Origin: Bacteriovorax sp. BAL6_X
GTDB taxonomy: Bacteria > Bdellovibrionota > Bacteriovoracia > Bacteriovoracales > Bacteriovoracaceae
Direction: 5' to 3'
NCBI RefSeq assembly: GCF_000443995.1
Contig: NZ_AUMC01000006.1
Span: 124,001-188,000 of the forward strand
Length of the DNA stretch: 64,000 nucleotides
Shown here piece after piece: positions 1 to 64,000 of this stretch. Position 1 is the stretch's first letter. The number at the start of each line of letters is the position of its first letter. Position numbers and translations under genes: made by a program. Below the pieces are notes generated by a model. It did not search any database. It was not told where the DNA came from and saw only the letters and a list, made by a program, of their open reading frames with translations.

Positions 1-369
1 CATCCAGAGCGTGCACTTGAATTAGTTGAGAGCTTTAGCGCAGATGCCGATGAAAGGGAGCAAGTTATCGCAACTCAAACTCAACAGCACCTGGCCTTTG
101 TTGAAAACTACGGAATGTGTAGTGGATGCGGCTCGTGTGAATACCATCAAGACGTGGCCGAATTAATCGTTTATTATCAAAAAGGTGATATCGACTTCTT
201 TACTGAATTATATATTGGTATGCAGACAATACAATTTGCCATGGAATACTTTCTTTACGACTATATTCCAAGCGATCCAAAACTTGTTAAGCTTACGGCG
301 CCTTCCCTTATGCAAAACTGGCGTGAATTAATCTACAACTACGCTAAACTAAAGGCCCGTGAATTATAA
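1..369 (+). CDS. C-terminal part of an unknown protein with a CxxCxxC cluster (5' end outside window)
   Basis: The reading frame is open from the first base, so the gene begins upstream of the window; 122 codons precede the TAA at 367-369. An internal ATG at 115 is not needed as a start, because the frame continues leftward without a stop. The visible part is mostly acidic and helical-looking, with a compact cysteine cluster (MCSGCGSCEYH) that could ligate a metal or Fe-S cluster, followed by an aromatic-rich tail (ELYIGMQTIQFAMEYF). I do not recognise the family. A terminator-like hairpin overlaps the stop codon. Confidence 0.6.
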   Translation, partial: HPERALELVESFSADADEREQVIATQTQQHLAFVENYGMCSGCGSCEYHQDVAELIVYYQKGDIDFFTELYIGMQTIQFAMEYFLYDYIPSDPKLVKLTAPSLMQNWRELIYNYAKLKAREL

Positions 370-386
370 TAAGACACAGGCCTTTT
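351..386 (+). terminator. Rho-independent terminator-like hairpin overlapping a stop codon
   Basis: Bases 351-361 pair with 375-385 (AAAGGCC, one mismatch, GTG against CAC, mismatch, GGCCTTT), followed by a short T tract. It overlaps the stop at 367-369 and lies between convergent genes, so it may serve both directions. Confidence 0.5.
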
Positions 387-396
387 ATTAAATTAT

Positions 397-633
397 TTAG
401 TGATGACCGTGATCATCATCAGACTTATTATCTCCATGACCTTCACAGTCACATTCTGTCTCAGGTTTTCCACAATCATTGCACATCTCAACTTTTTTTC
501 TTCTGCGCTTTTTCTCCGTAGAACGTTTTTCATCTTTAGTTTCAATTACACTATTTAAATCAGTACTAGCAACGGAAGTTGCTGTGTAGCTTAAACTTCC
601 AAGTAAAAATGATACCATTAATAAAATTTTCAT
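397..633 (-). CDS. Small exported Cys/His-rich putative metal-binding protein
   Basis: A 78-residue protein with an N-terminal signal peptide (MKILLMVSFLLGSLSYTATS), a basic middle, a CNDCGKPETECDCEG cysteine cluster and an acidic His tail ending DDDHGHH. Composition is that expected of a periplasmic soft-metal or zinc chelator. It is last in the leftward efflux operon, 13 bases after the CzcA-type pump gene, with an AGGAGAAAAG ribosome site. A role in binding the exported cation in the periplasm is inferred from position and composition; no named family was recognised. Confidence 0.65.
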   Translation of the reverse strand: MKILLMVSFLLGSLSYTATSVASTDLNSVIETKDEKRSTEKKRRRKKVEMCNDCGKPETECDCEGHGDNKSDDDHGHH

Positions 634-646
634 AAACTTTTCTCCT

Positions 647-3600
647 TTAAATATTTTCTTGGTTAAATTTTAAAATCCACTTTTCTAAACTAGAATAAAA
701 AACAGGTATAACAATTAATGTTAGAATGGTTGAGGAAATGATTCCACCGATAATAACAGTGGCAAGAGGCCTTTGAACTTCAGCACCTAGGCCAGAAGCA
801 ATGGCCATCGGTAGAAATCCTAAGATATCAGTTAAGGCCGTCATCATAACAGGGCGAAGCCTCAAGAGTGCTCCAGATTTTATAACCTCTACACCAGTCA
901 TTCCCTTTTCTCTAAGGTTATTAAAGTTATTTACAAGTACTACTCCATTTAAAACGGCAATACCTGAAAGCGCAATAAATCCGACACCAGCAGAAACACT
1001 AAACGGAATCCCCTTAACGATCAATGCAATGACTCCCCCAACCAGGGCAAAAGGAACACATAAGAAGATTAGAACTGTTTCAAAAACATTTCTAAAAGCT
1101 GCATAAATCATAATGAGAACGAATACTAAGGCCAAAGGTCCAAGAATTGCCAATCGACTCTTTGCTTCGTTTAAATTCTTAAAATTACCTCCCCACTCCA
1201 TATAATAACCAGGTGGTAATTTAATTTTCTCTTCCACAGCTTTTTGAGCTTCTTTAACGAACGACTCAGTATCTCGCCCACGTGGATTAATTAAAACAGC
1301 AATTCTTCGCTTTGTTTCTTCTCGGCTGTAAGAACTATAATGATCTTTAAAATTAATTTCTGCAACATCTTCCAAAGGAATAGTAGAGCCTCCAGTAAGT
1401 CCTACGGGAAGTTGTTTAATTTCTTCAATGCTTTGTCTTTTGTAGTCACTTAATCGAACAATAATTGGGAACCTTTTCATACCTTCATAAAAAATTCCAA
1501 CTTGTTCACCGCCTATTGCTATTCCAACAGTCTCAAGCACTTCGGAGCTAGAAAGACCTAGCCCTTTAAGGACCTTATACTTTGGTCTTATGTCAAGAAC
1601 AGTCATTTTTCCCTTGGCCTCGAGTTCAACATCTCCCGCACCTTCAATCGACTGAATAACAGCTGCAATTTTTTCAGCTTCTGCTGTTAGAACTTCTTGA
1701 TCTTCTCCAAACACTTTTAAAGATACATCAGAGCGAGTTCCCTCCATAAGTTCATTAAAGCGCAATTGAATAGGTTGGCTGACAAGGATTCTTTGTCCTG
1801 GAGTTGTTGCCTCAAGTTGCTTTACGATATCGGCCACGATCTCTTCCTTAGGCCTTTTGGATTCAGGCTTAAGCATAATATAGCTATCTGAAATATTTGG
1901 TCCCATTGGATCCATTGAAATTTCGGCCGTTCCAATACGACTAAATACATGAGCAACTTCAGGTATATTCTTGATAATATTTTGCGACCTCTCCTCTAGT
2001 GCTACAGAATGATTTATACCAACCGATACAGGTCTAATCATTTGAACGGCAATGGAGCCTTCATTAAGAGTTGGCAAGAACTCTCCTCCAAGACGGCTAA
2101 AGAAGTAACTCCCACAAATGACAGCAGCAATAGCAAAAGTAAAGACAAGCTTTCGAGCCTTTAGAGAATAGTTTAAAACTGGTGAATAAACTCTTTCTAA
2201 CCATCTCATAAGAAGTGGTTCTTTATCTCTTACATCACCTTGTAAAAGAAGTGATCCCAGAGCTGGTACAAATGTAAAAGAAAGAGCTAAAGCAGCAAGC
2301 AGAGCAAATATAAAAGTAGATGCCATTGGAATAAACATCTTACCTTCAATGCCCACAAAGGCAAAGACTGGCAAGAAAACAACAACAATAATTAATTCAC
2401 CAAAACCTGCAGATTTTCTTATCTCCATTGTGGCCGTATGAATAGTATCTTTGATTTCATGTGAGGTAAGTTTACGCCCAAGTCCTTTAGAGCGCTCTTG
2501 TATATGCCTTACACAATTATCTAAAACAATAACAGCGCCATCAACTATAATACCGAAATCGAGTGCACCAAGACTAACGAGATTCCCAGAAATTCCATAT
2601 TTCCTCATAAGTATAAATGTAATGAGAAGAGAAATTGGAATTACGATAGCAGTAATAAGTGCGGCCCTTAAATTTCCTACTAAGAGAAATAAAATAACAA
2701 TAACGAGAGCTGCTCCCGTTAAAAGGTTGTGTTTAATCGTATCGAGAGTCGCATTAACAAGGCTGGAGCGATTATATAACGTTTCAATGTGATAGCCTTC
2801 AGGAAGTCCCTTCTTTATTTTTTCAATTTGCTCAGAAACGCGTAGACTTACATCCCTTGAGTTCTCACCTAAGAGCATAAGAACAGTACCTAGAACGACT
2901 TCACGTCCATTATGAAGTGCCGCTCCAGTTCGAAGTTCCTTACCAAACCCAACTTCAGCGATATCACTTATAGTAACGACTTCTAGATTTGCTAATCTCT
3001 TAACAGGAACATCTTTAATATCATCAAGAGATTCAAAAAGGGCCGACGCTTGAACAATAAATTGATCTGCAGTTTGTTCAACATAGCCCCCTCCAGCATT
3101 CTTATTAACACTAGCAATCGCATTTTCAATATCATCAAAGTGAAGCCCATACTTTGCCATTAGAGCAGGATCTGGACTGATATGATACTGTCTCTCATAT
3201 CCTCCGATTGTATTAACTTCAGCAATGCCTTTAACTGTCAGAAGTCTAGGTTTCACATACCAATCTTGGATCGCACGAATTTCAGTTAATTGCTTAAGTC
3301 GCTCATCACCTTGGGCAAAATCGTCGGCCTCGATAACATAGTGAAAAATTTCACCAAGGCCCGTACTAACTGGCCCAAGTACAGGCTCTACAAAGCTAGG
3401 AAGCTGGCCTGATATTGCCTGTAACCTTTCTGAAACAAGTTGCCTAGCTTTATAAATATCAGTTCCTTCAGCAAAGACAACAGTAACTTGAGAAAGACCA
3501 TAACGAGTTATTGAGCGAACTTGTGTTACACCAGGGACACCATTCATGGCCGTCTCCAACGGATATGTAACCGTTCTTTCTATTTCGTCTGGGCCACGGC

Positions 3601-3763
3601 CAGAAACTTGTGTATTAATTTGTACCTGAATATTTGTAATATCTGGTACCGCATCAATAGGTAGATGCTTAAAACTCTCCCAACCGGCAAACCCAATAAG
3701 AAAAGTTAATAAAATGACAACCCATCTATTATTAATAGAGAATCTAACAATTTTAGAAATCAT
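647..3763 (-). CDS. czcA: CzcA-type heavy-metal RND efflux pump
   Basis: A 1038-residue inner membrane proton/cation antiporter, normal length for heavy-metal efflux RND proteins. It shows the N-terminal TM1 followed by the porter domain (FKHLPIDAVPDITNIQVQ), the second half-repeat and twelve expected membrane spans. TM4 near residue 400 reads DFGIIVDGAVIVLDN, the DFG-x2-VDGAV form associated with the Zn/Co/Cd (HME1-type) branch rather than the AIG-x2-DAA form of Cu/Ag pumps. It is the fourth gene of a leftward operon with an outer membrane partner and a reduced adaptor gene immediately upstream, and a His-rich peptide gene downstream. Substrate assignment to Zn/Co/Cd is inference from the TM4 motif. 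Confidence 0.93.
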   Translation of the reverse strand: MISKIVRFSINNRWVVILLTFLIGFAGWESFKHLPIDAVPDITNIQVQINTQVSGRGPDEIERTVTYPLETAMNGVPGVTQVRSITRYGLSQVTVVFAEGTDIYKARQLVSERLQAISGQLPSFVEPVLGPVSTGLGEIFHYVIEADDFAQGDERLKQLTEIRAIQDWYVKPRLLTVKGIAEVNTIGGYERQYHISPDPALMAKYGLHFDDIENAIASVNKNAGGGYVEQTADQFIVQASALFESLDDIKDVPVKRLANLEVVTISDIAEVGFGKELRTGAALHNGREVVLGTVLMLLGENSRDVSLRVSEQIEKIKKGLPEGYHIETLYNRSSLVNATLDTIKHNLLTGAALVIVILFLLVGNLRAALITAIVIPISLLITFILMRKYGISGNLVSLGALDFGIIVDGAVIVLDNCVRHIQERSKGLGRKLTSHEIKDTIHTATMEIRKSAGFGELIIVVVFLPVFAFVGIEGKMFIPMASTFIFALLAALALSFTFVPALGSLLLQGDVRDKEPLLMRWLERVYSPVLNYSLKARKLVFTFAIAAVICGSYFFSRLGGEFLPTLNEGSIAVQMIRPVSVGINHSVALEERSQNIIKNIPEVAHVFSRIGTAEISMDPMGPNISDSYIMLKPESKRPKEEIVADIVKQLEATTPGQRILVSQPIQLRFNELMEGTRSDVSLKVFGEDQEVLTAEAEKIAAVIQSIEGAGDVELEAKGKMTVLDIRPKYKVLKGLGLSSSEVLETVGIAIGGEQVGIFYEGMKRFPIIVRLSDYKRQSIEEIKQLPVGLTGGSTIPLEDVAEINFKDHYSSYSREETKRRIAVLINPRGRDTESFVKEAQKAVEEKIKLPPGYYMEWGGNFKNLNEAKSRLAILGPLALVFVLIMIYAAFRNVFETVLIFLCVPFALVGGVIALIVKGIPFSVSAGVGFIALSGIAVLNGVVLVNNFNNLREKGMTGVEVIKSGALLRLRPVMMTALTDILGFLPMAIASGLGAEVQRPLATVIIGGIISSTILTLIVIPVFYSSLEKWILKFNQENI

Positions 3764-3775
3764 TTTATCCTCCTC

Positions 3776-4189
3776 TTAGTGCGCACAAGAGTCGACAGTA
3801 TCAGAATTTAAGTCAGCATCTGTCATTCTTAAAAATGTCACACCACTAATGGCCACCAAATCTTGTGCCTCTAGATCAACAGATCTAATCGTCACAGTAT
3901 TCTTCGTCTGACTGAGAACCTTTACAAGTACAAGTGTTATCCAATTATCCCATTTACGATAGACGCCAGTAGAATACTTAATTCTAACAAGAGCACTCTT
4001 AGGAACAACCCATGGACCACTTCCTTTTATTGGTGAAAACTTTATCCCCAAGTTGTTGATGGCCTTATCACTTAATTTAAACCCATCTTCTTTTGTAAAC
4101 GCTGTGACTGCCCCACCTTTCTTTAATTCAACAGTAGTCTCACTACCAAATATGATAAAAGAAAATAATAATACAATTATATATTTCAT
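3776..4189 (-). CDS. Very short RND membrane-fusion (adaptor) protein remnant, CzcB-like C-terminal region
   Basis: A 137-residue protein with a signal peptide (MKYIIVLLFSFIIFGS). After about 50 residues the sequence VPKSALVRIKYSTGVYRKW and then VSGVTFLRMTDADL-like text (AISGVTFLRMTDADLN) match the beta-barrel/membrane-proximal end of RND adaptors (VPxSAVV...GVFV...GLxxGDxVVxxGAFxL). The long alpha-hairpin, lipoyl domain and first barrel half of normal adaptors of about 350-450 residues are absent. It overlaps the upstream TolC-type gene by 4 nt and is 12 nt from the czcA gene, so it occupies the adaptor slot of the operon. It ends in DSCAH, possibly metal-binding. It may be a functional mini-adaptor or a degenerate one. 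Confidence 0.65.
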   Translation of the reverse strand: MKYIIVLLFSFIIFGSETTVELKKGGAVTAFTKEDGFKLSDKAINNLGIKFSPIKGSGPWVVPKSALVRIKYSTGVYRKWDNWITLVLVKVLSQTKNTVTIRSVDLEAQDLVAISGVTFLRMTDADLNSDTVDSCAH

Positions 4190-5463
4190 AAACTTACCTC
4201 AAAAATTTTTCCGTCATACATATAGATATTCCATAGCGCTTTAACTGCGGTTAACTCTCTATGATTACGACTTTTTAAATAACTATCTTTTTGTTTGAGT
4301 GAATCCAAGAAGGTTGAACTTGAAACGACTCCCCTTTGGTAAAGCCTTTCGATACGCTTATGCTTCTTTTCAATCACATCCTGTTTTAGAGTTTTTGATA
4401 AAATCCGAGTAGAACTTTCATAGACTTGCAATTGTTCATAACGTTCGTGATTTTCTTCGGCCCTTGTTAACTTAATATTTCTTTGGGAACGTAAAAGCTC
4501 ACTTCGTGCGTGGGCCTTTCCACCTCCATTGACCTGGAAAAGAGGAATCGGAATTTGCAGATTAACTCCTAATTTCTTTACTTCCTCACTCCCATCTTTA
4601 TCAACACTAAAAGATGGCCCAATTTGTAAATCTGGCCATGCTTGCGCCTTTTGATCATTTAACTTAACAGTAGCAAGTTGAGAAAGAGACTTTAATTTTT
4701 TCAGTTCAGGAGAATCTTTACCAGTGCCTTCGTCAGAAACTTTAGGCCAAGACTTAACAGCTCTTGGCAAATAAGGGTAAATCTCTTTAAAAGAATGTCC
4801 TGTTGCTATGTGAAAGAAGTGTTCGAGTTTTCTCTCTTCTTCAAATAGCTCAGACTCATTAACCTTTGCTTCTTCAAATGCAATTTCAAAAAGTGTTAAA
4901 GAAGCTTCTTGTTCGGCCGCCAAACGTGGCAGTTTTTTCAATTGTCCTATCACTTTTTCAAATGCCATTAATGTTTCCGCTAACACTCGCTTTTCATCAA
5001 CAACTTGACGAAGTCGATAAAGATTTAAAATTGTATTCATTTTTATTTGAGACTTTATGGCCTCGGCACTTGCCTGGGCCTGCAGATGATATGCCTTTGC
5101 GGTCCCTGTTTTAGCACTATTTTTACCACCTAACTGAATTGTGAAAGTTAGATTAGTTTCAAGCTCTGATGTCTTCTCGCCATTATTATCACCTTGTACA
5201 TATCTAGCTGATATTTTCGGATTAGGATATTGGCCAGCCTTGTCTTCGAGTAAGGCCGCTGATGAAACTTTCCCTTCTTGTCGTTTCACACTAGGATGAA
5301 AGCTTAACGCACAATTTATAATGTCTTGTGTACTCTTAGGTAATGAACATTCCTTGTGGGCACCATGGATATGGCGATTTCTTTTATGTTCTCGAACTTC
5401 GCCAGAGCCTAAGGCCATAAAGGAAAAGTGCATACCAAGAATTACTAGTATGATCTTTTTCAT
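4186..5463 (-). CDS. czcC: TolC/CzcC family outer membrane efflux protein
   Basis: A 425-residue exported protein (signal peptide MKKIILVILGMHFSFMALGS) followed by a His-rich stretch (HKRNRHIHGAHKEC) and two outer membrane efflux protein repeats. The first repeat has the typical LxxHPxV-like entry (INCALSFHPSVKRQEG) and NPKISARYVQGD; the second carries LKKLKSLSQLATVKLNDQKA then WPDLQIGPSFSVDKDG. This is the usual length and architecture of CzcC-type channel subunits. It is the second gene of the leftward efflux operon and overlaps the next gene by 4 nt. The His-rich insertion right after the signal peptide is unusual and fits metal sensing or buffering. Confidence 0.87.
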   Translation of the reverse strand: MKKIILVILGMHFSFMALGSGEVREHKRNRHIHGAHKECSLPKSTQDIINCALSFHPSVKRQEGKVSSAALLEDKAGQYPNPKISARYVQGDNNGEKTSELETNLTFTIQLGGKNSAKTGTAKAYHLQAQASAEAIKSQIKMNTILNLYRLRQVVDEKRVLAETLMAFEKVIGQLKKLPRLAAEQEASLTLFEIAFEEAKVNESELFEEERKLEHFFHIATGHSFKEIYPYLPRAVKSWPKVSDEGTGKDSPELKKLKSLSQLATVKLNDQKAQAWPDLQIGPSFSVDKDGSEEVKKLGVNLQIPIPLFQVNGGGKAHARSELLRSQRNIKLTRAEENHERYEQLQVYESSTRILSKTLKQDVIEKKHKRIERLYQRGVVSSSTFLDSLKQKDSYLKSRNHRELTAVKALWNIYMYDGKIFEVSL

Positions 5464-5511
5464 ATTATACTCTTTGATAATTAATTAAAATTTGAACTAC
5501 TTAAATATAAA

Positions 5512-5874
5512 TTAAGAAAAAAGAGGTGGCTTATAGGCCTGATCTGGAAATGGGGAATTATAATTAATGGGAATTTCCCATTCTTGTGTATTTAAAAAAG
5601 GTAATCCCGAACACATTACGTGACTATCATTAAGGGATACGATCGAAATTGAAACACATGAACAAAGCTTTTTACAGCAATCAGCATCTTCATCACGATC
5701 CTCACCTCGACAATCTTCGCAATCGTCAGTTTCAAAGATCCCAATATTTGTAGGATGCATATGAGAGTCTTGAGTCTTAAATGAATTCATCTCAGAATTA
5801 ACATTACTTACTTCAATTCCTGAAGTATTTAAGAATGTGAAAATAGAGAGTAAATACAAAAACCTTACAAGCAT
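5512..5874 (-). CDS. CzcI/CopL-like exported Cys/His-rich protein, first gene of efflux operon
   Basis: A 120-residue protein if the ATG at 5874 is used; a GTG five codons upstream (5889) is also in frame but lies inside a predicted -10 box. It has a hydrophobic signal (MLVRFLYLLSIFTFLNTSG), a central acidic/Cys segment (CEDCRGEDRDEDADCCKKLC) and a short Pro-rich end (PDQAYKPPLFS). This layout, with a terminal proline/aromatic tail, resembles the small regulatory or metal-binding proteins (CzcI, CopL/DUF2946-like) that head czc and cop operons. The likeness is by composition and position only. No ribosome-binding site is visible before 5874. Confidence 0.6.
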   Translation of the reverse strand: MLVRFLYLLSIFTFLNTSGIEVSNVNSEMNSFKTQDSHMHPTNIGIFETDDCEDCRGEDRDEDADCCKKLCSCVSISIVSLNDSHVMCSGLPFLNTQEWEIPINYNSPFPDQAYKPPLFS

Positions 5875-5880
5875 AGTCAG

Positions 5881-5908
5881 ATTATACACACAACAAAAGT
5901 AAATGCAA
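5881..5908 (-). promoter_or_regulatory. Promoter of the metal efflux operon (predicted near-leaderless start)
   Basis: On the minus strand a -35 TTGCAT (5908-5903), 16-base spacer and a perfect -10 TATAAT (5886-5881) lie six bases before the ATG at 5874. The expected transcription start would fall on or next to that ATG, implying a leaderless first message. Confidence 0.5.
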
Positions 5909-5941
5909 ACCAGTAAACCATGCCACGCATCAACTTACAAG

Positions 5942-5964
5942 TTCTATCTTTAAGCTAGATAGAA
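5942..5964. promoter_or_regulatory. Perfect inverted repeat in divergent promoter region (putative operator)
   Basis: TTCTATCT (5942-5949) and AGATAGAA (5957-5964) form a perfect 8-bp inverted repeat with a 7-base spacer. It lies between two divergent promoters and directly abuts the -35 of the rightward one, as a regulator site would. It could serve the rightward gene, the efflux operon or both; the binding protein is not identifiable from this window. Confidence 0.45.
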
Positions 5965-5993
5965 TTGCATAAACTAAAACTCCTTAATATTAT
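5965..5993 (+). promoter_or_regulatory. Promoter of the exported protein gene at 6021
   Basis: TTGCAT at 5965-5970, a 17-base spacer, and TATTAT at 5988-5993 give a plausible housekeeping promoter about 20 bases before an AAGGAG ribosome site and the ATG at 6021. Confidence 0.5.
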
Positions 5994-6020
5994 TAATAAG
6001 ATTATAAAAAGGAGTTTATA

Positions 6021-6578
6021 ATGAAAGTACTAATTAGTTTACTAATGCTTCTGCCTGCTTTCGGTGCAGGACTACAGATTGGAAACGAGCTAACTTCTAA
6101 TCCTGTTGAAGGTAGTATCCGCTTAACTTGTAATGAGAGAAACCAACACGAAATTCGCCATGTAAATTGTAGTGCCAATTACCTAAGTCCATCAGAATTT
6201 TCGCGCTTTGTTTTAGAAGAAGGTGAAAAAGTCGATGCAGACGAAGTAACTCTATACTACAAAGATCACAAAGGACGCAAGAAATCGAAGTCATCTTCAT
6301 TTGATGCTGAAAAAGGTGAAAGTTCAAAGAAGTTCAATCTTTGGATCTACACTCTACTTCAAAGGCCACTACTTAACTACTACGGTGAAAATGAAATCGA
6401 GTACAAACTAGAAAAAAATGGACGCGAAGTTGCAACTGGAAAGTTCATTGTTAATGTTGAAAAACAAGACACAAAGTACTGCCAAAGTGCAAGCTACTGG
6501 TCAAGCAATATGGATGACTGTCGCTTCCCACAAAACTTCTGTGCTCGCTATTTCCGCGATTACAACTACTGCCAATAA
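6021..6578 (+). CDS. Exported protein of unknown function
   Basis: A 185-residue protein with a signal peptide (MKVLISLLMLLPAFGAG) and a strong AAAAAGGAG ribosome site. The mature part is rich in charged and Ser/Lys residues (KDHKGRKKSKSSSFDAEKGE), then beta-like segments, and ends with a six-Cys-containing tail region (YCQSASYWSSNMDDC, FCARYFRDYNYCQ) likely disulfide bonded in the periplasm or outside. I recognise no family. It has its own promoter with an adjacent inverted repeat and its own terminator, so it is monocistronic. Confidence 0.75.
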   Translation: MKVLISLLMLLPAFGAGLQIGNELTSNPVEGSIRLTCNERNQHEIRHVNCSANYLSPSEFSRFVLEEGEKVDADEVTLYYKDHKGRKKSKSSSFDAEKGESSKKFNLWIYTLLQRPLLNYYGENEIEYKLEKNGREVATGKFIVNVEKQDTKYCQSASYWSSNMDDCRFPQNFCARYFRDYNYCQ

Positions 6579-6591
6579 AAAAGTAAAATAC

Positions 6592-6617
6592 AAAGCCTCC
6601 GTTCGGAGGCTTTTTTT
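6592..6617 (+). terminator. Rho-independent terminator
   Basis: AAAGCCTCC (6592-6600), loop GTTC, GGAGGCTTT (6605-6613) and a T tract to 6617, starting 14 bases after the stop of the exported protein gene. Confidence 0.85.
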
Positions 6618-6628
6618 ATTCTATGATT

Positions 6629-6952
6629 TCAATTTTGAGTTGCCCAACGAAAGCCAGTATACCCTACAGGACAGAGTAAACTCTTATTCAAAGGGGGCAA
6701 TCATTCAACTTTACACTAAATTTATCTTGCATATCTTTTAAAATATTTACACAATCTGACTCAAAGTCGTAAAATTTCTTTCTCTACAGGATAAGGAAAA
6801 ATATCTGTATCCCCATATCTTGCAATATTTTTCAATGCTAGTTTAAAACTATCTTCCATAACTTTCCCCTTAATTTCTAAAATAAAGTTAATATATTTCT
6901 CGGTACAAAAGCGATGATCTATAAGAAAATTTACAAATTTTAGGTCATGCAA
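6629..6952 (-). pseudogene. Frameshifted N-terminal remnant of a reverse transcriptase (DRT/UG-like)
   Basis: From the ATG at 6952 the first frame reads about 63 codons and includes FKLALKNIARYGDTDIFPYP before a stop at 6761. Shifting frame around 6770-6775 continues the protein as FYDFESDCVNILKDMQDKF up to a stop at 6688; a second shift in the C5 run near 6693 continues as NKSLLCPVGYTGFRWATQN up to a stop at 6629. The ordered segments DTDIFPYP... and PVGYTGFRWATQ match, from memory, the N-terminal region of bacterial RNA-directed DNA polymerases of the Abi/UG (defence-associated) class. The polymerase palm with its YxDD motif is missing. Each shift sits near a homopolymer, so decay by small indels (or sequencing error) plus deletion is the simplest reading. 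RT identity is fairly likely; the subclass is uncertain. Confidence 0.55.
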
Positions 6953-7144
6953 AAGAAGCTTTAGTATACTAATGATATTACAAGAACACTCAATAAAAAG
7001 CTAACTGATATAGAGCCTTACTTAATCAGCAGCAAAAAGAATCTTAAATTAATCCCCTAATTGCTTTGTCACTGGGCATACAAAACTGTACCAATAATTA
7101 ACACAACAAGAACAAAACCTCTGACATATGTTTATTCATACTTA

Positions 7145-7846
7145 TTAATTACATTTATCTTCTTTAACTTCCTCTAACCCCTTAGGAACAATTCGATAAA
7201 TCATATGTGCAACAAAACCACTACACATAATTAAAGCTGAAGTAACTTTAGACAAACAAGGTACAGTGAAAAGATATATTCCCAGAACCAGTAACAAAAA
7301 TGCAGCAATCAATAAAGTTCTATCTAGTCTAACAGGAACCATCCCCTTATACTTCATTTCACACACACCACAAGTTTGAGGTACTTTAACTGCATGTACC
7401 CAAGAAATTGTTCTTGTCTTACAATTTGGACATGCAAGAATCGTGAAATCTTTAAATCGTGGCTCCTTAACAAGCCTTAAATCACCATCAAACTCAGTTG
7501 GTATGCCCCACTTCTCATACTGTCGGGAAACGATATAAATAAAGAAAAACAAAAGAGCCAAGACCAAATAAATTATCAAAATTATATATATTCCCTTCTG
7601 TGTATCAAGTAACAAGAAGCTAAACATAAAGCAACATAAGAGATAAGCAATAAGAAGTGTATTCTTATCCCTCTCTTTTTTATCAGTTATCTTGTTTGAG
7701 TATTTTGAGATTAGCTTAACTGTGTAATTTACGAAGATAGAGATAAGCAAATTTATTATCAAAAGTATAAATAGATCATGATGTAAAAACTCAGGTGTGA
7801 ATTGTTTTATTATTTCGATTAAGTTTTCAAAAAAATTAAATATCAT
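7145..7846 (-). CDS. Membrane protein with a central zinc ribbon
   Basis: A 233-residue protein with about three N-terminal membrane helices (LFILLIINLLISIFV; LLIAYLLCCFMFSFLLL; IYIILIIYLVLALLFFF), a soluble segment carrying a four-Cys zinc ribbon (ACPNCKT ... TCGVCEMKYKG, residues about 135-165), and two C-terminal helices. Its start overlaps the stop of the TerB-like gene upstream by 4 nt (ATGA), so the two are translationally coupled. The family is not recognised. It sits between a reverse transcriptase remnant and TerB-like gene, a neighbourhood compatible with stress or defence, but that is inference. Confidence 0.7.
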   Translation of the reverse strand: MIFNFFENLIEIIKQFTPEFLHHDLFILLIINLLISIFVNYTVKLISKYSNKITDKKERDKNTLLIAYLLCCFMFSFLLLDTQKGIYIILIIYLVLALLFFFIYIVSRQYEKWGIPTEFDGDLRLVKEPRFKDFTILACPNCKTRTISWVHAVKVPQTCGVCEMKYKGMVPVRLDRTLLIAAFLLLVLGIYLFTVPCLSKVTSALIMCSGFVAHMIYRIVPKGLEEVKEDKCN

Positions 7847-8313
7847 AGATATGTAGCTACAACTTTTGCTAAAACAGTAATGAAAGAATCTCTTTCATCA
7901 ATTTGATAATAGTTATTAAACTCATAACTATCTAATTCCATTTTTAGATTCTGAGCTTCAATATCCTCAATTTTAAAATCACTCAAGATAATACTCTCAA
8001 TATCTTTAAATACCTTTTTCTCATTATCACAAAAATTATTATCTAAATGTCCAATTGTACGAACCATGTGTAAAACAAAAGACCTTCTTGCAGGTGTCTT
8101 AATTTGAGAGATCGCTTCAGCATAGTTACCAATTGGTCGATTAAAACTAAGTCCTAAAGCAACAATATCTTCCTCAGTCGCATTTAAAAGCTTGTGTGAT
8201 TTTAATTCATCGATCTTTTTCTTAAACCACTTCTCTTCTGATGAAGAGACAACGCCATCCATATGTATAAGACTTAAGACTAACTTCCATACTTCCAATA
8301 GTTCTTTATCCAT
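7843..8313 (-). CDS. TerB-like protein
   Basis: A 156-residue, all-helical soluble protein. The N-terminal part carries the pattern of TerB-like domains: SLIHMDGVVSSSEEKWFKKK resembles the hydrophobic-x2-DG-x-hydrophobic-x3-E signature seen in tellurite resistance TerB and DnaJ-associated TerB-like domains. Such domains bind divalent metal at acidic residues and often act as membrane-associated scaffolds. It is first in a two-gene leftward unit and overlaps the zinc-ribbon membrane protein gene by 4 nt. The exact role is unknown. Confidence 0.65.
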   Translation of the reverse strand: MDKELLEVWKLVLSLIHMDGVVSSSEEKWFKKKIDELKSHKLLNATEEDIVALGLSFNRPIGNYAEAISQIKTPARRSFVLHMVRTIGHLDNNFCDNEKKVFKDIESIILSDFKIEDIEAQNLKMELDSYEFNNYYQIDERDSFITVLAKVVATYL

Positions 8314-8436
8314 CTAACTTCCTCTCAAAAATCATTATAAATAAATATCGGAATAAAGAAGTAGAATTGTGAACAAAATCACAGGCCTAAGCGAAACACC
8401 AGAAACACAAATTAACTATCTGAAATTATGAAATAA

Positions 8437-8462
8437 AAAAGCCTCCAGTACGGAGGCTTTTT
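8437..8462 (-). terminator. Rho-independent terminator of the fabH gene
   Basis: GCCTCC (8441-8446) pairs with GGAGGC (8452-8457), extended by A/T pairs on both sides; read leftward the A-rich left flank supplies the U tract after the fabH stop at 8497. The stem sequence is the same as that of the terminator at 6592. Confidence 0.8.
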
Positions 8463-8467
8463 AGCAG

Positions 8468-8493
8468 TTGCGAAACCAAAGGTGCATGGCACC
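8468..8493. repeat. REP-like dispersed repeat, single copy
   Basis: The sequence from TTGCGAAACC to GGTGCATGGCACC is found again, identically over 25 bases, in inverted orientation at 61802-61826, and with one mismatch at 61829-61853. The 3' half contains a small palindrome (GGTGC ATG GCACC). It lies between the fabH stop and its terminator, within the 3' untranslated region. Confidence 0.75.
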
Positions 8494-8496
8494 CTT

Positions 8497-9516
8497 TTAC
8501 ACGCGGTAGAGAGAAGCGGCCCAAGTAAAACCAGCACCGAATGCAGCACTTGCCACAAGCATACCAGGCTTAAGAACGCCTTCTTTCATCGCATCGTGCA
8601 TTCCTAGAGGAATTGTCGCAGCAGTTGTATTTCCATATTTTTGAATTGTGTTGAAAACTTTCTCTTCAGGAATTCCCATCACCTCTGCAACTTTAGAGTT
8701 GATTCTTAAGTTTGCTTGGTGGAATAAGAAAACATCAACGTCGTCAACTGTTACACCATTTTTGGCCATTAGCTTTGAAAGTGCTTCTGTCATTCTTTTT
8801 ACAGCGTGAACGAAAACAGTTTTCCCATTCATCTGTGGGTAGTGTAGTTTTTCATCAAGCATGGCCTGTGAAAGTCTTTCAGTTGAATCAAAACCAGTCC
8901 CCGCAGCTGGAAGCCAAAGTTCTTTTGCATACTTTCCTTCACTATGAAGAGAGGCATCGATAAAACACGGTTCAGTCTTCTTATCATTAACTTCTGTTGC
9001 ACTCATAACGATAGCACCTGCACCATCACCAAAGAGTACAGAAACATTTCTCCCCTCTGGAGTTTGATCTAAACCTTTTGAGTGAACTTCAGCACCAACA
9101 ACAAGAATATTCTTATTTGAACCACTAGCAATAAATTTATCGGCAACAGTCATGGCATAAAGAAAGCCTGAACACTGTTGACGAATATCAATAGCAGGAA
9201 TTTCAGACAGGCCAAGCTTGTCTTGTAGGAAACAACCTGTCCCCGGAAAGTCAAAGTCAGGAGAGAGAGTCGCTAAGATAATCATGTCGATATCTTCTTT
9301 ATTAATGCCTGCATTTACGATGGCCTCTTCGCTCGCTTTTAGAGCAAGATCTGAAGTTGAAGTCTTTGCATCGGCCCAATGACGTTGCTCAATTCCAGTA
9401 CGCTGAACAATCCATTCATTAGATGTATTCATCATTTCTTCGATATCTGAATTTTTAAAAACCTGTGGTGGAACGTAAGAACCCACACCAATAATTTTAC
9501 TTGCCAAAACACCCAT
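8497..9516 (-). CDS. fabH: 3-oxoacyl-[acyl-carrier-protein] synthase III (KAS III)
   Basis: A 339-residue thiolase-fold enzyme that condenses acetyl-CoA with malonyl-ACP to start fatty acid synthesis. The N-terminus has the family text TSNEWIVQRTGIEQRHWA. The catalytic triad is complete: Cys near residue 114 (QQCSGFLYA), His near 265 (FLFHQANLRI) and Asn near 295 (KYGNTTAATIP). Length is usual (about 320-340). The start has an AAAAGGAAAT ribosome site. The gene is alone, with a REP-like repeat and a terminator downstream, so it is not in a fab cluster; a paralogous role in special lipid synthesis cannot be excluded. Confidence 0.9.
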   Translation of the reverse strand: MGVLASKIIGVGSYVPPQVFKNSDIEEMMNTSNEWIVQRTGIEQRHWADAKTSTSDLALKASEEAIVNAGINKEDIDMIILATLSPDFDFPGTGCFLQDKLGLSEIPAIDIRQQCSGFLYAMTVADKFIASGSNKNILVVGAEVHSKGLDQTPEGRNVSVLFGDGAGAIVMSATEVNDKKTEPCFIDASLHSEGKYAKELWLPAAGTGFDSTERLSQAMLDEKLHYPQMNGKTVFVHAVKRMTEALSKLMAKNGVTVDDVDVFLFHQANLRINSKVAEVMGIPEEKVFNTIQKYGNTTAATIPLGMHDAMKEGVLKPGMLVASAAFGAGFTWAASLYRV

Positions 9517-9734
9517 AGTATTTCCTTTTCATAAATTTTCTTACATTTGAATTGGTGAATGATATCTTTTCAATTTATCACAAGATTCGCCTACGCGATA
9601 GAGAGGACACTTACAATTTTATTTTTCTTAAATTGCCCCGATGTGATTTTTATGGGCCATTTCTTGCTCCGTTTTTTTATTGGCCAAGATATGTTTTCTT
9701 GTTAAAGTATAATCATTCCAAGGAAGGAATTAAA

Positions 9735-10634
9735 ATGACTAAGCTTAGTCACCTTTTGGTGTTAATCTACATTCTAACGAGTTTCAATACGCAAGCAGCG
9801 TATAGCTCAACCCAGCTGACGAATTACTCCTACTACCCAGAGGATACGACTCAGTTCATCTCAAGAACCCTTATTAGAGCAAAGAAGAATTCTGATCTTA
9901 ACCCTTCAGAGAAAATTAAAGAAAAACTAAGAGAAATTATAATTTCTGCTCATATTAGAACACCTAATCAAAAAGACACCTTGGCCAGTGATTGTACAAA
10001 TAGACAAAATTGCTTTATGCAAAGAACACCTCGTAATTATAAAGAAGCGAGAAAGTACCTTTTTGGAGATGTCTATCTTCAAACATCAACAAAAGGTCTC
10101 TACGTAAAAGATATTTACTGTAACCAAGAAGTTGGTAAAGAAAATGGTGTTGGTAGAATGCAAATACCTAACCACCAAGTCATGAATTGTGAACACAGCT
10201 GGCCACAATCAAGATTTAACCCTAGAGAAAATCGCAATACACAAAAGAATGATCTTCACCATTTGTTTCCTGCAAACTCAAGAGCAAACTCATCACGCAG
10301 TAATCACCCATTTGGCGAAGTTAATGGAAGAGTTGTGAATTCTAATTGTCAGGTTTCGCATATTGGTGAAGTCGATTATGCAAATGAAACAACAACATCA
10401 TTTGAACCACCTGAAGAAATTAGAGGTAATATCGCAAGAGCTCTTTTCTACTTCTCAACTCGCTACAATCTTCCTATTGATGAAGCACAGGAGTTCTATT
10501 TGAGAAAGTGGCATAATGATGATCCTGTTGATGCATTTGAGGAACAAATTAATAATCGAATTTTTGAAATTCAAAATAGTCGTAATCCATTTATCGACGA
10601 TGAAACTCTAGTTGATGCTATTAAAGATTTTTAA
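9735..10634 (+). CDS. endA: Secreted endonuclease I family nuclease (EndA/NucM type)
   Basis: A 300-residue exported protein with signal peptide (MTKLSHLLVLIYILTSFNTQAAY). The ATG at 9735 is chosen over an upstream in-frame ATG at 9552 because it has an AAGGAA ribosome site, begins a signal peptide and lies downstream of a TATAAT at 9708-9713. The endonuclease I signature is intact: NCEHSWPQSRF near residue 152, then NDLHHLFPANSRANSSR and HPFGEV, with the His that acts as general base and the metal-binding Asn/His. These non-specific nucleases degrade DNA (and RNA) in the periplasm or outside. In a predator the role in digesting prey nucleic acid is a reasonable inference. The next gene overlaps its end by 20 nt. 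Confidence 0.88.
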   Translation: MTKLSHLLVLIYILTSFNTQAAYSSTQLTNYSYYPEDTTQFISRTLIRAKKNSDLNPSEKIKEKLREIIISAHIRTPNQKDTLASDCTNRQNCFMQRTPRNYKEARKYLFGDVYLQTSTKGLYVKDIYCNQEVGKENGVGRMQIPNHQVMNCEHSWPQSRFNPRENRNTQKNDLHHLFPANSRANSSRSNHPFGEVNGRVVNSNCQVSHIGEVDYANETTTSFEPPEEIRGNIARALFYFSTRYNLPIDEAQEFYLRKWHNDDPVDAFEEQINNRIFEIQNSRNPFIDDETLVDAIKDF

Positions 10635-11058
10635 ACTTACCATTCTACTAGTCTTTGCAAACTTTATTGCTTCATGTGCAACAAAGCAAGCACCAGTAAA
10701 ACCTCTCACGCAAAGAGAAAGACAGCTTCTCTACTATAAGAAGCTTCGTGCATACAAATGGGATGAAATTACAAAAAAACGTAATCAGCAACAACGCCGC
10801 TATCACAAGAATAAGAAAATTACTGTTGATACAAGAAAGAAGAAAGTTGCTCCTAAGCCTAAAAAAAAATCATCGGTCATTCCTGTTAATCCCAATGAAC
10901 AACGAATTGAAATCGAACAACTAATTTCTTTCCATTGTATAAAAGAGCGAATGGATAATTGTGATGAATTATCGACTAGAATCTACGAAAAATGCCTCCA
11001 AGAGTTTAACCCTGGAGACAAGAGACTTACAAACTGTGTAACAAAAGCTCTTAGATAA
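10615..11058 (+). CDS. Small basic lipoprotein
   Basis: A 147-residue protein with a lipoprotein signal peptide ending in the lipobox FIASC (MLLKIFKLTILLVFANFIASC). The mature part is strongly basic (KKITVDTRKKKVAPKPKKK) and ends with four spaced cysteines (FHCIKERMDNCDELSTRIYE, KCLQEFNPGD, NCVTKALR) that could form two disulfides. The ATG at 10615 is used; a TTG at 10612 is adjacent. It overlaps the nuclease gene by 20 nt and is presumably translated from the same message. Function unknown. Confidence 0.75.
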   Translation: MLLKIFKLTILLVFANFIASCATKQAPVKPLTQRERQLLYYKKLRAYKWDEITKKRNQQQRRYHKNKKITVDTRKKKVAPKPKKKSSVIPVNPNEQRIEIEQLISFHCIKERMDNCDELSTRIYEKCLQEFNPGDKRLTNCVTKALR

Positions 11059-11357
11059 TTATTCATTACCTACTTTCTTTTCTAACTCTTTTTTAAAATC
11101 TTTGAGTTCTTTTTCAGTTTTCTTTTTAAGTTCTTCTTGCTTCTTCTTTAAGGCCTCTTTCTGCTTACGTCTCTCCATCAGATCACGTACAACCCCTACT
11201 CGTTCAGCATTAGGCCTACTTGCTTTCCCAGCTTCTCTTCATCCTCCTCACTAACAGCATCTTTTGTCTTTGGTTTGACTTTTGAAAAGTGCCAATATGC
11301 CTTTACTAGGTCCTTGGCCTCTTGCTCCTCGAGCTTTAACCTTTCCTTTAAATTCAT
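11059..11357 (-). pseudogene. Small charged coiled-coil protein gene interrupted by one frameshift
   Basis: From the ATG at 11357 (GGAG ribosome site six bases before) the first frame gives MNLKERLKLEEQEAKDLVKA, then YWHFSKVKPKTKDAVSEEDE, and stops at 11196. A neighbouring frame joins near 11230 with EAGKASRPNAERVGVVRDL and runs through a Lys/Glu-rich coiled coil (MERRKQKEALKKKQEELKKK) to a stop at 11059. Together they make a coherent charged protein of about 99 residues; the total of 299 bases is not a multiple of three, as expected for one indel. It ends exactly against the stop of the convergent lipoprotein gene. It may be a broken gene, a sequencing error, or a programmed shift. Family not recognised. 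Confidence 0.6.
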
Positions 11358-11553
11358 AGATTTCTCCTTGCCATCATGGTTGAGTGGTCAACTATATTCT
11401 ATTTGGCCATATGAATCATTTCATATCAACTTAAGATAGTTTTAGATTTTCGAACTAAGAGAAAATTAACTTTGTGTTAAGTTTTTCTATTATTTTTAAA
11501 CATTAGAGACTGGTTGTTGAGTTAAGCAAGTATCAGATGTATAATTCTATGAA

Positions 11554-12009
11554 ATGAAGAGTTTAGTAATCAATACCATTGTTAATGCAAAAGTCGATGA
11601 AATATTGAATAATTTCAACGCCGATACAATGCAGGAAGCAACACCTCCATTTATCAATTTAGAAGTACCTCGCTTCGACGGTAATTCTGTATCTGATCAA
11701 ACTCACTTAATCACTTCAATATTTGGCCACTACCAATCTTGGGTTATTGAAGTAACTCAGAAGAAGGAAACTTCAGATGGAATTATCATTCGAACAGAGG
11801 CCATTGAAACTCCATTTCCATTTATAATGTGGATCCATACATATCATATTCGCGCTATAGAAAATGGCCAAACAAAGATCACAGATAATATTAAATACAA
11901 AACTGAGAATTTTGCATTTGATTTGCTTATTTATCCAATTATCTACTTCATTATGTACTATAGAAAACCAATTCTAATGGACAAGTATAATAAAGAAATA
12001 AATATCTAA
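11554..12009 (+). CDS. SRPBCC (START-like) superfamily protein
   Basis: A 151-residue soluble protein without signal peptide. The overall pattern is START/SRPBCC-like: an N-terminal strand (MKSLVINTIVNAKVDEILNN), long antiparallel beta section (SWVIEVTQKKETSDGIIIRT; HIRAIENGQTKITDNIKYKT) and a C-terminal helix ending YYRKPILMDKYNKE. Such folds bind hydrophobic ligands. It begins a rightward cluster with the TapT and Bpt genes, starting 2 bases upstream of the next gene. Function not predictable in more detail. Confidence 0.65.
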   Translation: MKSLVINTIVNAKVDEILNNFNADTMQEATPPFINLEVPRFDGNSVSDQTHLITSIFGHYQSWVIEVTQKKETSDGIIIRTEAIETPFPFIMWIHTYHIRAIENGQTKITDNIKYKTENFAFDLLIYPIIYFIMYYRKPILMDKYNKEINI

Positions 12010-12011
12010 TT

Positions 12012-12599
12012 ATGGCCAAACGAAATCATTGTCCCAAGTGCCAACGGCCACAAAACCAGTGCCTATGTCACACAATTGAACAAGTACCTTTAGAAAATAG
12101 GCTAATCATTCTACAGGATCAAAAGGAGTCAATTCATCCTTTTAACACGGCCAGACTTGCAAAGCTCGTATCACCAGAAATTGAACTTGTGACTAGTGAG
12201 AATATAAATGAAGAGTTAATACAAGAGATTAAGCTTCTAAGGCCATTTCTACTTTTTAAAAATGAAGGATCAATTGCCCTAAAAAGTGAAAATATTCACT
12301 TATTAGAAAGTAATAATTTTATTGTTTTAGATGGAACTTGGAAGAAGGCCAGAAAGATCTATCATACATGGCCACAGTTGAGTGAGCTTCCTTGTTTTCA
12401 CTTGGAACTAAGTGATCAAAAGACAATTTATCAAAGTATTCGCAAGTCTTGCGGTGAGACCCACTTATCAACTCTTGAGGCCATCACAGAAACTCTATTT
12501 ATGCTAGGAGAGATTCAAGAAAATCAAAGAAATCAGCTTCTTGCGCCGTTAAAAGAGCTTATAAAACAACAAGAAGCCTTTCAACACAAACCCAATTAA
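12012..12599 (+). CDS. tapT: tRNA-uridine aminocarboxypropyltransferase (DTW domain, TapT type)
   Basis: A 195-residue DTW-domain protein. The N-terminal zinc knuckle (HCPKCQRPQNQCLCHTIE) is followed by QDQKESIHPFNTARL, then LDGTWKKARKIYHTW carrying the DxTW-type signature (here DGTW), and YQSIRKSCGETHLSTLEAI. Enzymes of this family transfer the 3-amino-3-carboxypropyl group of S-adenosylmethionine to uridine in tRNA (acp3U, for example at position 47). Length is typical. It starts 2 bases after the upstream gene's stop and is 15 bases from bpt, so the genes are co-transcribed. Confidence 0.85.
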   Translation: MAKRNHCPKCQRPQNQCLCHTIEQVPLENRLIILQDQKESIHPFNTARLAKLVSPEIELVTSENINEELIQEIKLLRPFLLFKNEGSIALKSENIHLLESNNFIVLDGTWKKARKIYHTWPQLSELPCFHLELSDQKTIYQSIRKSCGETHLSTLEAITETLFMLGEIQENQRNQLLAPLKELIKQQEAFQHKPN

Positions 12600-12614
12600 T
12601 GCTATCATAATCAA

Positions 12615-13325
12615 ATGAAAATGATTCTAGGCCTTCGAGTTAGCGATCTTGATCAGTGTCCTTATTTAAAAGAGGAAATGGAACAACATGAGTTCTTCTT
12701 TAGTTCTGAATTAAATGATGTTGAATTAGACTTTTTGCTTGAGCGTGGTTGGAGAAAGTTTGGCCAATTCATTTTTAGGCCCTTATGTCCCAACTGCCAA
12801 AAGTGTATTCCCATTCGAGTTGACCTTAAAAAATTCAAGCTAACAAAGAATCAATCTAAGTTTTTAAAAAGAAATCACAATAAAGGGCTGCAAGTAAAGT
12901 TTTCTCCGCTCTTATATAGACAAAAACACTTTGAAATTTACCGCCTACATGGACAAAACCGTTTTGTTGACAGTATTGATGCAACAATCATTGATAACGA
13001 AATACTATTTAAAGAAACATTTTATCGCTTCACTGGTACTCAGCTACTAAGTGAGGTTTTCTATGATAACAAATTGGTGGCCTTTGGAATTTTAGAGCAA
13101 TCCCAAAATGCATTAAGTAGCGTTTATTTTTGTTATGATCCTCAATTTGAAAAAATGAGCTTGGGCCATCTTGGTGCGCTTGCTGAAATTATGCATGCTA
13201 AGAATATGGGACTTGAATATTACTATCTTGGCTACTGGATTGAAGAGAATGATTTTATGAGATACAAGTCTCGTTACACTCCTTACCAGTTATATGACTG
13301 GAATCTAAAGAGCTGGGAGAGCTAA
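12615..13325 (+). CDS. bpt: Aspartate/glutamate leucyltransferase (bacterial Ate1-like, Bpt)
   Basis: A 236-residue enzyme that transfers leucine from Leu-tRNA to N-terminal Asp or Glu, creating primary N-degrons for ClpS/ClpAP. It shows the N-terminal Cys-containing ATE region (RPLCPNCQKCIPIRVDLKKF), the KRNHNKGL segment and the C-terminal GNAT-fold half with YYLGYWIEENDFMRYKSRYT. Length matches the family. It is the last gene of the rightward tapT-bpt unit and overlaps the convergent AlkB-like gene by 4 nt. The second N-degron enzyme (Aat) is at 53718. Confidence 0.9.
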   Translation: MKMILGLRVSDLDQCPYLKEEMEQHEFFFSSELNDVELDFLLERGWRKFGQFIFRPLCPNCQKCIPIRVDLKKFKLTKNQSKFLKRNHNKGLQVKFSPLLYRQKHFEIYRLHGQNRFVDSIDATIIDNEILFKETFYRFTGTQLLSEVFYDNKLVAFGILEQSQNALSSVYFCYDPQFEKMSLGHLGALAEIMHAKNMGLEYYYLGYWIEENDFMRYKSRYTPYQLYDWNLKSWES

Positions 13326-13948
13326 TCAACAATATAGCGAAAAGTTAAGTTGATTCTTTCATCAACTTCTTTGGCCGTCTTATTTAATTGATGCTTCCAA
13401 TTGTGTTGAAGCGCTCCTTTCATAATGAGGAGGCTCTTATCTTCAAGAACTATCTCAACTTTCTCAACAGACTTATCAAAGCGATGCTTTAATACGAATT
13501 TACGGGACTCTCCAAATGAAGCAGAAGCAATGACAGGATTTCTTCCCAGGCTAAATTCATCGTCACTATGCCAGGCCGCATAGTCTCTCCCATCACGATA
13601 TAAATTACATAGACAACCGTTAAATTGATGCTTTGTTATTTTTTCAATCTCTTCTTTTAAAATGTTTAAGCTCTCATTCCAATTATTACGAGGTAGCTTA
13701 ACACCCGAGTAACTATAATCTTTATCATCACTATACCAAGCATGTAACCTTGGAATCGCGTGGGTTTTACCATAAAGAGTAATTTCACCTTCTTGCCATC
13801 TGAGGATACTCTTCAAGTCATTAAATTCAACTTTAGTCTTTGCAAAGAAATTTGGATAATAAACGACAGTCCCGTCTTTTAGATTGTAGACGACTTCTTC
13901 GTTAACTTTCATATTATCACTTGCACCAAAGAGATTAAATTGACTCAT
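13322..13948 (-). CDS. AlkB-like 2-oxoglutarate/Fe(II)-dependent dioxygenase
   Basis: A 208-residue dioxygenase resembling AlkB and the ALKBH2/3 group, which directly repair N-alkylated bases. The iron ligands appear as WHSDDEFSLG (HxD near residue 129) and a later His (LQHNWKHQL), followed by the 2-oxoglutarate-binding Arg in RINLTFRYI. The nucleotide-recognition lid region is represented by LHAWYSDDKDYSYSG and CNLYRDGRDYAA. Gene is leftward, 15 nt after the OM barrel gene. Action on DNA versus RNA cannot be told. Confidence 0.88.
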   Translation of the reverse strand: MSQFNLFGASDNMKVNEEVVYNLKDGTVVYYPNFFAKTKVEFNDLKSILRWQEGEITLYGKTHAIPRLHAWYSDDKDYSYSGVKLPRNNWNESLNILKEEIEKITKHQFNGCLCNLYRDGRDYAAWHSDDEFSLGRNPVIASASFGESRKFVLKHRFDKSVEKVEIVLEDKSLLIMKGALQHNWKHQLNKTAKEVDERINLTFRYIVD

Positions 13949-13963
13949 TACTCTCCTTAAAAA

Positions 13964-14764
13964 TTAAAATTCAAAGTTTAATAATCCTAAATACGCTGAT
14001 GCTGCATCAAACTCATGTCCATCGATATTATATAAAGAATAACCTATTGTTAAGTAAGGATTCCAGGCCGCTAAGTTAAAGTCTATACGTGCTCCTAATT
14101 CACTAATTGTTGTATCAAGATTATAACAATAATCAACTTCGCAAAGATCAGTCTCTCCATAATTAAAGGCCATGTAAGCACCTACTCCAAAGCCACTTGT
14201 CACCATATAAGTATAAGAAAGATTCACTCCTGCACCAGAATAATCGATCTTATTTAAGATATTGTATTCAGCTCCATTCTCAAGTGTTATTGTATCGGCC
14301 TTAAGTGAGCGAATACCTAGGCCAAGTCGAAACTTATGATTATCAACTTTCTTAACTCCAGTAATTGAAAGTTCATTTCCTATTAGGTTTAAAGAACTTC
14401 CGTAAAAGTCCAATGTCGATGCAATGGCATTGATTCCAAGTTGAAATTTAAACTTGTCCTTTTCCTCTACAAAATCAGAAACTAGAACTGCTTGTGTATT
14501 TTGCACTTCCTTCGGACTTTCCTCCTCTACTACTTCAGCAGGTGCTTCCTCTACTTCTTTTTCATCTACTTTTTGTGTTGAAAGAGATTTAGCAATTTCT
14601 TTTGCCAGCTCTTGTTTAACTAGAAGGCGCATTTGCTCATCTTTTATTGTCGAATTAATCTTATCAACCTGTGCATTATACTCTTCTAATGACATCCCAA
14701 ATACTTGAGTTGATAATGCAACAATAAATAATAAAGACGAAATCTTCTTCACTTCTTCCCCCAT
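13964..14764 (-). CDS. Outer membrane beta-barrel protein
   Basis: A 266-residue exported protein with a signal peptide (VKKISSLLFIVALSTQVFG), a coiled/acidic region rich in Glu and Val (KVDEKEVEEAPAEVVEEESP) and alternating hydrophobic strands with aromatic ends, closing with the classic barrel terminus ending LLNFEF. An alternative GTG start at 14752 is preceded by GGGGGAAGAA and directly gives the signal peptide, so it may be the true start. Likely an eight- to ten-stranded OM protein with a periplasmic N-terminal segment; function unknown. Confidence 0.72.
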   Translation of the reverse strand: MGEEVKKISSLLFIVALSTQVFGMSLEEYNAQVDKINSTIKDEQMRLLVKQELAKEIAKSLSTQKVDEKEVEEAPAEVVEEESPKEVQNTQAVLVSDFVEEKDKFKFQLGINAIASTLDFYGSSLNLIGNELSITGVKKVDNHKFRLGLGIRSLKADTITLENGAEYNILNKIDYSGAGVNLSYTYMVTSGFGVGAYMAFNYGETDLCEVDYCYNLDTTISELGARIDFNLAAWNPYLTIGYSLYNIDGHEFDAASAYLGLLNFEF

Positions 14765-15039
14765 GTTCCTACTTATAGAAATAAGAGCAACATAGAGGCC
14801 AAACTTAATAATGCATTTTTAACAACTTAGATAGTCTATTGCATACTCTCTATACATAACGCCTAATCTTAGGACAATTTTAAATATTGACTACAGTTGA
14901 ATCCAAACGCCACGAAAAAGACACAGTCAAAAAGTCGTAAAAGCTGCCTAAGTATCTATAATTGCAACAAATCTTATATAATAGTTAATAGATAGACCTA
15001 TTTTCGATAAAATACTCTTATAAGGTGAGGAGAAGCGCT

Positions 15040-16794
15040 ATGAGAATGGCAAGCGGACAATTTGTAATTATCAAGAAGTTATTAATAACTCTTATTTCAT
15101 GGTCAATGCTTTTGACTCCTATGGCCTACGCCCAAGAACAAACAGATACAAATACACAGACACAACAGGAACAAGTTCAATCAGAAGAAGATGGTCGCAC
15201 ACAAGTACAAAAGGAATCTGACCCTAATTACTGCTATCACGATGGAACAAACCAGAAGTGTGATGGTGGAAATGTTTACAACTGTCACCTCGAACAATGT
15301 GTAAATGCAAATGACAATAAGAATTACAACATGGAATACCAAAATTGTGGAGTTGATAAAAAGTGTCAGGAAGATTTAAAGGCCGATGCAAAAATATTTA
15401 CCAACCATAAGACAAGTGGCCCAAAAGGAAGCTCTGATATTATGAGCTATCTGGCCGCAGCAGCACAAATTGGTCAAGGTTGTGTTCTTTTGTACGGAGG
15501 AACATGCCAAACAGATGGGATTGGAACATTATTTTCAGGGGCGATTATTCTTGCACTAGCTCTTATGACAGCAATGGGTGACGGCTACAAGAAGAAGTTC
15601 AAAGGCTATAAAGATGCCTTAGCAAAACTTGATGAAAAAGATGAAAAATCATGGAATCACCAAACTCAAAGAGTAGCACTAGAAACAGAAATAAGACTTT
15701 TAAAAGATATGGAAAAAGCAGCACAAGATAAAATGAAGCATCATAAAAGAATTATGATGTTGATTACAATCTCGACTGCAATTGCGGCCATTTGTGCTGC
15801 ACTAACAATCTTCGGTTGTCCTGGCTCAAATCCCTGTACATATTGGGTACTAGGACTCGGTGCTGTTGCATTGGCCCTTGAAAATCAGGCCCTATCTTCT
15901 GCTAAAAAAGCTTATAAAAGTGCAAATAATGCCAGAAAGAAGACAGAGGTCGTACATAAAAAGCTCATCGCACGCTACAATAATCAATACAATCCGGCCA
16001 CTAGTCAAAAGACATCTGTTGCCAGTGCAATGGCCACTCCAGGCTCACAGGGATTAGGGATGACTAATAATGATGCTACCTTCGACGTGGATGAAGTAAA
16101 GTCAGAGAAGCTTAAAACAATTCCTAAGATGGATATAAAAATGGGTAAACTTGGTACAACAGGAGAGAACTTTGCTAATGCAATTGGGCTTAGTGAAGTG
16201 CAAGGTGGATACAATAAGACAAAGGCCACAGGTAACTCAAAATATGTAAATGAAGCGCTTGATAAGAATGCTGCGAAGATTAACAAAGCGGCCAATCGTG
16301 TTCTTAAAACTTTAGCAAAATCTGATAAGACAAGCGGTAAGGCCAAGAAAGCAATTAATGCGATTCTTGATCCAGCAGGTAACTCTAAGTATCTAGCAGA
16401 TACACTCGCAGGTCATGTATCCCCTGTTCAAATGGCGCTTAACTATAGAAGAGCTGGAGGTCGTAATGCGGCCAGAGATATCGCAAAGAACTCACAAGAG
16501 CTAAAAAGAGGAACAGGAGAAGGTCTTGCAGTTGAACATGACCCTTCATCAAAAGACTACCTTAAGAAATTAAAAAGTCAGTTAAATGGTTTTGAAGGCC
16601 TACTTGAACATGACGATGGAATTATGGCCCTAACAAATTTTGATCCAACAGTAAGTGAAGATGCAGTTGACCAGCTAAATGATGAAGAAATCATTGATGA
16701 TAAAGGTACTATCCACAAGGACTCAAAGTTGTCCCTGTGGAAAATTATTTCAAATCGTTACAATGTTATAAAATTAAAAAAGACACTAGAATAA
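15040..16794 (+). CDS. Large exported/membrane protein of unknown function
   Basis: A 584-residue protein when begun at the ATG at 15040, which follows an AAGGTGAGGAG ribosome site; an in-frame GTG lies at 15025. It has a signal peptide (KKLLITLISWSMLLTPMAYA), a Gln/Thr-rich spacer, a Cys-rich module of about 70 residues (DPNYCYHDGTNQKC ... LEQCVNANDN ... NCGVDKKCQEDLK), two or three hydrophobic segments (GTLFSGAIILALALMTAMGD; RIMMLITISTAIAAICAALT; YWVLGLGAVALALEN) separated by a charged coiled coil, and a long Lys/Ala-rich C-terminal half. No family recognised. It is monocistronic, meeting the convergent glycosyltransferase gene after 4 bases. The 260-base region upstream holds no gene that I can see. 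Confidence 0.7.
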   Translation: MRMASGQFVIIKKLLITLISWSMLLTPMAYAQEQTDTNTQTQQEQVQSEEDGRTQVQKESDPNYCYHDGTNQKCDGGNVYNCHLEQCVNANDNKNYNMEYQNCGVDKKCQEDLKADAKIFTNHKTSGPKGSSDIMSYLAAAAQIGQGCVLLYGGTCQTDGIGTLFSGAIILALALMTAMGDGYKKKFKGYKDALAKLDEKDEKSWNHQTQRVALETEIRLLKDMEKAAQDKMKHHKRIMMLITISTAIAAICAALTIFGCPGSNPCTYWVLGLGAVALALENQALSSAKKAYKSANNARKKTEVVHKKLIARYNNQYNPATSQKTSVASAMATPGSQGLGMTNNDATFDVDEVKSEKLKTIPKMDIKMGKLGTTGENFANAIGLSEVQGGYNKTKATGNSKYVNEALDKNAAKINKAANRVLKTLAKSDKTSGKAKKAINAILDPAGNSKYLADTLAGHVSPVQMALNYRRAGGRNAARDIAKNSQELKRGTGEGLAVEHDPSSKDYLKKLKSQLNGFEGLLEHDDGIMALTNFDPTVSEDAVDQLNDEEIIDDKGTIHKDSKLSLWKIISNRYNVIKLKKTLE

Positions 16795-16798
16795 TAAA

Positions 16799-17875
16799 CT
16801 AAGCTTCGCAGCGGCCATCATTACTTTGAGCCTGTTGTGAAGCTTTCTTTGCTTCAATAACTTCACTAATTTTATTAAATTCTTTTAAAAAGATATGCTT
16901 AAATTTTACCATTTCATAATTTGCTGAAACACCATGACGCTTCTTTGGGTCTTCGTCAGGAATTCCAACTTGTACAGGGTATCTAAGTGCAAGATAGTCC
17001 GCAGGAAGCTCATGCACTCCAACACCAAATGGTAAGAACTTATTTCCATTTGTAAGAACCGGCCTACCACAACTTAAGGCCTTTAGTGAAAAGTGCGGAA
17101 ACTTATCTGTCGTATCAATGAGGTACTTCGTTCCAGCTAAAAGTGGAGCGAGTTCACCCGAGCAACGATCTCCGAAAAAAAGTTCTGGATACTTAGTAGC
17201 ATATTGTCCTAAGTGATCATGCTTTCCGATAAATTTAAACTTCTTATCACCGTAAATATCGATGATCTTATAAACGTCCGAGTTTGTTAGTGGCTCACAG
17301 TTAATTAAAAAATAATCACGCTTAAACATTCCCTCAGGTAGAATCTTATAATCCTTTAGAGCAATTGCCGGTGTAACCTGTGTTGCACTTGGGAACTCTT
17401 TTAAGACTACCTCTTCATTTGACCAAAGAGTATTTGCTCTCTTTAAGTATTTTCTCTGCTTCGTTCGAGTAAATGCCTTGAAAAAGAATTCCTTGAAAGA
17501 GGACTTCTTCTTAATCGCATTAATATCTTCAACAAAGTAAGTGAAGAGATAAGTATCGTCACACATCTTGATTTCTTGAGAAAACCCACGTGAAATATTA
17601 ACTACAAGATCAACACTACATGGGATAAACAAACCTCTTGCAGCACCGTGAACTAAATGGGACTTATCAACAAGGTCTTCCCACGATTTAACAAAACGAC
17701 TAAGAAAAGTTGAGTGAATTTTTCTTTGTTCAACTGGCCCTAAAACTTGGCCTTGTCTATGAACAAGAGTATAAAGCTCTACGTTATCACCAATAACACC
17801 AAGAACTGTTTCTAAACACTCAATATAATAATCTCTTTCAATTACAGCATCACAGCTGACAACAACTTTTAACAT
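16799..17875 (-). CDS. GT-B fold glycosyltransferase family protein
   Basis: A 358-residue cytosolic protein. The C-terminal half has the nucleotide-sugar binding pattern of family 1/4 transferases: YFLINCEPLTNSDVYKIIDI, FKFIGKHDHLGQYATKYPEL, ELAPLLAGTKYLIDTTDKFP and the E/S-x2-A-L-S-x-G-x-P-V motif as SLKALSCGRPVLTNGNKF. The N-terminal domain is more divergent. It is last of a leftward run behind a UDP-glucuronate decarboxylase-like gene (10-base gap), suggesting it uses a nucleotide sugar such as UDP-xylose in surface polysaccharide or LPS synthesis; that substrate link is inference. Ends with an unusual hydrophilic tail (KKASQQAQSNDGRCEA). Confidence 0.65.
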   Translation of the reverse strand: MLKVVVSCDAVIERDYYIECLETVLGVIGDNVELYTLVHRQGQVLGPVEQRKIHSTFLSRFVKSWEDLVDKSHLVHGAARGLFIPCSVDLVVNISRGFSQEIKMCDDTYLFTYFVEDINAIKKKSSFKEFFFKAFTRTKQRKYLKRANTLWSNEEVVLKEFPSATQVTPAIALKDYKILPEGMFKRDYFLINCEPLTNSDVYKIIDIYGDKKFKFIGKHDHLGQYATKYPELFFGDRCSGELAPLLAGTKYLIDTTDKFPHFSLKALSCGRPVLTNGNKFLPFGVGVHELPADYLALRYPVQVGIPDEDPKKRHGVSANYEMVKFKHIFLKEFNKISEVIEAKKASQQAQSNDGRCEA

Positions 17876-17885
17876 AATATTCTCT

Positions 17886-18854
17886 TTACCTATCTTTTAA
17901 ATCTCTAAAGTATTTAGCAGTTTTCTCAATACCTTCAGCAAAAGTTACTTTTGGTAGGTATCCTAACTTCATAACACGATTAATATCAGGCCTTCTACGT
18001 TTTGGATCATCTTTTGGTAGATCTTGATAAGAAAGCTTTGAATCTGACTCAAGCGCCTCTACGATTAGCTCCCCAGTCTCCTTAATTGTATACTCATCAG
18101 GGTTTCCAATATTATATGGCATATGATCACCTAGCATTAGAACGTGATCGATCGCATTGGCCAGATCCGTTACATAACAAAAAGAGCGTGTCTGACTACC
18201 GTCACCATAAACAGTGATGTCTGCACCCTCAAGTGCTTGATTAATAAAATTTGGAATAACACGGCCATCGTCAGGGCGCATTCGAGGTCCATAAGTATTA
18301 AAGATACGTATGATACGAGTATCCACTTCAAACTTTCTGAAATACGTCATTGTTAAAGCTTCAGCGTAACGCTTAGCTTCATCGTAGCAACTCCTTGGCC
18401 CAATTGGATTTACATGGCCAACATAGTCCTCAACTTGCGGATGAATCTCAGGATCACCATAAACTTCAGAAGTTGAGGCTTCTAAGAACCTTGCACCGTG
18501 ATCTTTTGCAAGATCAAGAAGATGTTGTGTTCCAATAGAGTTTACCATCATAATTTCCAACGGAATTATTTTAAAATCAATTGGTGAAGCAGGTGATGCT
18601 AGAGAAAGAATAAAGTCAAATTTCACGTCACCAAAATCAGGAAGACCATTAATAATATCACACTCAATAAAATGGAAATTTTTATACTTAGACAGAAGTT
18701 CAACATTCGACTTAGAACCAGTAATAAAATTATCTAATCCATAAACAGTTGCACCTTTTTCAAGGTAAAGCTGGGCAACTGTTGAAGGAACAAATCCAGC
18801 TGCTCCTGCAATTAAAAAATTCTTACCTTTATGTTCCATTGGTAATTGGCTCAT
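17886..18854 (-). CDS. UDP-glucuronate decarboxylase-like extended SDR (NAD-dependent epimerase family)
   Basis: A 322-residue nucleotide-sugar short-chain dehydrogenase. The sequence follows the UXS family closely: LASPASPIDFK, then ASTSEVYGDPEIHPQVEDY, GHVNPIGPRSCYDEAKRYAE with the YxxxK catalytic pair, RIFNTYGPRMRPDDGRVIPN and TVYGDGSQTRSFCYVTDL. This enzyme makes UDP-xylose from UDP-glucuronate. The dinucleotide motif reads GAAGFVPST instead of GGAGFVGSH, so the third Gly is a Pro. The gene is preceded by EamA and followed by a glycosyltransferase gene, consistent with a sugar-assembly operon. Confidence 0.82.
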   Translation of the reverse strand: MSQLPMEHKGKNFLIAGAAGFVPSTVAQLYLEKGATVYGLDNFITGSKSNVELLSKYKNFHFIECDIINGLPDFGDVKFDFILSLASPASPIDFKIIPLEIMMVNSIGTQHLLDLAKDHGARFLEASTSEVYGDPEIHPQVEDYVGHVNPIGPRSCYDEAKRYAEALTMTYFRKFEVDTRIIRIFNTYGPRMRPDDGRVIPNFINQALEGADITVYGDGSQTRSFCYVTDLANAIDHVLMLGDHMPYNIGNPDEYTIKETGELIVEALESDSKLSYQDLPKDDPKRRRPDINRVMKLGYLPKVTFAEGIEKTAKYFRDLKDR

Positions 18855-18871
18855 CTAAACTCCTGATATAT

Positions 18872-19798
18872 CTAATTAACTTGTATATTTAATTCGTGTT
18901 TTCTATTAGCTAATTGTAGCATCGTTGATCCCAGCAGTAAAAATGCTCCTCCCAGTAGCTGAACCACGCTAAGCTTCTGATCAAGGGCAAGCCAGTTAAT
19001 AATGACCGCAAAAAAAGGAAAAGACATCTCGGCAATTGTACAAACCTTAGCAGATACTAGCCCTAGTCCCCTATAGTAGAAGTACATTCCAAAAATTCCA
19101 GAAATGAGGGCCAAGATACTGACCTTTCCCCATAACTCAATTGGAAAACTAAGTCCTGTACCTGTTCCGATCATGAAAGGAATAATAGCAAGAAGACCAA
19201 CAGCAAAGCGAAGTGACATCACTTCTTTTTCAAGCCAGTTTTTCTTCATTAGGTATTTCCCAAATACAGTCGCACTCCCCCAGCTCATAACAGAAATGAG
19301 GGCCAAGCAAAGCCCATACAGAGATGAGCGATCGAAGCTAACCTGCCCAGTCTTAATCAAATTAATAGCACTATTAATATCTTGGTAGCTAATTAGTGCT
19401 GCCCCAAATAATGAAACAGCTGCCCACAAAAGAAAACGCTTAGTAATACGCTCTTTTAAGATAAGATAAGCGAGGCTTATAGCAATAAATGGCTGTAATT
19501 TTTGTAAGAGGATAACTAATGAGGGATTTAAGAGAGCAAACGATTTTGTAAAAGTTAACGTTGCAATGGCCGACCCCATCGCACCAATCATAAAAAAGCA
19601 AAGCATTTCAAATGGCTTCATCTTTAAGATTTTCTTTCTTGCAATATAAAGCGTCGGAAGAAAGAGAATGGTAAGAAATAAGTGTTCCCCAAAAACAATG
19701 ATCTCACTGCTATTGTACTTATAGAGTAGAGGATATCGAATAAGCGTATCCAACGCCCAAATGAAACAAGCAATGAGAATAAAGCTTAAACCTTTCAC
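18872..19798 (-). CDS. EamA/DMT superfamily transporter
   Basis: A 308-residue ten-helix membrane protein with the internal repeat typical of EamA (RhaT/DMT) permeases. Repeat one spans roughly residues 1-140 and carries ALLNPSLVILLQKLQPFIAI; repeat two carries the equivalent VSAKVCTIAEMSFPFFAVII followed by WLALDQKLSVVQLLGGAFLL. These usually export metabolites such as amino acids, purines or nucleotide sugars. The start overlaps the trmFO stop by 4 nt, so it is translationally coupled to it. Substrate unknown; a nucleotide-sugar or precursor role is possible from context. Confidence 0.85.
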   Translation of the reverse strand: MKGLSFILIACFIWALDTLIRYPLLYKYNSSEIIVFGEHLFLTILFLPTLYIARKKILKMKPFEMLCFFMIGAMGSAIATLTFTKSFALLNPSLVILLQKLQPFIAISLAYLILKERITKRFLLWAAVSLFGAALISYQDINSAINLIKTGQVSFDRSSLYGLCLALISVMSWGSATVFGKYLMKKNWLEKEVMSLRFAVGLLAIIPFMIGTGTGLSFPIELWGKVSILALISGIFGMYFYYRGLGLVSAKVCTIAEMSFPFFAVIINWLALDQKLSVVQLLGGAFLLLGSTMLQLANRKHELNIQVN

Positions 19799-21171
19799 TT
19801 CGTAAAGTACCCACTCATGAATTCATCAAATACTAATTTGGCACGATCAGATGCAAGTTGCTTTTTGACTTTCTTGCGATTCTTACGATCACGTCTTTGT
19901 TCCTTAGTAAGAGTAACTGGAGGAAGAAGACCGAAGTTAATATTTGAAGGTGTAGGCTTAGGTACAGTCATAATATAATTTACGAGGGCCCCTAGACCTG
20001 TCTCCACAGGAAATTGCTTTACTTCCTCACCTCTTAACTTCTTAAGAAGTTGAAGTGCTACATATTGTCCCATGGAAGCTGATTCTGTATAACCTTCAAC
20101 ACCAGTAATCTGACCAGCAAAGTAGATATTAGGAAACTTCTTAACACTAAGATCAAAATCTAACAGTGTTCTTGAGTTAATAAATGAATTTCTATGAACA
20201 GAGCCTAAGTGTAGAAAACTTGCGTTTTCAAAACCTGGTATCATTTTAAAGACACGTGTTTGTTCAGGGTATTTTAAACGAGTTTGAAATCCAACCATAT
20301 TAAAGGCCGAGCCTAGTAGGTTTTCACGTCTCAACTGAACACATGCATATGGAAGAGTACCATCAGGTAGCTCCAGTCCAATAGGCTTCATACATGAGAA
20401 ACGGGCCGTATCAACACCACGCTCTGCCATAATATCAACCGGTAGACACGACTCAAAGAATTTATAATCCTCAAAATTCTGGGCCGCTACTTTTTCGGCC
20501 TTAACAAGCTCTGCAATAAAAGCTTCATATTGTTCCTGATTCATTGGAGCATTAAGATAATCTGCTTCCTCTCCCTCTTCTTCGCTTACCGGTTTGTGAC
20601 GATCTTTGTAATAAAGTTTTGAATAATCAAGGCTGTCTCCATCAACAACAGGAGCAATTGCATCGTAGAAATAGAAGTCATCATTAGAAATATTCTTAAC
20701 GATCCAGTTTGAAAGGCCTTCTGTCGTTAGAGGACCTGAAGCGATAATACAAGCATCTGCCTGATACTCGGCCATTAGCGCCTGAGGATCTGATGCATCT
20801 TGCGCAACAATTGTGATATTTTCATTCTTATGAAGACGATCAGTTACTTCGCCAGAGAAGCCATCACGATCTACCGCAAGAGCATCCCCTGCTGGAACCG
20901 CATGCTTTCTAGCAGAATCTAGAATAATTGATCCAAGAGCATCCATCTCATATTTAAGAAGTCCATGCCCAGAAGCAGGGTTCATCGACTTAAGTGAGTT
21001 CGTGCATACTAATTCTGCGAATGCATCGATTTTTTGTGCTGGATTCTTTTGGATCGTTTTATTTTCTACAAGAATAACTTCAACACCATGATTTGCTAAA
21101 AAGTTGGCAGCTTCACTACCGGCCATTCCAGCACCAATAACAATTACTTTTTGCGAATTAGACAATTTCAA
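19795..21171 (-). CDS. trmFO: tRNA (uracil-5-)-methyltransferase TrmFO, folate/FAD-dependent
   Basis: A 458-residue flavoprotein making ribothymidine at position 54 of tRNA using methylenetetrahydrofolate. The N-terminal FAD motif is VIGAGMAGSEAANFLANHG. Next comes AELVCTNSLKSMNPASGHG with the first conserved Cys, the KHAVPAGDALAVDRD segment, and SCLPVDIMAERGVDTARFS with the second Cys. The distal FAD part IYFAGQITGVEGYTESASMG is intact. Length is usual. First gene of a leftward run of four that continues with EamA and sugar genes; the coupling to sugar genes has no obvious metabolic reason. Confidence 0.95.
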   Translation of the reverse strand: MKLSNSQKVIVIGAGMAGSEAANFLANHGVEVILVENKTIQKNPAQKIDAFAELVCTNSLKSMNPASGHGLLKYEMDALGSIILDSARKHAVPAGDALAVDRDGFSGEVTDRLHKNENITIVAQDASDPQALMAEYQADACIIASGPLTTEGLSNWIVKNISNDDFYFYDAIAPVVDGDSLDYSKLYYKDRHKPVSEEEGEEADYLNAPMNQEQYEAFIAELVKAEKVAAQNFEDYKFFESCLPVDIMAERGVDTARFSCMKPIGLELPDGTLPYACVQLRRENLLGSAFNMVGFQTRLKYPEQTRVFKMIPGFENASFLHLGSVHRNSFINSRTLLDFDLSVKKFPNIYFAGQITGVEGYTESASMGQYVALQLLKKLRGEEVKQFPVETGLGALVNYIMTVPKPTPSNINFGLLPPVTLTKEQRRDRKNRKKVKKQLASDRAKLVFDEFMSGYFTK

Positions 21172-21279
21172 CCTCTTTAATATACTTAAATGATGATATA
21201 GACCTTATATATGCAAACATGCTATAAAGTCCATTAATTACCAGTATTTAACGTATATTATTAACATAGAGACGACGCA

Positions 21280-23034
21280 ATGCAAATAGTCATTCATCAA
21301 ACTGAACACACCATTGGCAACTTTACACAAGTTTACAAATACATAGAGAATCTTGTTCAATCCCAAGGCTTTCAAAATAAAATTCATATCTTTCCAGAGA
21401 CATTTTTAACAGGGTATCCCCTACAAGACTTAGTTCTACAAAAATCATTTATTCGCGATTACCACGAAATGCTAGGTGCGCTCAAAGATTTATTTGCTAA
21501 GACAAACTTTGATAATCATACGGCCTTGTTAATCGGAGGGCTCCGTTATGATTTTGAAGAAAATAGTGAGATTCCTTCAAATATCTATAACGTCGTTTAT
21601 GAAGTGACTAAAGACGCTAATTTAAAAGATATTTATAAAAAGTGTCTACTGCCGGCCTATGATATTTTTGATGAAACGAAATACTATACGCCAGGAGACT
21701 CTGCGACAATTTGGACTCTAGGAGACTATAAATTCGGTCTGCTTATTTGTGAAGATATGTGGCACTCAAAACAATATACAGTTGATCCTCTCCAGCTTCT
21801 TATGGACAAGGCCAAAGGAGAGAGCTTAAACGGAGTCATCAATCTAAGTGCGTCGCCGTGGAATATTGATAAAGAAGAGAAACGCCTTAAAAGGGCCAGC
21901 GAAATTTCTAAAGTGTTTGGTATCCCTTTTTACTATGTAAATAAAGTGGGTGCAGAAGATGAAATTATTTTTGATGGTGCAAGTTTCGTCGTCAATGGCC
22001 AAACAGTCATTGCCAAGGCCAGGTCATTCGTTGCCGACATTATGGAAGTTGAAGTAGGAGCATCTGTAAAAATAGGAACACTTGGGTCGGCACCTCAGGG
22101 GAAACACTCTTGGGAATCTCTTTTTGGCCCTCATATTGAAAAGACACCAAATGGGGCAAGGCTTAGGCCACTGAGTGAAGAAAAGCTCGATGCGATTCTA
22201 GGGGCCATCAACCTAGGTCTACAAGACTATGCCAGAAAATGTGGAATGAACAAATTCCTTGTGGCCCTTTCGGGTGGAATTGACTCGGCCCTTGTCTTAA
22301 CACTTGTTAAATTATTTTTACGTCCAGGACAAGAAGTTGAGGCCATCTATATGCCTTCAAAATTCTCAGCAGGCCTAAGCTGGGAAATAAGCGAAGAGCT
22401 ATGCAAGAATCTTGGAGTTAAACTTCACAATGTACCAATTAAGTTTCTCCACTCATCAGTCCAAAACCTATTTCAAGACTTGCTAGAACCACTCTCAGGG
22501 CTGGCCGATGAAAATATTCAATCACGTCTTAGAGGGGCCCTGTTATATGCGCGCTCAAATCAAACTGGGGCGATGGTTATTAATACATCTAATAAGTCTG
22601 AGCTAGCTGTTGGTTACTCGACTCTATATGGTGACTCTGTTGGGGCACTTAGCATTCTTGGGGATCTCTATAAGAGTGAGGTCTTCGCCCTATCTAAGCA
22701 TATCAATAAGAACTTCAACAATCTTATTCCGACGGCCGTTATTGAAAGGCCACCAAGTGCGGAACTAAGGGCCGAACAAAAAGATGAAGATTCTTTACCC
22801 CCATACGATACCCTCGATATGATATTAGAATCATACCTTTCTTATCGCTATGACATGGAAGACCTTCTTAAGCTTGGGTTAAACAAAACTGAAGTTGAAA
22901 GAGTCATTAAACTGATATTAAATAGTGAGTACAAAAGGCAGCAGTTCTGTCCTATTTTAAAACTTAAAGATAAAAGCTTTGGTTTTGGAAGACGGGTGCC
23001 GATATGTAAGAAAGTTGAATTTAATTTAGACTAG
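21280..23034 (+). CDS. nadE: Glutamine-dependent NAD(+) synthetase
   Basis: A 584-residue two-domain enzyme that amidates nicotinate adenine dinucleotide to NAD. Residues 1-290 are a carbon-nitrogen hydrolase domain with the Glu (IFPETFLTGYP), Lys (YKKCLLPAYDIFDE) and Cys (GLLICEDMWHSKQY) triad that releases ammonia from glutamine. Residues about 310-584 are the ATP-pyrophosphatase synthetase domain with LVALSGGIDSALVLT at about residue 330, NTSNKSELAVGYSTLYGDSV and RPPSAELRAEQKDED. Divergent from trmFO, and monocistronic. Confidence 0.95.
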   Translation: MQIVIHQTEHTIGNFTQVYKYIENLVQSQGFQNKIHIFPETFLTGYPLQDLVLQKSFIRDYHEMLGALKDLFAKTNFDNHTALLIGGLRYDFEENSEIPSNIYNVVYEVTKDANLKDIYKKCLLPAYDIFDETKYYTPGDSATIWTLGDYKFGLLICEDMWHSKQYTVDPLQLLMDKAKGESLNGVINLSASPWNIDKEEKRLKRASEISKVFGIPFYYVNKVGAEDEIIFDGASFVVNGQTVIAKARSFVADIMEVEVGASVKIGTLGSAPQGKHSWESLFGPHIEKTPNGARLRPLSEEKLDAILGAINLGLQDYARKCGMNKFLVALSGGIDSALVLTLVKLFLRPGQEVEAIYMPSKFSAGLSWEISEELCKNLGVKLHNVPIKFLHSSVQNLFQDLLEPLSGLADENIQSRLRGALLYARSNQTGAMVINTSNKSELAVGYSTLYGDSVGALSILGDLYKSEVFALSKHINKNFNNLIPTAVIERPPSAELRAEQKDEDSLPPYDTLDMILESYLSYRYDMEDLLKLGLNKTEVERVIKLILNSEYKRQQFCPILKLKDKSFGFGRRVPICKKVEFNLD

Positions 23035-23060
23035 TCTATTGATTTAGGGAGTATGAAAAG

Positions 23061-23609
23061 ATGAATAAGACATTTGAAAAAGTAGTTAATTCTTTCGATG
23101 ATGTAAAAGCAATGGTTGATAATGTTATTGCTAATAAATCTGTAAAAGAAGTTGAAAAGAACGTCATGAACTTTATAGGTCAAGTCGAGAAAGAAGCACG
23201 AAACGTAATGGATAAAGACGTAAAGAAAGTTGTTCTGACTCTACAAAAAGAAAAGAAGAAAGTTGAAAAGTTTGTGGATTCAACGATTCAAAAAGAAGTT
23301 AAGGCCGCAAAGAAGTACCTAGATGGACATATTAAAGATGTTCAAAAACTTCAAAAGACACTTGATAAGTATCTAAAAGATGAAATGAAGAAGGCCAAGA
23401 AAACAGCAACAAAGAAAGTTAAAGAGGCCGAAGCGACAATTAAAAAGAAGGCAAAAACAGCAAAGAAAGTTGTAAAGAAAAAAGCTACAGCAAAGAAGTC
23501 TCCTGCGAAAAAGGCCGCATCAAAGAAGACAGCGAAAAAAGCCCCTACTAAGAAAGCAGCCGCTAAAAAAACAGCAAAGAAAGTGAAAAAGAAAACAGCA
23601 AAAAAATAG
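23061..23609 (+). CDS. Lys/Ala-rich histone H1-like protein with N-terminal coiled coil
   Basis: A 182-residue protein. Residues 1-115 are amphipathic helix with heptads and a charged pattern ([39 protein letters not shown]), reminiscent of phasin-like coiled coils. Residues 115-182 are repetitive Lys/Ala/Thr blocks (KKKATAKKSPAKKAASKK) like bacterial H1-like nucleoid proteins or the tail of PhaF. It probably binds nucleic acid non-specifically. ATG follows AGGGAG. A hairpin without a T tract separates it from the HPt gene. Confidence 0.72.
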   Translation: MNKTFEKVVNSFDDVKAMVDNVIANKSVKEVEKNVMNFIGQVEKEARNVMDKDVKKVVLTLQKEKKKVEKFVDSTIQKEVKAAKKYLDGHIKDVQKLQKTLDKYLKDEMKKAKKTATKKVKEAEATIKKKAKTAKKVVKKKATAKKSPAKKAASKKTAKKAPTKKAAAKKTAKKVKKKTAKK

Positions 23610-23624
23610 CACTCGACTACTAAA

Positions 23625-23645
23625 GAGGGAGCCTAATGCTCCCTC
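23625..23645 (+). other. Intergenic hairpin without U tract
   Basis: GAGGGAGC (23625-23632), loop CTAAT and GCTCCCTC (23638-23645) form a perfect 8-bp stem after the stop of the H1-like gene. No T run follows, so it may protect the upstream message 3' end or weakly attenuate transcription into the HPt gene. Confidence 0.6.
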
Positions 23646-23667
23646 AAATATCCCACAAGGTGATATC

Positions 23668-23937
23668 ATGGAAAAGAGTCTCAATTCACATATTCAAAAA
23701 CTACTTCCCAAGTTTAAGGAATCTAAGAAAACAGAAATTAACTACCTCTTGCCAAAAATTGCAACGATGCAAGAAAATGAGCTGCGCCAAGTCCTTCACA
23801 AAATGGCCGGTAGCTTCTCATGCTATAACTTCCTAAAAATCGGAGCATCTCTAAAAGCCTTTGAAGTTGATCAAGACCTTGACTCAAAGCGCCATCTAGT
23901 AAAGAAAACCCTAGAAGAGGTTTTAACCGAGTTATAG
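23668..23937 (+). CDS. Stand-alone histidine phosphotransfer (HPt) domain protein
   Basis: An 89-residue four-helix-type protein. The sequence LRQVLHKMAGSFSCYNFLKI matches the HPt signature (H-x-L/M-x-G-S-x4-G/N-hydrophobic), placing the phospho-accepting His at about residue 45. Its length equals a single HPt domain. Such proteins relay phosphate between hybrid kinases and response regulators. A histidine kinase gene lies at 26181-27635 but is not shown to be its partner. ATG follows AAGGTGATATC. Confidence 0.72.
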   Translation: MEKSLNSHIQKLLPKFKESKKTEINYLLPKIATMQENELRQVLHKMAGSFSCYNFLKIGASLKAFEVDQDLDSKRHLVKKTLEEVLTEL

Positions 23938-24018
23938 TCTAAATATCTATTTTTATTAACAATCCTTATCTTTTTTGTGATAATGCCAAAATACTCAAAA
24001 TAGAATAAGGAAGTTTAT

Positions 24019-26184
24019 TTGAAGAAACTTGAAAGAAACTTAGGACTCTCATCAGTTATTTCAATCAGTATTGCATCAATGCTTGGATCTGGAATTTTTG
24101 TTCTGCCAGGACTTGCGTTCGAAGTGACAGGTCCATACGTATGGGTCTCATATTTACTGGCCGGACTCTGTGTACTTCCGGCAGCACTTTCAAAGTCAGA
24201 ACTTGCCACGGCCATGCCGGCCTCTGGTGGTACATATATTTATATCGAAAGAACATTTGGGCCAATGGCCGGAACGATTGCTGGACTAGGCCTTTGGATC
24301 TCACTCCTGCTTAAGGCAGCGTTTGCTCTAATGGGATTTGGTGCCTATCTTGGCGCTATTAGTGCAGGTTTCGACCTAAAAAATTTCGCCCTCATTCTCA
24401 CAGCAATTATTACGATTTTAAATATTGTCGGTGTTGGAAAAGTTAGTGGGCTTCTTATCGCTGTTGTCCTTCTTTCTACAATTGGCCTTACTGTTTTAAA
24501 TATTGGAACTCTCTCAACGGCCCAAGTAATCACAGGTATTCCATTTTCATTCTCTCATATGGATTCTATCCTCTTGGCAGCAGGTCTTGTTTTTATTTCG
24601 TATGCAGGCGTAACGAAAGTTGCGGCCATTGCAGAAGAAATAAAAACACCAGAAAAAAACCTTCCTAGAGGTATCCTGCTATCACTTTTAATTGTCACAC
24701 TCCTTTACTGTATCACAACTCTGGCCCTTGCTAAGTACTTACCAATAGAACAGCTAAAGAATAATCTAAGACCTATTTATACTTTGGCCTTTGAATTTGG
24801 TGGTAAGGGGTTTGGGATGATAATGGCCATACTTGCCATTCTCACAATGACTTCAATGGCAAATGCAGGCCTACTTGCAGCCTCTCGTTTTCCATTTGCC
24901 ATGAGTCGTGACTACCTAATCCCTAGACTATTTGGTCACCTTGATCGCAGATTTTTAACACCTGTATGGAGTATTCTTGCTTCAGGCTTAGTTGTCGCCT
25001 GCGCAATCTATTTCTTAAATATTGCTAAAATTGCAAAGCTTGCTTCGGCCTTTATTTTAACAATTTACATGATTGAGAATATCGCAGTAATTGCTCTTAG
25101 AGAGACGCATATTCAATGGTATAAGCCAACTTATAAATCACCTCTTTATCCATATGTTCAAATTTTTGGAATTCTTTCAACTCTCTACTTACTTGTTATG
25201 ATGAAGGATCTTGCCGTAATTGGCCTCGTCTCGATTTCTGTACCAGGCATCTTAATCTATCTCTTCTACGCGAAGGGACGAGTGAGTCGAAAAGGAGTAC
25301 TTGGAATAAGAGGAAAGAGAACTGATCTCGTTAATGAAGCATTATTTCCAGCACCCGCAGCGTCTGAGAAGCTAAGCCTTGATCAAGATGCCAATGTTGT
25401 CGTTGCCCTTATTGGTAACGAGAGATCCCCTGAAATGCTAATAGATATGGGAACAACTCTAGCTGGTGGAGAGCATATTGAAGTCGCCCACTTAACGGAG
25501 GCACCTGAACAAACTGACCTAAATGACTTTACTGATGAGGACCCTAAGTTAAGATCACTTAGGCGTCGAGTAATTGCGATGGCCATTGAAAAGAGCACCC
25601 CTATTAACTTTGACCCTATCGTTACTCACGACCTATCTAAGTCTATTTTTGAGATTGGCCAAAGACTTCATTGTAATTGGCTCTTTATGGAGTGGAAAGG
25701 ACGACTTCGTGACACTTTTACAACTCAAAGTCCGGTTGCATGGCTTAGGTCGCACCTTAATTGTCACCTTGCTATCTTTAGAGACAACGGTGTTCGCTAC
25801 ATGAGAAAGATTATGGTTCTCATTGATCAGAACTCTAATGATGTCACCCTGATTCAGGCGGCACAGCAAATTGCAGAGTCTCATAAAGCAGAGATTACCT
25901 TTATTTATCTTATAGATAAGGACTTAACGATTGAAGAGACTTCACAAGTTGAAAAATATATTCGCTTAATTAGTGATGATATGACAGTTCGAACGACTGG
26001 GCATATTATTAAATACAACGACAAAGTCGATACCATAGAAACTCTGACTATCGAGTATGATCTACTTGTTTTCAATTCAAATAAAAAGCATAGATGGTTT
26101 CACGTATTTGGAACTGAAGACGACCAGATTATGGCAAATGCCTCTTGCTCAGTACTAGGGATTCACACAGGCAGTACGAACTAA
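24019..26184 (+). CDS. APC-family amino acid permease with C-terminal universal stress protein-like domains
   Basis: A 721-residue protein with a TTG start after AAGGAAG. Residues 1-435 form a twelve-helix APC permease beginning SVISISIASMLGSGIFVLPG, with the conserved ASGGTYIYIERTFGPMAG. Residues about 450-720 are soluble and contain two USP-like halves (QDANVVVALIGNERSPEMLI; MRKIMVLIDQNSNDVTLIQA). Permease-USP fusions are a known architecture in which the cytosolic domain senses nucleotide or stress. Substrate is unknown. Its end overlaps the convergent kinase gene by 4 nt. Confidence 0.88.
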   Translation: MKKLERNLGLSSVISISIASMLGSGIFVLPGLAFEVTGPYVWVSYLLAGLCVLPAALSKSELATAMPASGGTYIYIERTFGPMAGTIAGLGLWISLLLKAAFALMGFGAYLGAISAGFDLKNFALILTAIITILNIVGVGKVSGLLIAVVLLSTIGLTVLNIGTLSTAQVITGIPFSFSHMDSILLAAGLVFISYAGVTKVAAIAEEIKTPEKNLPRGILLSLLIVTLLYCITTLALAKYLPIEQLKNNLRPIYTLAFEFGGKGFGMIMAILAILTMTSMANAGLLAASRFPFAMSRDYLIPRLFGHLDRRFLTPVWSILASGLVVACAIYFLNIAKIAKLASAFILTIYMIENIAVIALRETHIQWYKPTYKSPLYPYVQIFGILSTLYLLVMMKDLAVIGLVSISVPGILIYLFYAKGRVSRKGVLGIRGKRTDLVNEALFPAPAASEKLSLDQDANVVVALIGNERSPEMLIDMGTTLAGGEHIEVAHLTEAPEQTDLNDFTDEDPKLRSLRRRVIAMAIEKSTPINFDPIVTHDLSKSIFEIGQRLHCNWLFMEWKGRLRDTFTTQSPVAWLRSHLNCHLAIFRDNGVRYMRKIMVLIDQNSNDVTLIQAAQQIAESHKAEITFIYLIDKDLTIEETSQVEKYIRLISDDMTVRTTGHIIKYNDKVDTIETLTIEYDLLVFNSNKKHRWFHVFGTEDDQIMANASCSVLGIHTGSTN

Positions 26185-27635
26185 AGAAGTTCAGACTTAG
26201 GTAAAGTGATCATAAAAGTAGTGTACTCTGAGTCAGAATCGAAAGTCAGGGTACCTCCGTGGTCCATTATAATCTCACGGCTGATATTTAGGCCGAGACC
26301 TGTCCCCTTTTCTTTACTCTTAGTAGTGTAAAAGCGATTGAAGATTTTCTGTGCAACTTCCTCTTCAATTCCTTGCCCACTATCGAGAACTTCAACAATA
26401 ACATGGTCTCGATCATCAAGAAGGTTGATTTCAATCCATTGCTCCTTAAGGCCAGCAATAGCATCATGTGAATTATTAAATAAATTGATCAGAACCTGAA
26501 TAACTTCTGAAGAGTTAATTGTAACAAGATCTGAGTCCGCATCATTTGAAAAAACTATACGCAAACTCTCGTCAACTAGGCCTGTTTTAAATAATGCAAT
26601 TGAATCATGAATGATTGAAGAGAGACTGGTCATCTCACGCATTGAACGATCATCTTGAGAGTAAATATTTAGAGAACTAACAATATTAGCGATACGATTT
26701 TTCTGCTCACCAATTGAGCGAATTTTATCGAGTAGTTGTTCAGAAGTAATACTCTCACCACGGCGCTCAATTGCCTGAACTTGAAGCTCAATGATAGCGA
26801 GAGGGTTATTTACCTCATGGGCTATATTTGCGGCCATTTGACCAAGAGCTGTCCACTTGCTCATTTTATCAATTGTAGCTTTCTGTGAATCGATTTCTCG
26901 ATTTCGACGAAACTTATCTGTCACATCGGCAGTGCGATCAAGAAAGAAGTGCCCGAGTTGATTAAAATCATGATATTCCATCGAGCATTCAAACACAGAT
27001 TCTTCATCTTCATCAATTTCGATAAAGACAGTATCTGTTATAATTTCTCCAACCGATTTTTTTGCAAGTTCTGCACGTTGGTAGAATTTCTTAAGATTCG
27101 TTCCACTAACGACGTCTTTGATATTCTGTCCTACTAAAGGCCTATCATTCCAAGTTGCGTCGACTTTTGAGACATAGACAAAATTATAATCTTTATCAAA
27201 TACAGTGAAAACATCAGAACTTTGTTCAACCATTTCTCGTATAAAGAAATTCGTTGAACTCGTTGTGAGGTTGACTTCACGAGGTTTAATTTGCGAGAGA
27301 ACGCGTTTATTTCCCTCGTCGTCAACAAAGGGGTTAAATTCGACATCCCAAGTAATACTATCGCGGTTAAGACGATTTGTTAGGACGATCTCTTCTCGTC
27401 CGACTTCACCTCTCAAGGCCTTTGCAAAAGCATTACGAACTTTCTCTACTTCACTTTCACTTAAGTGACCCTTGTAATAATCATAGACACTCATGCCTAT
27501 ATAATCTTCAGCAAAGCCAAAAAGAGTTGTTGAAACATAGAGGAAGCGTGCCTCTTCATCAAATACAGCAACTCGAACATTTTGTTCTTCAAAACTACCA
27601 AGTTTTAATAAATTAATGAGTTGCTGTGTGTTCAT
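26181..27635 (-). CDS. PAS-domain sensor histidine kinase
   Basis: A 484-residue cytosolic kinase with no transmembrane segment. Two PAS-like regions (residues about 10-125 and 130-245; FDEEARFLYVSTTLFGFAED and FDKDYNFVYVSKVDATWNDR) precede the HisKA helix with IAHEVNNPLAIIELQVQAIE near residue 273. The ATPase domain has the N box (VLINLFNNSHDAIAGL), G1 (VLDSGQGIEEE) and G2 (KGTGLGLNISREII). It follows tyrS by 18 nt, so may be co-transcribed with gltX-tyrS. No response regulator gene is adjacent. Confidence 0.92.
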   Translation of the reverse strand: MNTQQLINLLKLGSFEEQNVRVAVFDEEARFLYVSTTLFGFAEDYIGMSVYDYYKGHLSESEVEKVRNAFAKALRGEVGREEIVLTNRLNRDSITWDVEFNPFVDDEGNKRVLSQIKPREVNLTTSSTNFFIREMVEQSSDVFTVFDKDYNFVYVSKVDATWNDRPLVGQNIKDVVSGTNLKKFYQRAELAKKSVGEIITDTVFIEIDEDEESVFECSMEYHDFNQLGHFFLDRTADVTDKFRRNREIDSQKATIDKMSKWTALGQMAANIAHEVNNPLAIIELQVQAIERRGESITSEQLLDKIRSIGEQKNRIANIVSSLNIYSQDDRSMREMTSLSSIIHDSIALFKTGLVDESLRIVFSNDADSDLVTINSSEVIQVLINLFNNSHDAIAGLKEQWIEINLLDDRDHVIVEVLDSGQGIEEEVAQKIFNRFYTTKSKEKGTGLGLNISREIIMDHGGTLTFDSDSEYTTFMITLPKSELL

Positions 27636-27653
27636 ATATTGTTTAATTACGTC

Positions 27654-28919
27654 TTATACGAATTTTACTACACAATAATTCTTCTTCCCTTTTCTAAGAA
27701 TTAAGCAAGATTCACTCGCCAAATCCGAGGTCGTTATTATGTGTTCGACATTTGCATTTTTAATGTTATTAATAGCAACACCATTTTGAGAGACCATTTT
27801 TCTTGCCTCTCCTTTAGATTTAAATAAAGGAGTGGATGCTAACATATCTAAGTAATTAATCTCACCTAATTGTGATTTTTCAAGTTCTACCGACGGAACA
27901 TCATCAAAAATACCAGCAAGTTCAGCATCAGTTGTATTTTCAATAACCTTTCCAAAAAAGAAGTCTGTTGCTTTAAGAGCTGCATCAATACCTTCTTTCC
28001 CATGAACAAGAGTTACGATCTCTTCAGCAAGACGCTTTTGCGCTGCTCTTAAGTGAGGTTCAGTTTCTACTAATTTTTCGTACTCAGCAATTTCTTCTAG
28101 AGTTAAGAAAGTCAAAGTTTTAAGATATTTGATTACTGAAGAGTCATCAGAATTTAGTAGAAATTGATACATCTTATAAGGAGACGTCATTGTAGGATCA
28201 AGATAAATCGCACCACCTTCAGACTTACCAAACTTCTTTCCATTTGAGTCAGTTAGAAGAGGGATTGTCATACAAAAAGCTGGCTTCTGATACATCTTAC
28301 GAGTTAGATCCATCCCAGCAGTCATATTCCCCCATTGGTCAGCTCCACCAATTTGCAGGCTTACATCATAAGTTTCATTTAAGTGCGCAAAGTCGTAACC
28401 TTGAATTACTTGATAAGTAAATTCTGTATAGCTTAAACCAGCATCTGAACTAATACGTGACTTAACTGAGTCTTTTGAAAGCATTTCACCAACGCGAAAC
28501 TTCTTTCCAACATCTCTCAAAAACTCAAGGAAAGAGAACTTTCCAATCCAATCAATATTATTAACCATAACAGCAGCATTCTCACCCTCAAATTTTAAAA
28601 GCTTTTGAAGCTGCGCTTTTTGACCGGCCAGATTCTCTTGAACCTGATCTTCAGTTTGAAGGTTTCTTTCATCACTCTTACCACTTGGATCACCAATCAT
28701 TCCAGTAGCACCACCAACAAGAACGTAAGGCTTGTGACCTTGTTTCTGTAGACGCATCATTGTGATAACAGCGAAAAGATTCCCTAATTGAAGAGATTTT
28801 GCTGTCGGATCATAACCACAGTAGAAAGAAATCTTCTTATCATTTAAGATTTCTTTTAACTCTTCATGTGAAAATTGATTAACGATTCCTCTTGCTTCTA
28901 ATTCTTCAAAAAAATTCAT
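27654..28919 (-). CDS. tyrS: Tyrosyl-tRNA synthetase
   Basis: A 421-residue class I synthetase. The HIGH-like motif region is FYCGYDPTAKSLQLGNL, the tyrosine/tRNA binding region contains YTEFTYQVIQGYDFAHLN and GGADQWGNMTAG, the KMSKS-like loop reads KKFGKSEGGAIYLD, and a C-terminal S4 RNA-binding domain starts near residue 355 (SKGEARKMVSQNGVAIN). Its start overlaps the gltX stop by one base (shared A). Typical TyrRS length. Confidence 0.97.
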   Translation of the reverse strand: MNFFEELEARGIVNQFSHEELKEILNDKKISFYCGYDPTAKSLQLGNLFAVITMMRLQKQGHKPYVLVGGATGMIGDPSGKSDERNLQTEDQVQENLAGQKAQLQKLLKFEGENAAVMVNNIDWIGKFSFLEFLRDVGKKFRVGEMLSKDSVKSRISSDAGLSYTEFTYQVIQGYDFAHLNETYDVSLQIGGADQWGNMTAGMDLTRKMYQKPAFCMTIPLLTDSNGKKFGKSEGGAIYLDPTMTSPYKMYQFLLNSDDSSVIKYLKTLTFLTLEEIAEYEKLVETEPHLRAAQKRLAEEIVTLVHGKEGIDAALKATDFFFGKVIENTTDAELAGIFDDVPSVELEKSQLGEINYLDMLASTPLFKSKGEARKMVSQNGVAINNIKNANVEHIITTSDLASESCLILRKGKKNYCVVKFV

Positions 28920-30343
28920 TATACTAGTCTCTCTTTAATAATTGTAATTGGCGTAAGGGCCACAACAGTTTTTAAATCTGGCCCGTGAGCTCGTCCAGTT
29001 AGACAAACACGAGTCCCCATAAAAAGTGGCTTCCCTTTAATTTTTAATTCTTTCTTTAGGTAATTCATCCACTCGCCAACTTGTTCTTCAGTAACATTCG
29101 TTGCCTGATCAGCTAATTGAGCCTTTAAGTATTCTTTAATCTGCGGAGTTGTCTCCCATCCAATAGCTTCATTGTACTGATCATCAGCTTCAGCAGATGC
29201 ATCAAAGAAGATTGGCAGGTGCTCATTGATATTGCTAAAGAGTTGAACCTTTTCTTTCATAAGGCCTGCAAATTTAACTTTCCAAGCTTCATCTTGCTTG
29301 TGATACTCACTTGCTTCTGGAATAAAGCGATCAAAGCCAGCGGCAATATCCTTATCATCTAACTTTCTAAGCCATTGCTCATTAAAGAAGTTAAGCTTTG
29401 TAATATCGTACATTGCTGATGATTTTGAAAATCTCTCGTAGCCAAATTTTTCACCAAGTTCGTTTACGTCAAAAATATCTGTCTCATCAGGATGTGACCA
29501 ACCAAGAAGACAAAGATAATTTGCAAGGGCCTCTGGTAAATAGCCTTGATCCTTGTACTGAGTAACTGAAGTTGCTCCGTGACGCTTAGAAAGCTTTTGG
29601 CGGTCTGAACCAATTAGGAGTGAAACGTGTCCAAAGTTTGGAGGAGTTACTCCCATTGCATCGTAAATCATTAACTGGCGACATGTGTTGTTTAAATGCT
29701 CTTCCGCACGGAAAACGTGAGTCATCTCCATCTTTGCGTCATCAACAACACAACAGAAGTTATAAACAGGCATTCCATTAGCTCTTAAGATAACGAAGTC
29801 CCCTACCATATTCGCTGGAAATTTAACGTGTCCTTTGACAAGGTCCGTAAACTCCCAAGTCTTTCCAGGATTCTTAAAACGAATCACATACTCATCACCT
29901 GCATCAACTCTCTTTTGCGCTTGAGTTGGATCAAGATCACGGTATTGGCCATGGTATGCGTGTGGATCCTTATTTTCATTTGTTGCTTTTTCAGTTAGCT
30001 TTTCTAGTTCTTCACTTGTTAGAAAACAAGGGTAAGCTAGTCCACGCTTAACAAAGTCCCAAGCAATATCTTTATAGATTTCAAGTCTTTCAGACTGACG
30101 ATATGGACCAAAGTCACCACCCTTATCTGGACCTTCATCATGCTCAATCCCCATCCACTTAAGGTCTGCAATCTGGGCTTCTTCATATTCACGTTTTGAT
30201 CTTTCAAGATCAGTATCTTCGATTCTTAGAATATATTTTCCACCATTTGCCTTAGCAAATAGGTAGCTATAAAGAGCAGTACGAGCGCCACCAATATGTA
30301 GGTAGCCAGTTGGAGAAGGTGCAAAACGAACACGAACAGTCAT
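28919..30343 (-). CDS. gltX: Glutamyl-tRNA synthetase
   Basis: A 474-residue class I synthetase. The HIGH motif is PSPTGYLHIGGARTALYSYL; the KMSKS loop is DRQKLSKRHGATSV; the Glu-tRNA-type segment RIEDTDLERSKREYEEAQ is present, and the zinc-less CFLTSEELEKL region precedes it. Domain order is as in bacterial GluRS. It heads a leftward gltX-tyrS-kinase run. Confidence 0.97.
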   Translation of the reverse strand: MTVRVRFAPSPTGYLHIGGARTALYSYLFAKANGGKYILRIEDTDLERSKREYEEAQIADLKWMGIEHDEGPDKGGDFGPYRQSERLEIYKDIAWDFVKRGLAYPCFLTSEELEKLTEKATNENKDPHAYHGQYRDLDPTQAQKRVDAGDEYVIRFKNPGKTWEFTDLVKGHVKFPANMVGDFVILRANGMPVYNFCCVVDDAKMEMTHVFRAEEHLNNTCRQLMIYDAMGVTPPNFGHVSLLIGSDRQKLSKRHGATSVTQYKDQGYLPEALANYLCLLGWSHPDETDIFDVNELGEKFGYERFSKSSAMYDITKLNFFNEQWLRKLDDKDIAAGFDRFIPEASEYHKQDEAWKVKFAGLMKEKVQLFSNINEHLPIFFDASAEADDQYNEAIGWETTPQIKEYLKAQLADQATNVTEEQVGEWMNYLKKELKIKGKPLFMGTRVCLTGRAHGPDLKTVVALTPITIIKERLV

Positions 30344-30461
30344 GTAAATTCCTTTGGGTAATTAAACGTATTTTTTTATAATATAGTTGAGCGATATTAT
30401 AGCTTTATAAATAGGAAATGACACTTTCTAAGTCGATTTTTTTCGGGAAAAACAATTGAAA

Positions 30462-30821
30462 TTATAGGGTGTTCAAAATCGAATCCACATGGTCGACATT
30501 CTTCAAACGTTTGGACATAGAACGTGACACTATGCAATTCTCTCCGTAGCAAGAATCAGTGATATTTTTAAAACAAGAGCTAAGTAATTGAAAATAACGA
30601 GGTGTCCCAATAACAATACGGCCGGAACCATCCTCTTTAGGAGTAATTTTACTAGCATGCAACTTCAAGCACTCATCAACACCAAAAGTTGTGTACTCTA
30701 ATAAATACTGCTTGCGGGCCTTGAGATATCTACTCGCAAGCTCATGCTTTGAATGAGAAGCATAAGAGCTTAGGCCAAACAGCAATTGACAGGATACGAA
30801 TAAACTCATTAACTTAGTCAT
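30462..30821 (-). CDS. Small exported protein of unknown function
   Basis: A 119-residue protein with an apparent signal peptide (MTKLMSLFVSCQLLFGLSSYAS). The mature portion has four cysteines (DECLKLHASK; SSCFKNITDSC; GENCIVSRSM), probably two disulfides, and the segment RYFQLLSSCFKN. No family was recognised. It is divergent from the barstar gene and lies downstream of nothing obvious. Confidence 0.6.
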   Translation of the reverse strand: MTKLMSLFVSCQLLFGLSSYASHSKHELASRYLKARKQYLLEYTTFGVDECLKLHASKITPKEDGSGRIVIGTPRYFQLLSSCFKNITDSCYGENCIVSRSMSKRLKNVDHVDSILNTL

Positions 30822-30865
30822 AAATTGATTCTAACAATATATTTTCCTTTAGCAATGAGAAATAA

Positions 30866-31144
30866 ATGCGCAGAGAGATTGAATTAAATTCCAATGGACT
30901 TGATACACTTGATGACTACTTAGTTGAGTGTGGTCGCTTATTTGATTTCCCAAGCTTTTATACGAATAATATCGATGAACTCTACGAATTCATTCAAACC
31001 TATACAGATAAAAACTTAAGTTTATACTGGTCAAATACTAAAGATGCGCAAAATAAATTAGGTCAAGATTATTACCGACTAAAAGAAGTATTTGATTTAA
31101 TTAGTTCACAATATAGTGAATTTCAATTTTATGTTAATGAGTAA
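30866..31144 (+). CDS. Barstar family protein (orphan RNase inhibitor)
   Basis: A 92-residue protein with the barstar fold pattern. The N-terminal strand (REIELNSNGLDTLDDYL), then FDFPSFYTNNIDELYEFIQT matches the barstar FPxYYGxNxDALxDxL segment (here with Asn-Asn-Ile-Asp-Glu), and the C-terminal half ends FQFYVNE. Barstars tightly inhibit barnase-like RNases. No barnase-like gene lies beside it, so it is an orphan; it may neutralise prey- or competitor-derived RNases. Its end overlaps the convergent lipase gene by 11 nt. Confidence 0.7.
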   Translation: MRREIELNSNGLDTLDDYLVECGRLFDFPSFYTNNIDELYEFIQTYTDKNLSLYWSNTKDAQNKLGQDYYRLKEVFDLISSQYSEFQFYVNE

Positions 31145-32270
31145 GGTAACTCGTTTGCCCCGAGCTAATTTTAATTATTGAAGTTTTTGGACCTTGAGTA
31201 ATAACGAGCTCGCCACTAGTGTCACCATCTGACAAGTGGCCCTTATAAAAGTAGAGATCATCTCTAATATGTATAAAGCTAAAACGCATGCCTCTTTGAA
31301 TATTTTTAGAATGAACCCAAATAGGCCCCCTCTCCTTAGTTCTTAAATACACTGCAAACGTATTTATATCTTTCGCATAATTTATTTTAACTTTTTGATT
31401 ACTTAAAAATTCTTTTTCAAAAATTGCTAAACTTGAATTTTCACAACGCGATGGTGAAATAAGACATTTTTTTGAAACAAGAGTTGTGGCCGGAGTCCCA
31501 AATAGTCGAAAGCGTAAATGTACACCATCAATATTATAATGAGTTGAAACCTTATCCTCACCTACTAAGTTGGGATTGGAGCTTGATGGAGCAACAGCAA
31601 AATCACCTTCAATATCAAAGAGACTCGGTGCCAAGGTTGCAGAAATAGTCACATAATTCTTATCTGTAATCATTTCAAAAAATTGATAACTCTTAAAGTA
31701 CTCCATGGTTTCGACGACTTTCTTAGAGCCGATCTTCATATTCTTTAATTCCTTTTTTCCAAGAATCGGCAAAATAAATGTACCAAGGGAATAGCCAAGG
31801 TTTGCTATGATTGCCCCGAAATATGGTGTGGCCATCGTCATAATATTTTTTACTCTATGATGGATGGGGTCTTGGGCCTGAAACATATTTCGAAGCCAAA
31901 ACAACGTTATCAGACCACCTTGAGAATGAGCGACTATTGATATCTTAGAATGACTCTTCTCAAATCGATCGTGAATAAAAGAATCAAAACTTTGAATAAA
32001 ATCATCGAGATTTAACTTATTATTACCGGTATCATATTCAAAAAAGTGCGACTTTATGCACTCATTCGGATGATATTTATTGAGGTACTCGGCCCAGTAA
32101 CCGAAGGCCCCTTTATTACTAGCGATCCCGTGAATAAAGACCACGTCATGAATTTCATGAGAGTCACTAGTGCCACAAGTAGCACTAGTATTAAAAGATA
32201 AGAGAAATAGTAAAGATAGAACTAATAATCTCAAATTACTCCATACCTTCTGGGTAGATCTGAATTGCAT
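31134..32270 (-). CDS. Exported alpha/beta-hydrolase, lipase-like
   Basis: A 378-residue exported hydrolase (signal peptide SNLRLLVLSLLFLLSFNTSA). The oxyanion-hole segment VVFIHGIASNKGAFG and the nucleophile elbow IVAHSQGGLITLFWLR (GxSxG-type, AHSQG) are present. The start overlaps the upstream gene by 35 nt; a TTG at codon 13 preceded by GGAG is an alternative start. The adjacent upstream gene is papain-like, so both may be co-expressed secreted hydrolases. The active-site acid and His lie in the C-terminal half, but are not obvious. Confidence 0.82.
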   Translation of the reverse strand: MQFRSTQKVWSNLRLLVLSLLFLLSFNTSATCGTSDSHEIHDVVFIHGIASNKGAFGYWAEYLNKYHPNECIKSHFFEYDTGNNKLNLDDFIQSFDSFIHDRFEKSHSKISIVAHSQGGLITLFWLRNMFQAQDPIHHRVKNIMTMATPYFGAIIANLGYSLGTFILPILGKKELKNMKIGSKKVVETMEYFKSYQFFEMITDKNYVTISATLAPSLFDIEGDFAVAPSSSNPNLVGEDKVSTHYNIDGVHLRFRLFGTPATTLVSKKCLISPSRCENSSLAIFEKEFLSNQKVKINYAKDINTFAVYLRTKERGPIWVHSKNIQRGMRFSFIHIRDDLYFYKGHLSDGDTSGELVITQGPKTSIIKISSGQTSYLTH

Positions 32271-33360
32271 GATTTAGCGTTGTTTGTACCCAAGCATATT
32301 CTCTTGCAATAAGTGGAGCATTTAAGAAATCTTCTTCACCTTCTTGAAAAAGGTCGTAATCATATTTTGGCATATTCTCATTTGGATAGATTGAATCGCG
32401 AACGTAGAAAACACCTTTAGAAGCACACCCTACTTCTTCAAAGCGTTTTTGAACTGCATTTCCCTTTGCCATAACTTTTTCAGCATTAGCTAAGTATTTC
32501 TTACGCCAAGTTTCACTCTTTGTTTTCTCTGCCTTTTCCAGGTAGTAGTCACGTTTTTCTTCCATACGTGGTTTAAAAGAAGAAACGAATGGACACCCTT
32601 TAGTGTCGGCCTTGTCATTATAGCCAAAGATATAATTTGCGTGCCAAAATCCCTTATGATTATAAATTACCAAAACTGGTGCATTTCTTTTATGAAGTGC
32701 TTTTTTAATTCTTTCTACAATATCTTCAGGAGCTTTTGCTACGGCCCATTGGTCCATATCAGAATCAACGTGAATTACTTCTCTTTTAAAATTTGGAAGC
32801 TTATATTCAACAGCATTTTTATCAATTGTATCTGTTAAATCAATCCAGTTAAACTGAGTTCCATATGATCCGTCTTCATCTTTAGCATCAGTTACAACAC
32901 GTTTACCATCAACCTTCTTAAAATTACCTTTTGTGAAACGGTAGTCCTTATTTGAAAACATCACAGAACTTTTATTAATTCTTCTGATATTATCAGTTCT
33001 CCAATTTTCGATTTCTTCTTGGTTGGTCTTATTTGTCTTTAAAGACATATAGTAGCGTTCTGCAAAATTAATTTTCTTTTCACCCTCGAGGTTATTAAGT
33101 CGGTTATACCACCACTCCACAACACCAGTGTGGGACATATAAAGACATGAGCCAGCATCTTCTTGAGCCGGGGCCGCAACAACGTACTTCATTAACTCAT
33201 TAAAACCACCAGCAGTAATTTCATCTTCCACGAATGTATTAGGATTGATTGTACCTACGTAATCTTTTTGAAGTGATTGATAATCTGAAATTTCTGAGAT
33301 TTCGGCCTGTGCTGAGAAAGTAGAAATGGCCGCAGCGATTGCGAGTAAAGTTTTAAACAT
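32236..33360 (-). CDS. Exported papain-like (C1-type) cysteine peptidase-like protein
   Basis: A 374-residue exported protein (signal peptide MFKTLLAIAAAISTFSAQA). The order of three motifs recalls papain: APAQEDAGSCLYMSHTGVVE with Gln and Cys (GSC) at about residue 80, VLVIYNHKGFWHANYIFGYN with the His at about 245, and FYVRDSIYPNENMP where papain has an Asn-Ser-Trp segment but here Asp. The family is my inference from motif order and spacing, not a confident match. It is followed, with a 35-nt overlap, by a lipase-like gene. Confidence 0.55.
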   Translation of the reverse strand: MFKTLLAIAAAISTFSAQAEISEISDYQSLQKDYVGTINPNTFVEDEITAGGFNELMKYVVAAPAQEDAGSCLYMSHTGVVEWWYNRLNNLEGEKKINFAERYYMSLKTNKTNQEEIENWRTDNIRRINKSSVMFSNKDYRFTKGNFKKVDGKRVVTDAKDEDGSYGTQFNWIDLTDTIDKNAVEYKLPNFKREVIHVDSDMDQWAVAKAPEDIVERIKKALHKRNAPVLVIYNHKGFWHANYIFGYNDKADTKGCPFVSSFKPRMEEKRDYYLEKAEKTKSETWRKKYLANAEKVMAKGNAVQKRFEEVGCASKGVFYVRDSIYPNENMPKYDYDLFQEGEEDFLNAPLIAREYAWVQTTLNHAIQIYPEGME

Positions 33361-33512
33361 ATTCCCTCTTTTAATTTAAATTCTTTTCATATGTGAAGGG
33401 TGAAATGCTAGCAAATTTGAACCATAATCACAAAAATTAAGACAAAATGAAGCGATGCGCACACATTAGATATGCGTCAAGTGCTGAATATTTTGTTTAA
33501 TTTTTAAATTAC

Positions 33513-33653
33513 TTATGACAAGTAAATAACGACAGATGCACCAATTGCAGTAATTGCCAGAAGAATCCAAGTATTTATTGCTGAGCTTTTCTTAACTTCT
33601 TTGCGATTTGTTACATACTTCTTATTGCGTTTATTCTTATTAGACCTACCCAT
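33513..33653 (-). CDS. Small basic single-span membrane protein
   Basis: A 46-residue protein with a strong GGAGG ribosome site seven bases before the ATG at 33653. The N-terminal half is basic (MGRSNKNKRNKKYVTNRK) and the C-terminal half is one membrane helix (NTWILLAITAIGASVVIYL). Such proteins are often missed. Family unknown; positive-inside rule predicts N-in topology. Confidence 0.65.
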   Translation of the reverse strand: MGRSNKNKRNKKYVTNRKEVKKSSAINTWILLAITAIGASVVIYLS

Positions 33654-33814
33654 TTCATCCTCCATAAATAATCACAGGCAAAGTATTTTATACAAATTTT
33701 ATAGCAAGTGCATAGACCGAGTGCTCCACTCGGAATACGACACCCATAAAAAAGTATTTTCTACCTAGCGACAAGCGAGTTAAATCACCAAAATAACTAT
33801 GATATTATAGTATT

Positions 33815-34285
33815 ATGACAGGAAGAAAATTACTTGATCAAATTATTATTGCACTTTTGCTATTAACGACATTGGCCACTGTTGGTGTCTTCGTTTACAC
33901 CAATATTATCTACAAAAAAGAACTGCCAAATAGTGCAACAGAAATGCAAGCATTAAAGACTGACTTCAAGCAAATTAACTTCCCGACAACATATGTCTTG
34001 GACAAAATTACGCTAAACCTCGACTCAGCAACTCGTCGTCTTAGATTTCTCGATGTTCAAATAAACCTCGTTCTCTTCAGCGAAGAAGACTCTCAGGTTC
34101 TTGATTCAATCAGGCCTCAAATTTACGATATCATTATTGATGTTGCTGCATCAATTGAACCAGATGAGCTCAACTCTCTTTCAGGTAAATTGATTTTTGA
34201 AGGAAGAATCAAAAAGCGAATCAACTACTTAGTGAAGAAGAAAGTTGTTAAAGAAGTATTTTATTCAAAATTCGTTGTTCAATAA
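33815..34285 (+). CDS. fliL: Flagellar basal body-associated protein FliL-like
   Basis: A 156-residue single-span membrane protein (LLDQIIIALLLLTTLATVGV) with the FliL C-terminal pattern: IRPQIYDIIIDVAASIEPDE followed by SGKLIFEGRIKKRINYLVKK and the terminal VFYSKFVVQ (typical VxxVxFTxFVVQ). FliL surrounds the stators and supports torque or swarming. It stands alone here, outside a fli operon, with no other flagellar gene adjacent. A 7-bp hairpin lies 82 bases upstream (33717-33733). Confidence 0.82.
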   Translation: MTGRKLLDQIIIALLLLTTLATVGVFVYTNIIYKKELPNSATEMQALKTDFKQINFPTTYVLDKITLNLDSATRRLRFLDVQINLVLFSEEDSQVLDSIRPQIYDIIIDVAASIEPDELNSLSGKLIFEGRIKKRINYLVKKKVVKEVFYSKFVVQ

Positions 34286-34329
34286 CCACGATACTCAAAT
34301 CTATGCTATAGTTTAGAAATCATGAATCT

Positions 34330-34436
34330 ATAATCACTTAGAAATCCATTCCTTTATTTCAATCAATTAACCGAGGTGATTATCGTGAACACTTCTCACA
34401 TTTAAAATTCATTTTTCCATTTACACAATTTTAAAT
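34330..34436 (+). promoter_or_regulatory. Structured 5' leader with two perfect inverted repeats and a possible leader peptide
   Basis: ATAATCAC (34330-34337) pairs with GTGATTAT (34376-34383), and ATTTAAAATT (34400-34409) pairs with AATTTTAAAT (34427-34436). Between them a GTG-started six-codon frame (34386-34406) reads V-N-T-S-H-I and stop. The leader precedes a small basic exported protein gene. Structure is seen; a regulatory role is inferred. Confidence 0.35.
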
Positions 34437-34448
34437 TGAGAGGTCTCC

Positions 34449-34727
34449 ATGCGATCTTACTTACTACTATTCTATCTAGGACTAGGGCTTCCTGTATTTG
34501 AAGCTCGTTTTGATACACGAAGAAAAAATAAAGAAAATATTTCTACTGAGTACGACTTGGCCGCGCGAAAGCAAAAACTAAAAAAGAAAACTCGGCTTTA
34601 TAAAAAAGGAAAGCGACGTCAAAAAGAAAATTTTCGTCAAAAGCACTTTGCGATAAAAGGAACAAACTCGAAGGACTCACGCTATAGCAACGGAAATAGG
34701 CTTCGAAGAATGTTTATTAATATGTAA
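34449..34727 (+). CDS. Small strongly basic putative exported protein
   Basis: A 92-residue protein starting with a hydrophobic stretch (MRSYLLLFYLGLGLPVFEA) that could be a signal peptide or anchor, followed by a very basic mature part (KQKLKKKTRLYKKGKRRQKE). GAGAGG ribosome site is before the ATG. Preceded by a structured leader, followed by a hairpin. Family and function not recognised; it may bind nucleic acid or anionic surface. Confidence 0.55.
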   Translation: MRSYLLLFYLGLGLPVFEARFDTRRKNKENISTEYDLAARKQKLKKKTRLYKKGKRRQKENFRQKHFAIKGTNSKDSRYSNGNRLRRMFINM

Positions 34728-34746
34728 ACTGCTTACTTAAATGTAA

Positions 34747-34773
34747 TAAGGCCCGCGAGGGAAGCGGGCCTTA
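34747..34773 (+). terminator. Hairpin after the basic small protein gene (weak terminator)
   Basis: TAAGGCCCGC (34747-34756) pairs with GCGGGCCTTA (34764-34773) across a GAGGGAA loop; there is no strong T tract, so termination would be weak or rely on other factors. Confidence 0.5.
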
Positions 34774-34813
34774 AGACAACAACACATGGGAATTTAAAAA
34801 AGGAATTTTTAAA

Positions 34814-35236
34814 TTACTCGCAGCGGCCTTCATTTACATAAATGGCCTTTGCACGATATAGTTCACACGAATTTGGAAAGCTAATATACGCTTCACCGTC
34901 GATACCACTAACAGCACCACAAACAGGAGCGAAAATCTCAGGACATACCTTAAGTTGTCTTGGCTCATCAACCCAGTTCTTGCAGTTAAGAACGGCCTCA
35001 AGCTTATACTTACCTAGTCCTTGCTGCTTAAGAGCAAATTGTCCATCTTCACAGCTTTGAGCTTCAAAGTACTCATTAACTAATTCGATTTCTTCATTTT
35101 GCTCAGTGATAATAACTTTGAAGATTCTTCCTCTAAATGATTGAGAATCTAATAGATCACCATTAAGGATAATTTCTTTTGCGCTTACATTCATTGCTAT
35201 TACTGCAAGAAAAATAACTGAAATTAATTTACTCAT
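34814..35236 (-). CDS. Exported protein with a C-terminal Kazal-like protease inhibitor domain
   Basis: A 140-residue exported protein (signal MSKLISVIFLAVIAMNVSA). The C-terminal 50 residues have the Kazal pattern: KVCPEIFAPVCGAVSGIDG, ISFPNSCELYRAKAIYVNEG and RCE at the end, i.e. C-x-APVCG-xn-F-x-NSCE-xn-A-xn-G-x-C. Two further Cys lie upstream (EAQSCEDGQF, AVLNCKNWVD). Kazal domains inhibit serine proteases. The gene is divergent from a LysR gene with a Fur-like box between. Possible protection against prey proteases. Confidence 0.65.
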   Translation of the reverse strand: MSKLISVIFLAVIAMNVSAKEIILNGDLLDSQSFRGRIFKVIITEQNEEIELVNEYFEAQSCEDGQFALKQQGLGKYKLEAVLNCKNWVDEPRQLKVCPEIFAPVCGAVSGIDGEAYISFPNSCELYRAKAIYVNEGRCE

Positions 35237-35321
35237 AATCCTACTCCCTAAACACTTTTAAAAATTCAAAGTCTTATCTTGTGAAAGGAGTTATAGACCA
35301 AAGAATAAATTAGTAAAAATT

Positions 35322-35340
35322 ATATATAATAATCATTATC
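35322..35340. promoter_or_regulatory. Fur-box-like sequence in the divergent Kazal-LysR region
   Basis: The 19 bases ending in ATAATCATTATC match the classical Fur consensus (GATAATGATAATCATTATC) at 14 of 19 positions, with the right 12 bases perfect. It lies 86 bases before the Kazal gene start and 54 before the LysR gene. A genuine Fur site is possible, but AT-rich DNA gives such matches by chance. Confidence 0.35.
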
Positions 35341-35393
35341 CATAAAGATATGTTATGCTTTAATACTGCCACGCTAGCTAAGGTACTGAATTT

Positions 35394-36296
35394 ATGAATA
35401 TTGACTATATTTCTATTCCTACTTTACGTGTATTCATCGAAGTTTATGAAACGATGAATATGTCTCAGTCGGCGAAAAACCTTTCCATGACTCAACCTGG
35501 AGTCTCTCAGCACATTAAATCCCTTGAGGGACTACTGCAAATATCACTCTTTGACCGAATCAATAAAAAGGTTTTGCCAACAGAGCAGGCCCACTGGCTT
35601 TACCGAGAGTGTCGCCAAATTCTTGAAAATTTAGAGAAGGCGCTTGGAGAAGTTTCTGCAAAGAAAAATACTCTAAAAGGGACACTTCATATTGGAATGC
35701 CTATTGAATTTGGTAATAATAGACTCTTACCTATTATAGCCGATTGGTTAAAATTACACCCAGAAGTATCTATTCAAATCAACTATGATCATGCCGCTAG
35801 ACAAAGCCAACTTCTTTTAAATGGTGGATTAGACTTTGCTATCACGGATAGCTTTAACTTTCCAAAACAGATTGCAACAAAGAATTTATCAAGTGAGCGA
35901 CTTATTCTTTGCTGCTCAAATGAATATGCAACCCAACATGGATTGAGTGAGAATGCAAAATTTAAGAAAGCAGACGAGTTAGACTTCATTGCTTACCTTG
36001 AAGGTTCTCCCGTTATCACTAGTTGGTTCAAGTACCACTTAAATAAGAACTTCCACAAACAGCCAAAGGCCCAACTAATGGACGTTCAAGGGGTACTACG
36101 TCTTACGCTTGCAGGTGTTGGTATCTCAGTTTTACCTCTGCACGTAATTGAGCGCTCTGATAACAAATCAAGACTGATGCTTTTTAAGGGTTCAAAAGAA
36201 CATATGATAAACGAGTTAAACCTCGCCTACTTAAATGCTAGAAAGCTTGGTCCAGTGGCCTCTAGTTTGTTTGAATTTTTAACAAAAAATATTTAA
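35394..36296 (+). CDS. LysR-type transcriptional regulator
   Basis: A 300-residue regulator. The N-terminal winged helix-turn-helix spans residues 1-62 (MNMSQSAKNLSMTQPGVSQH and LLQISLFDRINKKVLPTEQA), followed by a linker helix and a type 2 periplasmic-binding effector domain (GTLHIGMPIEFGNNRLLPII; ITDSFNFPKQIA; LTLAGVGISVLPLHVIERS). It is divergent from the Kazal-domain gene, the usual arrangement for a LysR regulator and its target, but the effector is unknown. Confidence 0.93.
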   Translation: MNIDYISIPTLRVFIEVYETMNMSQSAKNLSMTQPGVSQHIKSLEGLLQISLFDRINKKVLPTEQAHWLYRECRQILENLEKALGEVSAKKNTLKGTLHIGMPIEFGNNRLLPIIADWLKLHPEVSIQINYDHAARQSQLLLNGGLDFAITDSFNFPKQIATKNLSSERLILCCSNEYATQHGLSENAKFKKADELDFIAYLEGSPVITSWFKYHLNKNFHKQPKAQLMDVQGVLRLTLAGVGISVLPLHVIERSDNKSRLMLFKGSKEHMINELNLAYLNARKLGPVASSLFEFLTKNI

Positions 36297-36302
36297 GAAG
36301 AA

Positions 36303-36329
36303 TAAAAAAAAGCCGCTTGAGAAGCGGCC
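36303..36329 (-). terminator. Bidirectional terminator between lysR and a small convergent gene
   Basis: GCCGCTT (36312-36318), loop GAG and AAGCGGC (36322-36328) is flanked on the left by a run of eight A (U tract leftward) and on the right by CTTTATA. It ends the leftward small gene strongly and the lysR gene weakly. Confidence 0.75.
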
Positions 36330-36353
36330 TTTATATAAAAAATTTAATTTGAA

Positions 36354-36530
36354 TTATTGCTTCATTCCTGGAGCTGTTGACTCGTCAGTTGTCGTAACAT
36401 TTGACTCTTCGTCAGCTAATCCATTTAGGTATTCTTCAACCTGAGCCTTAGTTACTTTACCTTCTGCGATAAGCTTATCTCTTAATCTTAGGTCTAAAAT
36501 TTTCTCTTGTAACGCTCTTGAAAGTCTCAT
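36354..36530 (-). CDS. Small charged protein of unknown function
   Basis: A 58-residue protein with AAGGAA ribosome site before the ATG at 36530. It begins with a helix (MRLSRALQEKILDLRLRDKL) that continues AEGKVTKAQVEEYLNGLADE, and ends with a Thr/Ser-rich tail (TTTDESTAPGMKQ). The motif GKVTKAQVEEYL resembles a small helical regulator segment, but the family is unknown. It may have been missed by automated annotation because of size. Confidence 0.65.
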   Translation of the reverse strand: MRLSRALQEKILDLRLRDKLIAEGKVTKAQVEEYLNGLADEESNVTTTDESTAPGMKQ

Positions 36531-36640
36531 TGAATTTCCTTATTTAAAAAATTAACGATTGATATATTTATATTAATGTAGCTTTATATCATGTGTTATT
36601 TGCTTTGGAAACCCCTAAAAATATCAGGGACTTAAAAAGC

Positions 36641-37384
36641 CTACTGCCAAAACCTAGGCTCATCAGGATTTGGACGCTCCTCATCATCAACGAGACGCAG
36701 ATGACTCTTCTTTTTCTTGCTTGCCTTCTTTCCACCTCTCTTAGGGGAAATACGAGGACCTTGATTACGAATATAATTACCAAGGGCCCTAAAACCTAAG
36801 ACAAACACAGCACCAAAGATCATCGAAGCGATATTTGCAAAAGCCTGTGCTCCACCAGGAGTAAAGAAGCCTTGATATACATTCATTCCTGCCAGAATTA
36901 AACAGAAGTACTTGGCCTTAACCGGGATGATCATAAAGAATTGAAAAATACGATCCGGATAAATACAAGCATAGCTCACACACATTGCAGATGATAAAAA
37001 TGCCATCCCGTGAAATGGATAGTTGATCGTTGCCCCACCCATAAAAAGTGCAAAGAGAGTGTAAGCAAAAGCATTCACAAAAACTGCTATGATAAGATAC
37101 TGAACGTATCTTCTTACTCCCCAGCGTGCTTCAAGATCACTTCCAAGAAACCAGAAAAGAAGTCCTGTGAAGACGACATTGAATAGGCCCGTATTTACAA
37201 ATGGATAAGTTACCATCTTATAAATTAGGCCCATCCTTAGTGCCGAAACATTGAGGCCTAAAATATTAACAAGAGAAATATTTAGAAATTGTGCAAAGAC
37301 TGCGCTAATGACAAAGGATGCGACAATAATCCCGATGAGATACTTGTTTACCTTTGTTAATGGCGGCAGATAAATATTTTGCAT
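36641..37384 (-). CDS. Rhomboid-like membrane protein lacking catalytic residues
   Basis: A 247-residue protein with about six helices and the rhomboid order of features: a short N-terminal TM1, YKMVTYPFVNTGLFNVVFTG (TM2 entry), FWFLGSDLEARWGVRRYVQY (the family's E-x-x-W/G-x-x-R/F loop), then GMAFLSSAMCVSYACIYPDR in place of the catalytic GASG-type text, and FANIASMIFGAVFVLGF in place of the TM6 His region. The equivalent of the active Ser appears Ala-like and of the His Asn, indicating a pseudoprotease. The C-terminal 40 residues are basic (KRGGKKASKKKKSHLRLVDD) and cytosolic. Same leftward run as the epimerase gene. Confidence 0.68.
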   Translation of the reverse strand: MQNIYLPPLTKVNKYLIGIIVASFVISAVFAQFLNISLVNILGLNVSALRMGLIYKMVTYPFVNTGLFNVVFTGLLFWFLGSDLEARWGVRRYVQYLIIAVFVNAFAYTLFALFMGGATINYPFHGMAFLSSAMCVSYACIYPDRIFQFFMIIPVKAKYFCLILAGMNVYQGFFTPGGAQAFANIASMIFGAVFVLGFRALGNYIRNQGPRISPKRGGKKASKKKKSHLRLVDDEERPNPDEPRFWQ

Positions 37385-37393
37385 TCTTTCTCC

Positions 37394-37804
37394 TTACATT
37401 TTTTGAGCAATTTCGATGAGAACTCCACCTGTTGATTTAGGGTGAATAAAGTTGACTAAACAATTATTCGCTCCCTTGCGTGGCGCTTCATAGAGAAGAT
37501 TATAACCTAAGTCCCTAAGCTCTTGTGACTTTTTTACAACATCAGGAACGCGATAACACATATGGTGAATCCCTGGGCCTTTTTTCTCAAGATACTTAGC
37601 AATTGGGCCCTGACCATTAATTGGTTCAAGTAATTCAACATGAGCATTTTCATCAATATGAGCAAAAGAAGTCGTCACTTGTTGATCTTCAACCACTTCT
37701 CGGTGATTAAACTCTAAACCTAAGTCACGATAAATTTTTTCGGCATTATCTAGATTCTCAACTGCAATCGCAATATGATCTAGGAAACAATCTTTATTAA
37801 ACAT
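37394..37804 (-). CDS. mce: Methylmalonyl-CoA epimerase (VOC family)
   Basis: A 136-residue vicinal oxygen chelate enzyme with the metal ligands His in FLDHIAIAVENLDNAEKIY and His in PGIHHMCYRVPDVVKKSQEL, plus Glu in the final GGVLIEIAQ. It interconverts R- and S-methylmalonyl-CoA in propionate and branched-chain breakdown. Family-typical length. The mutase genes are not in this window. The rhomboid-like gene follows 10 bases later on the same strand. Confidence 0.87.
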   Translation of the reverse strand: MFNKDCFLDHIAIAVENLDNAEKIYRDLGLEFNHREVVEDQQVTTSFAHIDENAHVELLEPINGQGPIAKYLEKKGPGIHHMCYRVPDVVKKSQELRDLGYNLLYEAPRKGANNCLVNFIHPKSTGGVLIEIAQKM

Positions 37805-37871
37805 GATTTCTCCACTTTTCTTACTTAATCGTTTTTAAGTATTATAGAAAAGTCAGCAAACTTGAGCAACC

Positions 37872-39752
37872 TTACAGATCACTCAAGTTAAATGGTGGCG
37901 AATCCAGAACATTCTCACCCGAACAATCGGCAGGTGTCGTTGGAGTTGCTGGCTCTTGAGGTGTAATTGGTGGCTTACAAAGGCCATTTACACAATCGCC
38001 AAAAGTTGGAACTGAATAACATCTCTTCTCACAAGAAAGAGCGTTATTAGGGTCGTTGACGCGAATGAGGTAACACTGCCTAACGTATTCGATACGACAG
38101 AACTCTTTCGAGACACAACTCTGGTTTGGAACTTTTGAACAAAGAACCTGTTCAAAGTCATTATTAATATGATCACGACATGTATTAGTCGTCCCATCAC
38201 AGCAGAGTGAAGCACAGTCAAAATCTGAACCGCAACTATTTCCAGTTGGAAGGTTTCCTGTTGGATCAAAATCATCACTACACTGCCCTACAATTGAGCG
38301 TGAAAAACAGCGGTTATTAAAACAACACTCTCCTGATCCACATTCACGGTTTGCACTACATGACTTAAGAGAATTGAAATCGTAACCATCTTTGGCACCA
38401 AGACCAGTTTTTAGAAGTTGTAATTTAATCTCTTTTGTTTCAGCAATTTGAACTTCGAAGCCATCTTCCATTGTAAATAGTTCAATAGTTCCTGTAACAT
38501 TACAACTTGAAACGGTCTCACCTGTTGTGGCGTTATAATTCTTAGCTCTAATATTACATCCATCCATATAGTATGTATCACCGGCCGCATTCAAAGTTTG
38601 AACTGAACGGTTTGCAAATGGTTCTTGAGAGCCTAGGTATTGAATTCCTGTTGTTTGATAATTAATCTTACCAGCACGTGGGAAAAGGTATGCTTGAGTA
38701 CCTGAAGCAATATTTGTAAAGTCTGCTGCACCAGCGAGAGGAGCTTTAAAAATTGCACTAGGAGTCGTACCCGACTGATAAACTGCTGCTCCTTTAATTT
38801 CCCACTCGTCTTCGTTATGAATACGATATGGACCTCTGTAGTCATATGCTCCACCACCTAGGGCCAGAGCTGTCCCTACGGCCGATGGATGATTTACACC
38901 AAACAGACTCTGAAACATTGCCGAGTCTTTCTTATCAGGAAGACACTTATAAAGATTTGTTTCTAGTGATTCATTTGCAAGAAGATTACCTTCAATATCA
39001 ATTTGTTCAAAAACAGGAGTATTTGTTTTTGAAACAGTTTCCGCATTTACAATTTCATCATACCAAAGAGTTTGATCTTTAATCTTAGCATAAGAGTAAA
39101 GACATACATCCCCTGCTTGGTTACAGTATGGATGACTAATTGAAGAGGTAAAAGTTGGGTCATCTTCTAAGCGGAGACCACGACAGTAAAGACCAGCATT
39201 TGTTGCATCACTTTCAATGTCTTCGGCCGTATCGTTATCATAATCATTGTAGTCAAATAGGTCATACAGAAGTCTAATATCGTTAAACTTCTTGTCTGCT
39301 AAATCGAATGTGATAACGTTAATTGTCGAAAATTCAGTAATTCCAGAACCAGGAACTTGTCCAACAACACCATCTAAAACAATTGGTGTTCTCTCGCGTC
39401 CAAAGTAAAAACGACCTTTAACAACACGATTCTTTAGTGACGAAATATTTAGACCTGTTAGGTGAAGTTTTCCTCTAAAGTCTTTTGGGATCGAAACTTT
39501 CTTTTTAAAAGATCCAGTATTTGGATCAATAATTTGGGTGATTTCAACGGCCGTCGATTCAGGAATACTTGTCACAACATCATTGTCACCATCGGTAGCA
39601 TTATTTCCACCAGATGAACCACCACTTCCATTATCACCACTACCTACTTCCTCTGAAGGATTCTCCACAAGATCGCGCACAGAACGAGGCTGCTCCATAC
39701 AAGAGACAAGAAGGGAAAGTGTGAATAGGTAGACTAAGACATTCTTCATCAT
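37872..39752 (-). CDS. Large Cys-rich lipoprotein of unknown function
   Basis: A 626-residue predicted lipoprotein with lipobox LLVSC (VYLFTLSLLVSCMEQ), followed by a Ser/Gly/Asn-rich linker (SGDNGSGGSSGGNNATDGD). The C-terminal 170 residues hold clustered cysteines in two repeats (CSANRECGSGECCFNNRC, and CGSDFDCASLCCDGTTNTC) that look like small disulfide knots, then CSKVPNQSCVSKEFCR. No named family. Likely surface exposed. Leftward, isolated by 188 bases upstream without visible gene. Confidence 0.72.
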   Translation of the reverse strand: MMKNVLVYLFTLSLLVSCMEQPRSVRDLVENPSEEVGSGDNGSGGSSGGNNATDGDNDVVTSIPESTAVEITQIIDPNTGSFKKKVSIPKDFRGKLHLTGLNISSLKNRVVKGRFYFGRERTPIVLDGVVGQVPGSGITEFSTINVITFDLADKKFNDIRLLYDLFDYNDYDNDTAEDIESDATNAGLYCRGLRLEDDPTFTSSISHPYCNQAGDVCLYSYAKIKDQTLWYDEIVNAETVSKTNTPVFEQIDIEGNLLANESLETNLYKCLPDKKDSAMFQSLFGVNHPSAVGTALALGGGAYDYRGPYRIHNEDEWEIKGAAVYQSGTTPSAIFKAPLAGAADFTNIASGTQAYLFPRAGKINYQTTGIQYLGSQEPFANRSVQTLNAAGDTYYMDGCNIRAKNYNATTGETVSSCNVTGTIELFTMEDGFEVQIAETKEIKLQLLKTGLGAKDGYDFNSLKSCSANRECGSGECCFNNRCFSRSIVGQCSDDFDPTGNLPTGNSCGSDFDCASLCCDGTTNTCRDHINNDFEQVLCSKVPNQSCVSKEFCRIEYVRQCYLIRVNDPNNALSCEKRCYSVPTFGDCVNGLCKPPITPQEPATPTTPADCSGENVLDSPPFNLSDL

Positions 39753-39940
39753 TAATTAGGCCTTAAGTTAATAATCTTCACTCTACTTATCGAAATGAGC
39801 AAAAATTAAGTTAACCCTTAGTAAATATTAACCCTGAACTTGAAAAAAATGCCGATGAGTCTCTAAGTAACTGAGTTTACGAACTATATCCTTAGTAAGC
39901 TGCCCAAAATATGGGTAAATTTTAGAGTTTGTGTAAAAAA

Positions 39941-40615
39941 CTAGGCTTTTCTAAATAAAGATACAATGACACCTGTAAGAACATCTTGAATAAGAGTCAA
40001 TAACAGACAAATCACGTAAATTAATTCAATAGCAATCCCTGTTCCTGGAGCATAATTCGTAACAACCAGAGAGACCCCAGAAATGATAAAAACCATCACC
40101 AGATAAAAGAAGTACGTTCCCCCAAGAGTTGAAACTTTCTTCTTTGTGATAGCAAAATTTGACTCACCTTCTTTATCAAAGAGAATTGCCGTCATGGCCA
40201 CGAAGCTATAGAAGTAGGCCACGTAGAAAAAAGGAATAATAAAGAAGACGGCACCTAAAAACATCAAAAGAGATGTTAAAAAGCCATAGAACATATATGT
40301 TGGAATATCCCAGAGAACTTTAGATACGCGATATTGTAGTTTTTCAAAAGCAAAGAAAAAGAAGTTTAGAATAAACACTGATTGAATAATTGTCCCAATG
40401 ACATTAACGGCCGCGACAGTGATAACTGTCATATCATCTCGAACATTAAAGTATGCAAGGCCATAGGCCTTAAGCGCAAATGAAAGGAAGAATAGAGGTA
40501 GATAATGAGGAAGCTTTCCCTTCATCCCACTTATTGCTTCGTACATTGAATCAATAAAAGAAAAATTCTTACTTATTTCAATTGATCCCTCTTCATGATC
40601 CATGTCCATTTGCAT
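39941..40615 (-). CDS. Multi-span inner membrane protein
   Basis: A 224-residue hydrophobic protein with about five or six membrane helices (LFFLSFALKAYGLAYF; VIGTIIQSVFILNFFFFAFE; YGFLTSLLMFLGAVFFIIPF; FFYLVMVFIISGVSLVV; IELIYVICLLLTLIQDVL). The last third carries FDKEGESNFAITKKKVSTLG in a loop. It resembles small YIP1/DUF975-like proteins only in layout. Gene starts 11 bases after the asparaginase-like gene's stop on the same strand. Function unknown. Confidence 0.65.
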   Translation of the reverse strand: MQMDMDHEEGSIEISKNFSFIDSMYEAISGMKGKLPHYLPLFFLSFALKAYGLAYFNVRDDMTVITVAAVNVIGTIIQSVFILNFFFFAFEKLQYRVSKVLWDIPTYMFYGFLTSLLMFLGAVFFIIPFFYVAYFYSFVAMTAILFDKEGESNFAITKKKVSTLGGTYFFYLVMVFIISGVSLVVTNYAPGTGIAIELIYVICLLLTLIQDVLTGVIVSLFRKA

Positions 40616-40626
40616 TCCCCTTTGAT

Positions 40627-41160
40627 CTAATCTTCAATATATTCAAAAGTTCGCTTAGCATGATTCTTTCTAACACCAGGAACCTTAAATAGTTGGCCGT
40701 GAAATGAAATATAAATACCAGCTTCTACTATTTTAGCAGCATATAGGCTTTCTGTAACATTTTGAAATGCATCGCTATCAACAAAGCCCATTGGCTTCAT
40801 AGCACCAGTAAAAATAATCGGTACCTGAAGGTCCTTTGCACCGTCTAGAGCGTCATAAACAAATTTAGCAGACTTTGCCATAGTATCAGTTCCGTGAAGA
40901 ACGATAAGTGGAATATTTTTCTCCAACTGTGCCTTAATTGTCTTTAGCAGCACTTGACGGTCGTAGTCTGTAAAATACAAAGAGTCTTTATTGATGATAT
41001 TTGTAATATGAAGCTTAGTGTATGGAAGCCTAAGGCGATCAATAATGGTCTGGCGTATAAAGGAATCGCGATTCTTTAAAGATCCATCACTTTCACTATA
41101 TGACTTCTCGATTGTTCCACCTGTTGAAATTAATTGTATATCGTGAACATGGTTTTCCAT
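40627..41160 (-). CDS. Single-domain asparaginase-like protein
   Basis: A 177-residue protein corresponding only to the N-terminal domain of L-asparaginases (normally about 330 residues). The first active-site Thr is in LISTGGTIEKSYSESD and the Thr-Asp pair in PLIVLHGTDTMAKSAKF, and IIFTGAMKPMGFVDSDAF follows. The C-terminal domain that closes the active site is missing. Similar short homologues exist elsewhere; whether they deamidate asparagine is unclear. It is paired with a membrane protein gene. Confidence 0.75.
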   Translation of the reverse strand: MENHVHDIQLISTGGTIEKSYSESDGSLKNRDSFIRQTIIDRLRLPYTKLHITNIINKDSLYFTDYDRQVLLKTIKAQLEKNIPLIVLHGTDTMAKSAKFVYDALDGAKDLQVPIIFTGAMKPMGFVDSDAFQNVTESLYAAKIVEAGIYISFHGQLFKVPGVRKNHAKRTFEYIED

Positions 41161-41251
41161 GTGCTTTCCTCTCTATAAATTATGAATACCTATCTTATAC
41201 CTAATTTTTTAAATGATTTTAAGAATTTAAGTAATTTTTTTACTCTCTACC

Positions 41252-41279
41252 CTTGACGTAGATGCTTTAGCTCCCATCT
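41252..41279 (+). promoter_or_regulatory. Sigma-32 (heat shock) type promoter of htpG
   Basis: CTTGACG (41252-41258), a 13-base spacer and TCCCATCT (41272-41279) match the RpoH consensus CTTGAAA-N13-15-CCCCATNT at most positions, about 49 bases before the htpG ATG. Confidence 0.65.
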
Positions 41280-41327
41280 TTGAAACATAAGACAATTATC
41301 TACTTGATTATATATGAAGGAGTATCG

Positions 41328-43238
41328 ATGACTAATCGCACAGGACAAATTTCCGTTGCTACAAGTGACATTTTTCCAATTATTAAGAAATGGCTTTACT
41401 CAGAGCATGATATTTTCATCCGCGAGCTAATTGCCAACGGAAGTGATGCTATTACAAAGAGGTCAACTCTAGCGCGTCAAACAGGAGCAGAACTACCAAC
41501 AGGTAAGATTTCGGTGGCCGTTGATAAAGAAGCAAAGACCATCACCGTTACAGATAACGGAATTGGGATGACTGAAGAAGAGGTTGAAAAGTATATTGCA
41601 CAACTCGCCTTCTCTGGTGCGGAAGAGTTTATCAAAAAAATGGAAGATGCTGGTGGCGAATCGAATAAAGATATCATAGGTAAATTTGGTCTAGGTTTCT
41701 ATTCCGCCTTTATGGTTGCAGGAAAAGTAGAAGTTGACTCACTCTCAATGACAGAAGGCGCTACGGCCACAAAGTGGACTTGTGAAGGTGATACTGAATA
41801 CACTTTCTCAGATTCAGATAAAAAAGAAATTGGGACAACAATCACTCTCCATATTAACGAAGACTCTCTTGAGTTTTTAAATAAATGGAAGCTAAATGAA
41901 ACTCTTTCTAACCATTGTGATTTCATGCCATATGAAATTGCACTAAGTGATGTTAATGAGAAAGATGAAGACGGAACTCAGAAGGCCGCAACAGTTATCA
42001 ATGATACAAATCCAATTTGGAAGCGTGATCCTAAAGAATTAACAGATGAAGACTACAAGAGCCTTTATCGCAAACTATTTCCAATGGATGGCGAGCCTCT
42101 ATTTTGGATTCACCTAAATGTTGATCACCCGTTTACATTAAATGGTATTTTATTCTTCCCTAAGTACAATCCAATGAAGCCAGTTGGAGATAAGAATATC
42201 CGTCTCTACTGTCGTCAGGTCTTTGTCTCAGATAACGTAAAAAATATTATTCCTGAGTTTCTTGGCCTTCTAAAAGGTGCTATTGACTCACATGACATTC
42301 CTCTAAACGTTTCTCGCTCTTCTTTACAAGGTGATCCAAACGTAAGAAAAATCTCTAATTATATCGTTAAGAAAGTTGCCGAAGCACTTAAACTTCTTAA
42401 TAAGAAAGATAGAGAAAAGTATGAGAGTATCTGGGAAGACATTGGACTTTTTGTAAAATACGGTTGTGTATCTGATGAAAAATTTGATGCAATTATGCGT
42501 GAACGCGCCCTATTTAAAACAAATGAGGGAAAATTTGTTACACTTAACCAATACCTAGAGTCAGTACCTGAAGAGTACGCAGAGAAAATGACCGGAAAAA
42601 TTTTATACTATGAAAAGGATGCGGCAAACCAATCTCTACTAACTCAACTTAAAGAAGCTGGTATTTGGGCACTTGAAACAGACAACCATATTGATCCACA
42701 CTTTATTCAACACTCGGAGATGAAGAAATTCAAGAAGGGTGAAGAAGAAATTGAAATCAAGTTCGTAAGTGTTGACTCAGAAATTGAAAACCTTTTAGGA
42801 AGCGAAACAACTTCTGAAGACGATATAAAAGTTAAAGAGATGTTTGCAAAATTTCTTGATATCAAGCTTGAAGAAAAAGAAGGTGAAGCGCCAGCAAGCA
42901 AGGGCCTTGAAATCGGTCGTATGGCCAATGCTCAGACTCCTGCATACTTTAAAGTTGATGAGTCAATGAAGCGTTTTGCTCAAATGACGCAATCAATGGG
43001 TGGTGGGCAGCAGTTCCCGGTAAAGAAAACTCTTGTTGTAAATACATCGAACCCACTTGTTCAAAGTGCATTTAAAATCCACGCCAGTGGAAAGAATGAA
43101 AACCTAGCAAAGAAGCTTTGTCAGCATGTTGAAGACCTAGCGGGAATTTCTAGCGAGGGGCTAAAGCCAGAAGAAAGAGATGTATTCGTTAAACGCTCGC
43201 AAGAACTTATTAGCGAATTATCTAATCAAATCAATTAA
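41328..43238 (+). CDS. htpG: Molecular chaperone HtpG (Hsp90)
   Basis: A 636-residue Hsp90 homologue. The ATG at 41328 is taken because it follows GAAGGAG and starts the N-domain (MTNRTGQISVATSDIFPI); an upstream in-frame TTG at 41280 overlaps the promoter. The ATPase domain has LIANGSDAITKRS, VTDNGIGMTEEEVEKYI, and GKFGLGFYSAFMVAGKVEVD; the middle domain has ESIWEDIGLFVKYG; the C-terminal dimer domain is present. Normal length. It is preceded by a sigma-32-like promoter and followed by a long palindromic element. Confidence 0.96.
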   Translation: MTNRTGQISVATSDIFPIIKKWLYSEHDIFIRELIANGSDAITKRSTLARQTGAELPTGKISVAVDKEAKTITVTDNGIGMTEEEVEKYIAQLAFSGAEEFIKKMEDAGGESNKDIIGKFGLGFYSAFMVAGKVEVDSLSMTEGATATKWTCEGDTEYTFSDSDKKEIGTTITLHINEDSLEFLNKWKLNETLSNHCDFMPYEIALSDVNEKDEDGTQKAATVINDTNPIWKRDPKELTDEDYKSLYRKLFPMDGEPLFWIHLNVDHPFTLNGILFFPKYNPMKPVGDKNIRLYCRQVFVSDNVKNIIPEFLGLLKGAIDSHDIPLNVSRSSLQGDPNVRKISNYIVKKVAEALKLLNKKDREKYESIWEDIGLFVKYGCVSDEKFDAIMRERALFKTNEGKFVTLNQYLESVPEEYAEKMTGKILYYEKDAANQSLLTQLKEAGIWALETDNHIDPHFIQHSEMKKFKKGEEEIEIKFVSVDSEIENLLGSETTSEDDIKVKEMFAKFLDIKLEEKEGEAPASKGLEIGRMANAQTPAYFKVDESMKRFAQMTQSMGGGQQFPVKKTLVVNTSNPLVQSAFKIHASGKNENLAKKLCQHVEDLAGISSEGLKPEERDVFVKRSQELISELSNQIN

Positions 43239-43241
43239 ATA

Positions 43242-43306
43242 GTACGCGCCACCTTTTCGTGATTTTAAGAAGTTAATAGCTTAAAATATAAAAAGGTGGC
43301 GTGTAC
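43242..43306. repeat. Long imperfect palindromic element after htpG
   Basis: Bases 43242-43257 pair with 43291-43306 over 16 positions (one G-T), and inside that 43262-43269 pairs perfectly with 43280-43287, leaving a ten-base loop. It begins 4 bases after the htpG stop. There is no T tract on the plus strand, so it is more like a mobile palindromic repeat or stabilising hairpin than a classical terminator. Confidence 0.6.
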
Positions 43307-43401
43307 CTCTATATAATTTTCAAAACTTACCCCTTCCACAGTCTTTTCGTTTATATTTGGCCGTATATAAATCTAGATGCAATATCAAGAGAGGACGATT
43401 A

Positions 43402-43830
43402 ATGAAGAGAATACTTCTTACAACTGTAGTATCGGCTACTTTAACTAATAGTGCGCAAGCAATGCCAAGTCTAATGTATGAAGATATGCCATCTACATCT
43501 GTTGCGACAGCTATAACAGTGGCACCAATCGGATTTGCTATTCAAGCAGTAGGCTCGGTAACTCATGCGACATTTCTAGCTTCTCTTGCAGTATTTAATC
43601 CATCTGAGGCAGTTCAGATGACAAAAGAATCCCTAGGAATTTACAACAGAGAAGAAATTGAGCGTGCTATTGAAAGACGCGATATCGATATTATTGACTC
43701 TCTTAGAGACATGGTAAGAGAAGACCTAAAAGCAGGGGGACAAATTGAAAGCCTTGAGCAGCTATCTGATGAAGATGTTGATCAGCTTATCAATGTCGCG
43801 CTTTATATACCAAACGAATCAGAAGAATAA
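43402..43830 (+). CDS. Small exported protein, first of a tandem paralogous pair
   Basis: A 142-residue exported protein starting at the ATG at 43402 (GAGGACG ribosome site), with signal peptide MKRILLTTVVSATLTNSAQA. The mature part has a hydrophobic stretch (GFAIQAVGSVTHATFLASLA), then a conserved helical module shared with the next gene: NREEIERAIERRDIDIIDSL and EDLKAGGQIESLEQLSDEDV. It is followed 14 bases later by its paralogue. Family not recognised; probably lineage-restricted. Confidence 0.7.
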   Translation: MKRILLTTVVSATLTNSAQAMPSLMYEDMPSTSVATAITVAPIGFAIQAVGSVTHATFLASLAVFNPSEAVQMTKESLGIYNREEIERAIERRDIDIIDSLRDMVREDLKAGGQIESLEQLSDEDVDQLINVALYIPNESEE

Positions 43831-43844
43831 ATTTGAGGGATAAA

Positions 43845-44237
43845 ATGAAAAAACTTACTTTATCAATTCTTATGGCATTAACAATTACTAACTCGGCCAA
43901 TGCCCTTGAGGCAACAAAAGACTTTCTTGATACAAGCTCAATGGTAACAACCGGTTGGGTTTATGCAGCTGGCCTCTATACTGAGATGACTGTAACACTA
44001 GGGCTTCAAACTTCATTTGCAGTAAGTGTCTCTTCCCTACAGGTTACAGCAAATACAATTAACAACCTAAATCGAGAAGAGGTGGAAAGAGCAATTGAAA
44101 GAGAAGATCAAGACACTCTAGATTCGATAAGAGATCTTATTAGATACGAATTAGAGAATGCTGGTGAGATTTCTTCTGGAGAAGAGTTAAGTAATGAAGA
44201 AGCAGATATTCTTCTTTATGTTGTACTATCAAAATAA
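43845..44237 (+). CDS. Small exported protein, second of a tandem paralogous pair
   Basis: A 130-residue exported protein starting at the ATG at 43845 with GAGGG upstream, signal peptide MKKLTLSILMALTITNSANA. It shares the same architecture with its neighbour: a hydrophobic central stretch then NREEVERAIEREDQDTLDSI and RYELENAGEISSGEELSNEE. About half of the helical module positions are identical between the two. A terminator follows, so the two form one transcript. Confidence 0.7.
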   Translation: MKKLTLSILMALTITNSANALEATKDFLDTSSMVTTGWVYAAGLYTEMTVTLGLQTSFAVSVSSLQVTANTINNLNREEVERAIEREDQDTLDSIRDLIRYELENAGEISSGEELSNEEADILLYVVLSK

Positions 44238-44247
44238 ATTTTCAAAT

Positions 44248-44279
44248 AAAAAAAGGCCAGTTACAAACTGGCCTTTTTT
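44248..44279 (+). terminator. Bidirectional rho-independent terminator
   Basis: A long stem from the A tract and GGCCAGTT (44255-44262) pairs with AACTGGCC (44266-44273) across an ACA loop, with A7 on the left and T6 on the right. It separates the tandem exported genes from the convergent DksA-type gene. Confidence 0.9.
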
Positions 44280-44307
44280 ATATGTATCCTTTGCTTAAAG
44301 TTATCTT

Positions 44308-44811
44308 TTAAAATGCTGCATTCTTCTCATCAAAGCTTCTTGCGAATGTTTCAATAGAAACAACATTTGTATTTTCATCCATTCCATCGGCATGCTTAAA
44401 AGCTACATTCTTATTATGTGCACTCATTGCATTTCCATTTGTATGAGAACGCTTTTCATATGTACGAGAATTCTCCTCTCTTTCAAGCTCTTCTTTACAA
44501 GAAATGCAACAAGTTGCGATTGGTCTTGCATGAAGTCTTTTGATTGAGATTTCATCACCACACTCTTCACACTCCCCGAAAGTACCGCTAGCGATTTTTT
44601 CAAGAGCACGATCAACTTTGTTCAGTAGAAATTTATCTCTTCCCATAAGCTTAAGTTTTAGTTGAGCATCTCTTTCATTTGAAGTTTGGTCGATAATGTC
44701 ACCACTGGTCTGATTAGTTAGTACTTGCTCGACACTTCCTGTTGCACTGACCAGCTGATTTTTAAGATTAATGAATAAGTTTTTGAAATGTTCTTTTTGT
44801 TCATTGTTCAT
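44308..44811 (-). CDS. dksA: DksA/TraR family zinc-finger protein
   Basis: A 167-residue protein begun at the ATG at 44811, which has a GGAGATATT ribosome site; an earlier in-frame ATG at 44826 has none. It has a coiled coil (RDAQLKLKLMGRDKFLLNKV) and then the DksA C4 zinc finger (FGECEECGDEISIKRLHARP and ATCCISCKEELEREE). Such proteins bind the RNA polymerase secondary channel with ppGpp. The C-terminal 50 residues after the finger are extended relative to E. coli DksA. The 230-base upstream region shows no gene. Confidence 0.85.
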   Translation of the reverse strand: MNNEQKEHFKNLFINLKNQLVSATGSVEQVLTNQTSGDIIDQTSNERDAQLKLKLMGRDKFLLNKVDRALEKIASGTFGECEECGDEISIKRLHARPIATCCISCKEELEREENSRTYEKRSHTNGNAMSAHNKNVAFKHADGMDENTNVVSIETFARSFDEKNAAF

Positions 44812-45057
44812 AATATCTCCATTCAATCTAAAAATTAGTAGTCCATTACATCTTTCCTAAAGCCTTCTTCCTGATAACTTTAGAGAGATTCCTTTCTCTG
44901 CTATTTATAAAGCAATGACCGTGCCAACTTTTTAGTCGGTTATTCGGATAAATTTTATGGAATTAGATGGTGCAAGAGAGGATTTTGGTGCCAGTCTGAC
45001 TTTACAAGGCCAGTATTGACACTGTCAGAACGCACCAGTCGTTAATTTTAGTTGAGT

Positions 45058-45486
45058 TTATACGAGCTTATCATCTCGCGAGATAATTAGACGTTCGTCA
45101 TCAATCATCTTTGAATAGATTAACATAACTTCTTGATGGGCCTCTAGGGCCTGAGACTTGGGAAGTTTTTTTTGGATAAAAAAAAGAATGTCTTCACGAA
45201 TACTCTTAGGTAGCTTTGCAAGAATACCATCGCGAACCTCTTCTTCTTCAAGCTTTAACGCCTTTGCTAAGCTTTCAGTCTTAACTTCCCTTAAGAATTC
45301 ACTCATCATTTGTGGTGTGATGAATTGTAAATCTTTTAAGCGATACATACTTGCACGCAATTTATCAGCTAAATCAAAATCCATTTTTGTAATATTTGTA
45401 ATTAAGGTTTCCTTCTCTTCTTTATTCATTAAAGAGATGGCCTCAAGAATTGCTTCAAATCCAGACTCTTTAGAGTTTTTCGACAT
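45058..45486 (-). CDS. FliG C-terminal domain-like protein
   Basis: A 142-residue soluble protein aligning with the C-terminal domain of the flagellar rotor protein FliG: DFDLADKLRASMYRLKDLQF, then LREVKTESLAKALKLEEEEV and LAKLPKSIREDILFFIQKK. The N-terminal and middle FliG domains that anchor to FliF and FliM are absent. It overlaps the hldD gene by 17 nt and is last in a run led by tatC. Its own role is unknown; it may bind FliM or a stator. Confidence 0.7.
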   Translation of the reverse strand: MSKNSKESGFEAILEAISLMNKEEKETLITNITKMDFDLADKLRASMYRLKDLQFITPQMMSEFLREVKTESLAKALKLEEEEVRDGILAKLPKSIREDILFFIQKKLPKSQALEAHQEVMLIYSKMIDDERLIISRDDKLV

Positions 45487-46456
45487 ATGGATTGTCCTTC
45501 ATCAAGTGATTCTTAACATAGTCGGCAACACCTTCATCAACAATACGAAACTCGAAATTAGGAAGAATCTTTCTAAATTTATCCATATCAGCTTGCGTGT
45601 AGTATTGGTATTGATTACGTAGATGCATTGGCATATCGATAAATTCGACATTAGGCTCTCGTCCCATAGCAATGAATGTTTGATTAACTAAATTAAGAAA
45701 ACTGTCTGCACGGCCAGTGCCGATATTATAAATACCAGAGTGCTTGGCCATCTCCCTCTCTGATAATTCGATAATCGCATTAACTACATCCTTAACATAG
45801 ACAAAATCGCGAAGCTGCTTACCATCTTCATAGCCTTCTTTATGAGACTTAAAAAGTTTAACTTTACCAACTTCATTTATCTGTTCAAAGGCCTTATGAA
45901 CAAGAGAGCGCATTTCTTCTTTGTGATACTCGTTAGGGCCATAGACATTGAAGAATTTTAATCCAAACCAATGCTTTGGACGATCAGTCTGATTTAGAAC
46001 CCACTCATCAAATAATTGTTTTGAATATCCATAAGGATTTAGTGGACGAAGTTTTCCAACTTCCTCTTCCTTGTCCTCGTAGCCAAGCTCACCATCACCA
46101 TAAGTAGCGGCAGAGGAAGCATAGATATAAGGAATATTTAAATCACAGGCCAAGTCAAAATAGAATTTTGAATGTCCTACATTATTAGTCATTAAATAGT
46201 CCATATCCATTTCAGTTGTCGACGAACAGGCACCCATGTGATAGATGCAAGAAATTTGTTTATGAACTTCTTCAAGTTGAATATCGATAAACTCATCGGC
46301 GTGAAAGTACTCGGCATACTTTACGCCTTTTAAGTTCTTCCACTTCTCATTGTGATCAAAACGATCAACAATGATAATATCATCACGTCCAAGCTCATTT
46401 AACTTAGCAACGAGAACGCTTCCGATAAAGCCAGCGCCACCAGTTACTAGAATCAC
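45470..46456 (-). CDS. hldD: ADP-L-glycero-D-manno-heptose 6-epimerase
   Basis: A 328-residue extended SDR. The dinucleotide motif is MILVTGGAGFIGSVLVAKLN, then HMGACSSTTEMDMDYLMTNN, the Ser/Tyr-x3-Lys centre SSAATYGDGELGYED and LNPYGYSKQLFDEWVLNQ, and KFFNVYGPNEYHKEEMRSL. It makes the L,D-heptose precursor of LPS inner core, so the cell makes a heptosylated LPS. It overlaps genes on both sides (4 and 17 nt), so it is in an operon. Confidence 0.93.
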   Translation of the reverse strand: MILVTGGAGFIGSVLVAKLNELGRDDIIIVDRFDHNEKWKNLKGVKYAEYFHADEFIDIQLEEVHKQISCIYHMGACSSTTEMDMDYLMTNNVGHSKFYFDLACDLNIPYIYASSAATYGDGELGYEDKEEEVGKLRPLNPYGYSKQLFDEWVLNQTDRPKHWFGLKFFNVYGPNEYHKEEMRSLVHKAFEQINEVGKVKLFKSHKEGYEDGKQLRDFVYVKDVVNAIIELSEREMAKHSGIYNIGTGRADSFLNLVNQTFIAMGREPNVEFIDMPMHLRNQYQYYTQADMDKFRKILPNFEFRIVDEGVADYVKNHLMKDNPYVEKL

Positions 46457-46965
46457 GCCTCACCTTCTTTGCTTTCTAATTTCATTAGAGCTGCAAGAGA
46501 GACTCCACACATTGTTAAAAGGGCCAGGAGTTTATAGCTATCAAGACGAACATAGAGCTTGTGATAACCTCTTAGTTTATCTTCGAAAACCTGATACTCT
46601 TCATCAGTATGAGTGTAGTTTGATTTCGCAATCTGTGAGTCTCGAATACCAGGAGAAAGCTGAGTCGTATACACGATTGCTAGAACGAGAGTTGTTACAG
46701 CGATGAACTTCATAATAAAAGTTGTCTTACCTTTTTTCCTATAGAGAAATGTAGCGATGATAAGTAGCACGGCAAAGATCATTTCAATGATATTAAATGA
46801 AGTGAAAATAATCCCACCGAGAGTCCCCGCTTCTTTTAAAGAGCTAACATTTCGAAAGATATTAGGAGCTGCAATGAAGTCAATAAAGACCGTTGCAAAA
46901 AACCATGAAAGGCAGACGCCAAAAATTAAACTTAATAATACGTGTTTCTTTAGTAGTGATTTCAT
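46453..46965 (-). CDS. DUF4149 (TMEM205-like) membrane protein
   Basis: A 170-residue protein with four membrane helices (LSLIFGVCLSWFFATVFIDF; GTLGGIIFTSFNIIEMIFAV; FIMKFIAVTTLVLAIVYTTQ; KLLALLTMCGVSLAALMKLE). The loop SPGIRDSQIAKSNYTHTDEE followed by FEDKLRGYHKLYVRLDSY is characteristic of DUF4149. Function unknown, possibly envelope-related. The start is 17 bases after the tatC stop and the end overlaps hldD by 4 nt. Confidence 0.78.
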   Translation of the reverse strand: MKSLLKKHVLLSLIFGVCLSWFFATVFIDFIAAPNIFRNVSSLKEAGTLGGIIFTSFNIIEMIFAVLLIIATFLYRKKGKTTFIMKFIAVTTLVLAIVYTTQLSPGIRDSQIAKSNYTHTDEEYQVFEDKLRGYHKLYVRLDSYKLLALLTMCGVSLAALMKLESKEGEA

Positions 46966-46981
46966 AAAGAAATCATACCGC

Positions 46982-47722
46982 CTATTTCATGTGATGACGA
47001 GAAAGATATGGGTGAACAATTAACGCAACGGCCAAGATCCCCAATTCAAAAAGAGCAACAAGTGGAACCCAAAGCCCCATCATTGTAATTACATCAGGAG
47101 GAGTCAGCATGGCAGAGACCAGAGCAAAACCAACGTATACATAGCGTCTCATTTTTGCTAACGACTGCTTAGTCACTATTCCCATAAAACCGAGAATAAG
47201 AAGTATATTTGGTAATTGAAAAATAAGTCCTAGAAAAACGAGAACCTTACTTGAAAGAACGAGATAATCCTTAAGGCCAATTGTTGCTTCTACATTCTGT
47301 ACTCCGAATCCCATTAACGTTTCAAATGTGAGAGGAAAGACAATGAAGTAGCCAAAGCTTACACCAGTAGCGAAAAGAAAGAGGCCTATAATAAGGAAAG
47401 GCTTAACGGCCTTCTTCTCATGATCGTAGAGACCAGGCGAGATAAACTTCCAAACTTGGTAAAACCATAAAGGACAAGAAACAATAACACTTGAGTAAAA
47501 TGCTACCTGAAATTGAGAAAGTACCTTATCAAGTAGTCCAAGATAAACAACTTTGCCCCCACCTGAATCTCCTAAAGCGTTTCTAAGTGGTCTTAGTAAA
47601 ATCTCTTGGATAAGGTCACCATAGGCATAGCAAACAACAAAAGATACTAAAATGATGATTAGTATCTTAATAAGCGCAGAGCGTAACTCTTCTAAATGGT
47701 CAATTAATCCCATCTCTTTCAA
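46982..47722 (-). CDS. tatC: Twin-arginine translocase subunit TatC
   Basis: A 246-residue six-helix protein. The N-terminal signature LIDHLEELRSALIKILIIIL and the family's SPGLYDHEKKAVKPFLIIGL, FYSSVIVSCPLWFYQVWKFI, and FQLPNILLILGFMGIVTKQS segments are all visible. TatC binds twin-arginine signal peptides of folded exported proteins. It is the first gene of a leftward run; tatA/tatB are not in the window. Confidence 0.93.
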   Translation of the reverse strand: MKEMGLIDHLEELRSALIKILIIILVSFVVCYAYGDLIQEILLRPLRNALGDSGGGKVVYLGLLDKVLSQFQVAFYSSVIVSCPLWFYQVWKFISPGLYDHEKKAVKPFLIIGLFLFATGVSFGYFIVFPLTFETLMGFGVQNVEATIGLKDYLVLSSKVLVFLGLIFQLPNILLILGFMGIVTKQSLAKMRRYVYVGFALVSAMLTPPDVITMMGLWVPLVALFELGILAVALIVHPYLSRHHMK

Positions 47723-47795
47723 AACTTACCCTAGTTTTCCATCCATACTTAAAGTAAAATAAATTGATACTAATAATTTAACACAGTTAGAACAA

Positions 47796-48380
47796 ATGAA
47801 ATACCCATTATTAATTTTTATTGTTAATTTAATGATTACTCTTCCGGCCCAGGCCAAGACGATATTACTATGTCTAGGACAAGAAGAAAGCTACTATGCC
47901 AAGAGGCACGATACGGGGCCACGTTATCATTTAAATCAAATTATGATCAATGAGATTTCTTCTGTTGGTAACCCTCAGTTCTCAAAGGGTTATTTCAATA
48001 AATTCTGTTCTGAGCCAAGTAAGTCACCAACTTTAAAGCTTCTTAAGGCCTTAACAACAGGCCAGAGAAAAATCTTTGACTTTAAAGAAGAAGACGGAGG
48101 TATTGGTGTTCAATATTCGATGTCGACTTATAATGAGTTTCGTCTGAAGTCCATTAAGATTCTTATCGAATACCTTGCGAAAATTCAAATACAAGCAAGC
48201 AGTCCTGATTGCCTTGAACAAAATATTCCAGGATTAAAAGAGTTCTATGCTCGCTATCGCTACCTTGAAGGAGAAGTAGGTCTCTCAACTCTAAAAGGCT
48301 CAAAGGAGTCCCTATTAAAAATTTATGGTTCTCTAGAAAATATTGATGTCATATTAAAGAAATGTAAAAAAACTAAATAA
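47796..48380 (+). CDS. Exported protein of unknown function
   Basis: A 194-residue exported protein (signal MKYPLLIFIVNLMITLPAQA). Mature sequence LLCLGQEESYYAKRHDTGPR contains polar and aromatic residues, then FCSEPSKSPTLKLLKALTTG and a C-terminal helical region ending with DVILKKCKKTK. Three Cys are spread through it. No family recognised. Divergent from tatC, with a convergent 8-nt overlap with the BFD-like gene. Confidence 0.65.
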   Translation: MKYPLLIFIVNLMITLPAQAKTILLCLGQEESYYAKRHDTGPRYHLNQIMINEISSVGNPQFSKGYFNKFCSEPSKSPTLKLLKALTTGQRKIFDFKEEDGGIGVQYSMSTYNEFRLKSIKILIEYLAKIQIQASSPDCLEQNIPGLKEFYARYRYLEGEVGLSTLKGSKESLLKIYGSLENIDVILKKCKKTK

Positions 48381-49071
48381 AGAAAATACTTAACTCAGAG
48401 TCCTGTGCCGTTATTTGAGAAACAAACTCTTTAGAACTCATGGCCTCTTCGTCACCAATAATATAGAGATGATGGCCAATAAGTCCCTCGATACTAATTC
48501 CTCCAAGCTTTTCAGCTAAAGGGTAAATATCTTCTAATAGAAATTGATAGGGCCTTTTACCTGCTACCATATCTTTTTTAAAGGCATTGAAACTCACAGC
48601 TGGAATTACTTTTTCTTCGCGGCTTGTTTTAAACATTGGGATGATATCTGAAAGACAAGAACCACATCCACCTGCGGCCTTTGATAGGTTCGTAACAGTT
48701 AAAGCATCACTTGCTCCCCTTTCTATTAGCGCAGCAACTTCACTGCGACTAACACCAAAACATCGACACAGAGTATTCTCTGTATCAATGGCCATAAGTT
48801 GATTAGGAGAGAAGTAACTTAATACTTCTTTGTATAAGCTAAATAGCTCTAGTGACTTTTGTGCGTTTTGCCTAAGAGTATCTTCAATTTCAATTAATAA
48901 TTGGCTTTTAGAGTTCTTTGCTCTTTCAAGAGTCTTAACAATGAGCTCTTTTAAAGAGCAATCATCACTTTCGACAAAAAACTCACGCACTTCATTGTGC
49001 TTAGAAAACCTAAGCTCAATTCGACATGGATTATTAATTTTTAAATCTGGTGCGATTAGAGTCGTATTCAC
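48373..49071 (-). CDS. Protein with BFD-like [2Fe-2S]-binding domain
   Basis: A 232-residue soluble protein. The middle carries a bacterioferritin-associated-ferredoxin-like motif: TLCRCFGVSRSEVAALIERG, then VTNLSKAAGGCGSCLSD, with the C-x-C and GGCGSC ligands for a [2Fe-2S] cluster (also seen in NifU middle domains). The flanking N-terminal 110 and C-terminal 80 residues are not recognised. It lies 2 nt after the map stop on the same strand. Possibly an Fe-S carrier. Confidence 0.78.
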   Translation of the reverse strand: MNTTLIAPDLKINNPCRIELRFSKHNEVREFFVESDDCSLKELIVKTLERAKNSKSQLLIEIEDTLRQNAQKSLELFSLYKEVLSYFSPNQLMAIDTENTLCRCFGVSRSEVAALIERGASDALTVTNLSKAAGGCGSCLSDIIPMFKTSREEKVIPAVSFNAFKKDMVAGKRPYQFLLEDIYPLAEKLGGISIEGLIGHHLYIIGDEEAMSSKEFVSQITAQDSELSIFFI

Positions 49072-49073
49072 TA

Positions 49074-49841
49074 TTAAGGATGAACCTCATCGCTTCTAAG
49101 AGTTAGAATCTCAAAGCCACTTTCTGTAACTAAAATAGTGTGTTCAAATTGCGCCGACCACTTCTTATCTCTTGTAAGTACAGTCCAACCATCTTTAAGA
49201 ACTTTACAGTCTTTTGTACCAAGGTTGATCATAGGCTCAATCGTAAAAGTCATCCCAGGCTTCATCTCCGCGCCCTTACCTCTTTTACCAACATGAACAA
49301 CTTGTGGGTCTTCATGGAACTCACGTCCAATTCCGTGTCCACAATAATCTTCAACAACGCCATAGCCGTGATCATGTGCAATCTCCATAATTGAAGCGCC
49401 GATATCCCCAATATGACCACCTGGTCGAACTTGCTTGATCCCTTCCATCATACACTGGTAAGTAACATCAACAAGCTTCCTAACTTCATCAGAAACGTTT
49501 CCAACAAGGAAGGTCTTATTTGTATCACCATGGAATTTATTTAAGTATGTTGTGACATCGATATTTAAAATATCACCATCTTTGAGAACATCTTTTGTAT
49601 TTGGAATTCCATGACAGACAACTTCATTAAGTGAAGTACAAACAGACTTTGGAAAACCGTGATAATTTAATGGTGATGGATATGCACCATTTTTAATAAT
49701 ATATTCATGACAAAGATTATTTAATTCCTCTGTGCTTACACCTGGTTTTACGAATGGTTCAATATACTCAAGAGTTGATGCCGCTAACTTCGACGTAGCT
49801 CTCATTAATTCAATTTCGCGTTTCGACTTGATCGATATCAT
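49074..49841 (-). CDS. map: Methionine aminopeptidase, type I
   Basis: A 255-residue enzyme removing initiator methionine. The five metal ligands are visible: DGDILNIDVTTYLNKFHGDT (two Asp), GHGIGREFHEDPQVVH (His), GMTFTIEPMINLG (Glu) and WSAQFEHTILVTE (Glu). Length is that of short type Ia enzymes without N-terminal extension. It is co-oriented with the BFD-like gene 2 nt downstream. Confidence 0.96.
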   Translation of the reverse strand: MISIKSKREIELMRATSKLAASTLEYIEPFVKPGVSTEELNNLCHEYIIKNGAYPSPLNYHGFPKSVCTSLNEVVCHGIPNTKDVLKDGDILNIDVTTYLNKFHGDTNKTFLVGNVSDEVRKLVDVTYQCMMEGIKQVRPGGHIGDIGASIMEIAHDHGYGVVEDYCGHGIGREFHEDPQVVHVGKRGKGAEMKPGMTFTIEPMINLGTKDCKVLKDGWTVLTRDKKWSAQFEHTILVTESGFEILTLRSDEVHP

Positions 49842-50001
49842 ACTTTTCCCTTCAGTTCATTCTAAGTGCTTAAATATACATACCTTTTAACATAGTTTGA
49901 ACCACTAAAGAATAGACAAATTAAAAATTTTACAATTTACAACACGCTAAGTACTTAAAATGGCATAATGGCGCGAAACAAATCAATATTTAGGACATAA
50001 A

Positions 50002-51630
50002 ATGAAAACTATTATCGCCATTTTCCTCTTAACTGTGAACGTATTCAATACGCAGGCTCAAACTATGCAAGATGAAAAAGTATTCTATTCAACGGTGACT
50101 CTGATTAGTGAAATTCAAGAAAGAGTCAATGAAGCAGGATATGATCCATTAAACAATGGCCAAAATATTAGAGAGCTCGAAAAAATAATAAATGCCAGTA
50201 ATAAACTTGTGAATGTTACAAAAGAATACTCTAATATTCTCTACCGACAAGCAAACAACGATAAACCTATTAAAGGTGCAGACCTGGCCATTTTTGCAAG
50301 ACTACTAGACACATTAATTCTAATTATGGAGAAATCAAGTCTTTACACAACTAAAAGCCTATCCAACAACCGTTCATATTCAGAATTAGAATATACACAA
50401 ATAAAGGTCACAAACCTGCTTGCAAAAATTAATTATGTAAATCTCTACTTGGTAGTTCATGACGTTTTTTATAAAAATCCAACAATAAAAAAATTATCGA
50501 AAGAGATAATTAAAATAATTGATGATGAAAAGAAGATTGAAATTATTAAACAATTCTCAAAAATTGCAGGAAGTGAAAGATTTAATCGTCAACTGCAAAA
50601 TGATATTAAACTATATATTGACTACCGCTACTACTATCTAAAACTACTAAACCCTGATTTAACAAGAGGTATTGTACTAATTGATAATTTTGAAATCGAA
50701 GAACGTTTTCTTGCAAAAAGAATTCCTGAAATAGAAATTAACGATGTTGGTGACTGGTTCACTGAAATCTTTAATCGAACGACGAACTTTGTCTCAGGAA
50801 TGTTTGGAAATCTTGTTGGAAAATTACGTTTCCGCCACGGTTATATGCATGAAAATGAAATGATTTTAAACGACCTTGAGTCCATACTTAAACCACTTGA
50901 TATTATTGCGGAGAAAACACCTTTTGCAGCAACAGACTTTTTTATTCCTGGCCACTTTGGTCATGTCGCAATTTATCTTGGAACAGAAGAGAAGCTAAAA
51001 AATGTAGGTCTTTGGAACACTCCTTTTATACAGCAGTACCACAACAAGATTCGAGCGGGTAAAGTTATTGTCGAGTCGATTAGACCAGGTAGTCGCCTTG
51101 CTTCACTTGAGGAATTTTTAGAAATCGATGAAATTACTATTATTCGTGAAAAAGGTATATTAGATAATAAGTGGACAAAGGAGATGGTAACGAAAGTCGC
51201 TCTTGAACAACTTGACAAGGAATATGACTTTAACTTTGATGTAACAACTCTTGATAAAGTTGTCTGCTCAGAAGTTCCATATCACGCATTTGGACACAAA
51301 AGGTGGCCAACAAGCTATATTCTAGGCAGAAATACAGTATCCCCAGATGAGATTATCGCGAATGCATATTATAAGGACTCTCAAATTGAGTTTATTAGTT
51401 CCATAAAAGCAAACGAAGAGCAAAGATTATTCAAAATTTCAAAAGAACAAATGGGAAATAATCTTGGTTTTGAATATGATAGCTCAAGAGATATATATAC
51501 GAAGATGTACAAATCATGTCGTTTAATAAAAATTGCAGATAGTGATCGCTACTCAAATATAAATGGTCGATATCGCACTTATAAAAAGTGTAAAATGAAC
51601 AAGAAGGACTTAATTTATAGCGCCTTCTAG
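50002..51630 (+). CDS. Exported YiiX-like permuted papain-fold hydrolase
   Basis: A 542-residue exported protein (signal MKTIIAIFLLTVNVFNTQAQ). Residues about 300-460 match the YiiX/YebB permuted NlpC/P60-like family: FIPGHFGHVAIYLGTEEKL, VIVESIRPGSRLASLEEFLE and DKEYDFNFDVTTLDKVVCSE with the nucleophile Cys (and the His from the GHFGHV segment). These enzymes hydrolyse peptides, cell wall amides or lipids. The N-terminal 300 residues are helical and unrecognised. Monocistronic, with an AGGACATAAA start site. Confidence 0.72.
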   Translation: MKTIIAIFLLTVNVFNTQAQTMQDEKVFYSTVTLISEIQERVNEAGYDPLNNGQNIRELEKIINASNKLVNVTKEYSNILYRQANNDKPIKGADLAIFARLLDTLILIMEKSSLYTTKSLSNNRSYSELEYTQIKVTNLLAKINYVNLYLVVHDVFYKNPTIKKLSKEIIKIIDDEKKIEIIKQFSKIAGSERFNRQLQNDIKLYIDYRYYYLKLLNPDLTRGIVLIDNFEIEERFLAKRIPEIEINDVGDWFTEIFNRTTNFVSGMFGNLVGKLRFRHGYMHENEMILNDLESILKPLDIIAEKTPFAATDFFIPGHFGHVAIYLGTEEKLKNVGLWNTPFIQQYHNKIRAGKVIVESIRPGSRLASLEEFLEIDEITIIREKGILDNKWTKEMVTKVALEQLDKEYDFNFDVTTLDKVVCSEVPYHAFGHKRWPTSYILGRNTVSPDEIIANAYYKDSQIEFISSIKANEEQRLFKISKEQMGNNLGFEYDSSRDIYTKMYKSCRLIKIADSDRYSNINGRYRTYKKCKMNKKDLIYSAF

Positions 51631-51662
51631 TAAAGAAAAGAAAAAATTGCTAGATTAAGGAT

Positions 51663-52616
51663 ATGAACTATTACTTCTATCGACCAGAAATATCAAGCTA
51701 TCAAGGAGAGGCCTTTCGCGTTAAAGAAAGGCAATCTCTAGAGCAACTTGGCGTCAAGTGCGTGGATACCCCTATTGAGATTCCAGATAATGAAAATGTT
51801 ATTGTAATCTCAACTAGCTACACAGATAACGAAAATATCGTAAGTTCGCTTAAGCATACAAATATTGCATTATGGATTCATCCAAACTCAGGCTATGACA
51901 ACTTCTCACTTGATTTTGTGAAAAACGCAACCTTCCCTATTGTGTTAGGAAATGAGATCAGAGCAAATGCAGTGGCACAATTCTACCTTCAATCCCTCTT
52001 GAATCATCAAGGAAATATTCCTCAGCGTCATCAATGGGATCAAGCTAGGACTTACAATAGGAAGCTACTTCACACAAAAAAAACTCTTATTATTGGACGT
52101 GGTCCAATTGGAGAAAGACTAGGGAATGCACTTGAAACACTAGATGTTAATGTTAGCTACTATGATCCATACGAAAATAAACAACAAAATACTAAGTACT
52201 TTCAAGAAGAACTGACTAACTCTGATATTATCATCATGGCCTGTTCATTAAATAAGACATCACATCACCTTCTCAATGAAGATATTTTCTCCCTCTTAAA
52301 AAATGACGTTCTCATCATGAATGCTGCAAGAGGCAAGCTAATCGATCAACAGGCCTTGGTAAGTTTCTTGAGTAAAAATAAAGAGGCCCATGCTATTATT
52401 GATGTCTTTGAAAAAGAGCCAATTGAGTTTAGTGAGTTCAATCACCTTTCTAACATAACCCTCAGCTCACATATTGCAGGAGTCTATAAGGGGATTAACG
52501 ATGCTATTATAAAATTTGAAAAACGCGTTGTTAGAGACTATCTTCATGATCAGAAACTTGAGCTTTATAAAACAGCTCTGCTAAGCTCTCGAGTAAAGGG
52601 TAATTTTTTAATTTAA
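51663..52616 (+). CDS. NAD-dependent D-isomer-specific 2-hydroxyacid dehydrogenase
   Basis: A 317-residue dehydrogenase. The Rossmann motif is KKTLIIGRGPIGERLGNALE (GxGxxG as GRGPIG), followed by MNAARGKLIDQQALVSFLSK (the conserved NxxRG-x-hydrophobic-hydrophobic-D/N), the Glu in AIIDVFEKEPIEF and the His in ITLSSHIAGVYKGI, which form the catalytic Arg-Glu-His set. The substrate could be 2-oxoacid such as pyruvate or glyoxylate. It leads a rightward operon with arginase-like and Aat genes (11-base gap). Confidence 0.83.
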   Translation: MNYYFYRPEISSYQGEAFRVKERQSLEQLGVKCVDTPIEIPDNENVIVISTSYTDNENIVSSLKHTNIALWIHPNSGYDNFSLDFVKNATFPIVLGNEIRANAVAQFYLQSLLNHQGNIPQRHQWDQARTYNRKLLHTKKTLIIGRGPIGERLGNALETLDVNVSYYDPYENKQQNTKYFQEELTNSDIIIMACSLNKTSHHLLNEDIFSLLKNDVLIMNAARGKLIDQQALVSFLSKNKEAHAIIDVFEKEPIEFSEFNHLSNITLSSHIAGVYKGINDAIIKFEKRVVRDYLHDQKLELYKTALLSSRVKGNFLI

Positions 52617-52627
52617 GGACCATATAT

Positions 52628-53731
52628 ATGACTAAAACAAATGAAACATTATTAAATGATTATCTATGCCCTCCAGGTTTTGGAGTATTCACAGTAAATA
52701 CTGCCAAGGAAAGAAAAGATAAGTTAACTAAAGTTCTCTATAACACAACTCAAGATCAAGATATCAAAACAGCTTGGACTAGTGAACTTTCAAAGCTTGC
52801 AGTTATTAATGGTTGCGCTATTTTAGGAGTAGCCTCTGACTGCGGCGGCGGAATTCAAAGAGGTGCAAACTGGGGGCCTTTATTTCTTAGAAATACACTA
52901 ATAGAAGAACATCTTGAAGTGTACCAGCAATGTTTTGACTTAGGAGATATTAGGGTAATACCTCACCTATTACACGATAAGTATTTAAATGACGAAACAA
53001 TAAAGAGTGCTCAGAATGCACTATACGGGGGAAAACAATTAAGTGTTTCTCCACTTAGTATTGCAAAAGCAAGTGTTGATGAAGTTTTCAAAATAAATAA
53101 AGAACTAAAGATCTTTAGTATTGGAGGAGATCACTCAGTGAGCTTTCCACTAGTTAAGGCCTGGATCAATAATCGTAGATCGCTTGGTAAGAAAGTTGGG
53201 CTTATTCACTTTGATGCACACACTGACCTTTTACGAGAAAGACTAGGAATTGATTACTGCTTTGGTTCATGGCTAACGCATGTATTAGATGATCTAGAAA
53301 CACCTAAGCATTGCTACCAATTTGGTATTCGCTCAACAGGAAAATCAAAAGAGCACTGGGAAAGTGAGTTTGGCCTAAATCAATACTGGGCCAAAGATGT
53401 AAAAGAGATTGGCGCAAAGGAACTAGCACTTAAAACAATTAAAGAACTTAAGGCACAAGGAATCGAAGAGATTTATATCAGTTTTGATATTGATGCCCTT
53501 GATGAAAGCGTAGCGAGTGCTACAGGAACACCTGAGCCAGAAGGGTTAATGCCACATGAGTGTGCTACAATGATTAAAGAGTTTACTAATGCCTTTAAGC
53601 TAACTGGTGCAGACATGGTTGAAATTGCTCCGCTAGTAGGTTTAAGCAAGGAAGGCTCTCGAACAACACTAGAAGTAGGAGCAGCAATGAGCTCTCTTAT
53701 GATGGAGGCCATGATTAGTGCCAATAATTGA
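52628..53731 (+). CDS. Arginase/agmatinase family ureohydrolase
   Basis: A 367-residue ureohydrolase. The binuclear manganese ligands are in SIGGDHSVSFPLVK, LIHFDAHTDLLRE and ISFDIDALDESVASATGTPE, the three signature motifs of arginase, agmatinase and formiminoglutamase. The protein has a longer N-terminal region than typical arginases (about 300). The exact substrate among arginine, agmatine and formiminoglutamate cannot be told. Second gene of the operon; the Aat gene starts 14 nt before its end. Confidence 0.85.
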   Translation: MTKTNETLLNDYLCPPGFGVFTVNTAKERKDKLTKVLYNTTQDQDIKTAWTSELSKLAVINGCAILGVASDCGGGIQRGANWGPLFLRNTLIEEHLEVYQQCFDLGDIRVIPHLLHDKYLNDETIKSAQNALYGGKQLSVSPLSIAKASVDEVFKINKELKIFSIGGDHSVSFPLVKAWINNRRSLGKKVGLIHFDAHTDLLRERLGIDYCFGSWLTHVLDDLETPKHCYQFGIRSTGKSKEHWESEFGLNQYWAKDVKEIGAKELALKTIKELKAQGIEEIYISFDIDALDESVASATGTPEPEGLMPHECATMIKEFTNAFKLTGADMVEIAPLVGLSKEGSRTTLEVGAAMSSLMMEAMISANN

Positions 53732-54416
53732 GTTTCCCCCAGTTGAGATCGCAGATGAGCAAGGGCTATTAGCAATTGGTGGAGACCTACACCATGACTC
53801 TCTCCTATTGGCCTATCAAAGTGGAATCTTCCCCTGGCCAATTTCCCAAGAGTATCCCCTTGCTTGGTTTTCACCCCCACAAAGAGGTGTTATTCGTTTC
53901 GACGACATTCAAGTAAGTCGCTCTCTAGCTAAATTTGTCAGAAAAAGTGACTGGACAATATCATTTAATCAAGACTTTTTAGAAGTTATCAGACAATGCC
54001 AAGAAGTTCACTCAGGCTCTTTAGAAGGTACATGGATTACTGACGAAATCATTGAAGGTTATTTTAATTTGTACCATCAAGATCTAGCCTATAGTGTAGA
54101 AGTTAGAGATGAGAAGAACTTACTTATTGGCGGGCTCTATGGAGTTAGCATGGGGCATTTCCTAAGTGGTGAGTCCATGTTCTACAAAGAGTCTAATGCT
54201 TCAAAGGTTGCCCTATTAGCAATTCTTTCAGTAGTATTAAGAAATCAGATTCCATTTCTTGATACTCAAATGGTGACACCTATTACTAAATCTTTTGGAG
54301 CGATTGAATTAGATCGTAGTATCTTTATAAGTGAAATTGAACAATTATTTAACCAAACACCTATCAAGTTTCCGCATACGAGAGTACCCGTAAAAGATCT
54401 ACTTAAGTCTTTTTAA
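53718..54416 (+). CDS. aat: Leucyl/phenylalanyl-tRNA-protein transferase
   Basis: A 232-residue enzyme starting with GTG (53718), overlapping the arginase-like gene by 14 nt. Text such as FPPVEIADEQGLLAIGGDLH, YQSGIFPWPISQEYPLAWFS, EGTWITDEIIEGYFNLYHQD and YGVSMGHFLSGESMFYKESN is highly characteristic. It transfers Leu or Phe from tRNA to N-terminal Lys/Arg, generating N-degrons for ClpS/ClpAP. Together with the Bpt gene at 12615 this indicates a fuller Leu/N-degron set. Confidence 0.94.
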   Translation: MPIIEFPPVEIADEQGLLAIGGDLHHDSLLLAYQSGIFPWPISQEYPLAWFSPPQRGVIRFDDIQVSRSLAKFVRKSDWTISFNQDFLEVIRQCQEVHSGSLEGTWITDEIIEGYFNLYHQDLAYSVEVRDEKNLLIGGLYGVSMGHFLSGESMFYKESNASKVALLAILSVVLRNQIPFLDTQMVTPITKSFGAIELDRSIFISEIEQLFNQTPIKFPHTRVPVKDLLKSF

Positions 54417-54490
54417 TTTTAAATATAAAGCGGCCCTCTTAAAAAAGATCGCAATACGCCAACGGCTTTGATAAATATTTTTAGATAGAA

Positions 54491-56008
54491 TCATTTTACA
54501 ATTTCCTCTTCACTAATACCTAAAGCATTCCATTCACAGGCAATTTGTGAAAGAGCGAATTTCTTTAGTCTCTTTGAGAAGTATTTTATATTTGCCATTG
54601 TCGGCGAAATTAAGTGAAAGCGATCGATTACACCATTATCTTTAAGATATGAAATTATTGAAATTTCACCTGAAGATACTTGTGTTGTCGCAAGAAATAT
54701 CCCCGTTTTTACCGGGCCAGCGCTTAGCTCAACATCTTTCCTTATAATAGGATATTCTTCACAAATTTTAATAATATTTGAATAGGTATTCTTTAATTCT
54801 TTTAGTCGAATTAATAGGAGTTCATAAGTTGTTCCATTCAAAGCGAGGAACTCAGTATTTATAAGATCGCTATATTCGTAGAAAGGCTCATACTTTTTAC
54901 TATTATAGTGATAACCATAGCTTTGAAGAGGCATCGACTTAAGTGAAAAGTCTAGGGCACCAAGATTTGAGTGGAAGTAGCTTTCTAAATTTAAAAAGTA
55001 CTTATTCCCTTCTATCGTCTGGATGATATCATTGATAATTTCCTGATAATCATGAATTCGATCTCTAATATCATAGACCCATTTACGATCTTCACAATTA
55101 ATTAATTCACCGAGCTCGTCTTTGGATTGCATCTTCGAAAGATTTGTTAAATTATTTAGTGTCTCAAATTGATAATTTAAAATTTGATGTAACTCTGTAA
55201 ATGATGACAGGTTAAAGACTTTCTCTAAACACTTTAGATTCTCAAGAGCACAAAGAATTTCATAAATAAACATACGATGAATTTTCACTGAACTACTTGT
55301 CTCTAGGTTTTCAATATACTCAGTTAGCTCAAGACATAACAAAGACGTGATACTCTTTAGAGGTAAATTTGATTTCAATAATAAGGAGATGGCCTCTTCT
55401 AGACTCTTCCCCTCAATTTTCTTTTCTAAAGATTCTGACTTACTAAAATCAAAATCAAAGTAGGTATCACTTATACGATTTTCATTGATATTAAAACGCA
55501 CTATAGAAGTAGAAAATGGATTATTAAACTTTTTAACCGGCACTTCGACTTCTTCACCTGTATTTTTTAAAGGTGAATGGTACGATTCACATAAAGAACC
55601 TTCGAGATTATCTTTTTCTAAGTGATACTTGCTAGCTGGTGTAATAACCTCATATTGTATACGGTCTTCTTTTCGATAAAAATGAACGCCAAAGTTTCGA
55701 TTAACTTCGGCCTCAAACCAAGTCATAGACTCAAACAAGTGAGCAAATGAAAGCGCTGTTTGTCCATAGCCTAATGAAAGGGCGTAGAAATATCTTTTGT
55801 GGTCATTCAAGTTTTGAAATTGGTAAATGAGTAAAAAGCGCGAGTTTAAAAGATTATACTTTTCCTTAAGCTCAGCTGCGTTTAAGAGATCAAGACATGA
55901 CAGGCCAGAGAAAACGATATGCTGATCATCAAAGTATGAAAGCATAAGCATTGAAAGCTCTGCTTTTGATTTTATCTGAATTTCATTCGTGATATCAAAA
56001 ATATTCAT
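54491..56008 (-). CDS. Degenerate NuoC-NuoD-like fusion (complex I 30-kDa/49-kDa subunit-like orphan)
   Basis: A 505-residue protein. The N-terminal 130 residues resemble NuoC: NSRFLLIYQFQNLNDHKRYF, then FESMTWFEAEVNRNFGVHFY (the WxExE-x-FG-x-x-F signature). The following part resembles NuoD: FNNPFSTSIVRFNINENRIS, then EKKIEGKSLEEAISLLLK in the place of GYLHRGIEK-x-EG, a helix KIHRMFIYEILCALENLKCL like the NuoD El-Ri helix, and at the end QVSSGEISIISYLKDNGVID followed by RFHLISPTMANIKYF. The His of the quinone site motif is absent. It is about 90 residues shorter than E. coli NuoCD. No other nuo gene is near. The gene lies 16 nt after a lipoprotein gene. Homology is inferred from motif order and is not backed by a database search; an electron-transfer role is not likely without the missing residues. 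Confidence 0.6.
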   Translation of the reverse strand: MNIFDITNEIQIKSKAELSMLMLSYFDDQHIVFSGLSCLDLLNAAELKEKYNLLNSRFLLIYQFQNLNDHKRYFYALSLGYGQTALSFAHLFESMTWFEAEVNRNFGVHFYRKEDRIQYEVITPASKYHLEKDNLEGSLCESYHSPLKNTGEEVEVPVKKFNNPFSTSIVRFNINENRISDTYFDFDFSKSESLEKKIEGKSLEEAISLLLKSNLPLKSITSLLCLELTEYIENLETSSSVKIHRMFIYEILCALENLKCLEKVFNLSSFTELHQILNYQFETLNNLTNLSKMQSKDELGELINCEDRKWVYDIRDRIHDYQEIINDIIQTIEGNKYFLNLESYFHSNLGALDFSLKSMPLQSYGYHYNSKKYEPFYEYSDLINTEFLALNGTTYELLLIRLKELKNTYSNIIKICEEYPIIRKDVELSAGPVKTGIFLATTQVSSGEISIISYLKDNGVIDRFHLISPTMANIKYFSKRLKKFALSQIACEWNALGISEEEIVK

Positions 56009-56024
56009 CTATTTAATTTTCCAA

Positions 56025-57371
56025 TTACTTTAAATTAAGTCTTACATCGTATGGAAAGATTGTCTCAACTTCTTTATCTGGAGCACAACTTTGTTTCTTC
56101 CCATTTGACCACACCCAATTATATATCTTTTGATTGAATGTGTCTGCACCACTATCGTATTCAATATAACGATAATAAGGGGCCCCTGAGTTAGCAGCAC
56201 TAGATAATAATGTGACAGCTGCAGGAAATGAAGCTGCAATTTCACGATCGCGACATCCCCCAATTAATTTTCTTTGATCGACAACAAATCTACCTTTGCT
56301 ATCCCTAACATTACGTACCCATGTCTTTAAACGACAGTCAAAATAGTAGCCTGTTTGAACTGCATTTTCAAAGGCCGTTAAAAATTCCAGCTTCCAATGC
56401 TTATCCTTCTCCTTTTGAATATTAAAAGGACGCACATACTTTCGACATAAACTAAAACGATCAAGGTGGTTACGATAAAACTCAACAAATCGTTGAGAGA
56501 TCCCTTCTTCTTTACTAAAAATTACAAGGGCATCATCGTATACCTTACGACATGAAGTTTTCAATGTTTGCAATTCACTGTTAGTAAACAAGTGGCCAGA
56601 GTTGATAACATACTTAAGAGCACGATTAGGTAGGATTGGAGATTCTAAACGATAGGCACCCTTAAGCTTTCTCCCCACATCATTACGCCCCATTGAATTT
56701 TCAATAAAAGCCTTCGCATATTTCCAGTCCACATACTTCTTTAGGGAATTTAGCCCTTGGACCTCTTGAAGAGACTCATCAAGCATGCTCTTTGCTATTA
56801 GAATGACTTCTGAGTTCCAGTCATCATTTAAGTCACAAAGTCCTGTTAAGCAAGACTTTAAGATATGGCCACCGATGATTTGAACTTGAATGGTTTCTTC
56901 ACGTGGGAAGCTACCATCAACAAGGTATTTTAAGTCACCGAAGACGGCCACACGCTGAGGCTTTCCATTTCGCCCCAGAAGTCTTGGGATAACGGCCCAA
57001 GAAAAGTTTGGAGTTGATATATTTGATGTGTAATCATTCCAAATATCTTTTTCTTTGCAAAATTTACGCTCTTTAAAAATTCGACCACTAACTAAGTCAA
57101 GTTCGAAATGAACCTCACTATCACGGGGCGTTGTAATAAAGACGTCAACAAGCTTAGTACGCATATCCATACGTGGTGCAAAGTCGAAAAATAAGTGAGG
57201 AACGACTCTCCCCTCATAAGTTAGATAATTGAAATTACCTTCTCCTGAAAACCAAGTCGGCTTAACCTGAGAAGTTGGTAGTACAATTTTTTTTGTTGCA
57301 CATCCAACAATGAAAATTACAAGTAAAAGAAAAATGAATTTAGTAGTTTTTTTGAATTGACAAATATACAC
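56025..57371 (-). CDS. Large lipoprotein of unknown function
   Basis: About 448 residues if a GTG at 57371 is used. The lipobox FIVGC in FIFLLLVIFIVGCATKK is about 20 residues from this start. Earlier in-frame codons would run into the divergent tRNA gene, so they are rejected. The mature part has many cysteines (FCKEKDIWND; SCLTGLCDLNDDWNSEV; TSCRKVYDDALVIFSKEEGI; FSLCRKYVRPF; FDCRLKTWVRNVRD) and an aspartate/tyrosine-rich end. No family recognised. The NuoCD-like gene follows at 16 nt. Confidence 0.65.
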   Translation of the reverse strand: MYICQFKKTTKFIFLLLVIFIVGCATKKIVLPTSQVKPTWFSGEGNFNYLTYEGRVVPHLFFDFAPRMDMRTKLVDVFITTPRDSEVHFELDLVSGRIFKERKFCKEKDIWNDYTSNISTPNFSWAVIPRLLGRNGKPQRVAVFGDLKYLVDGSFPREETIQVQIIGGHILKSCLTGLCDLNDDWNSEVILIAKSMLDESLQEVQGLNSLKKYVDWKYAKAFIENSMGRNDVGRKLKGAYRLESPILPNRALKYVINSGHLFTNSELQTLKTSCRKVYDDALVIFSKEEGISQRFVEFYRNHLDRFSLCRKYVRPFNIQKEKDKHWKLEFLTAFENAVQTGYYFDCRLKTWVRNVRDSKGRFVVDQRKLIGGCRDREIAASFPAAVTLLSSAANSGAPYYRYIEYDSGADTFNQKIYNWVWSNGKKQSCAPDKEVETIFPYDVRLNLK

Positions 57372-57379
57372 GTTATAGT
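57352..57379 (+). promoter_or_regulatory. Promoter of tRNA-Leu gene
   Basis: TTGAAT (57352-57357), 16-base spacer, and TATAGT (57374-57379) precede the tRNA by about 25 bases, a suitable housekeeping promoter. Confidence 0.5.
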
Positions 57380-57403
57380 CCAAAATCGTTAAACACAAAT
57401 AGC

Positions 57404-57490
57404 GGTTCGGTGTTGGAATTGGTAGACAATCTGGATTTAAAATCCAGTGGGGGCAACCCCGTGCGGGTTCAAGTCCCGCCCGAACCACCA
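57404..57490 (+). tRNA. tRNA-Leu (anticodon UAA)
   Basis: An 87-base class II tRNA. The acceptor stem GGTTCGG (57404-57410) pairs with CCGAACC (57480-57486), followed by discriminator A and encoded CCA. The anticodon arm is CTGGA-TTTAAAA-TCCAG with anticodon TAA, there is a long variable arm (GGGGGCAACCCC), and a T arm GCGGG-TTCAAGT-CCCGC. It decodes UUA. Confidence 0.97.
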
Positions 57491-57531
57491 TTCCTTTTCT
57501 TAATTATCAACGGATACATTTATTTAATCAA

Positions 57532-57560
57532 GGACTTAGAGTGATTCAGTCCGTTTTTTT
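57532..57560 (+). terminator. Terminator of the tRNA-Leu transcript
   Basis: GGACT (57532-57536) pairs with AGTCC (57548-57552), followed by G and T7 at 57554-57560. Confidence 0.65.
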
Positions 57561-57583
57561 GAAACGCATTGCAAAATTTTAAA

Positions 57584-59305
57584 TTATGCAGCTTTAATTG
57601 ACTCGTCATTATTATTAAGAATTTCAATCATTCGCTCCCCAATCACTTCCATGATCGAGTCCGATACAGATTCAAAGCGCATTCCAAAGCCTCTAGGACG
57701 ATTCTTTGAAGCTCTCATAATAGTGAAATCAACTGCGATAGCGCGCCCAAAAAGCCCCTCTGAGATATAGATTGTGCCACGAGTATTTTTGTCAAATTCT
57801 TTTTCAAATTTTGTAACTTCAATAAATCCCCCACTGAGGGAAAGATTTGTCAGGTAGCCCTTGTACTCTTTTTGAACTCCGACAAGTGAAAATGAAATCA
57901 ATTCTTGAAGATCAACTCGGTATTCAGTTCTTTCAATTAGATACTTATTATTTTCTGGATTTTCTTTATCTTCTGAAACCAATTTCGCTTGCGTATTAAG
58001 TTCAAGGCACTCTTTAGCGGCAACCCATGTGGCACCGGCCTTCCTTTTAACAAGTGTTTCAGGCGTAATAATGTTCTTTTCTAAATCAACTAGCATTTCA
58101 TCAAAGCGTAAGGGCCCAACAACACCGGCACCTGTGTCATATTGCCATGACTTCTTATTTGAGATTTCGAAAGACTTACCATTCTTAAGTCCTTCAATAT
58201 TTAGGCGATCAAGTTCTAAATCATCAACTTGAGCACGAGTTGCTATTTCAAGGCCACCACTTGAAATATCAAACTCTCCAGTAGCTTCTTCACTTAAGTC
58301 GATCTCAACAGTACGGTCCTCATCTTCTAAAGTAAGAGAGTTACGTGAAATAAGATTAATCTTAGGCCCAGCACTTTTTGCTTCGTGTAGTAGTGACACA
58401 TCTTCAATTTTCACTTCTTCATTAACTGCAGAAATACCGATTTTACTATCTGTATAACTCTTAAAATTTTCTAATTCTTTTTCAGCGACTTCAAGCTTTG
58501 CATTTAAGGCCTTGGCCTTTGCAATTACCTTTGAAAGATTCTTTCTTGCAATTTTATTTTCAACGGCAAGGTTTTTATATTTAATTTTTAAAGCATTAAA
58601 CTTCGATTGATATTCTTGAGAGTTTGAGTTTCCATCTTCCAGCTCACGTGCCGTCGATAAAACTTTTGTAATTTTACGATTAACATCACTAATAAGATGT
58701 GTTTCATCTAAGATTGACTCTAACTTACCAATAATCACATCACTTCGGTCACTACTTGATGAGCCAACCAGTTGAGTAATGTCTCCAATTCTCTCTTCTA
58801 CACTCGAGATCTTTTGACTAAACTCTTCTCGAAGTTGATCTCCGATTGTAGATATTTCATCTTTAACAATTTTAGAAATTGCGTTTAGTAATTCATTATT
58901 ATGAGTACTCTTCCCCACTAACTCTTCTTTTTTAATACTGTATCCGTCTGGCGCAGAGACTGGCCTTTCAAATACTTCGGGGCTTGGCCTTAAAGCATCA
59001 ATCACAACTCGAGGAAAACTCATCTTAGATAACTCAAGCCACTGTGACTTCTTAACATCAAAACCAAATTGATTAGAGAAAACGACACCAGAGAGCGCTT
59101 CAACGTAGAGATCATTAATATCGATCTCTCTAAAAGTTGTGAATGTATCTGCTATAAAGATTTTCTTCAATATATCCTCAGCTGTTCTAACTAGTATATC
59201 GGTAAGATTTAAACTAAAATTTAATAATATTAGTAGTTTACTCTGTTTTTGTTTACAAACTTCTATTTGAGAGATGATAAGGTATTGAATTGTGGAAACT
59301 TCCAA
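57584..59305 (-). CDS. Multi-domain protein with coiled coil, GYF-like and C-terminal PilZ domains
   Basis: Up to 573 residues; the true start is likely downstream of 59305, as that ATG overlaps the divergent methyltransferase gene. The N-terminal half has a Leu/Glu coiled coil (KISSVEERIGDITQLVGSSS; LKIKYKNLAVENKIARKNL), and the third quarter has a GYF-like (GYF_2) segment: KSWQYDTGAGVVGPLRFDEM ... GATWVAAKECLEL. The C-terminal 110 residues are PilZ-like: YRVDLQELISFSLVGVQKEY ... LSLSGGFIEVTKFEKEF and PRGFGMRFESVSDSI. The classical RxxxR-x-DxSxxG is only partly kept (LSLSGG matches), so c-di-GMP binding is uncertain. Possible motility or predation signalling protein. Confidence 0.7.
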   Translation of the reverse strand: MEVSTIQYLIISQIEVCKQKQSKLLILLNFSLNLTDILVRTAEDILKKIFIADTFTTFREIDINDLYVEALSGVVFSNQFGFDVKKSQWLELSKMSFPRVVIDALRPSPEVFERPVSAPDGYSIKKEELVGKSTHNNELLNAISKIVKDEISTIGDQLREEFSQKISSVEERIGDITQLVGSSSSDRSDVIIGKLESILDETHLISDVNRKITKVLSTARELEDGNSNSQEYQSKFNALKIKYKNLAVENKIARKNLSKVIAKAKALNAKLEVAEKELENFKSYTDSKIGISAVNEEVKIEDVSLLHEAKSAGPKINLISRNSLTLEDEDRTVEIDLSEEATGEFDISSGGLEIATRAQVDDLELDRLNIEGLKNGKSFEISNKKSWQYDTGAGVVGPLRFDEMLVDLEKNIITPETLVKRKAGATWVAAKECLELNTQAKLVSEDKENPENNKYLIERTEYRVDLQELISFSLVGVQKEYKGYLTNLSLSGGFIEVTKFEKEFDKNTRGTIYISEGLFGRAIAVDFTIMRASKNRPRGFGMRFESVSDSIMEVIGERMIEILNNNDESIKAA

Positions 59306-60284
59306 TAAAAATCACTTAGTAAGAAGAGAAGAAGAATTGGCCAAATTAATTGGCTTTCAGGTGCAAGTTGTTGAAAAAATCGAAGCAAGATTAAACAAGA
59401 GAGAACGAACTTCACCAGGAGAATTCTATCTTTGTGGCCTACAAGAAGAGGCCATTAATACTTCCCTCTCAGACTTCTATGAAATTCTACTAAGAATCAA
59501 TGAATTGAATCATGCTAAGGAGATCGCCATCTGTGATATCGGAGCCTCTTACGCAAAGATGGCCTTTGTAGCCAATCACTTTTTTCCAAATATTAGAGTG
59601 ATAAGCATCGAGCCAGTCAAAGAGAGAATTGATTATGCGGCAGCTAAGCTATCAGATTCAAAACACATCTTTATCAATGATATCTTTCATAAAGACTTAA
59701 TCAAAGACTATAAAATTGATTACTTCTTTCTCTATTTCCCTGTTGGAAAGGTTCTAAATGAAATCATAACAGAAGTAGATGCTCCTATTATCGCCATCGA
59801 GTCCCATGGTGAACTTTTAAACCGCCTTGGACATAGCTTCTCTCACAAAAAGAAACTAACTAAACTCACCTTTCCACGCCATAACCCTTATAGCTTTATT
59901 TTTTCTCATAAAGAAGAAACGAGATTGTTTAAGGCATTTGAGGAGCTTCAAGAAAAAGATGATGATCTAATGATCATCGATGATCAAAACCCTTGGTTAG
60001 CAGATTCAGAAGGCCTAAAGCACTACTTTGACGACGAAGAAAAGATTACTCTTGAGCTCAAGTGTCCTCCTCGAACAATTTACTTCACTGATGGAATAGA
60101 AACAGTAAACTCTTGTAACTTATCTCAAGAAATACAGCAGCTCATTCAAAAGCGTCGTGCTAATGAGAAAGTCGATGGATACCTAATTCGAAAGATATTT
60201 TTGGATGGGAGTTTTGAATTGTCGAGTGGGGAGATAAGAAAGAGAGACTTTCCCATAGCTCCAGAGGCAACAAAGCCGACATAA
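59292..60284 (+). CDS. Putative SAM-dependent methyltransferase-like protein
   Basis: A 330-residue protein with GTG start. The Rossmann-like SAM motif I is EIAICDIGASYAKMAFVANH (D-x-G-A/S-x-x-A; the first Gly is kept, the second is Ser), followed by VISIEPVKERIDYAAAKLSD (acidic loop of motif II) and INDIFHKDLIKDYKIDYFFL. No known substrate group is evident. It is divergent from the PilZ-domain gene and followed by a hairpin. Sugar, rRNA or protein substrates are all possible. Confidence 0.55.
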   Translation: METSNKNHLVRREEELAKLIGFQVQVVEKIEARLNKRERTSPGEFYLCGLQEEAINTSLSDFYEILLRINELNHAKEIAICDIGASYAKMAFVANHFFPNIRVISIEPVKERIDYAAAKLSDSKHIFINDIFHKDLIKDYKIDYFFLYFPVGKVLNEIITEVDAPIIAIESHGELLNRLGHSFSHKKKLTKLTFPRHNPYSFIFSHKEETRLFKAFEELQEKDDDLMIIDDQNPWLADSEGLKHYFDDEEKITLELKCPPRTIYFTDGIETVNSCNLSQEIQQLIQKRRANEKVDGYLIRKIFLDGSFELSSGEIRKRDFPIAPEATKPT

Positions 60285-60294
60285 ACGTCGGCTT
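60273..60294 (+). terminator. Hairpin terminator overlapping the stop of the methyltransferase-like gene
   Basis: AAGCCGAC (60273-60280) pairs with GTCGGCTT (60287-60294); the stop at 60282-60284 lies in the loop. A T-rich tract follows from about 60299. Confidence 0.65.
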
Positions 60295-60334
60295 GTTGAA
60301 TATATTTTTTTAGCTAAAGTTCTGGGGAGCCTAT

Positions 60335-60371
60335 AGTGCGTCAAATCTTAGCGTCGCTAAGATGCCGCACT
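60335..60371. repeat. Palindromic element overlapping the lpd stop codon
   Basis: AGTGCG (60335-60340) pairs with CGCACT (60366-60371), and inside it ATCTTAGCG (60345-60353) pairs perfectly with CGCTAAGAT (60355-60363) around one unpaired T. The right end overlaps the lpd stop (60370-60372). It could be the leftward terminator of the lpd transcript or a palindromic repeat. Confidence 0.6.
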
Positions 60372-61785
60372 AGATGTTCAACGGTTTTTTATCAAAAGCA
60401 TCAAGAGCAGCTTCTTTGAATGCTTCAGAGTAAGTTGGGTGCGCATGACAAATGCGTCCAATATCTTCAGCAGCAGCTCTAAACTCCATTGCAGTCACAG
60501 CTTCAGCAATTAAGTCTGCAGCACGTGGGCCAACAATGTGAACCCCTAGAATCTCATCAGTTTCTTTACAAGCTAATACTTTTACGAAACCAGCTGATTC
60601 ATTTGAAGCACGGGCACGACCACTTGCTTTAAATGGAAACTTACCTGCTTTATAAGGAGTTTTATTTGCTTTTAATTCTTGCTCAGTGACACCAACAGAA
60701 GCAACTTCCGGCCAAGTATAAACAACACCTGGAATAAGGTTGTAGTTAATATGTGGCTTTTGACCAGCGATGATCTCAGCAGCAACAACACCTTCCTCTT
60801 CCGCTTTGTGAGCAAGCATTGCACCAGTTGTAACATCACCGATTGCATATATATGTGGAACGTTAGTTCTTAAGTGATCGTCAGTGATTACACGTCCACG
60901 CTCATCAAGATTTACACCAGCATTCTCAAGACCAAGATTATCAGTATATGGACGACGCCCAACGGCCATTAGGCAGTAGTCACCTTCAAGTTTAATCTCT
61001 TCTTCATTCGACTTGGACTCCCCTTTCTTCTTGGCCTTAACAACAACTTTTGCGCCTTTTCTTACGACTTCAGTTACACCATGACCAGTATAGAATTCCA
61101 TACCTTGTTTCTTAAGAACTTTAGTCATCTCTTTTGCACAATCTTTATCCATCGTTGCAAGGATTGAGTCTGCATATTCAACGACAGAAACTTTTGAACC
61201 AAGTCTTAAAAAGACAGAACCAAGCTCTAGGCCAATAACACCACCACCAATAACGATAAAATGCTTTGGAAGAGTTTCAAGTTTGAGAGCTTCAGTACTC
61301 GTTATGATTCTTTCTTTATCAATTTCAATTCCAGGAATTGTCGCAGGCTTTGAACCTGTAGCAATAATGAAATGCTTTGCTTTAAGAATTTCTTCTTTTT
61401 CACCTTCAACTTTTAAAGTGTGTGCATCAACAAATGATCCAAAACCATGGAAAGTTTCAACTTTGTTTTTTCCCATCAGGTAAGTAATACCACCCGAAGT
61501 ATCAGCAACAACACCAGCTACACGCTCGGCCATCTTCTTAATGTCGGCCTTAACTTTTCCAGTTGTGATTCCGTGTGCTTCAAACTCGTGAGTCGCCTCA
61601 TGAAACTTCTCGCTTGAATCAAGCCATGCTTTTGATGGAATACAACCTACGTTTAGGCAAGTTCCACCAAGAGTATTATATTTTTCTACGATTGCTACTT
61701 TCATTCCAAGTTGTGAACAGCGAACAGCGCTGATATATCCACCAGGACCTGAACCAATTACAACAACATCAAATTCTTTACTCAT
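60370..61785 (-). CDS. lpd: Dihydrolipoyl dehydrogenase (E3)
   Basis: A 471-residue flavoprotein begun at the ATG at 61785, preceded by AAAAGGAATAAAT; an upstream in-frame ATG lies inside the REP-like hairpin and is rejected. It has the FAD motif FDVVVIGSGPGGYISAVRCS, the redox disulfide GGTCLNVGCIPSKAWL, the NAD motif FIVIGGGVIGLELGSVFLRL and the C-terminal His-Glu pair in CHAHPTYSEAFKEAAL. It reoxidises lipoyl groups of the 2-oxoglutarate (and possibly pyruvate and glycine-cleavage) complexes. Downstream of sucB on the same strand. Confidence 0.97.
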   Translation of the reverse strand: MSKEFDVVVIGSGPGGYISAVRCSQLGMKVAIVEKYNTLGGTCLNVGCIPSKAWLDSSEKFHEATHEFEAHGITTGKVKADIKKMAERVAGVVADTSGGITYLMGKNKVETFHGFGSFVDAHTLKVEGEKEEILKAKHFIIATGSKPATIPGIEIDKERIITSTEALKLETLPKHFIVIGGGVIGLELGSVFLRLGSKVSVVEYADSILATMDKDCAKEMTKVLKKQGMEFYTGHGVTEVVRKGAKVVVKAKKKGESKSNEEEIKLEGDYCLMAVGRRPYTDNLGLENAGVNLDERGRVITDDHLRTNVPHIYAIGDVTTGAMLAHKAEEEGVVAAEIIAGQKPHINYNLIPGVVYTWPEVASVGVTEQELKANKTPYKAGKFPFKASGRARASNESAGFVKVLACKETDEILGVHIVGPRAADLIAEAVTAMEFRAAAEDIGRICHAHPTYSEAFKEAALDAFDKKPLNI

Positions 61786-61801
61786 ATTTATTCCTTTTAT
61801 G

Positions 61802-61853
61802 GGTGCCATGCACCTTTGGTTTCGCATTTGCGAAACAAAAGGTGCATGGCACC
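61802..61853. repeat. REP-like inverted pair forming a 25-bp hairpin between sucB and lpd
   Basis: Arms 61802-61826 and 61829-61853 are inverted copies with one mismatch and a 2-base loop. The left arm, reverse complemented, is identical over 25 bases to the single copy at 8469-8493. The hairpin lies in the 76-base sucB-lpd gap, just upstream of the lpd ribosome-binding site on the leftward message. Confidence 0.85.
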
Positions 61854-61861
61854 TAACTTAA

Positions 61862-63115
61862 TTAGATATCAAGAAGCATTCTAGCTGGATCTTCTAACAT
61901 CTCTTTTACCATCTTAAGGAATGTTACCGATTCCTTACCATCGATAATTCTGTGGTCATAAGATAGTGCAAGGTACATTACAGGGTGAATAACAACCTGT
62001 CCGTTAACAGCTACTGGTCTTTCAACAATATTGTGCATTCCTAGAATCGCAGATTGAGGAACGTTAATAATTGGCGTTGAAAGCATTGAACCAAAAACAC
62101 CACCATTTGTAATAGTAAATGTTCCACCAGTCATTTCATCAACAGTAAGCTTTCCATCACGACCTTTAAGAGCAAGTCTTCTTACTTCTTTTTCGATCTG
62201 AGCTAGACTTAAACTTTCTGCGTTTCTAATAACTGGAACAACTAGACCCTTTGGAGTTGAAACAGCGATACCAACGTCAGCATAGTCGTGATAAATGATA
62301 TTTTCACCATCAATTTGTGCGTTAACACCTTTGATTTCCATAAGAGCTTTTGTACATGCTTTTGTGAAAAAAGACATGAAACCAAGTCCGATATCGTGCT
62401 TGTCTTTAAAAGCATCTTTATACTTCTTACGAAGCTCCATTACATTATACATATCAACTTCATTGAAAGTTGTTAGCATTGCCGTTGTATTCTTAGCTTC
62501 CACAAGACGCTTAGCAATTGTCTTACGGATACGCTTCATTTTTACTTCTTCTTTTGCTCTGCTTGCACCACCCGTTGGAACTTGAGTTTCAATCGTTGGA
62601 ACTTGAGTTTCAATCGTTGGAGCAGGAGCTGCCTTTGCTGCTGGAGCCGCTTTCGGAGCAGCACTTGCATTCATAGCGTCAGCTTTTGTGATTCTTCCAT
62701 CTTTACCTGAACCGGCCACAGAGTTTGCACTCACACCTTTTTCAGCAAGAATCTTTGCTGCTGCTGGAGATGGATAATTCTTGTCGTTGGAAGAGCTCGC
62801 TGCTGGCGCGCTCGCTGTAACTGAAGTATTGTCTGTTGTCGATTCAGCAGGAGCACTTTCTCCAGCTGGAGCCGATGCAGAAGTATCAAGTTCAGCAACT
62901 ACTGCACCAATTTCAAGTTCAGCACCTTCTTCAGCGATAATCTTAATAACACCACTTTCTTCGGCCGGAAGAGGAAGAGTTGCTTTATCTGATTCAACTT
63001 CAACTAGTTCATCACCTTCACTAACGTAGTCACCGTCAGCTACTAGCCACTCACCTAGAGCAACTTCTGTAATTGATTCACCAATTGGTGGAATAGTAAT
63101 TTTTACGATTGCCAT
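61862..63115 (-). CDS. sucB: Dihydrolipoamide succinyltransferase (2-oxoglutarate dehydrogenase E2)
   Basis: A 417-residue E2 subunit. The lipoyl domain (residues 1-78) has the modified Lys in [20 protein letters not shown]; an Ala/Ser/Pro linker is followed by the E3-binding domain ([20 protein letters not shown] and [13 protein letters not shown]), then a linker with a repeat ([15 protein letters not shown]), and the catalytic core with [19 protein letters not shown] (His and Asp). The core segment [19 protein letters not shown] matches. Transfers succinyl from E1 to CoA. Coupled with sucA upstream (14-base gap). Confidence 0.96.
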
Positions 63116-63129
63116 TTTCTTTTCCTTAT

Positions 63130-64000
63130 TTATTTAAATGCATTCTCTACAATTGTTTCTTGTTCTTTCATATGTACTGACGCGTAACCTGTCGCTGGAG
63201 AAGCTGATGCTTTTCTCGAAATACAATCAATTTCTCTGAATGTATCACGCCAACGATTGAGGTGCATCCAAGCGCCCATATTTGAAGGCTCTTCCTGTAC
63301 CCAACGATGAGTTGCATTTGGATACTTATCAAGAATTGCCTTAATTTTATCTGTCGGAAGTGGATATAGTTGCTCAAGACGAACAACAGCGACATCTTTG
63401 CGATCATTTTCTTGTTGGTACTTTAATAGGTCATAATAGATCTTACCAGTACATAGAACAACTTTCTTAACGTCTTTTGGGTTAACCCAAGAGTCATCAA
63501 AAACTTCTTCAAATTTACCAGAAGTAAAATCTTCAACTTTTGACTGACATAAAGGATGTCTTAATAAAGACTTTGGAGTGAAAACAACTAATGGCTTTCT
63601 AAACTCCCATTTAAGCTGACGTCTAAGAGCATGGAACATATTCGCTGGAGTTGTGATATTACAAATTACCATATTCTCTTCAGCACATTGTTGTAGAAAC
63701 CTTTCTGGACGACAAGAAGAGTGCTCTGGCCCCGCTCCTTCATAACCGTGCGGTAGAAGCATAACTAAGTTACTCATTCTTCTCCACTTACTTTCTGCAG
63801 CAGAAATGAACTGGTCGATGACAATTTGAGCACCGTTTGTGAAGTCACCAAATTGTGCTTCCCAAATATTTAGAGCATGTGGTGTTGCTTGAGAATAACC
63901 ATATTCAAAGGCAAGAACAGCATATTCTGAAAGTAGAGAGTTGTAGATATAGAAGTCACCTTGACCAGTTGTTAAGTGTTCTAGACCACAATAAGCCTCA
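63130..64000 (-). CDS. sucA: 2-oxoglutarate dehydrogenase E1 component, C-terminal part (5' end outside window)
   Basis: The frame is open to the right edge, so only about the last 290 residues are in the window. They are typical E1o text: [99 protein letters not shown] and [20 protein letters not shown]. An ATG at 63777 within it is internal and not a start. It decarboxylates 2-oxoglutarate and passes the succinyl group to SucB. First gene of the sucA-sucB-lpd leftward operon. Confidence 0.96.

Follow-up and report, generated by a model that had tools for sequence, protein, structure and literature searches.

A divergent NuoC-NuoD fusion protein in Bacteriovorax and the degenerate second complex I of its family

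The window analyzed here is a stretch of 64,000 nucleotides on contig C6 of the genome of Bacteriovorax sp. BAL6_X, whose 3.23-Mb assembly is 99.98% complete. On its minus strand, a reading frame of 505 amino acids without internal stops encodes a NuoCD-like protein, designated CD'. The features around it, in window positions, are as follows.

53718-54416, plus strand: aat (Leu/Phe-tRNA-protein transferase; Pfam Leu_Phe_trans, E 2e-56), the convergent neighbour, outside the complex.
54399-54494, minus strand: NuoI-like remnant (I') of 31 codons, MILSKNIYQSRWRIAIFFKRAALYLKLKRLK, a weak family-HMM match at the expected position.
54491-56008, minus strand: CD' (NuoCD-like, 505 aa), listed as a peripheral-arm subunit of a degenerate second complex I (CI-2) from profiles, an AlphaFold model, structure matches over both halves, a tree, and synteny.
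56025-57395 (open reading frame to 57491), minus strand: Cys-rich lipoprotein gene, beside CD' in 36 genomes and characterized by a model, Foldseek, VIA, and PDB profiles.
57404-57490, plus strand: tRNA-Leu (TAA), found by ARAGORN, the upstream boundary of the cassette, outside the complex.

The I' remnant overlaps the stop of CD', its N-terminus resembles the MILxKxLY of intact copies, and its match to the family NuoI-like HMM is weak (13 bits, E 0.0018). The first 29 codons of the longer lipoprotein reading frame overlap the tRNA-Leu gene. Because only 16 bases separate the lipoprotein gene from CD' in this genome, there is no NuoB-like gene between them. In other words, of NuoB with its four N2 cysteines and NuoI with its two 4Fe-4S motifs, the locus holds only the 31-codon remnant, and the canonical NuoB and NuoI copies on contig C10 belong to the other complex, not to CI-2. 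Directly upstream of the lipoprotein gene lies a gene for a GYF_2 and PilZ (c-di-GMP type) protein (57584-59305, minus strand), a position common to the genus and to some other genomes of the family. A 542-aa reading frame with a signal-like N-terminus (50002-51630, plus strand) recurs close to the cassette in roughly half of the family loci read.

CD' is a divergent NuoC-NuoD fusion. As a single sequence it gives weak Pfam matches in the order C then D, to Complex1_30kDa at residues 33-115 (E 0.0044) and to Complex1_49kDa at residues 308-419 (E 0.0081), with scores of 18 and 15.7 bits that lie below the curated cut-offs of 22.5 and 24. The NCBIfam models for NuoD (PRK12322, E 8e-7) and NuoCD (PRK11742, E 3e-5) also match, the best score of 28.3 not reaching the curated cut-off of 522. 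A family profile that includes CD' aligns over the full length with the NuoCD of E. coli and Aquifex (E ~1e-103) and matches 7awt_D with an E of 5e-103. The AlphaFold model (mean pLDDT 74, pTM 0.80) was made from an alignment of 12 sequences that took in canonical-like CI-2 rows, from which the model may have profited. It matches E. coli NuoCD across both halves in Foldseek (E 2.8e-16, TM 0.76) and over 468 residues in VIA (Z 33.5, 3.7 A, model residues 5-505), in lists of matches that are in themselves no proof against other folds. The domain order of NuoC then NuoD, with the matching fold, is found by Foldseek, by VIA, and by the family profile.

The first-pass annotation, made from the letters alone, had proposed a degenerate NuoCD-like fusion beside a lipoprotein gene and a tRNA gene, and the ordered profile matches and the model bear this out; the structural comparison suggested along with it ended in the match over both halves. 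The NuoC-type segment MTWFEAEVNRNFG and the C-terminal NuoD-like stretch SSGEISIISYLKDNGVID are present in CD' as it had quoted them. It had also reported that the His of the NuoD motif GYLHR is missing, and the quinone-site columns of the window CD' indeed have Ser for this His (GYLHRG), as well as Leu for the Tyr of DRxxY.

A CD'-like gene stands beside the same Cys-rich lipoprotein gene in 36 genomes of the family, including that of the window. The relatives include Bacteriovorax sp. MedPE-SWde of the same genus (G059), Bacteriovorax sp. BSW11_IV (G056), and several Bacteriovoracaceae and Halobacteriovoraceae MAGs. The cassette typically runs lipoprotein, NuoB-like, NuoCD-like, NuoI-like, and in most of the 36 genomes it adjoins aat, which served as the synteny anchor, an agmatinase-like gene, and map. 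Scanning relied on the alignment of a conserved neighbour, the lipoprotein alignment containing no sufficiently conserved stretch; the P0001 scan of the genome contigs gave no match. In two genomes, G014 and G031, the cassette is a complete canonical set, lipoprotein-B-CD-E-F-G-I, with canonical ligands and a NuoF that exceeds the curated cut-off, and the full set of G031 adjoins aat and the agmatinase-like gene (L208). G005 still has degenerate E, F, and G, whereas F- and G-like proteins are left in G044 and G-like proteins in G029. The NuoE-, NuoF-, and NuoG-like proteins of G005 lie between CD' and NuoI' (L043:10681-13489) and have partly lost their cofactor motifs. Only CD' and the lipoprotein are left in G015 and G025, and the lipoprotein alone in G006, G018, and G030. 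The window locus is an extreme case, with B' absent and I' cut short. In a tree of the D part, all CD' proteins group with the CI-2 proteins, apart from canonical NuoD (support 0.998), and the window CD' forms a very long branch.

The genome of the window also contains canonical complex I genes, about which the first-pass annotation had asked: nuoB-C-D-I on contig C10 (L056:6238-9030) and nuoA-H-J-K-L-M-N on contig C9 (L087:11480-19208). Since no NuoF was found anywhere in the assembly, this canonical complex appears to be of the 11-subunit type, split over two contigs. Directly after the canonical nuoA-N genes, in the window genome as in others, come seven degenerate transmembrane genes, designated A', H', J', K', L', M', and N'. 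On C9 they encode 99, 258, 148, 90, 428, 279, and 327 aa, and five of their six junctions overlap by 4-20 bases, the first being a 74-base gap. Hence the claim that CD' is an orphan outside any nuo operon holds in so far as it lies outside the canonical operons. It is an orphan only locally, however, since the same spot in relatives has NuoB- and NuoI-like and in some cases NuoE-, NuoF-, and NuoG-like genes, and it is not isolated in its own genome, which retains the degenerate arm on another contig.

In G014, a second complete set, with every key residue in place, comes directly after the canonical nuoA-H-J-K-L-M-N; in G033, G040, G022, G020, and G037, the second set is recognizable but eroded; and most other genomes have seven shrunken hydrophobic reading frames at the same place, between nuoN and a gene for a TPR protein. 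Profile comparison of the intermediates with their canonical partners gave, on the diagonal, 99.9% for H, 99.0% for N, 98.2% for L, 95.5% for K, 92.8% for M, and 56% for A, with no match for J. With the intermediates left out of the query, NuoH is still found by fully degenerate H' at 95.9% (E 5e-9), and J' reaches 82% (E 1e-5). Comparison of fully degenerate L', M', N', and A' with the canonical subunits by hhalign gave no signal. Position, order, and hydrophobicity are the only basis for assigning L', M', and N' of the fully degenerate group, and L' and M' of the window genome, to NuoL, NuoM, and NuoN, their sequences no longer matching; the A', K', and N' of the window genome are identified by position and by congener profiles (E 2e-14, 1e-11, and 4e-26). 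Searches for arm homology with phmmer --max on tiny sets were discarded as noise. The TPR protein (about 1050 aa; L087:3339-6509 on C9 in the window genome) follows the degenerate arm and is conserved in the family. Because its gene is also present where the arm is gone, it is not specific to the arm, and the idea that the GYF and TPR neighbours point to gliding motility was dropped. A candidate electron-donor cluster near the arm of G009 in fact consists of the housekeeping genes mfd, surA-like, gyrA, and atpB.

The lipoprotein occurs in 47 of the 57 genomes of the family, including genomes that have lost CD'. Its model (pLDDT 82) has the fold of a family I pyrophosphatase, by Foldseek (E 8.5e-9) and by VIA (Z 18.5, 2.7 A over 179 aa), and all five of its PDB profile matches are pyrophosphatases (best E 0.006), which is independent support from sequence. 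The catalytic Asp triad (DGDPVD) is absent; at the aligned positions the family profile reads QLGKPQK and the window lipoprotein RNGKPQR. Because this pseudo-pyrophosphatase outlives CI-2 in G006, G018, and G030, its role need not depend on CI-2.

We consider it probable, at about 0.7, that CD' is a subunit of a once-complete CI-2 that is now a selected, non-redox, non-pumping membrane complex with a putative new function. The support for this reading comes from the homology and fold of CD', the series of gene sets, the erosion of ligands in relatives, the joint retention of the two loci, and the low rate of nonsynonymous change.

Among the genomes in which both loci were readable, CD' and the arm occur together in 40, CD' alone in two (G024 and G047), the arm alone in none, and neither in three (G006, G018, and G032, with CD' judged by profile), which gives p=7e-4 in a strict Fisher test. 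The 40 include arms cut by contig ends or reduced in G058, G026, G038, G004, and G025. Adding presumptive absences (G001, G003, and G046 without the arm, G036 and G013 with it), in which the lack of CD' is judged from P0001 and lipoprotein searches only, changes the counts to 40/2/2/6 (p=5e-5); both p values are indicative only, because the genomes are related. In G036 and G013, the latter 66% complete, the arm occurs without a detected lipoprotein or CD'. The unlinked soluble and membrane parts of CI-2 are, in other words, kept or lost together. Canonical NuoD and NuoH are both missing from five genomes (G009, G043, G011, G015, and G055) in which CD' and the arm nevertheless persist. In G022 and G037, CD' is accompanied by a NuoH of the degenerate kind only, and G038 (84% complete), in which the arm is cut by a contig end, resembles these two.

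This retention bears on the rival that survives best, namely that CI-2 became redundant and its genes are drifting to loss, as a decaying relic that is functionless in the window genome. A relic was one of the two fates that the first-pass annotation had envisaged, and the stepwise loss of subunits (EFG, then B and I, then all but the lipoprotein in G006, G018, and G030), the rapid divergence of L', M', and N', the very long branch of the window CD', and its truncated NuoI' are in line with it. Nevertheless, we regard it as unlikely, because the CI-2 set is retained in genomes that lost canonical complex I, the CD' reading frames are intact in all genomes read despite identities of 15-30%, and nonsynonymous change is far below synonymous change. 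For CD', pN is 0.22 against a pS of 0.74 between G058 and G059, where its divergence is close to that of the neighbouring aat, and 0.19 against 0.71 between G002 and G049. B' and I' are likewise constrained, and L', M', and N', the fastest, still have pN below pS; as dS is saturated, these values place a bound on omega and do not measure it. The membrane reading frames, moreover, overlap as in a coupled operon, which also speaks against drift. The other fate envisaged at first pass, a repurposed subunit, is probably right.

It is also conceivable that CD', together with A'-N', helps to assemble the canonical complex I or enters it as an alternative, inhibitory subunit. The degenerate arm directly follows the canonical nuoA-N in many genomes, so that co-expression is plausible, whereas at least five genomes that lack canonical NuoD and NuoH still have CD' and the arm, and G001, G003, G032, and G046 have canonical membrane genes without the degenerate arm. 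On balance such a role seems quite improbable.

The erosion of functional residues bears on a further alternative, in which CI-2 would still be a redox enzyme, in the window genome too, with an altered donor or acceptor, taking electrons from ferredoxin or flavodoxin and passing them to an acceptor other than quinone. Only 5 of 35 CD' proteins retain the quinone Tyr. Even where it is gone, redox ligands can persist: all four N2 cysteines are kept in 18 of 30 NuoB', and both 4Fe-4S motifs in 19 of 29 NuoI'. A full complement of N2 and N6 ligands survives in several relatives, which may therefore still be redox-active and transfer electrons. Of the aligned second-arm sets, only those of G014 and G031 have both the E-channel of H and the Lys and Glu of L, M, and N fully intact. 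The window H' aligns without the residues of ETNRAPFD and EAESELV; the window L', M', and N' are not alignable, and the pump residues are eroded in those relatives that can be aligned. With no NuoB-like gene at the window locus, a NuoI' of 31 codons, and a CD' without the quinone-site His and Tyr, a redox enzyme is very improbable here. A group 4 [NiFe]-hydrogenase large subunit, and with it the hydrogenase relic suggested at first pass, is not supported, because CD' has no CxxC pair for NiFe in its 505 residues and the tree places it with the NuoCD of the second complex I.

The reading of CD' as a subunit of a selected pseudo-complex can be set out as follows. The family would once have had a complete CI-2, comprising B-CD-E-F-G-I and the membrane arm A-H-J-K-L-M-N, which in most of the family would have lost the NADH module and also, more in some members than in others, the quinone Tyr, the ligands of the Fe-S clusters N2 and N6, the E-channel, and the Lys and Glu of the pump, its subunits presumably remaining intact, selected genes despite these losses. 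The window genome would be left with CD' and the seven shrunken A'-N'. We infer that the CI-2 proteins assemble, are inactive, and have a new role. Most likely, CD' would dock on A'/H'/J' as the cytoplasmic docking subunit of a membrane-anchored, non-redox, non-pumping complex, which may serve as a scaffold or a channel, with the neighbouring secreted pseudo-pyrophosphatase lipoprotein as a possible partner. That a whole complex I, with both arms, has become a selected pseudo-complex without redox centres or a pump, for a new non-bioenergetic membrane function, we hold to have a slightly better than even chance.

Textbooks present complex I as a redox-driven proton pump. The open-licence literature searched contained no report of a complex I that had lost its redox and pump residues and was still under selection. 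If the interpretation is true, one family spans the whole course from an intact second enzyme to a set that is without cofactors and pump residues yet still selected, with all stages in between. Such a natural series would be of use in studying assembly and the order in which functions are lost, and would reveal which elements of the architecture have value even when no electrons are transferred. CI-2 could also reveal a new membrane machine in Bacteriovorax-type bacteria.

Among known systems, E. coli NuoCD (PDB 7p7j_C and 7p64_C) shares with CD' the two-domain C-D fusion and the fold, over 468 aligned residues. CD' also keeps the Glu-x-Glu of NuoC, which has been reported to be important for complex stability (PMC7050243). 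On the other hand, CD' has only about 11% identity to E. coli NuoCD, has lost the quinone His and Tyr, has no adjacent N2-bearing NuoB, and belongs to a complex whose genes are split between two loci. HycE, subunit 5 of formate hydrogenlyase (7z0s_E), has a similar C-D fusion fold (Foldseek E 1.7e-13), whereas CD' lacks the CxxC cysteine pairs of HycE and the group 4 [NiFe]-hydrogenases, and its ancestry lies with the NuoCD of CI-2. The lipoprotein shares fold and profile matches with soluble family I inorganic pyrophosphatase, and differs from it in its lipoprotein signal, an invariant Cys, an extra C-terminal part, and a QLGxPQ-type sequence in place of DGDPVD. An 11-subunit complex I without NuoEFG has already been described (PMC11238625). 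Loss of the NADH module is common to that enzyme and CI-2, and the canonical complex I of the window genome looks alike, but the 11-subunit enzyme retains the Q-module clusters, the quinone site, and the pump, whereas the CI-2 described here does not. Two complex I isozymes in one bacterium are likewise already known: Rhodobacter sphaeroides (PMC4859585) has two phylogenetically distinct sets per genome, as do G014 and G031. Both R. sphaeroides isozymes are catalytic, whereas the second complex I described here is eroded in most species.
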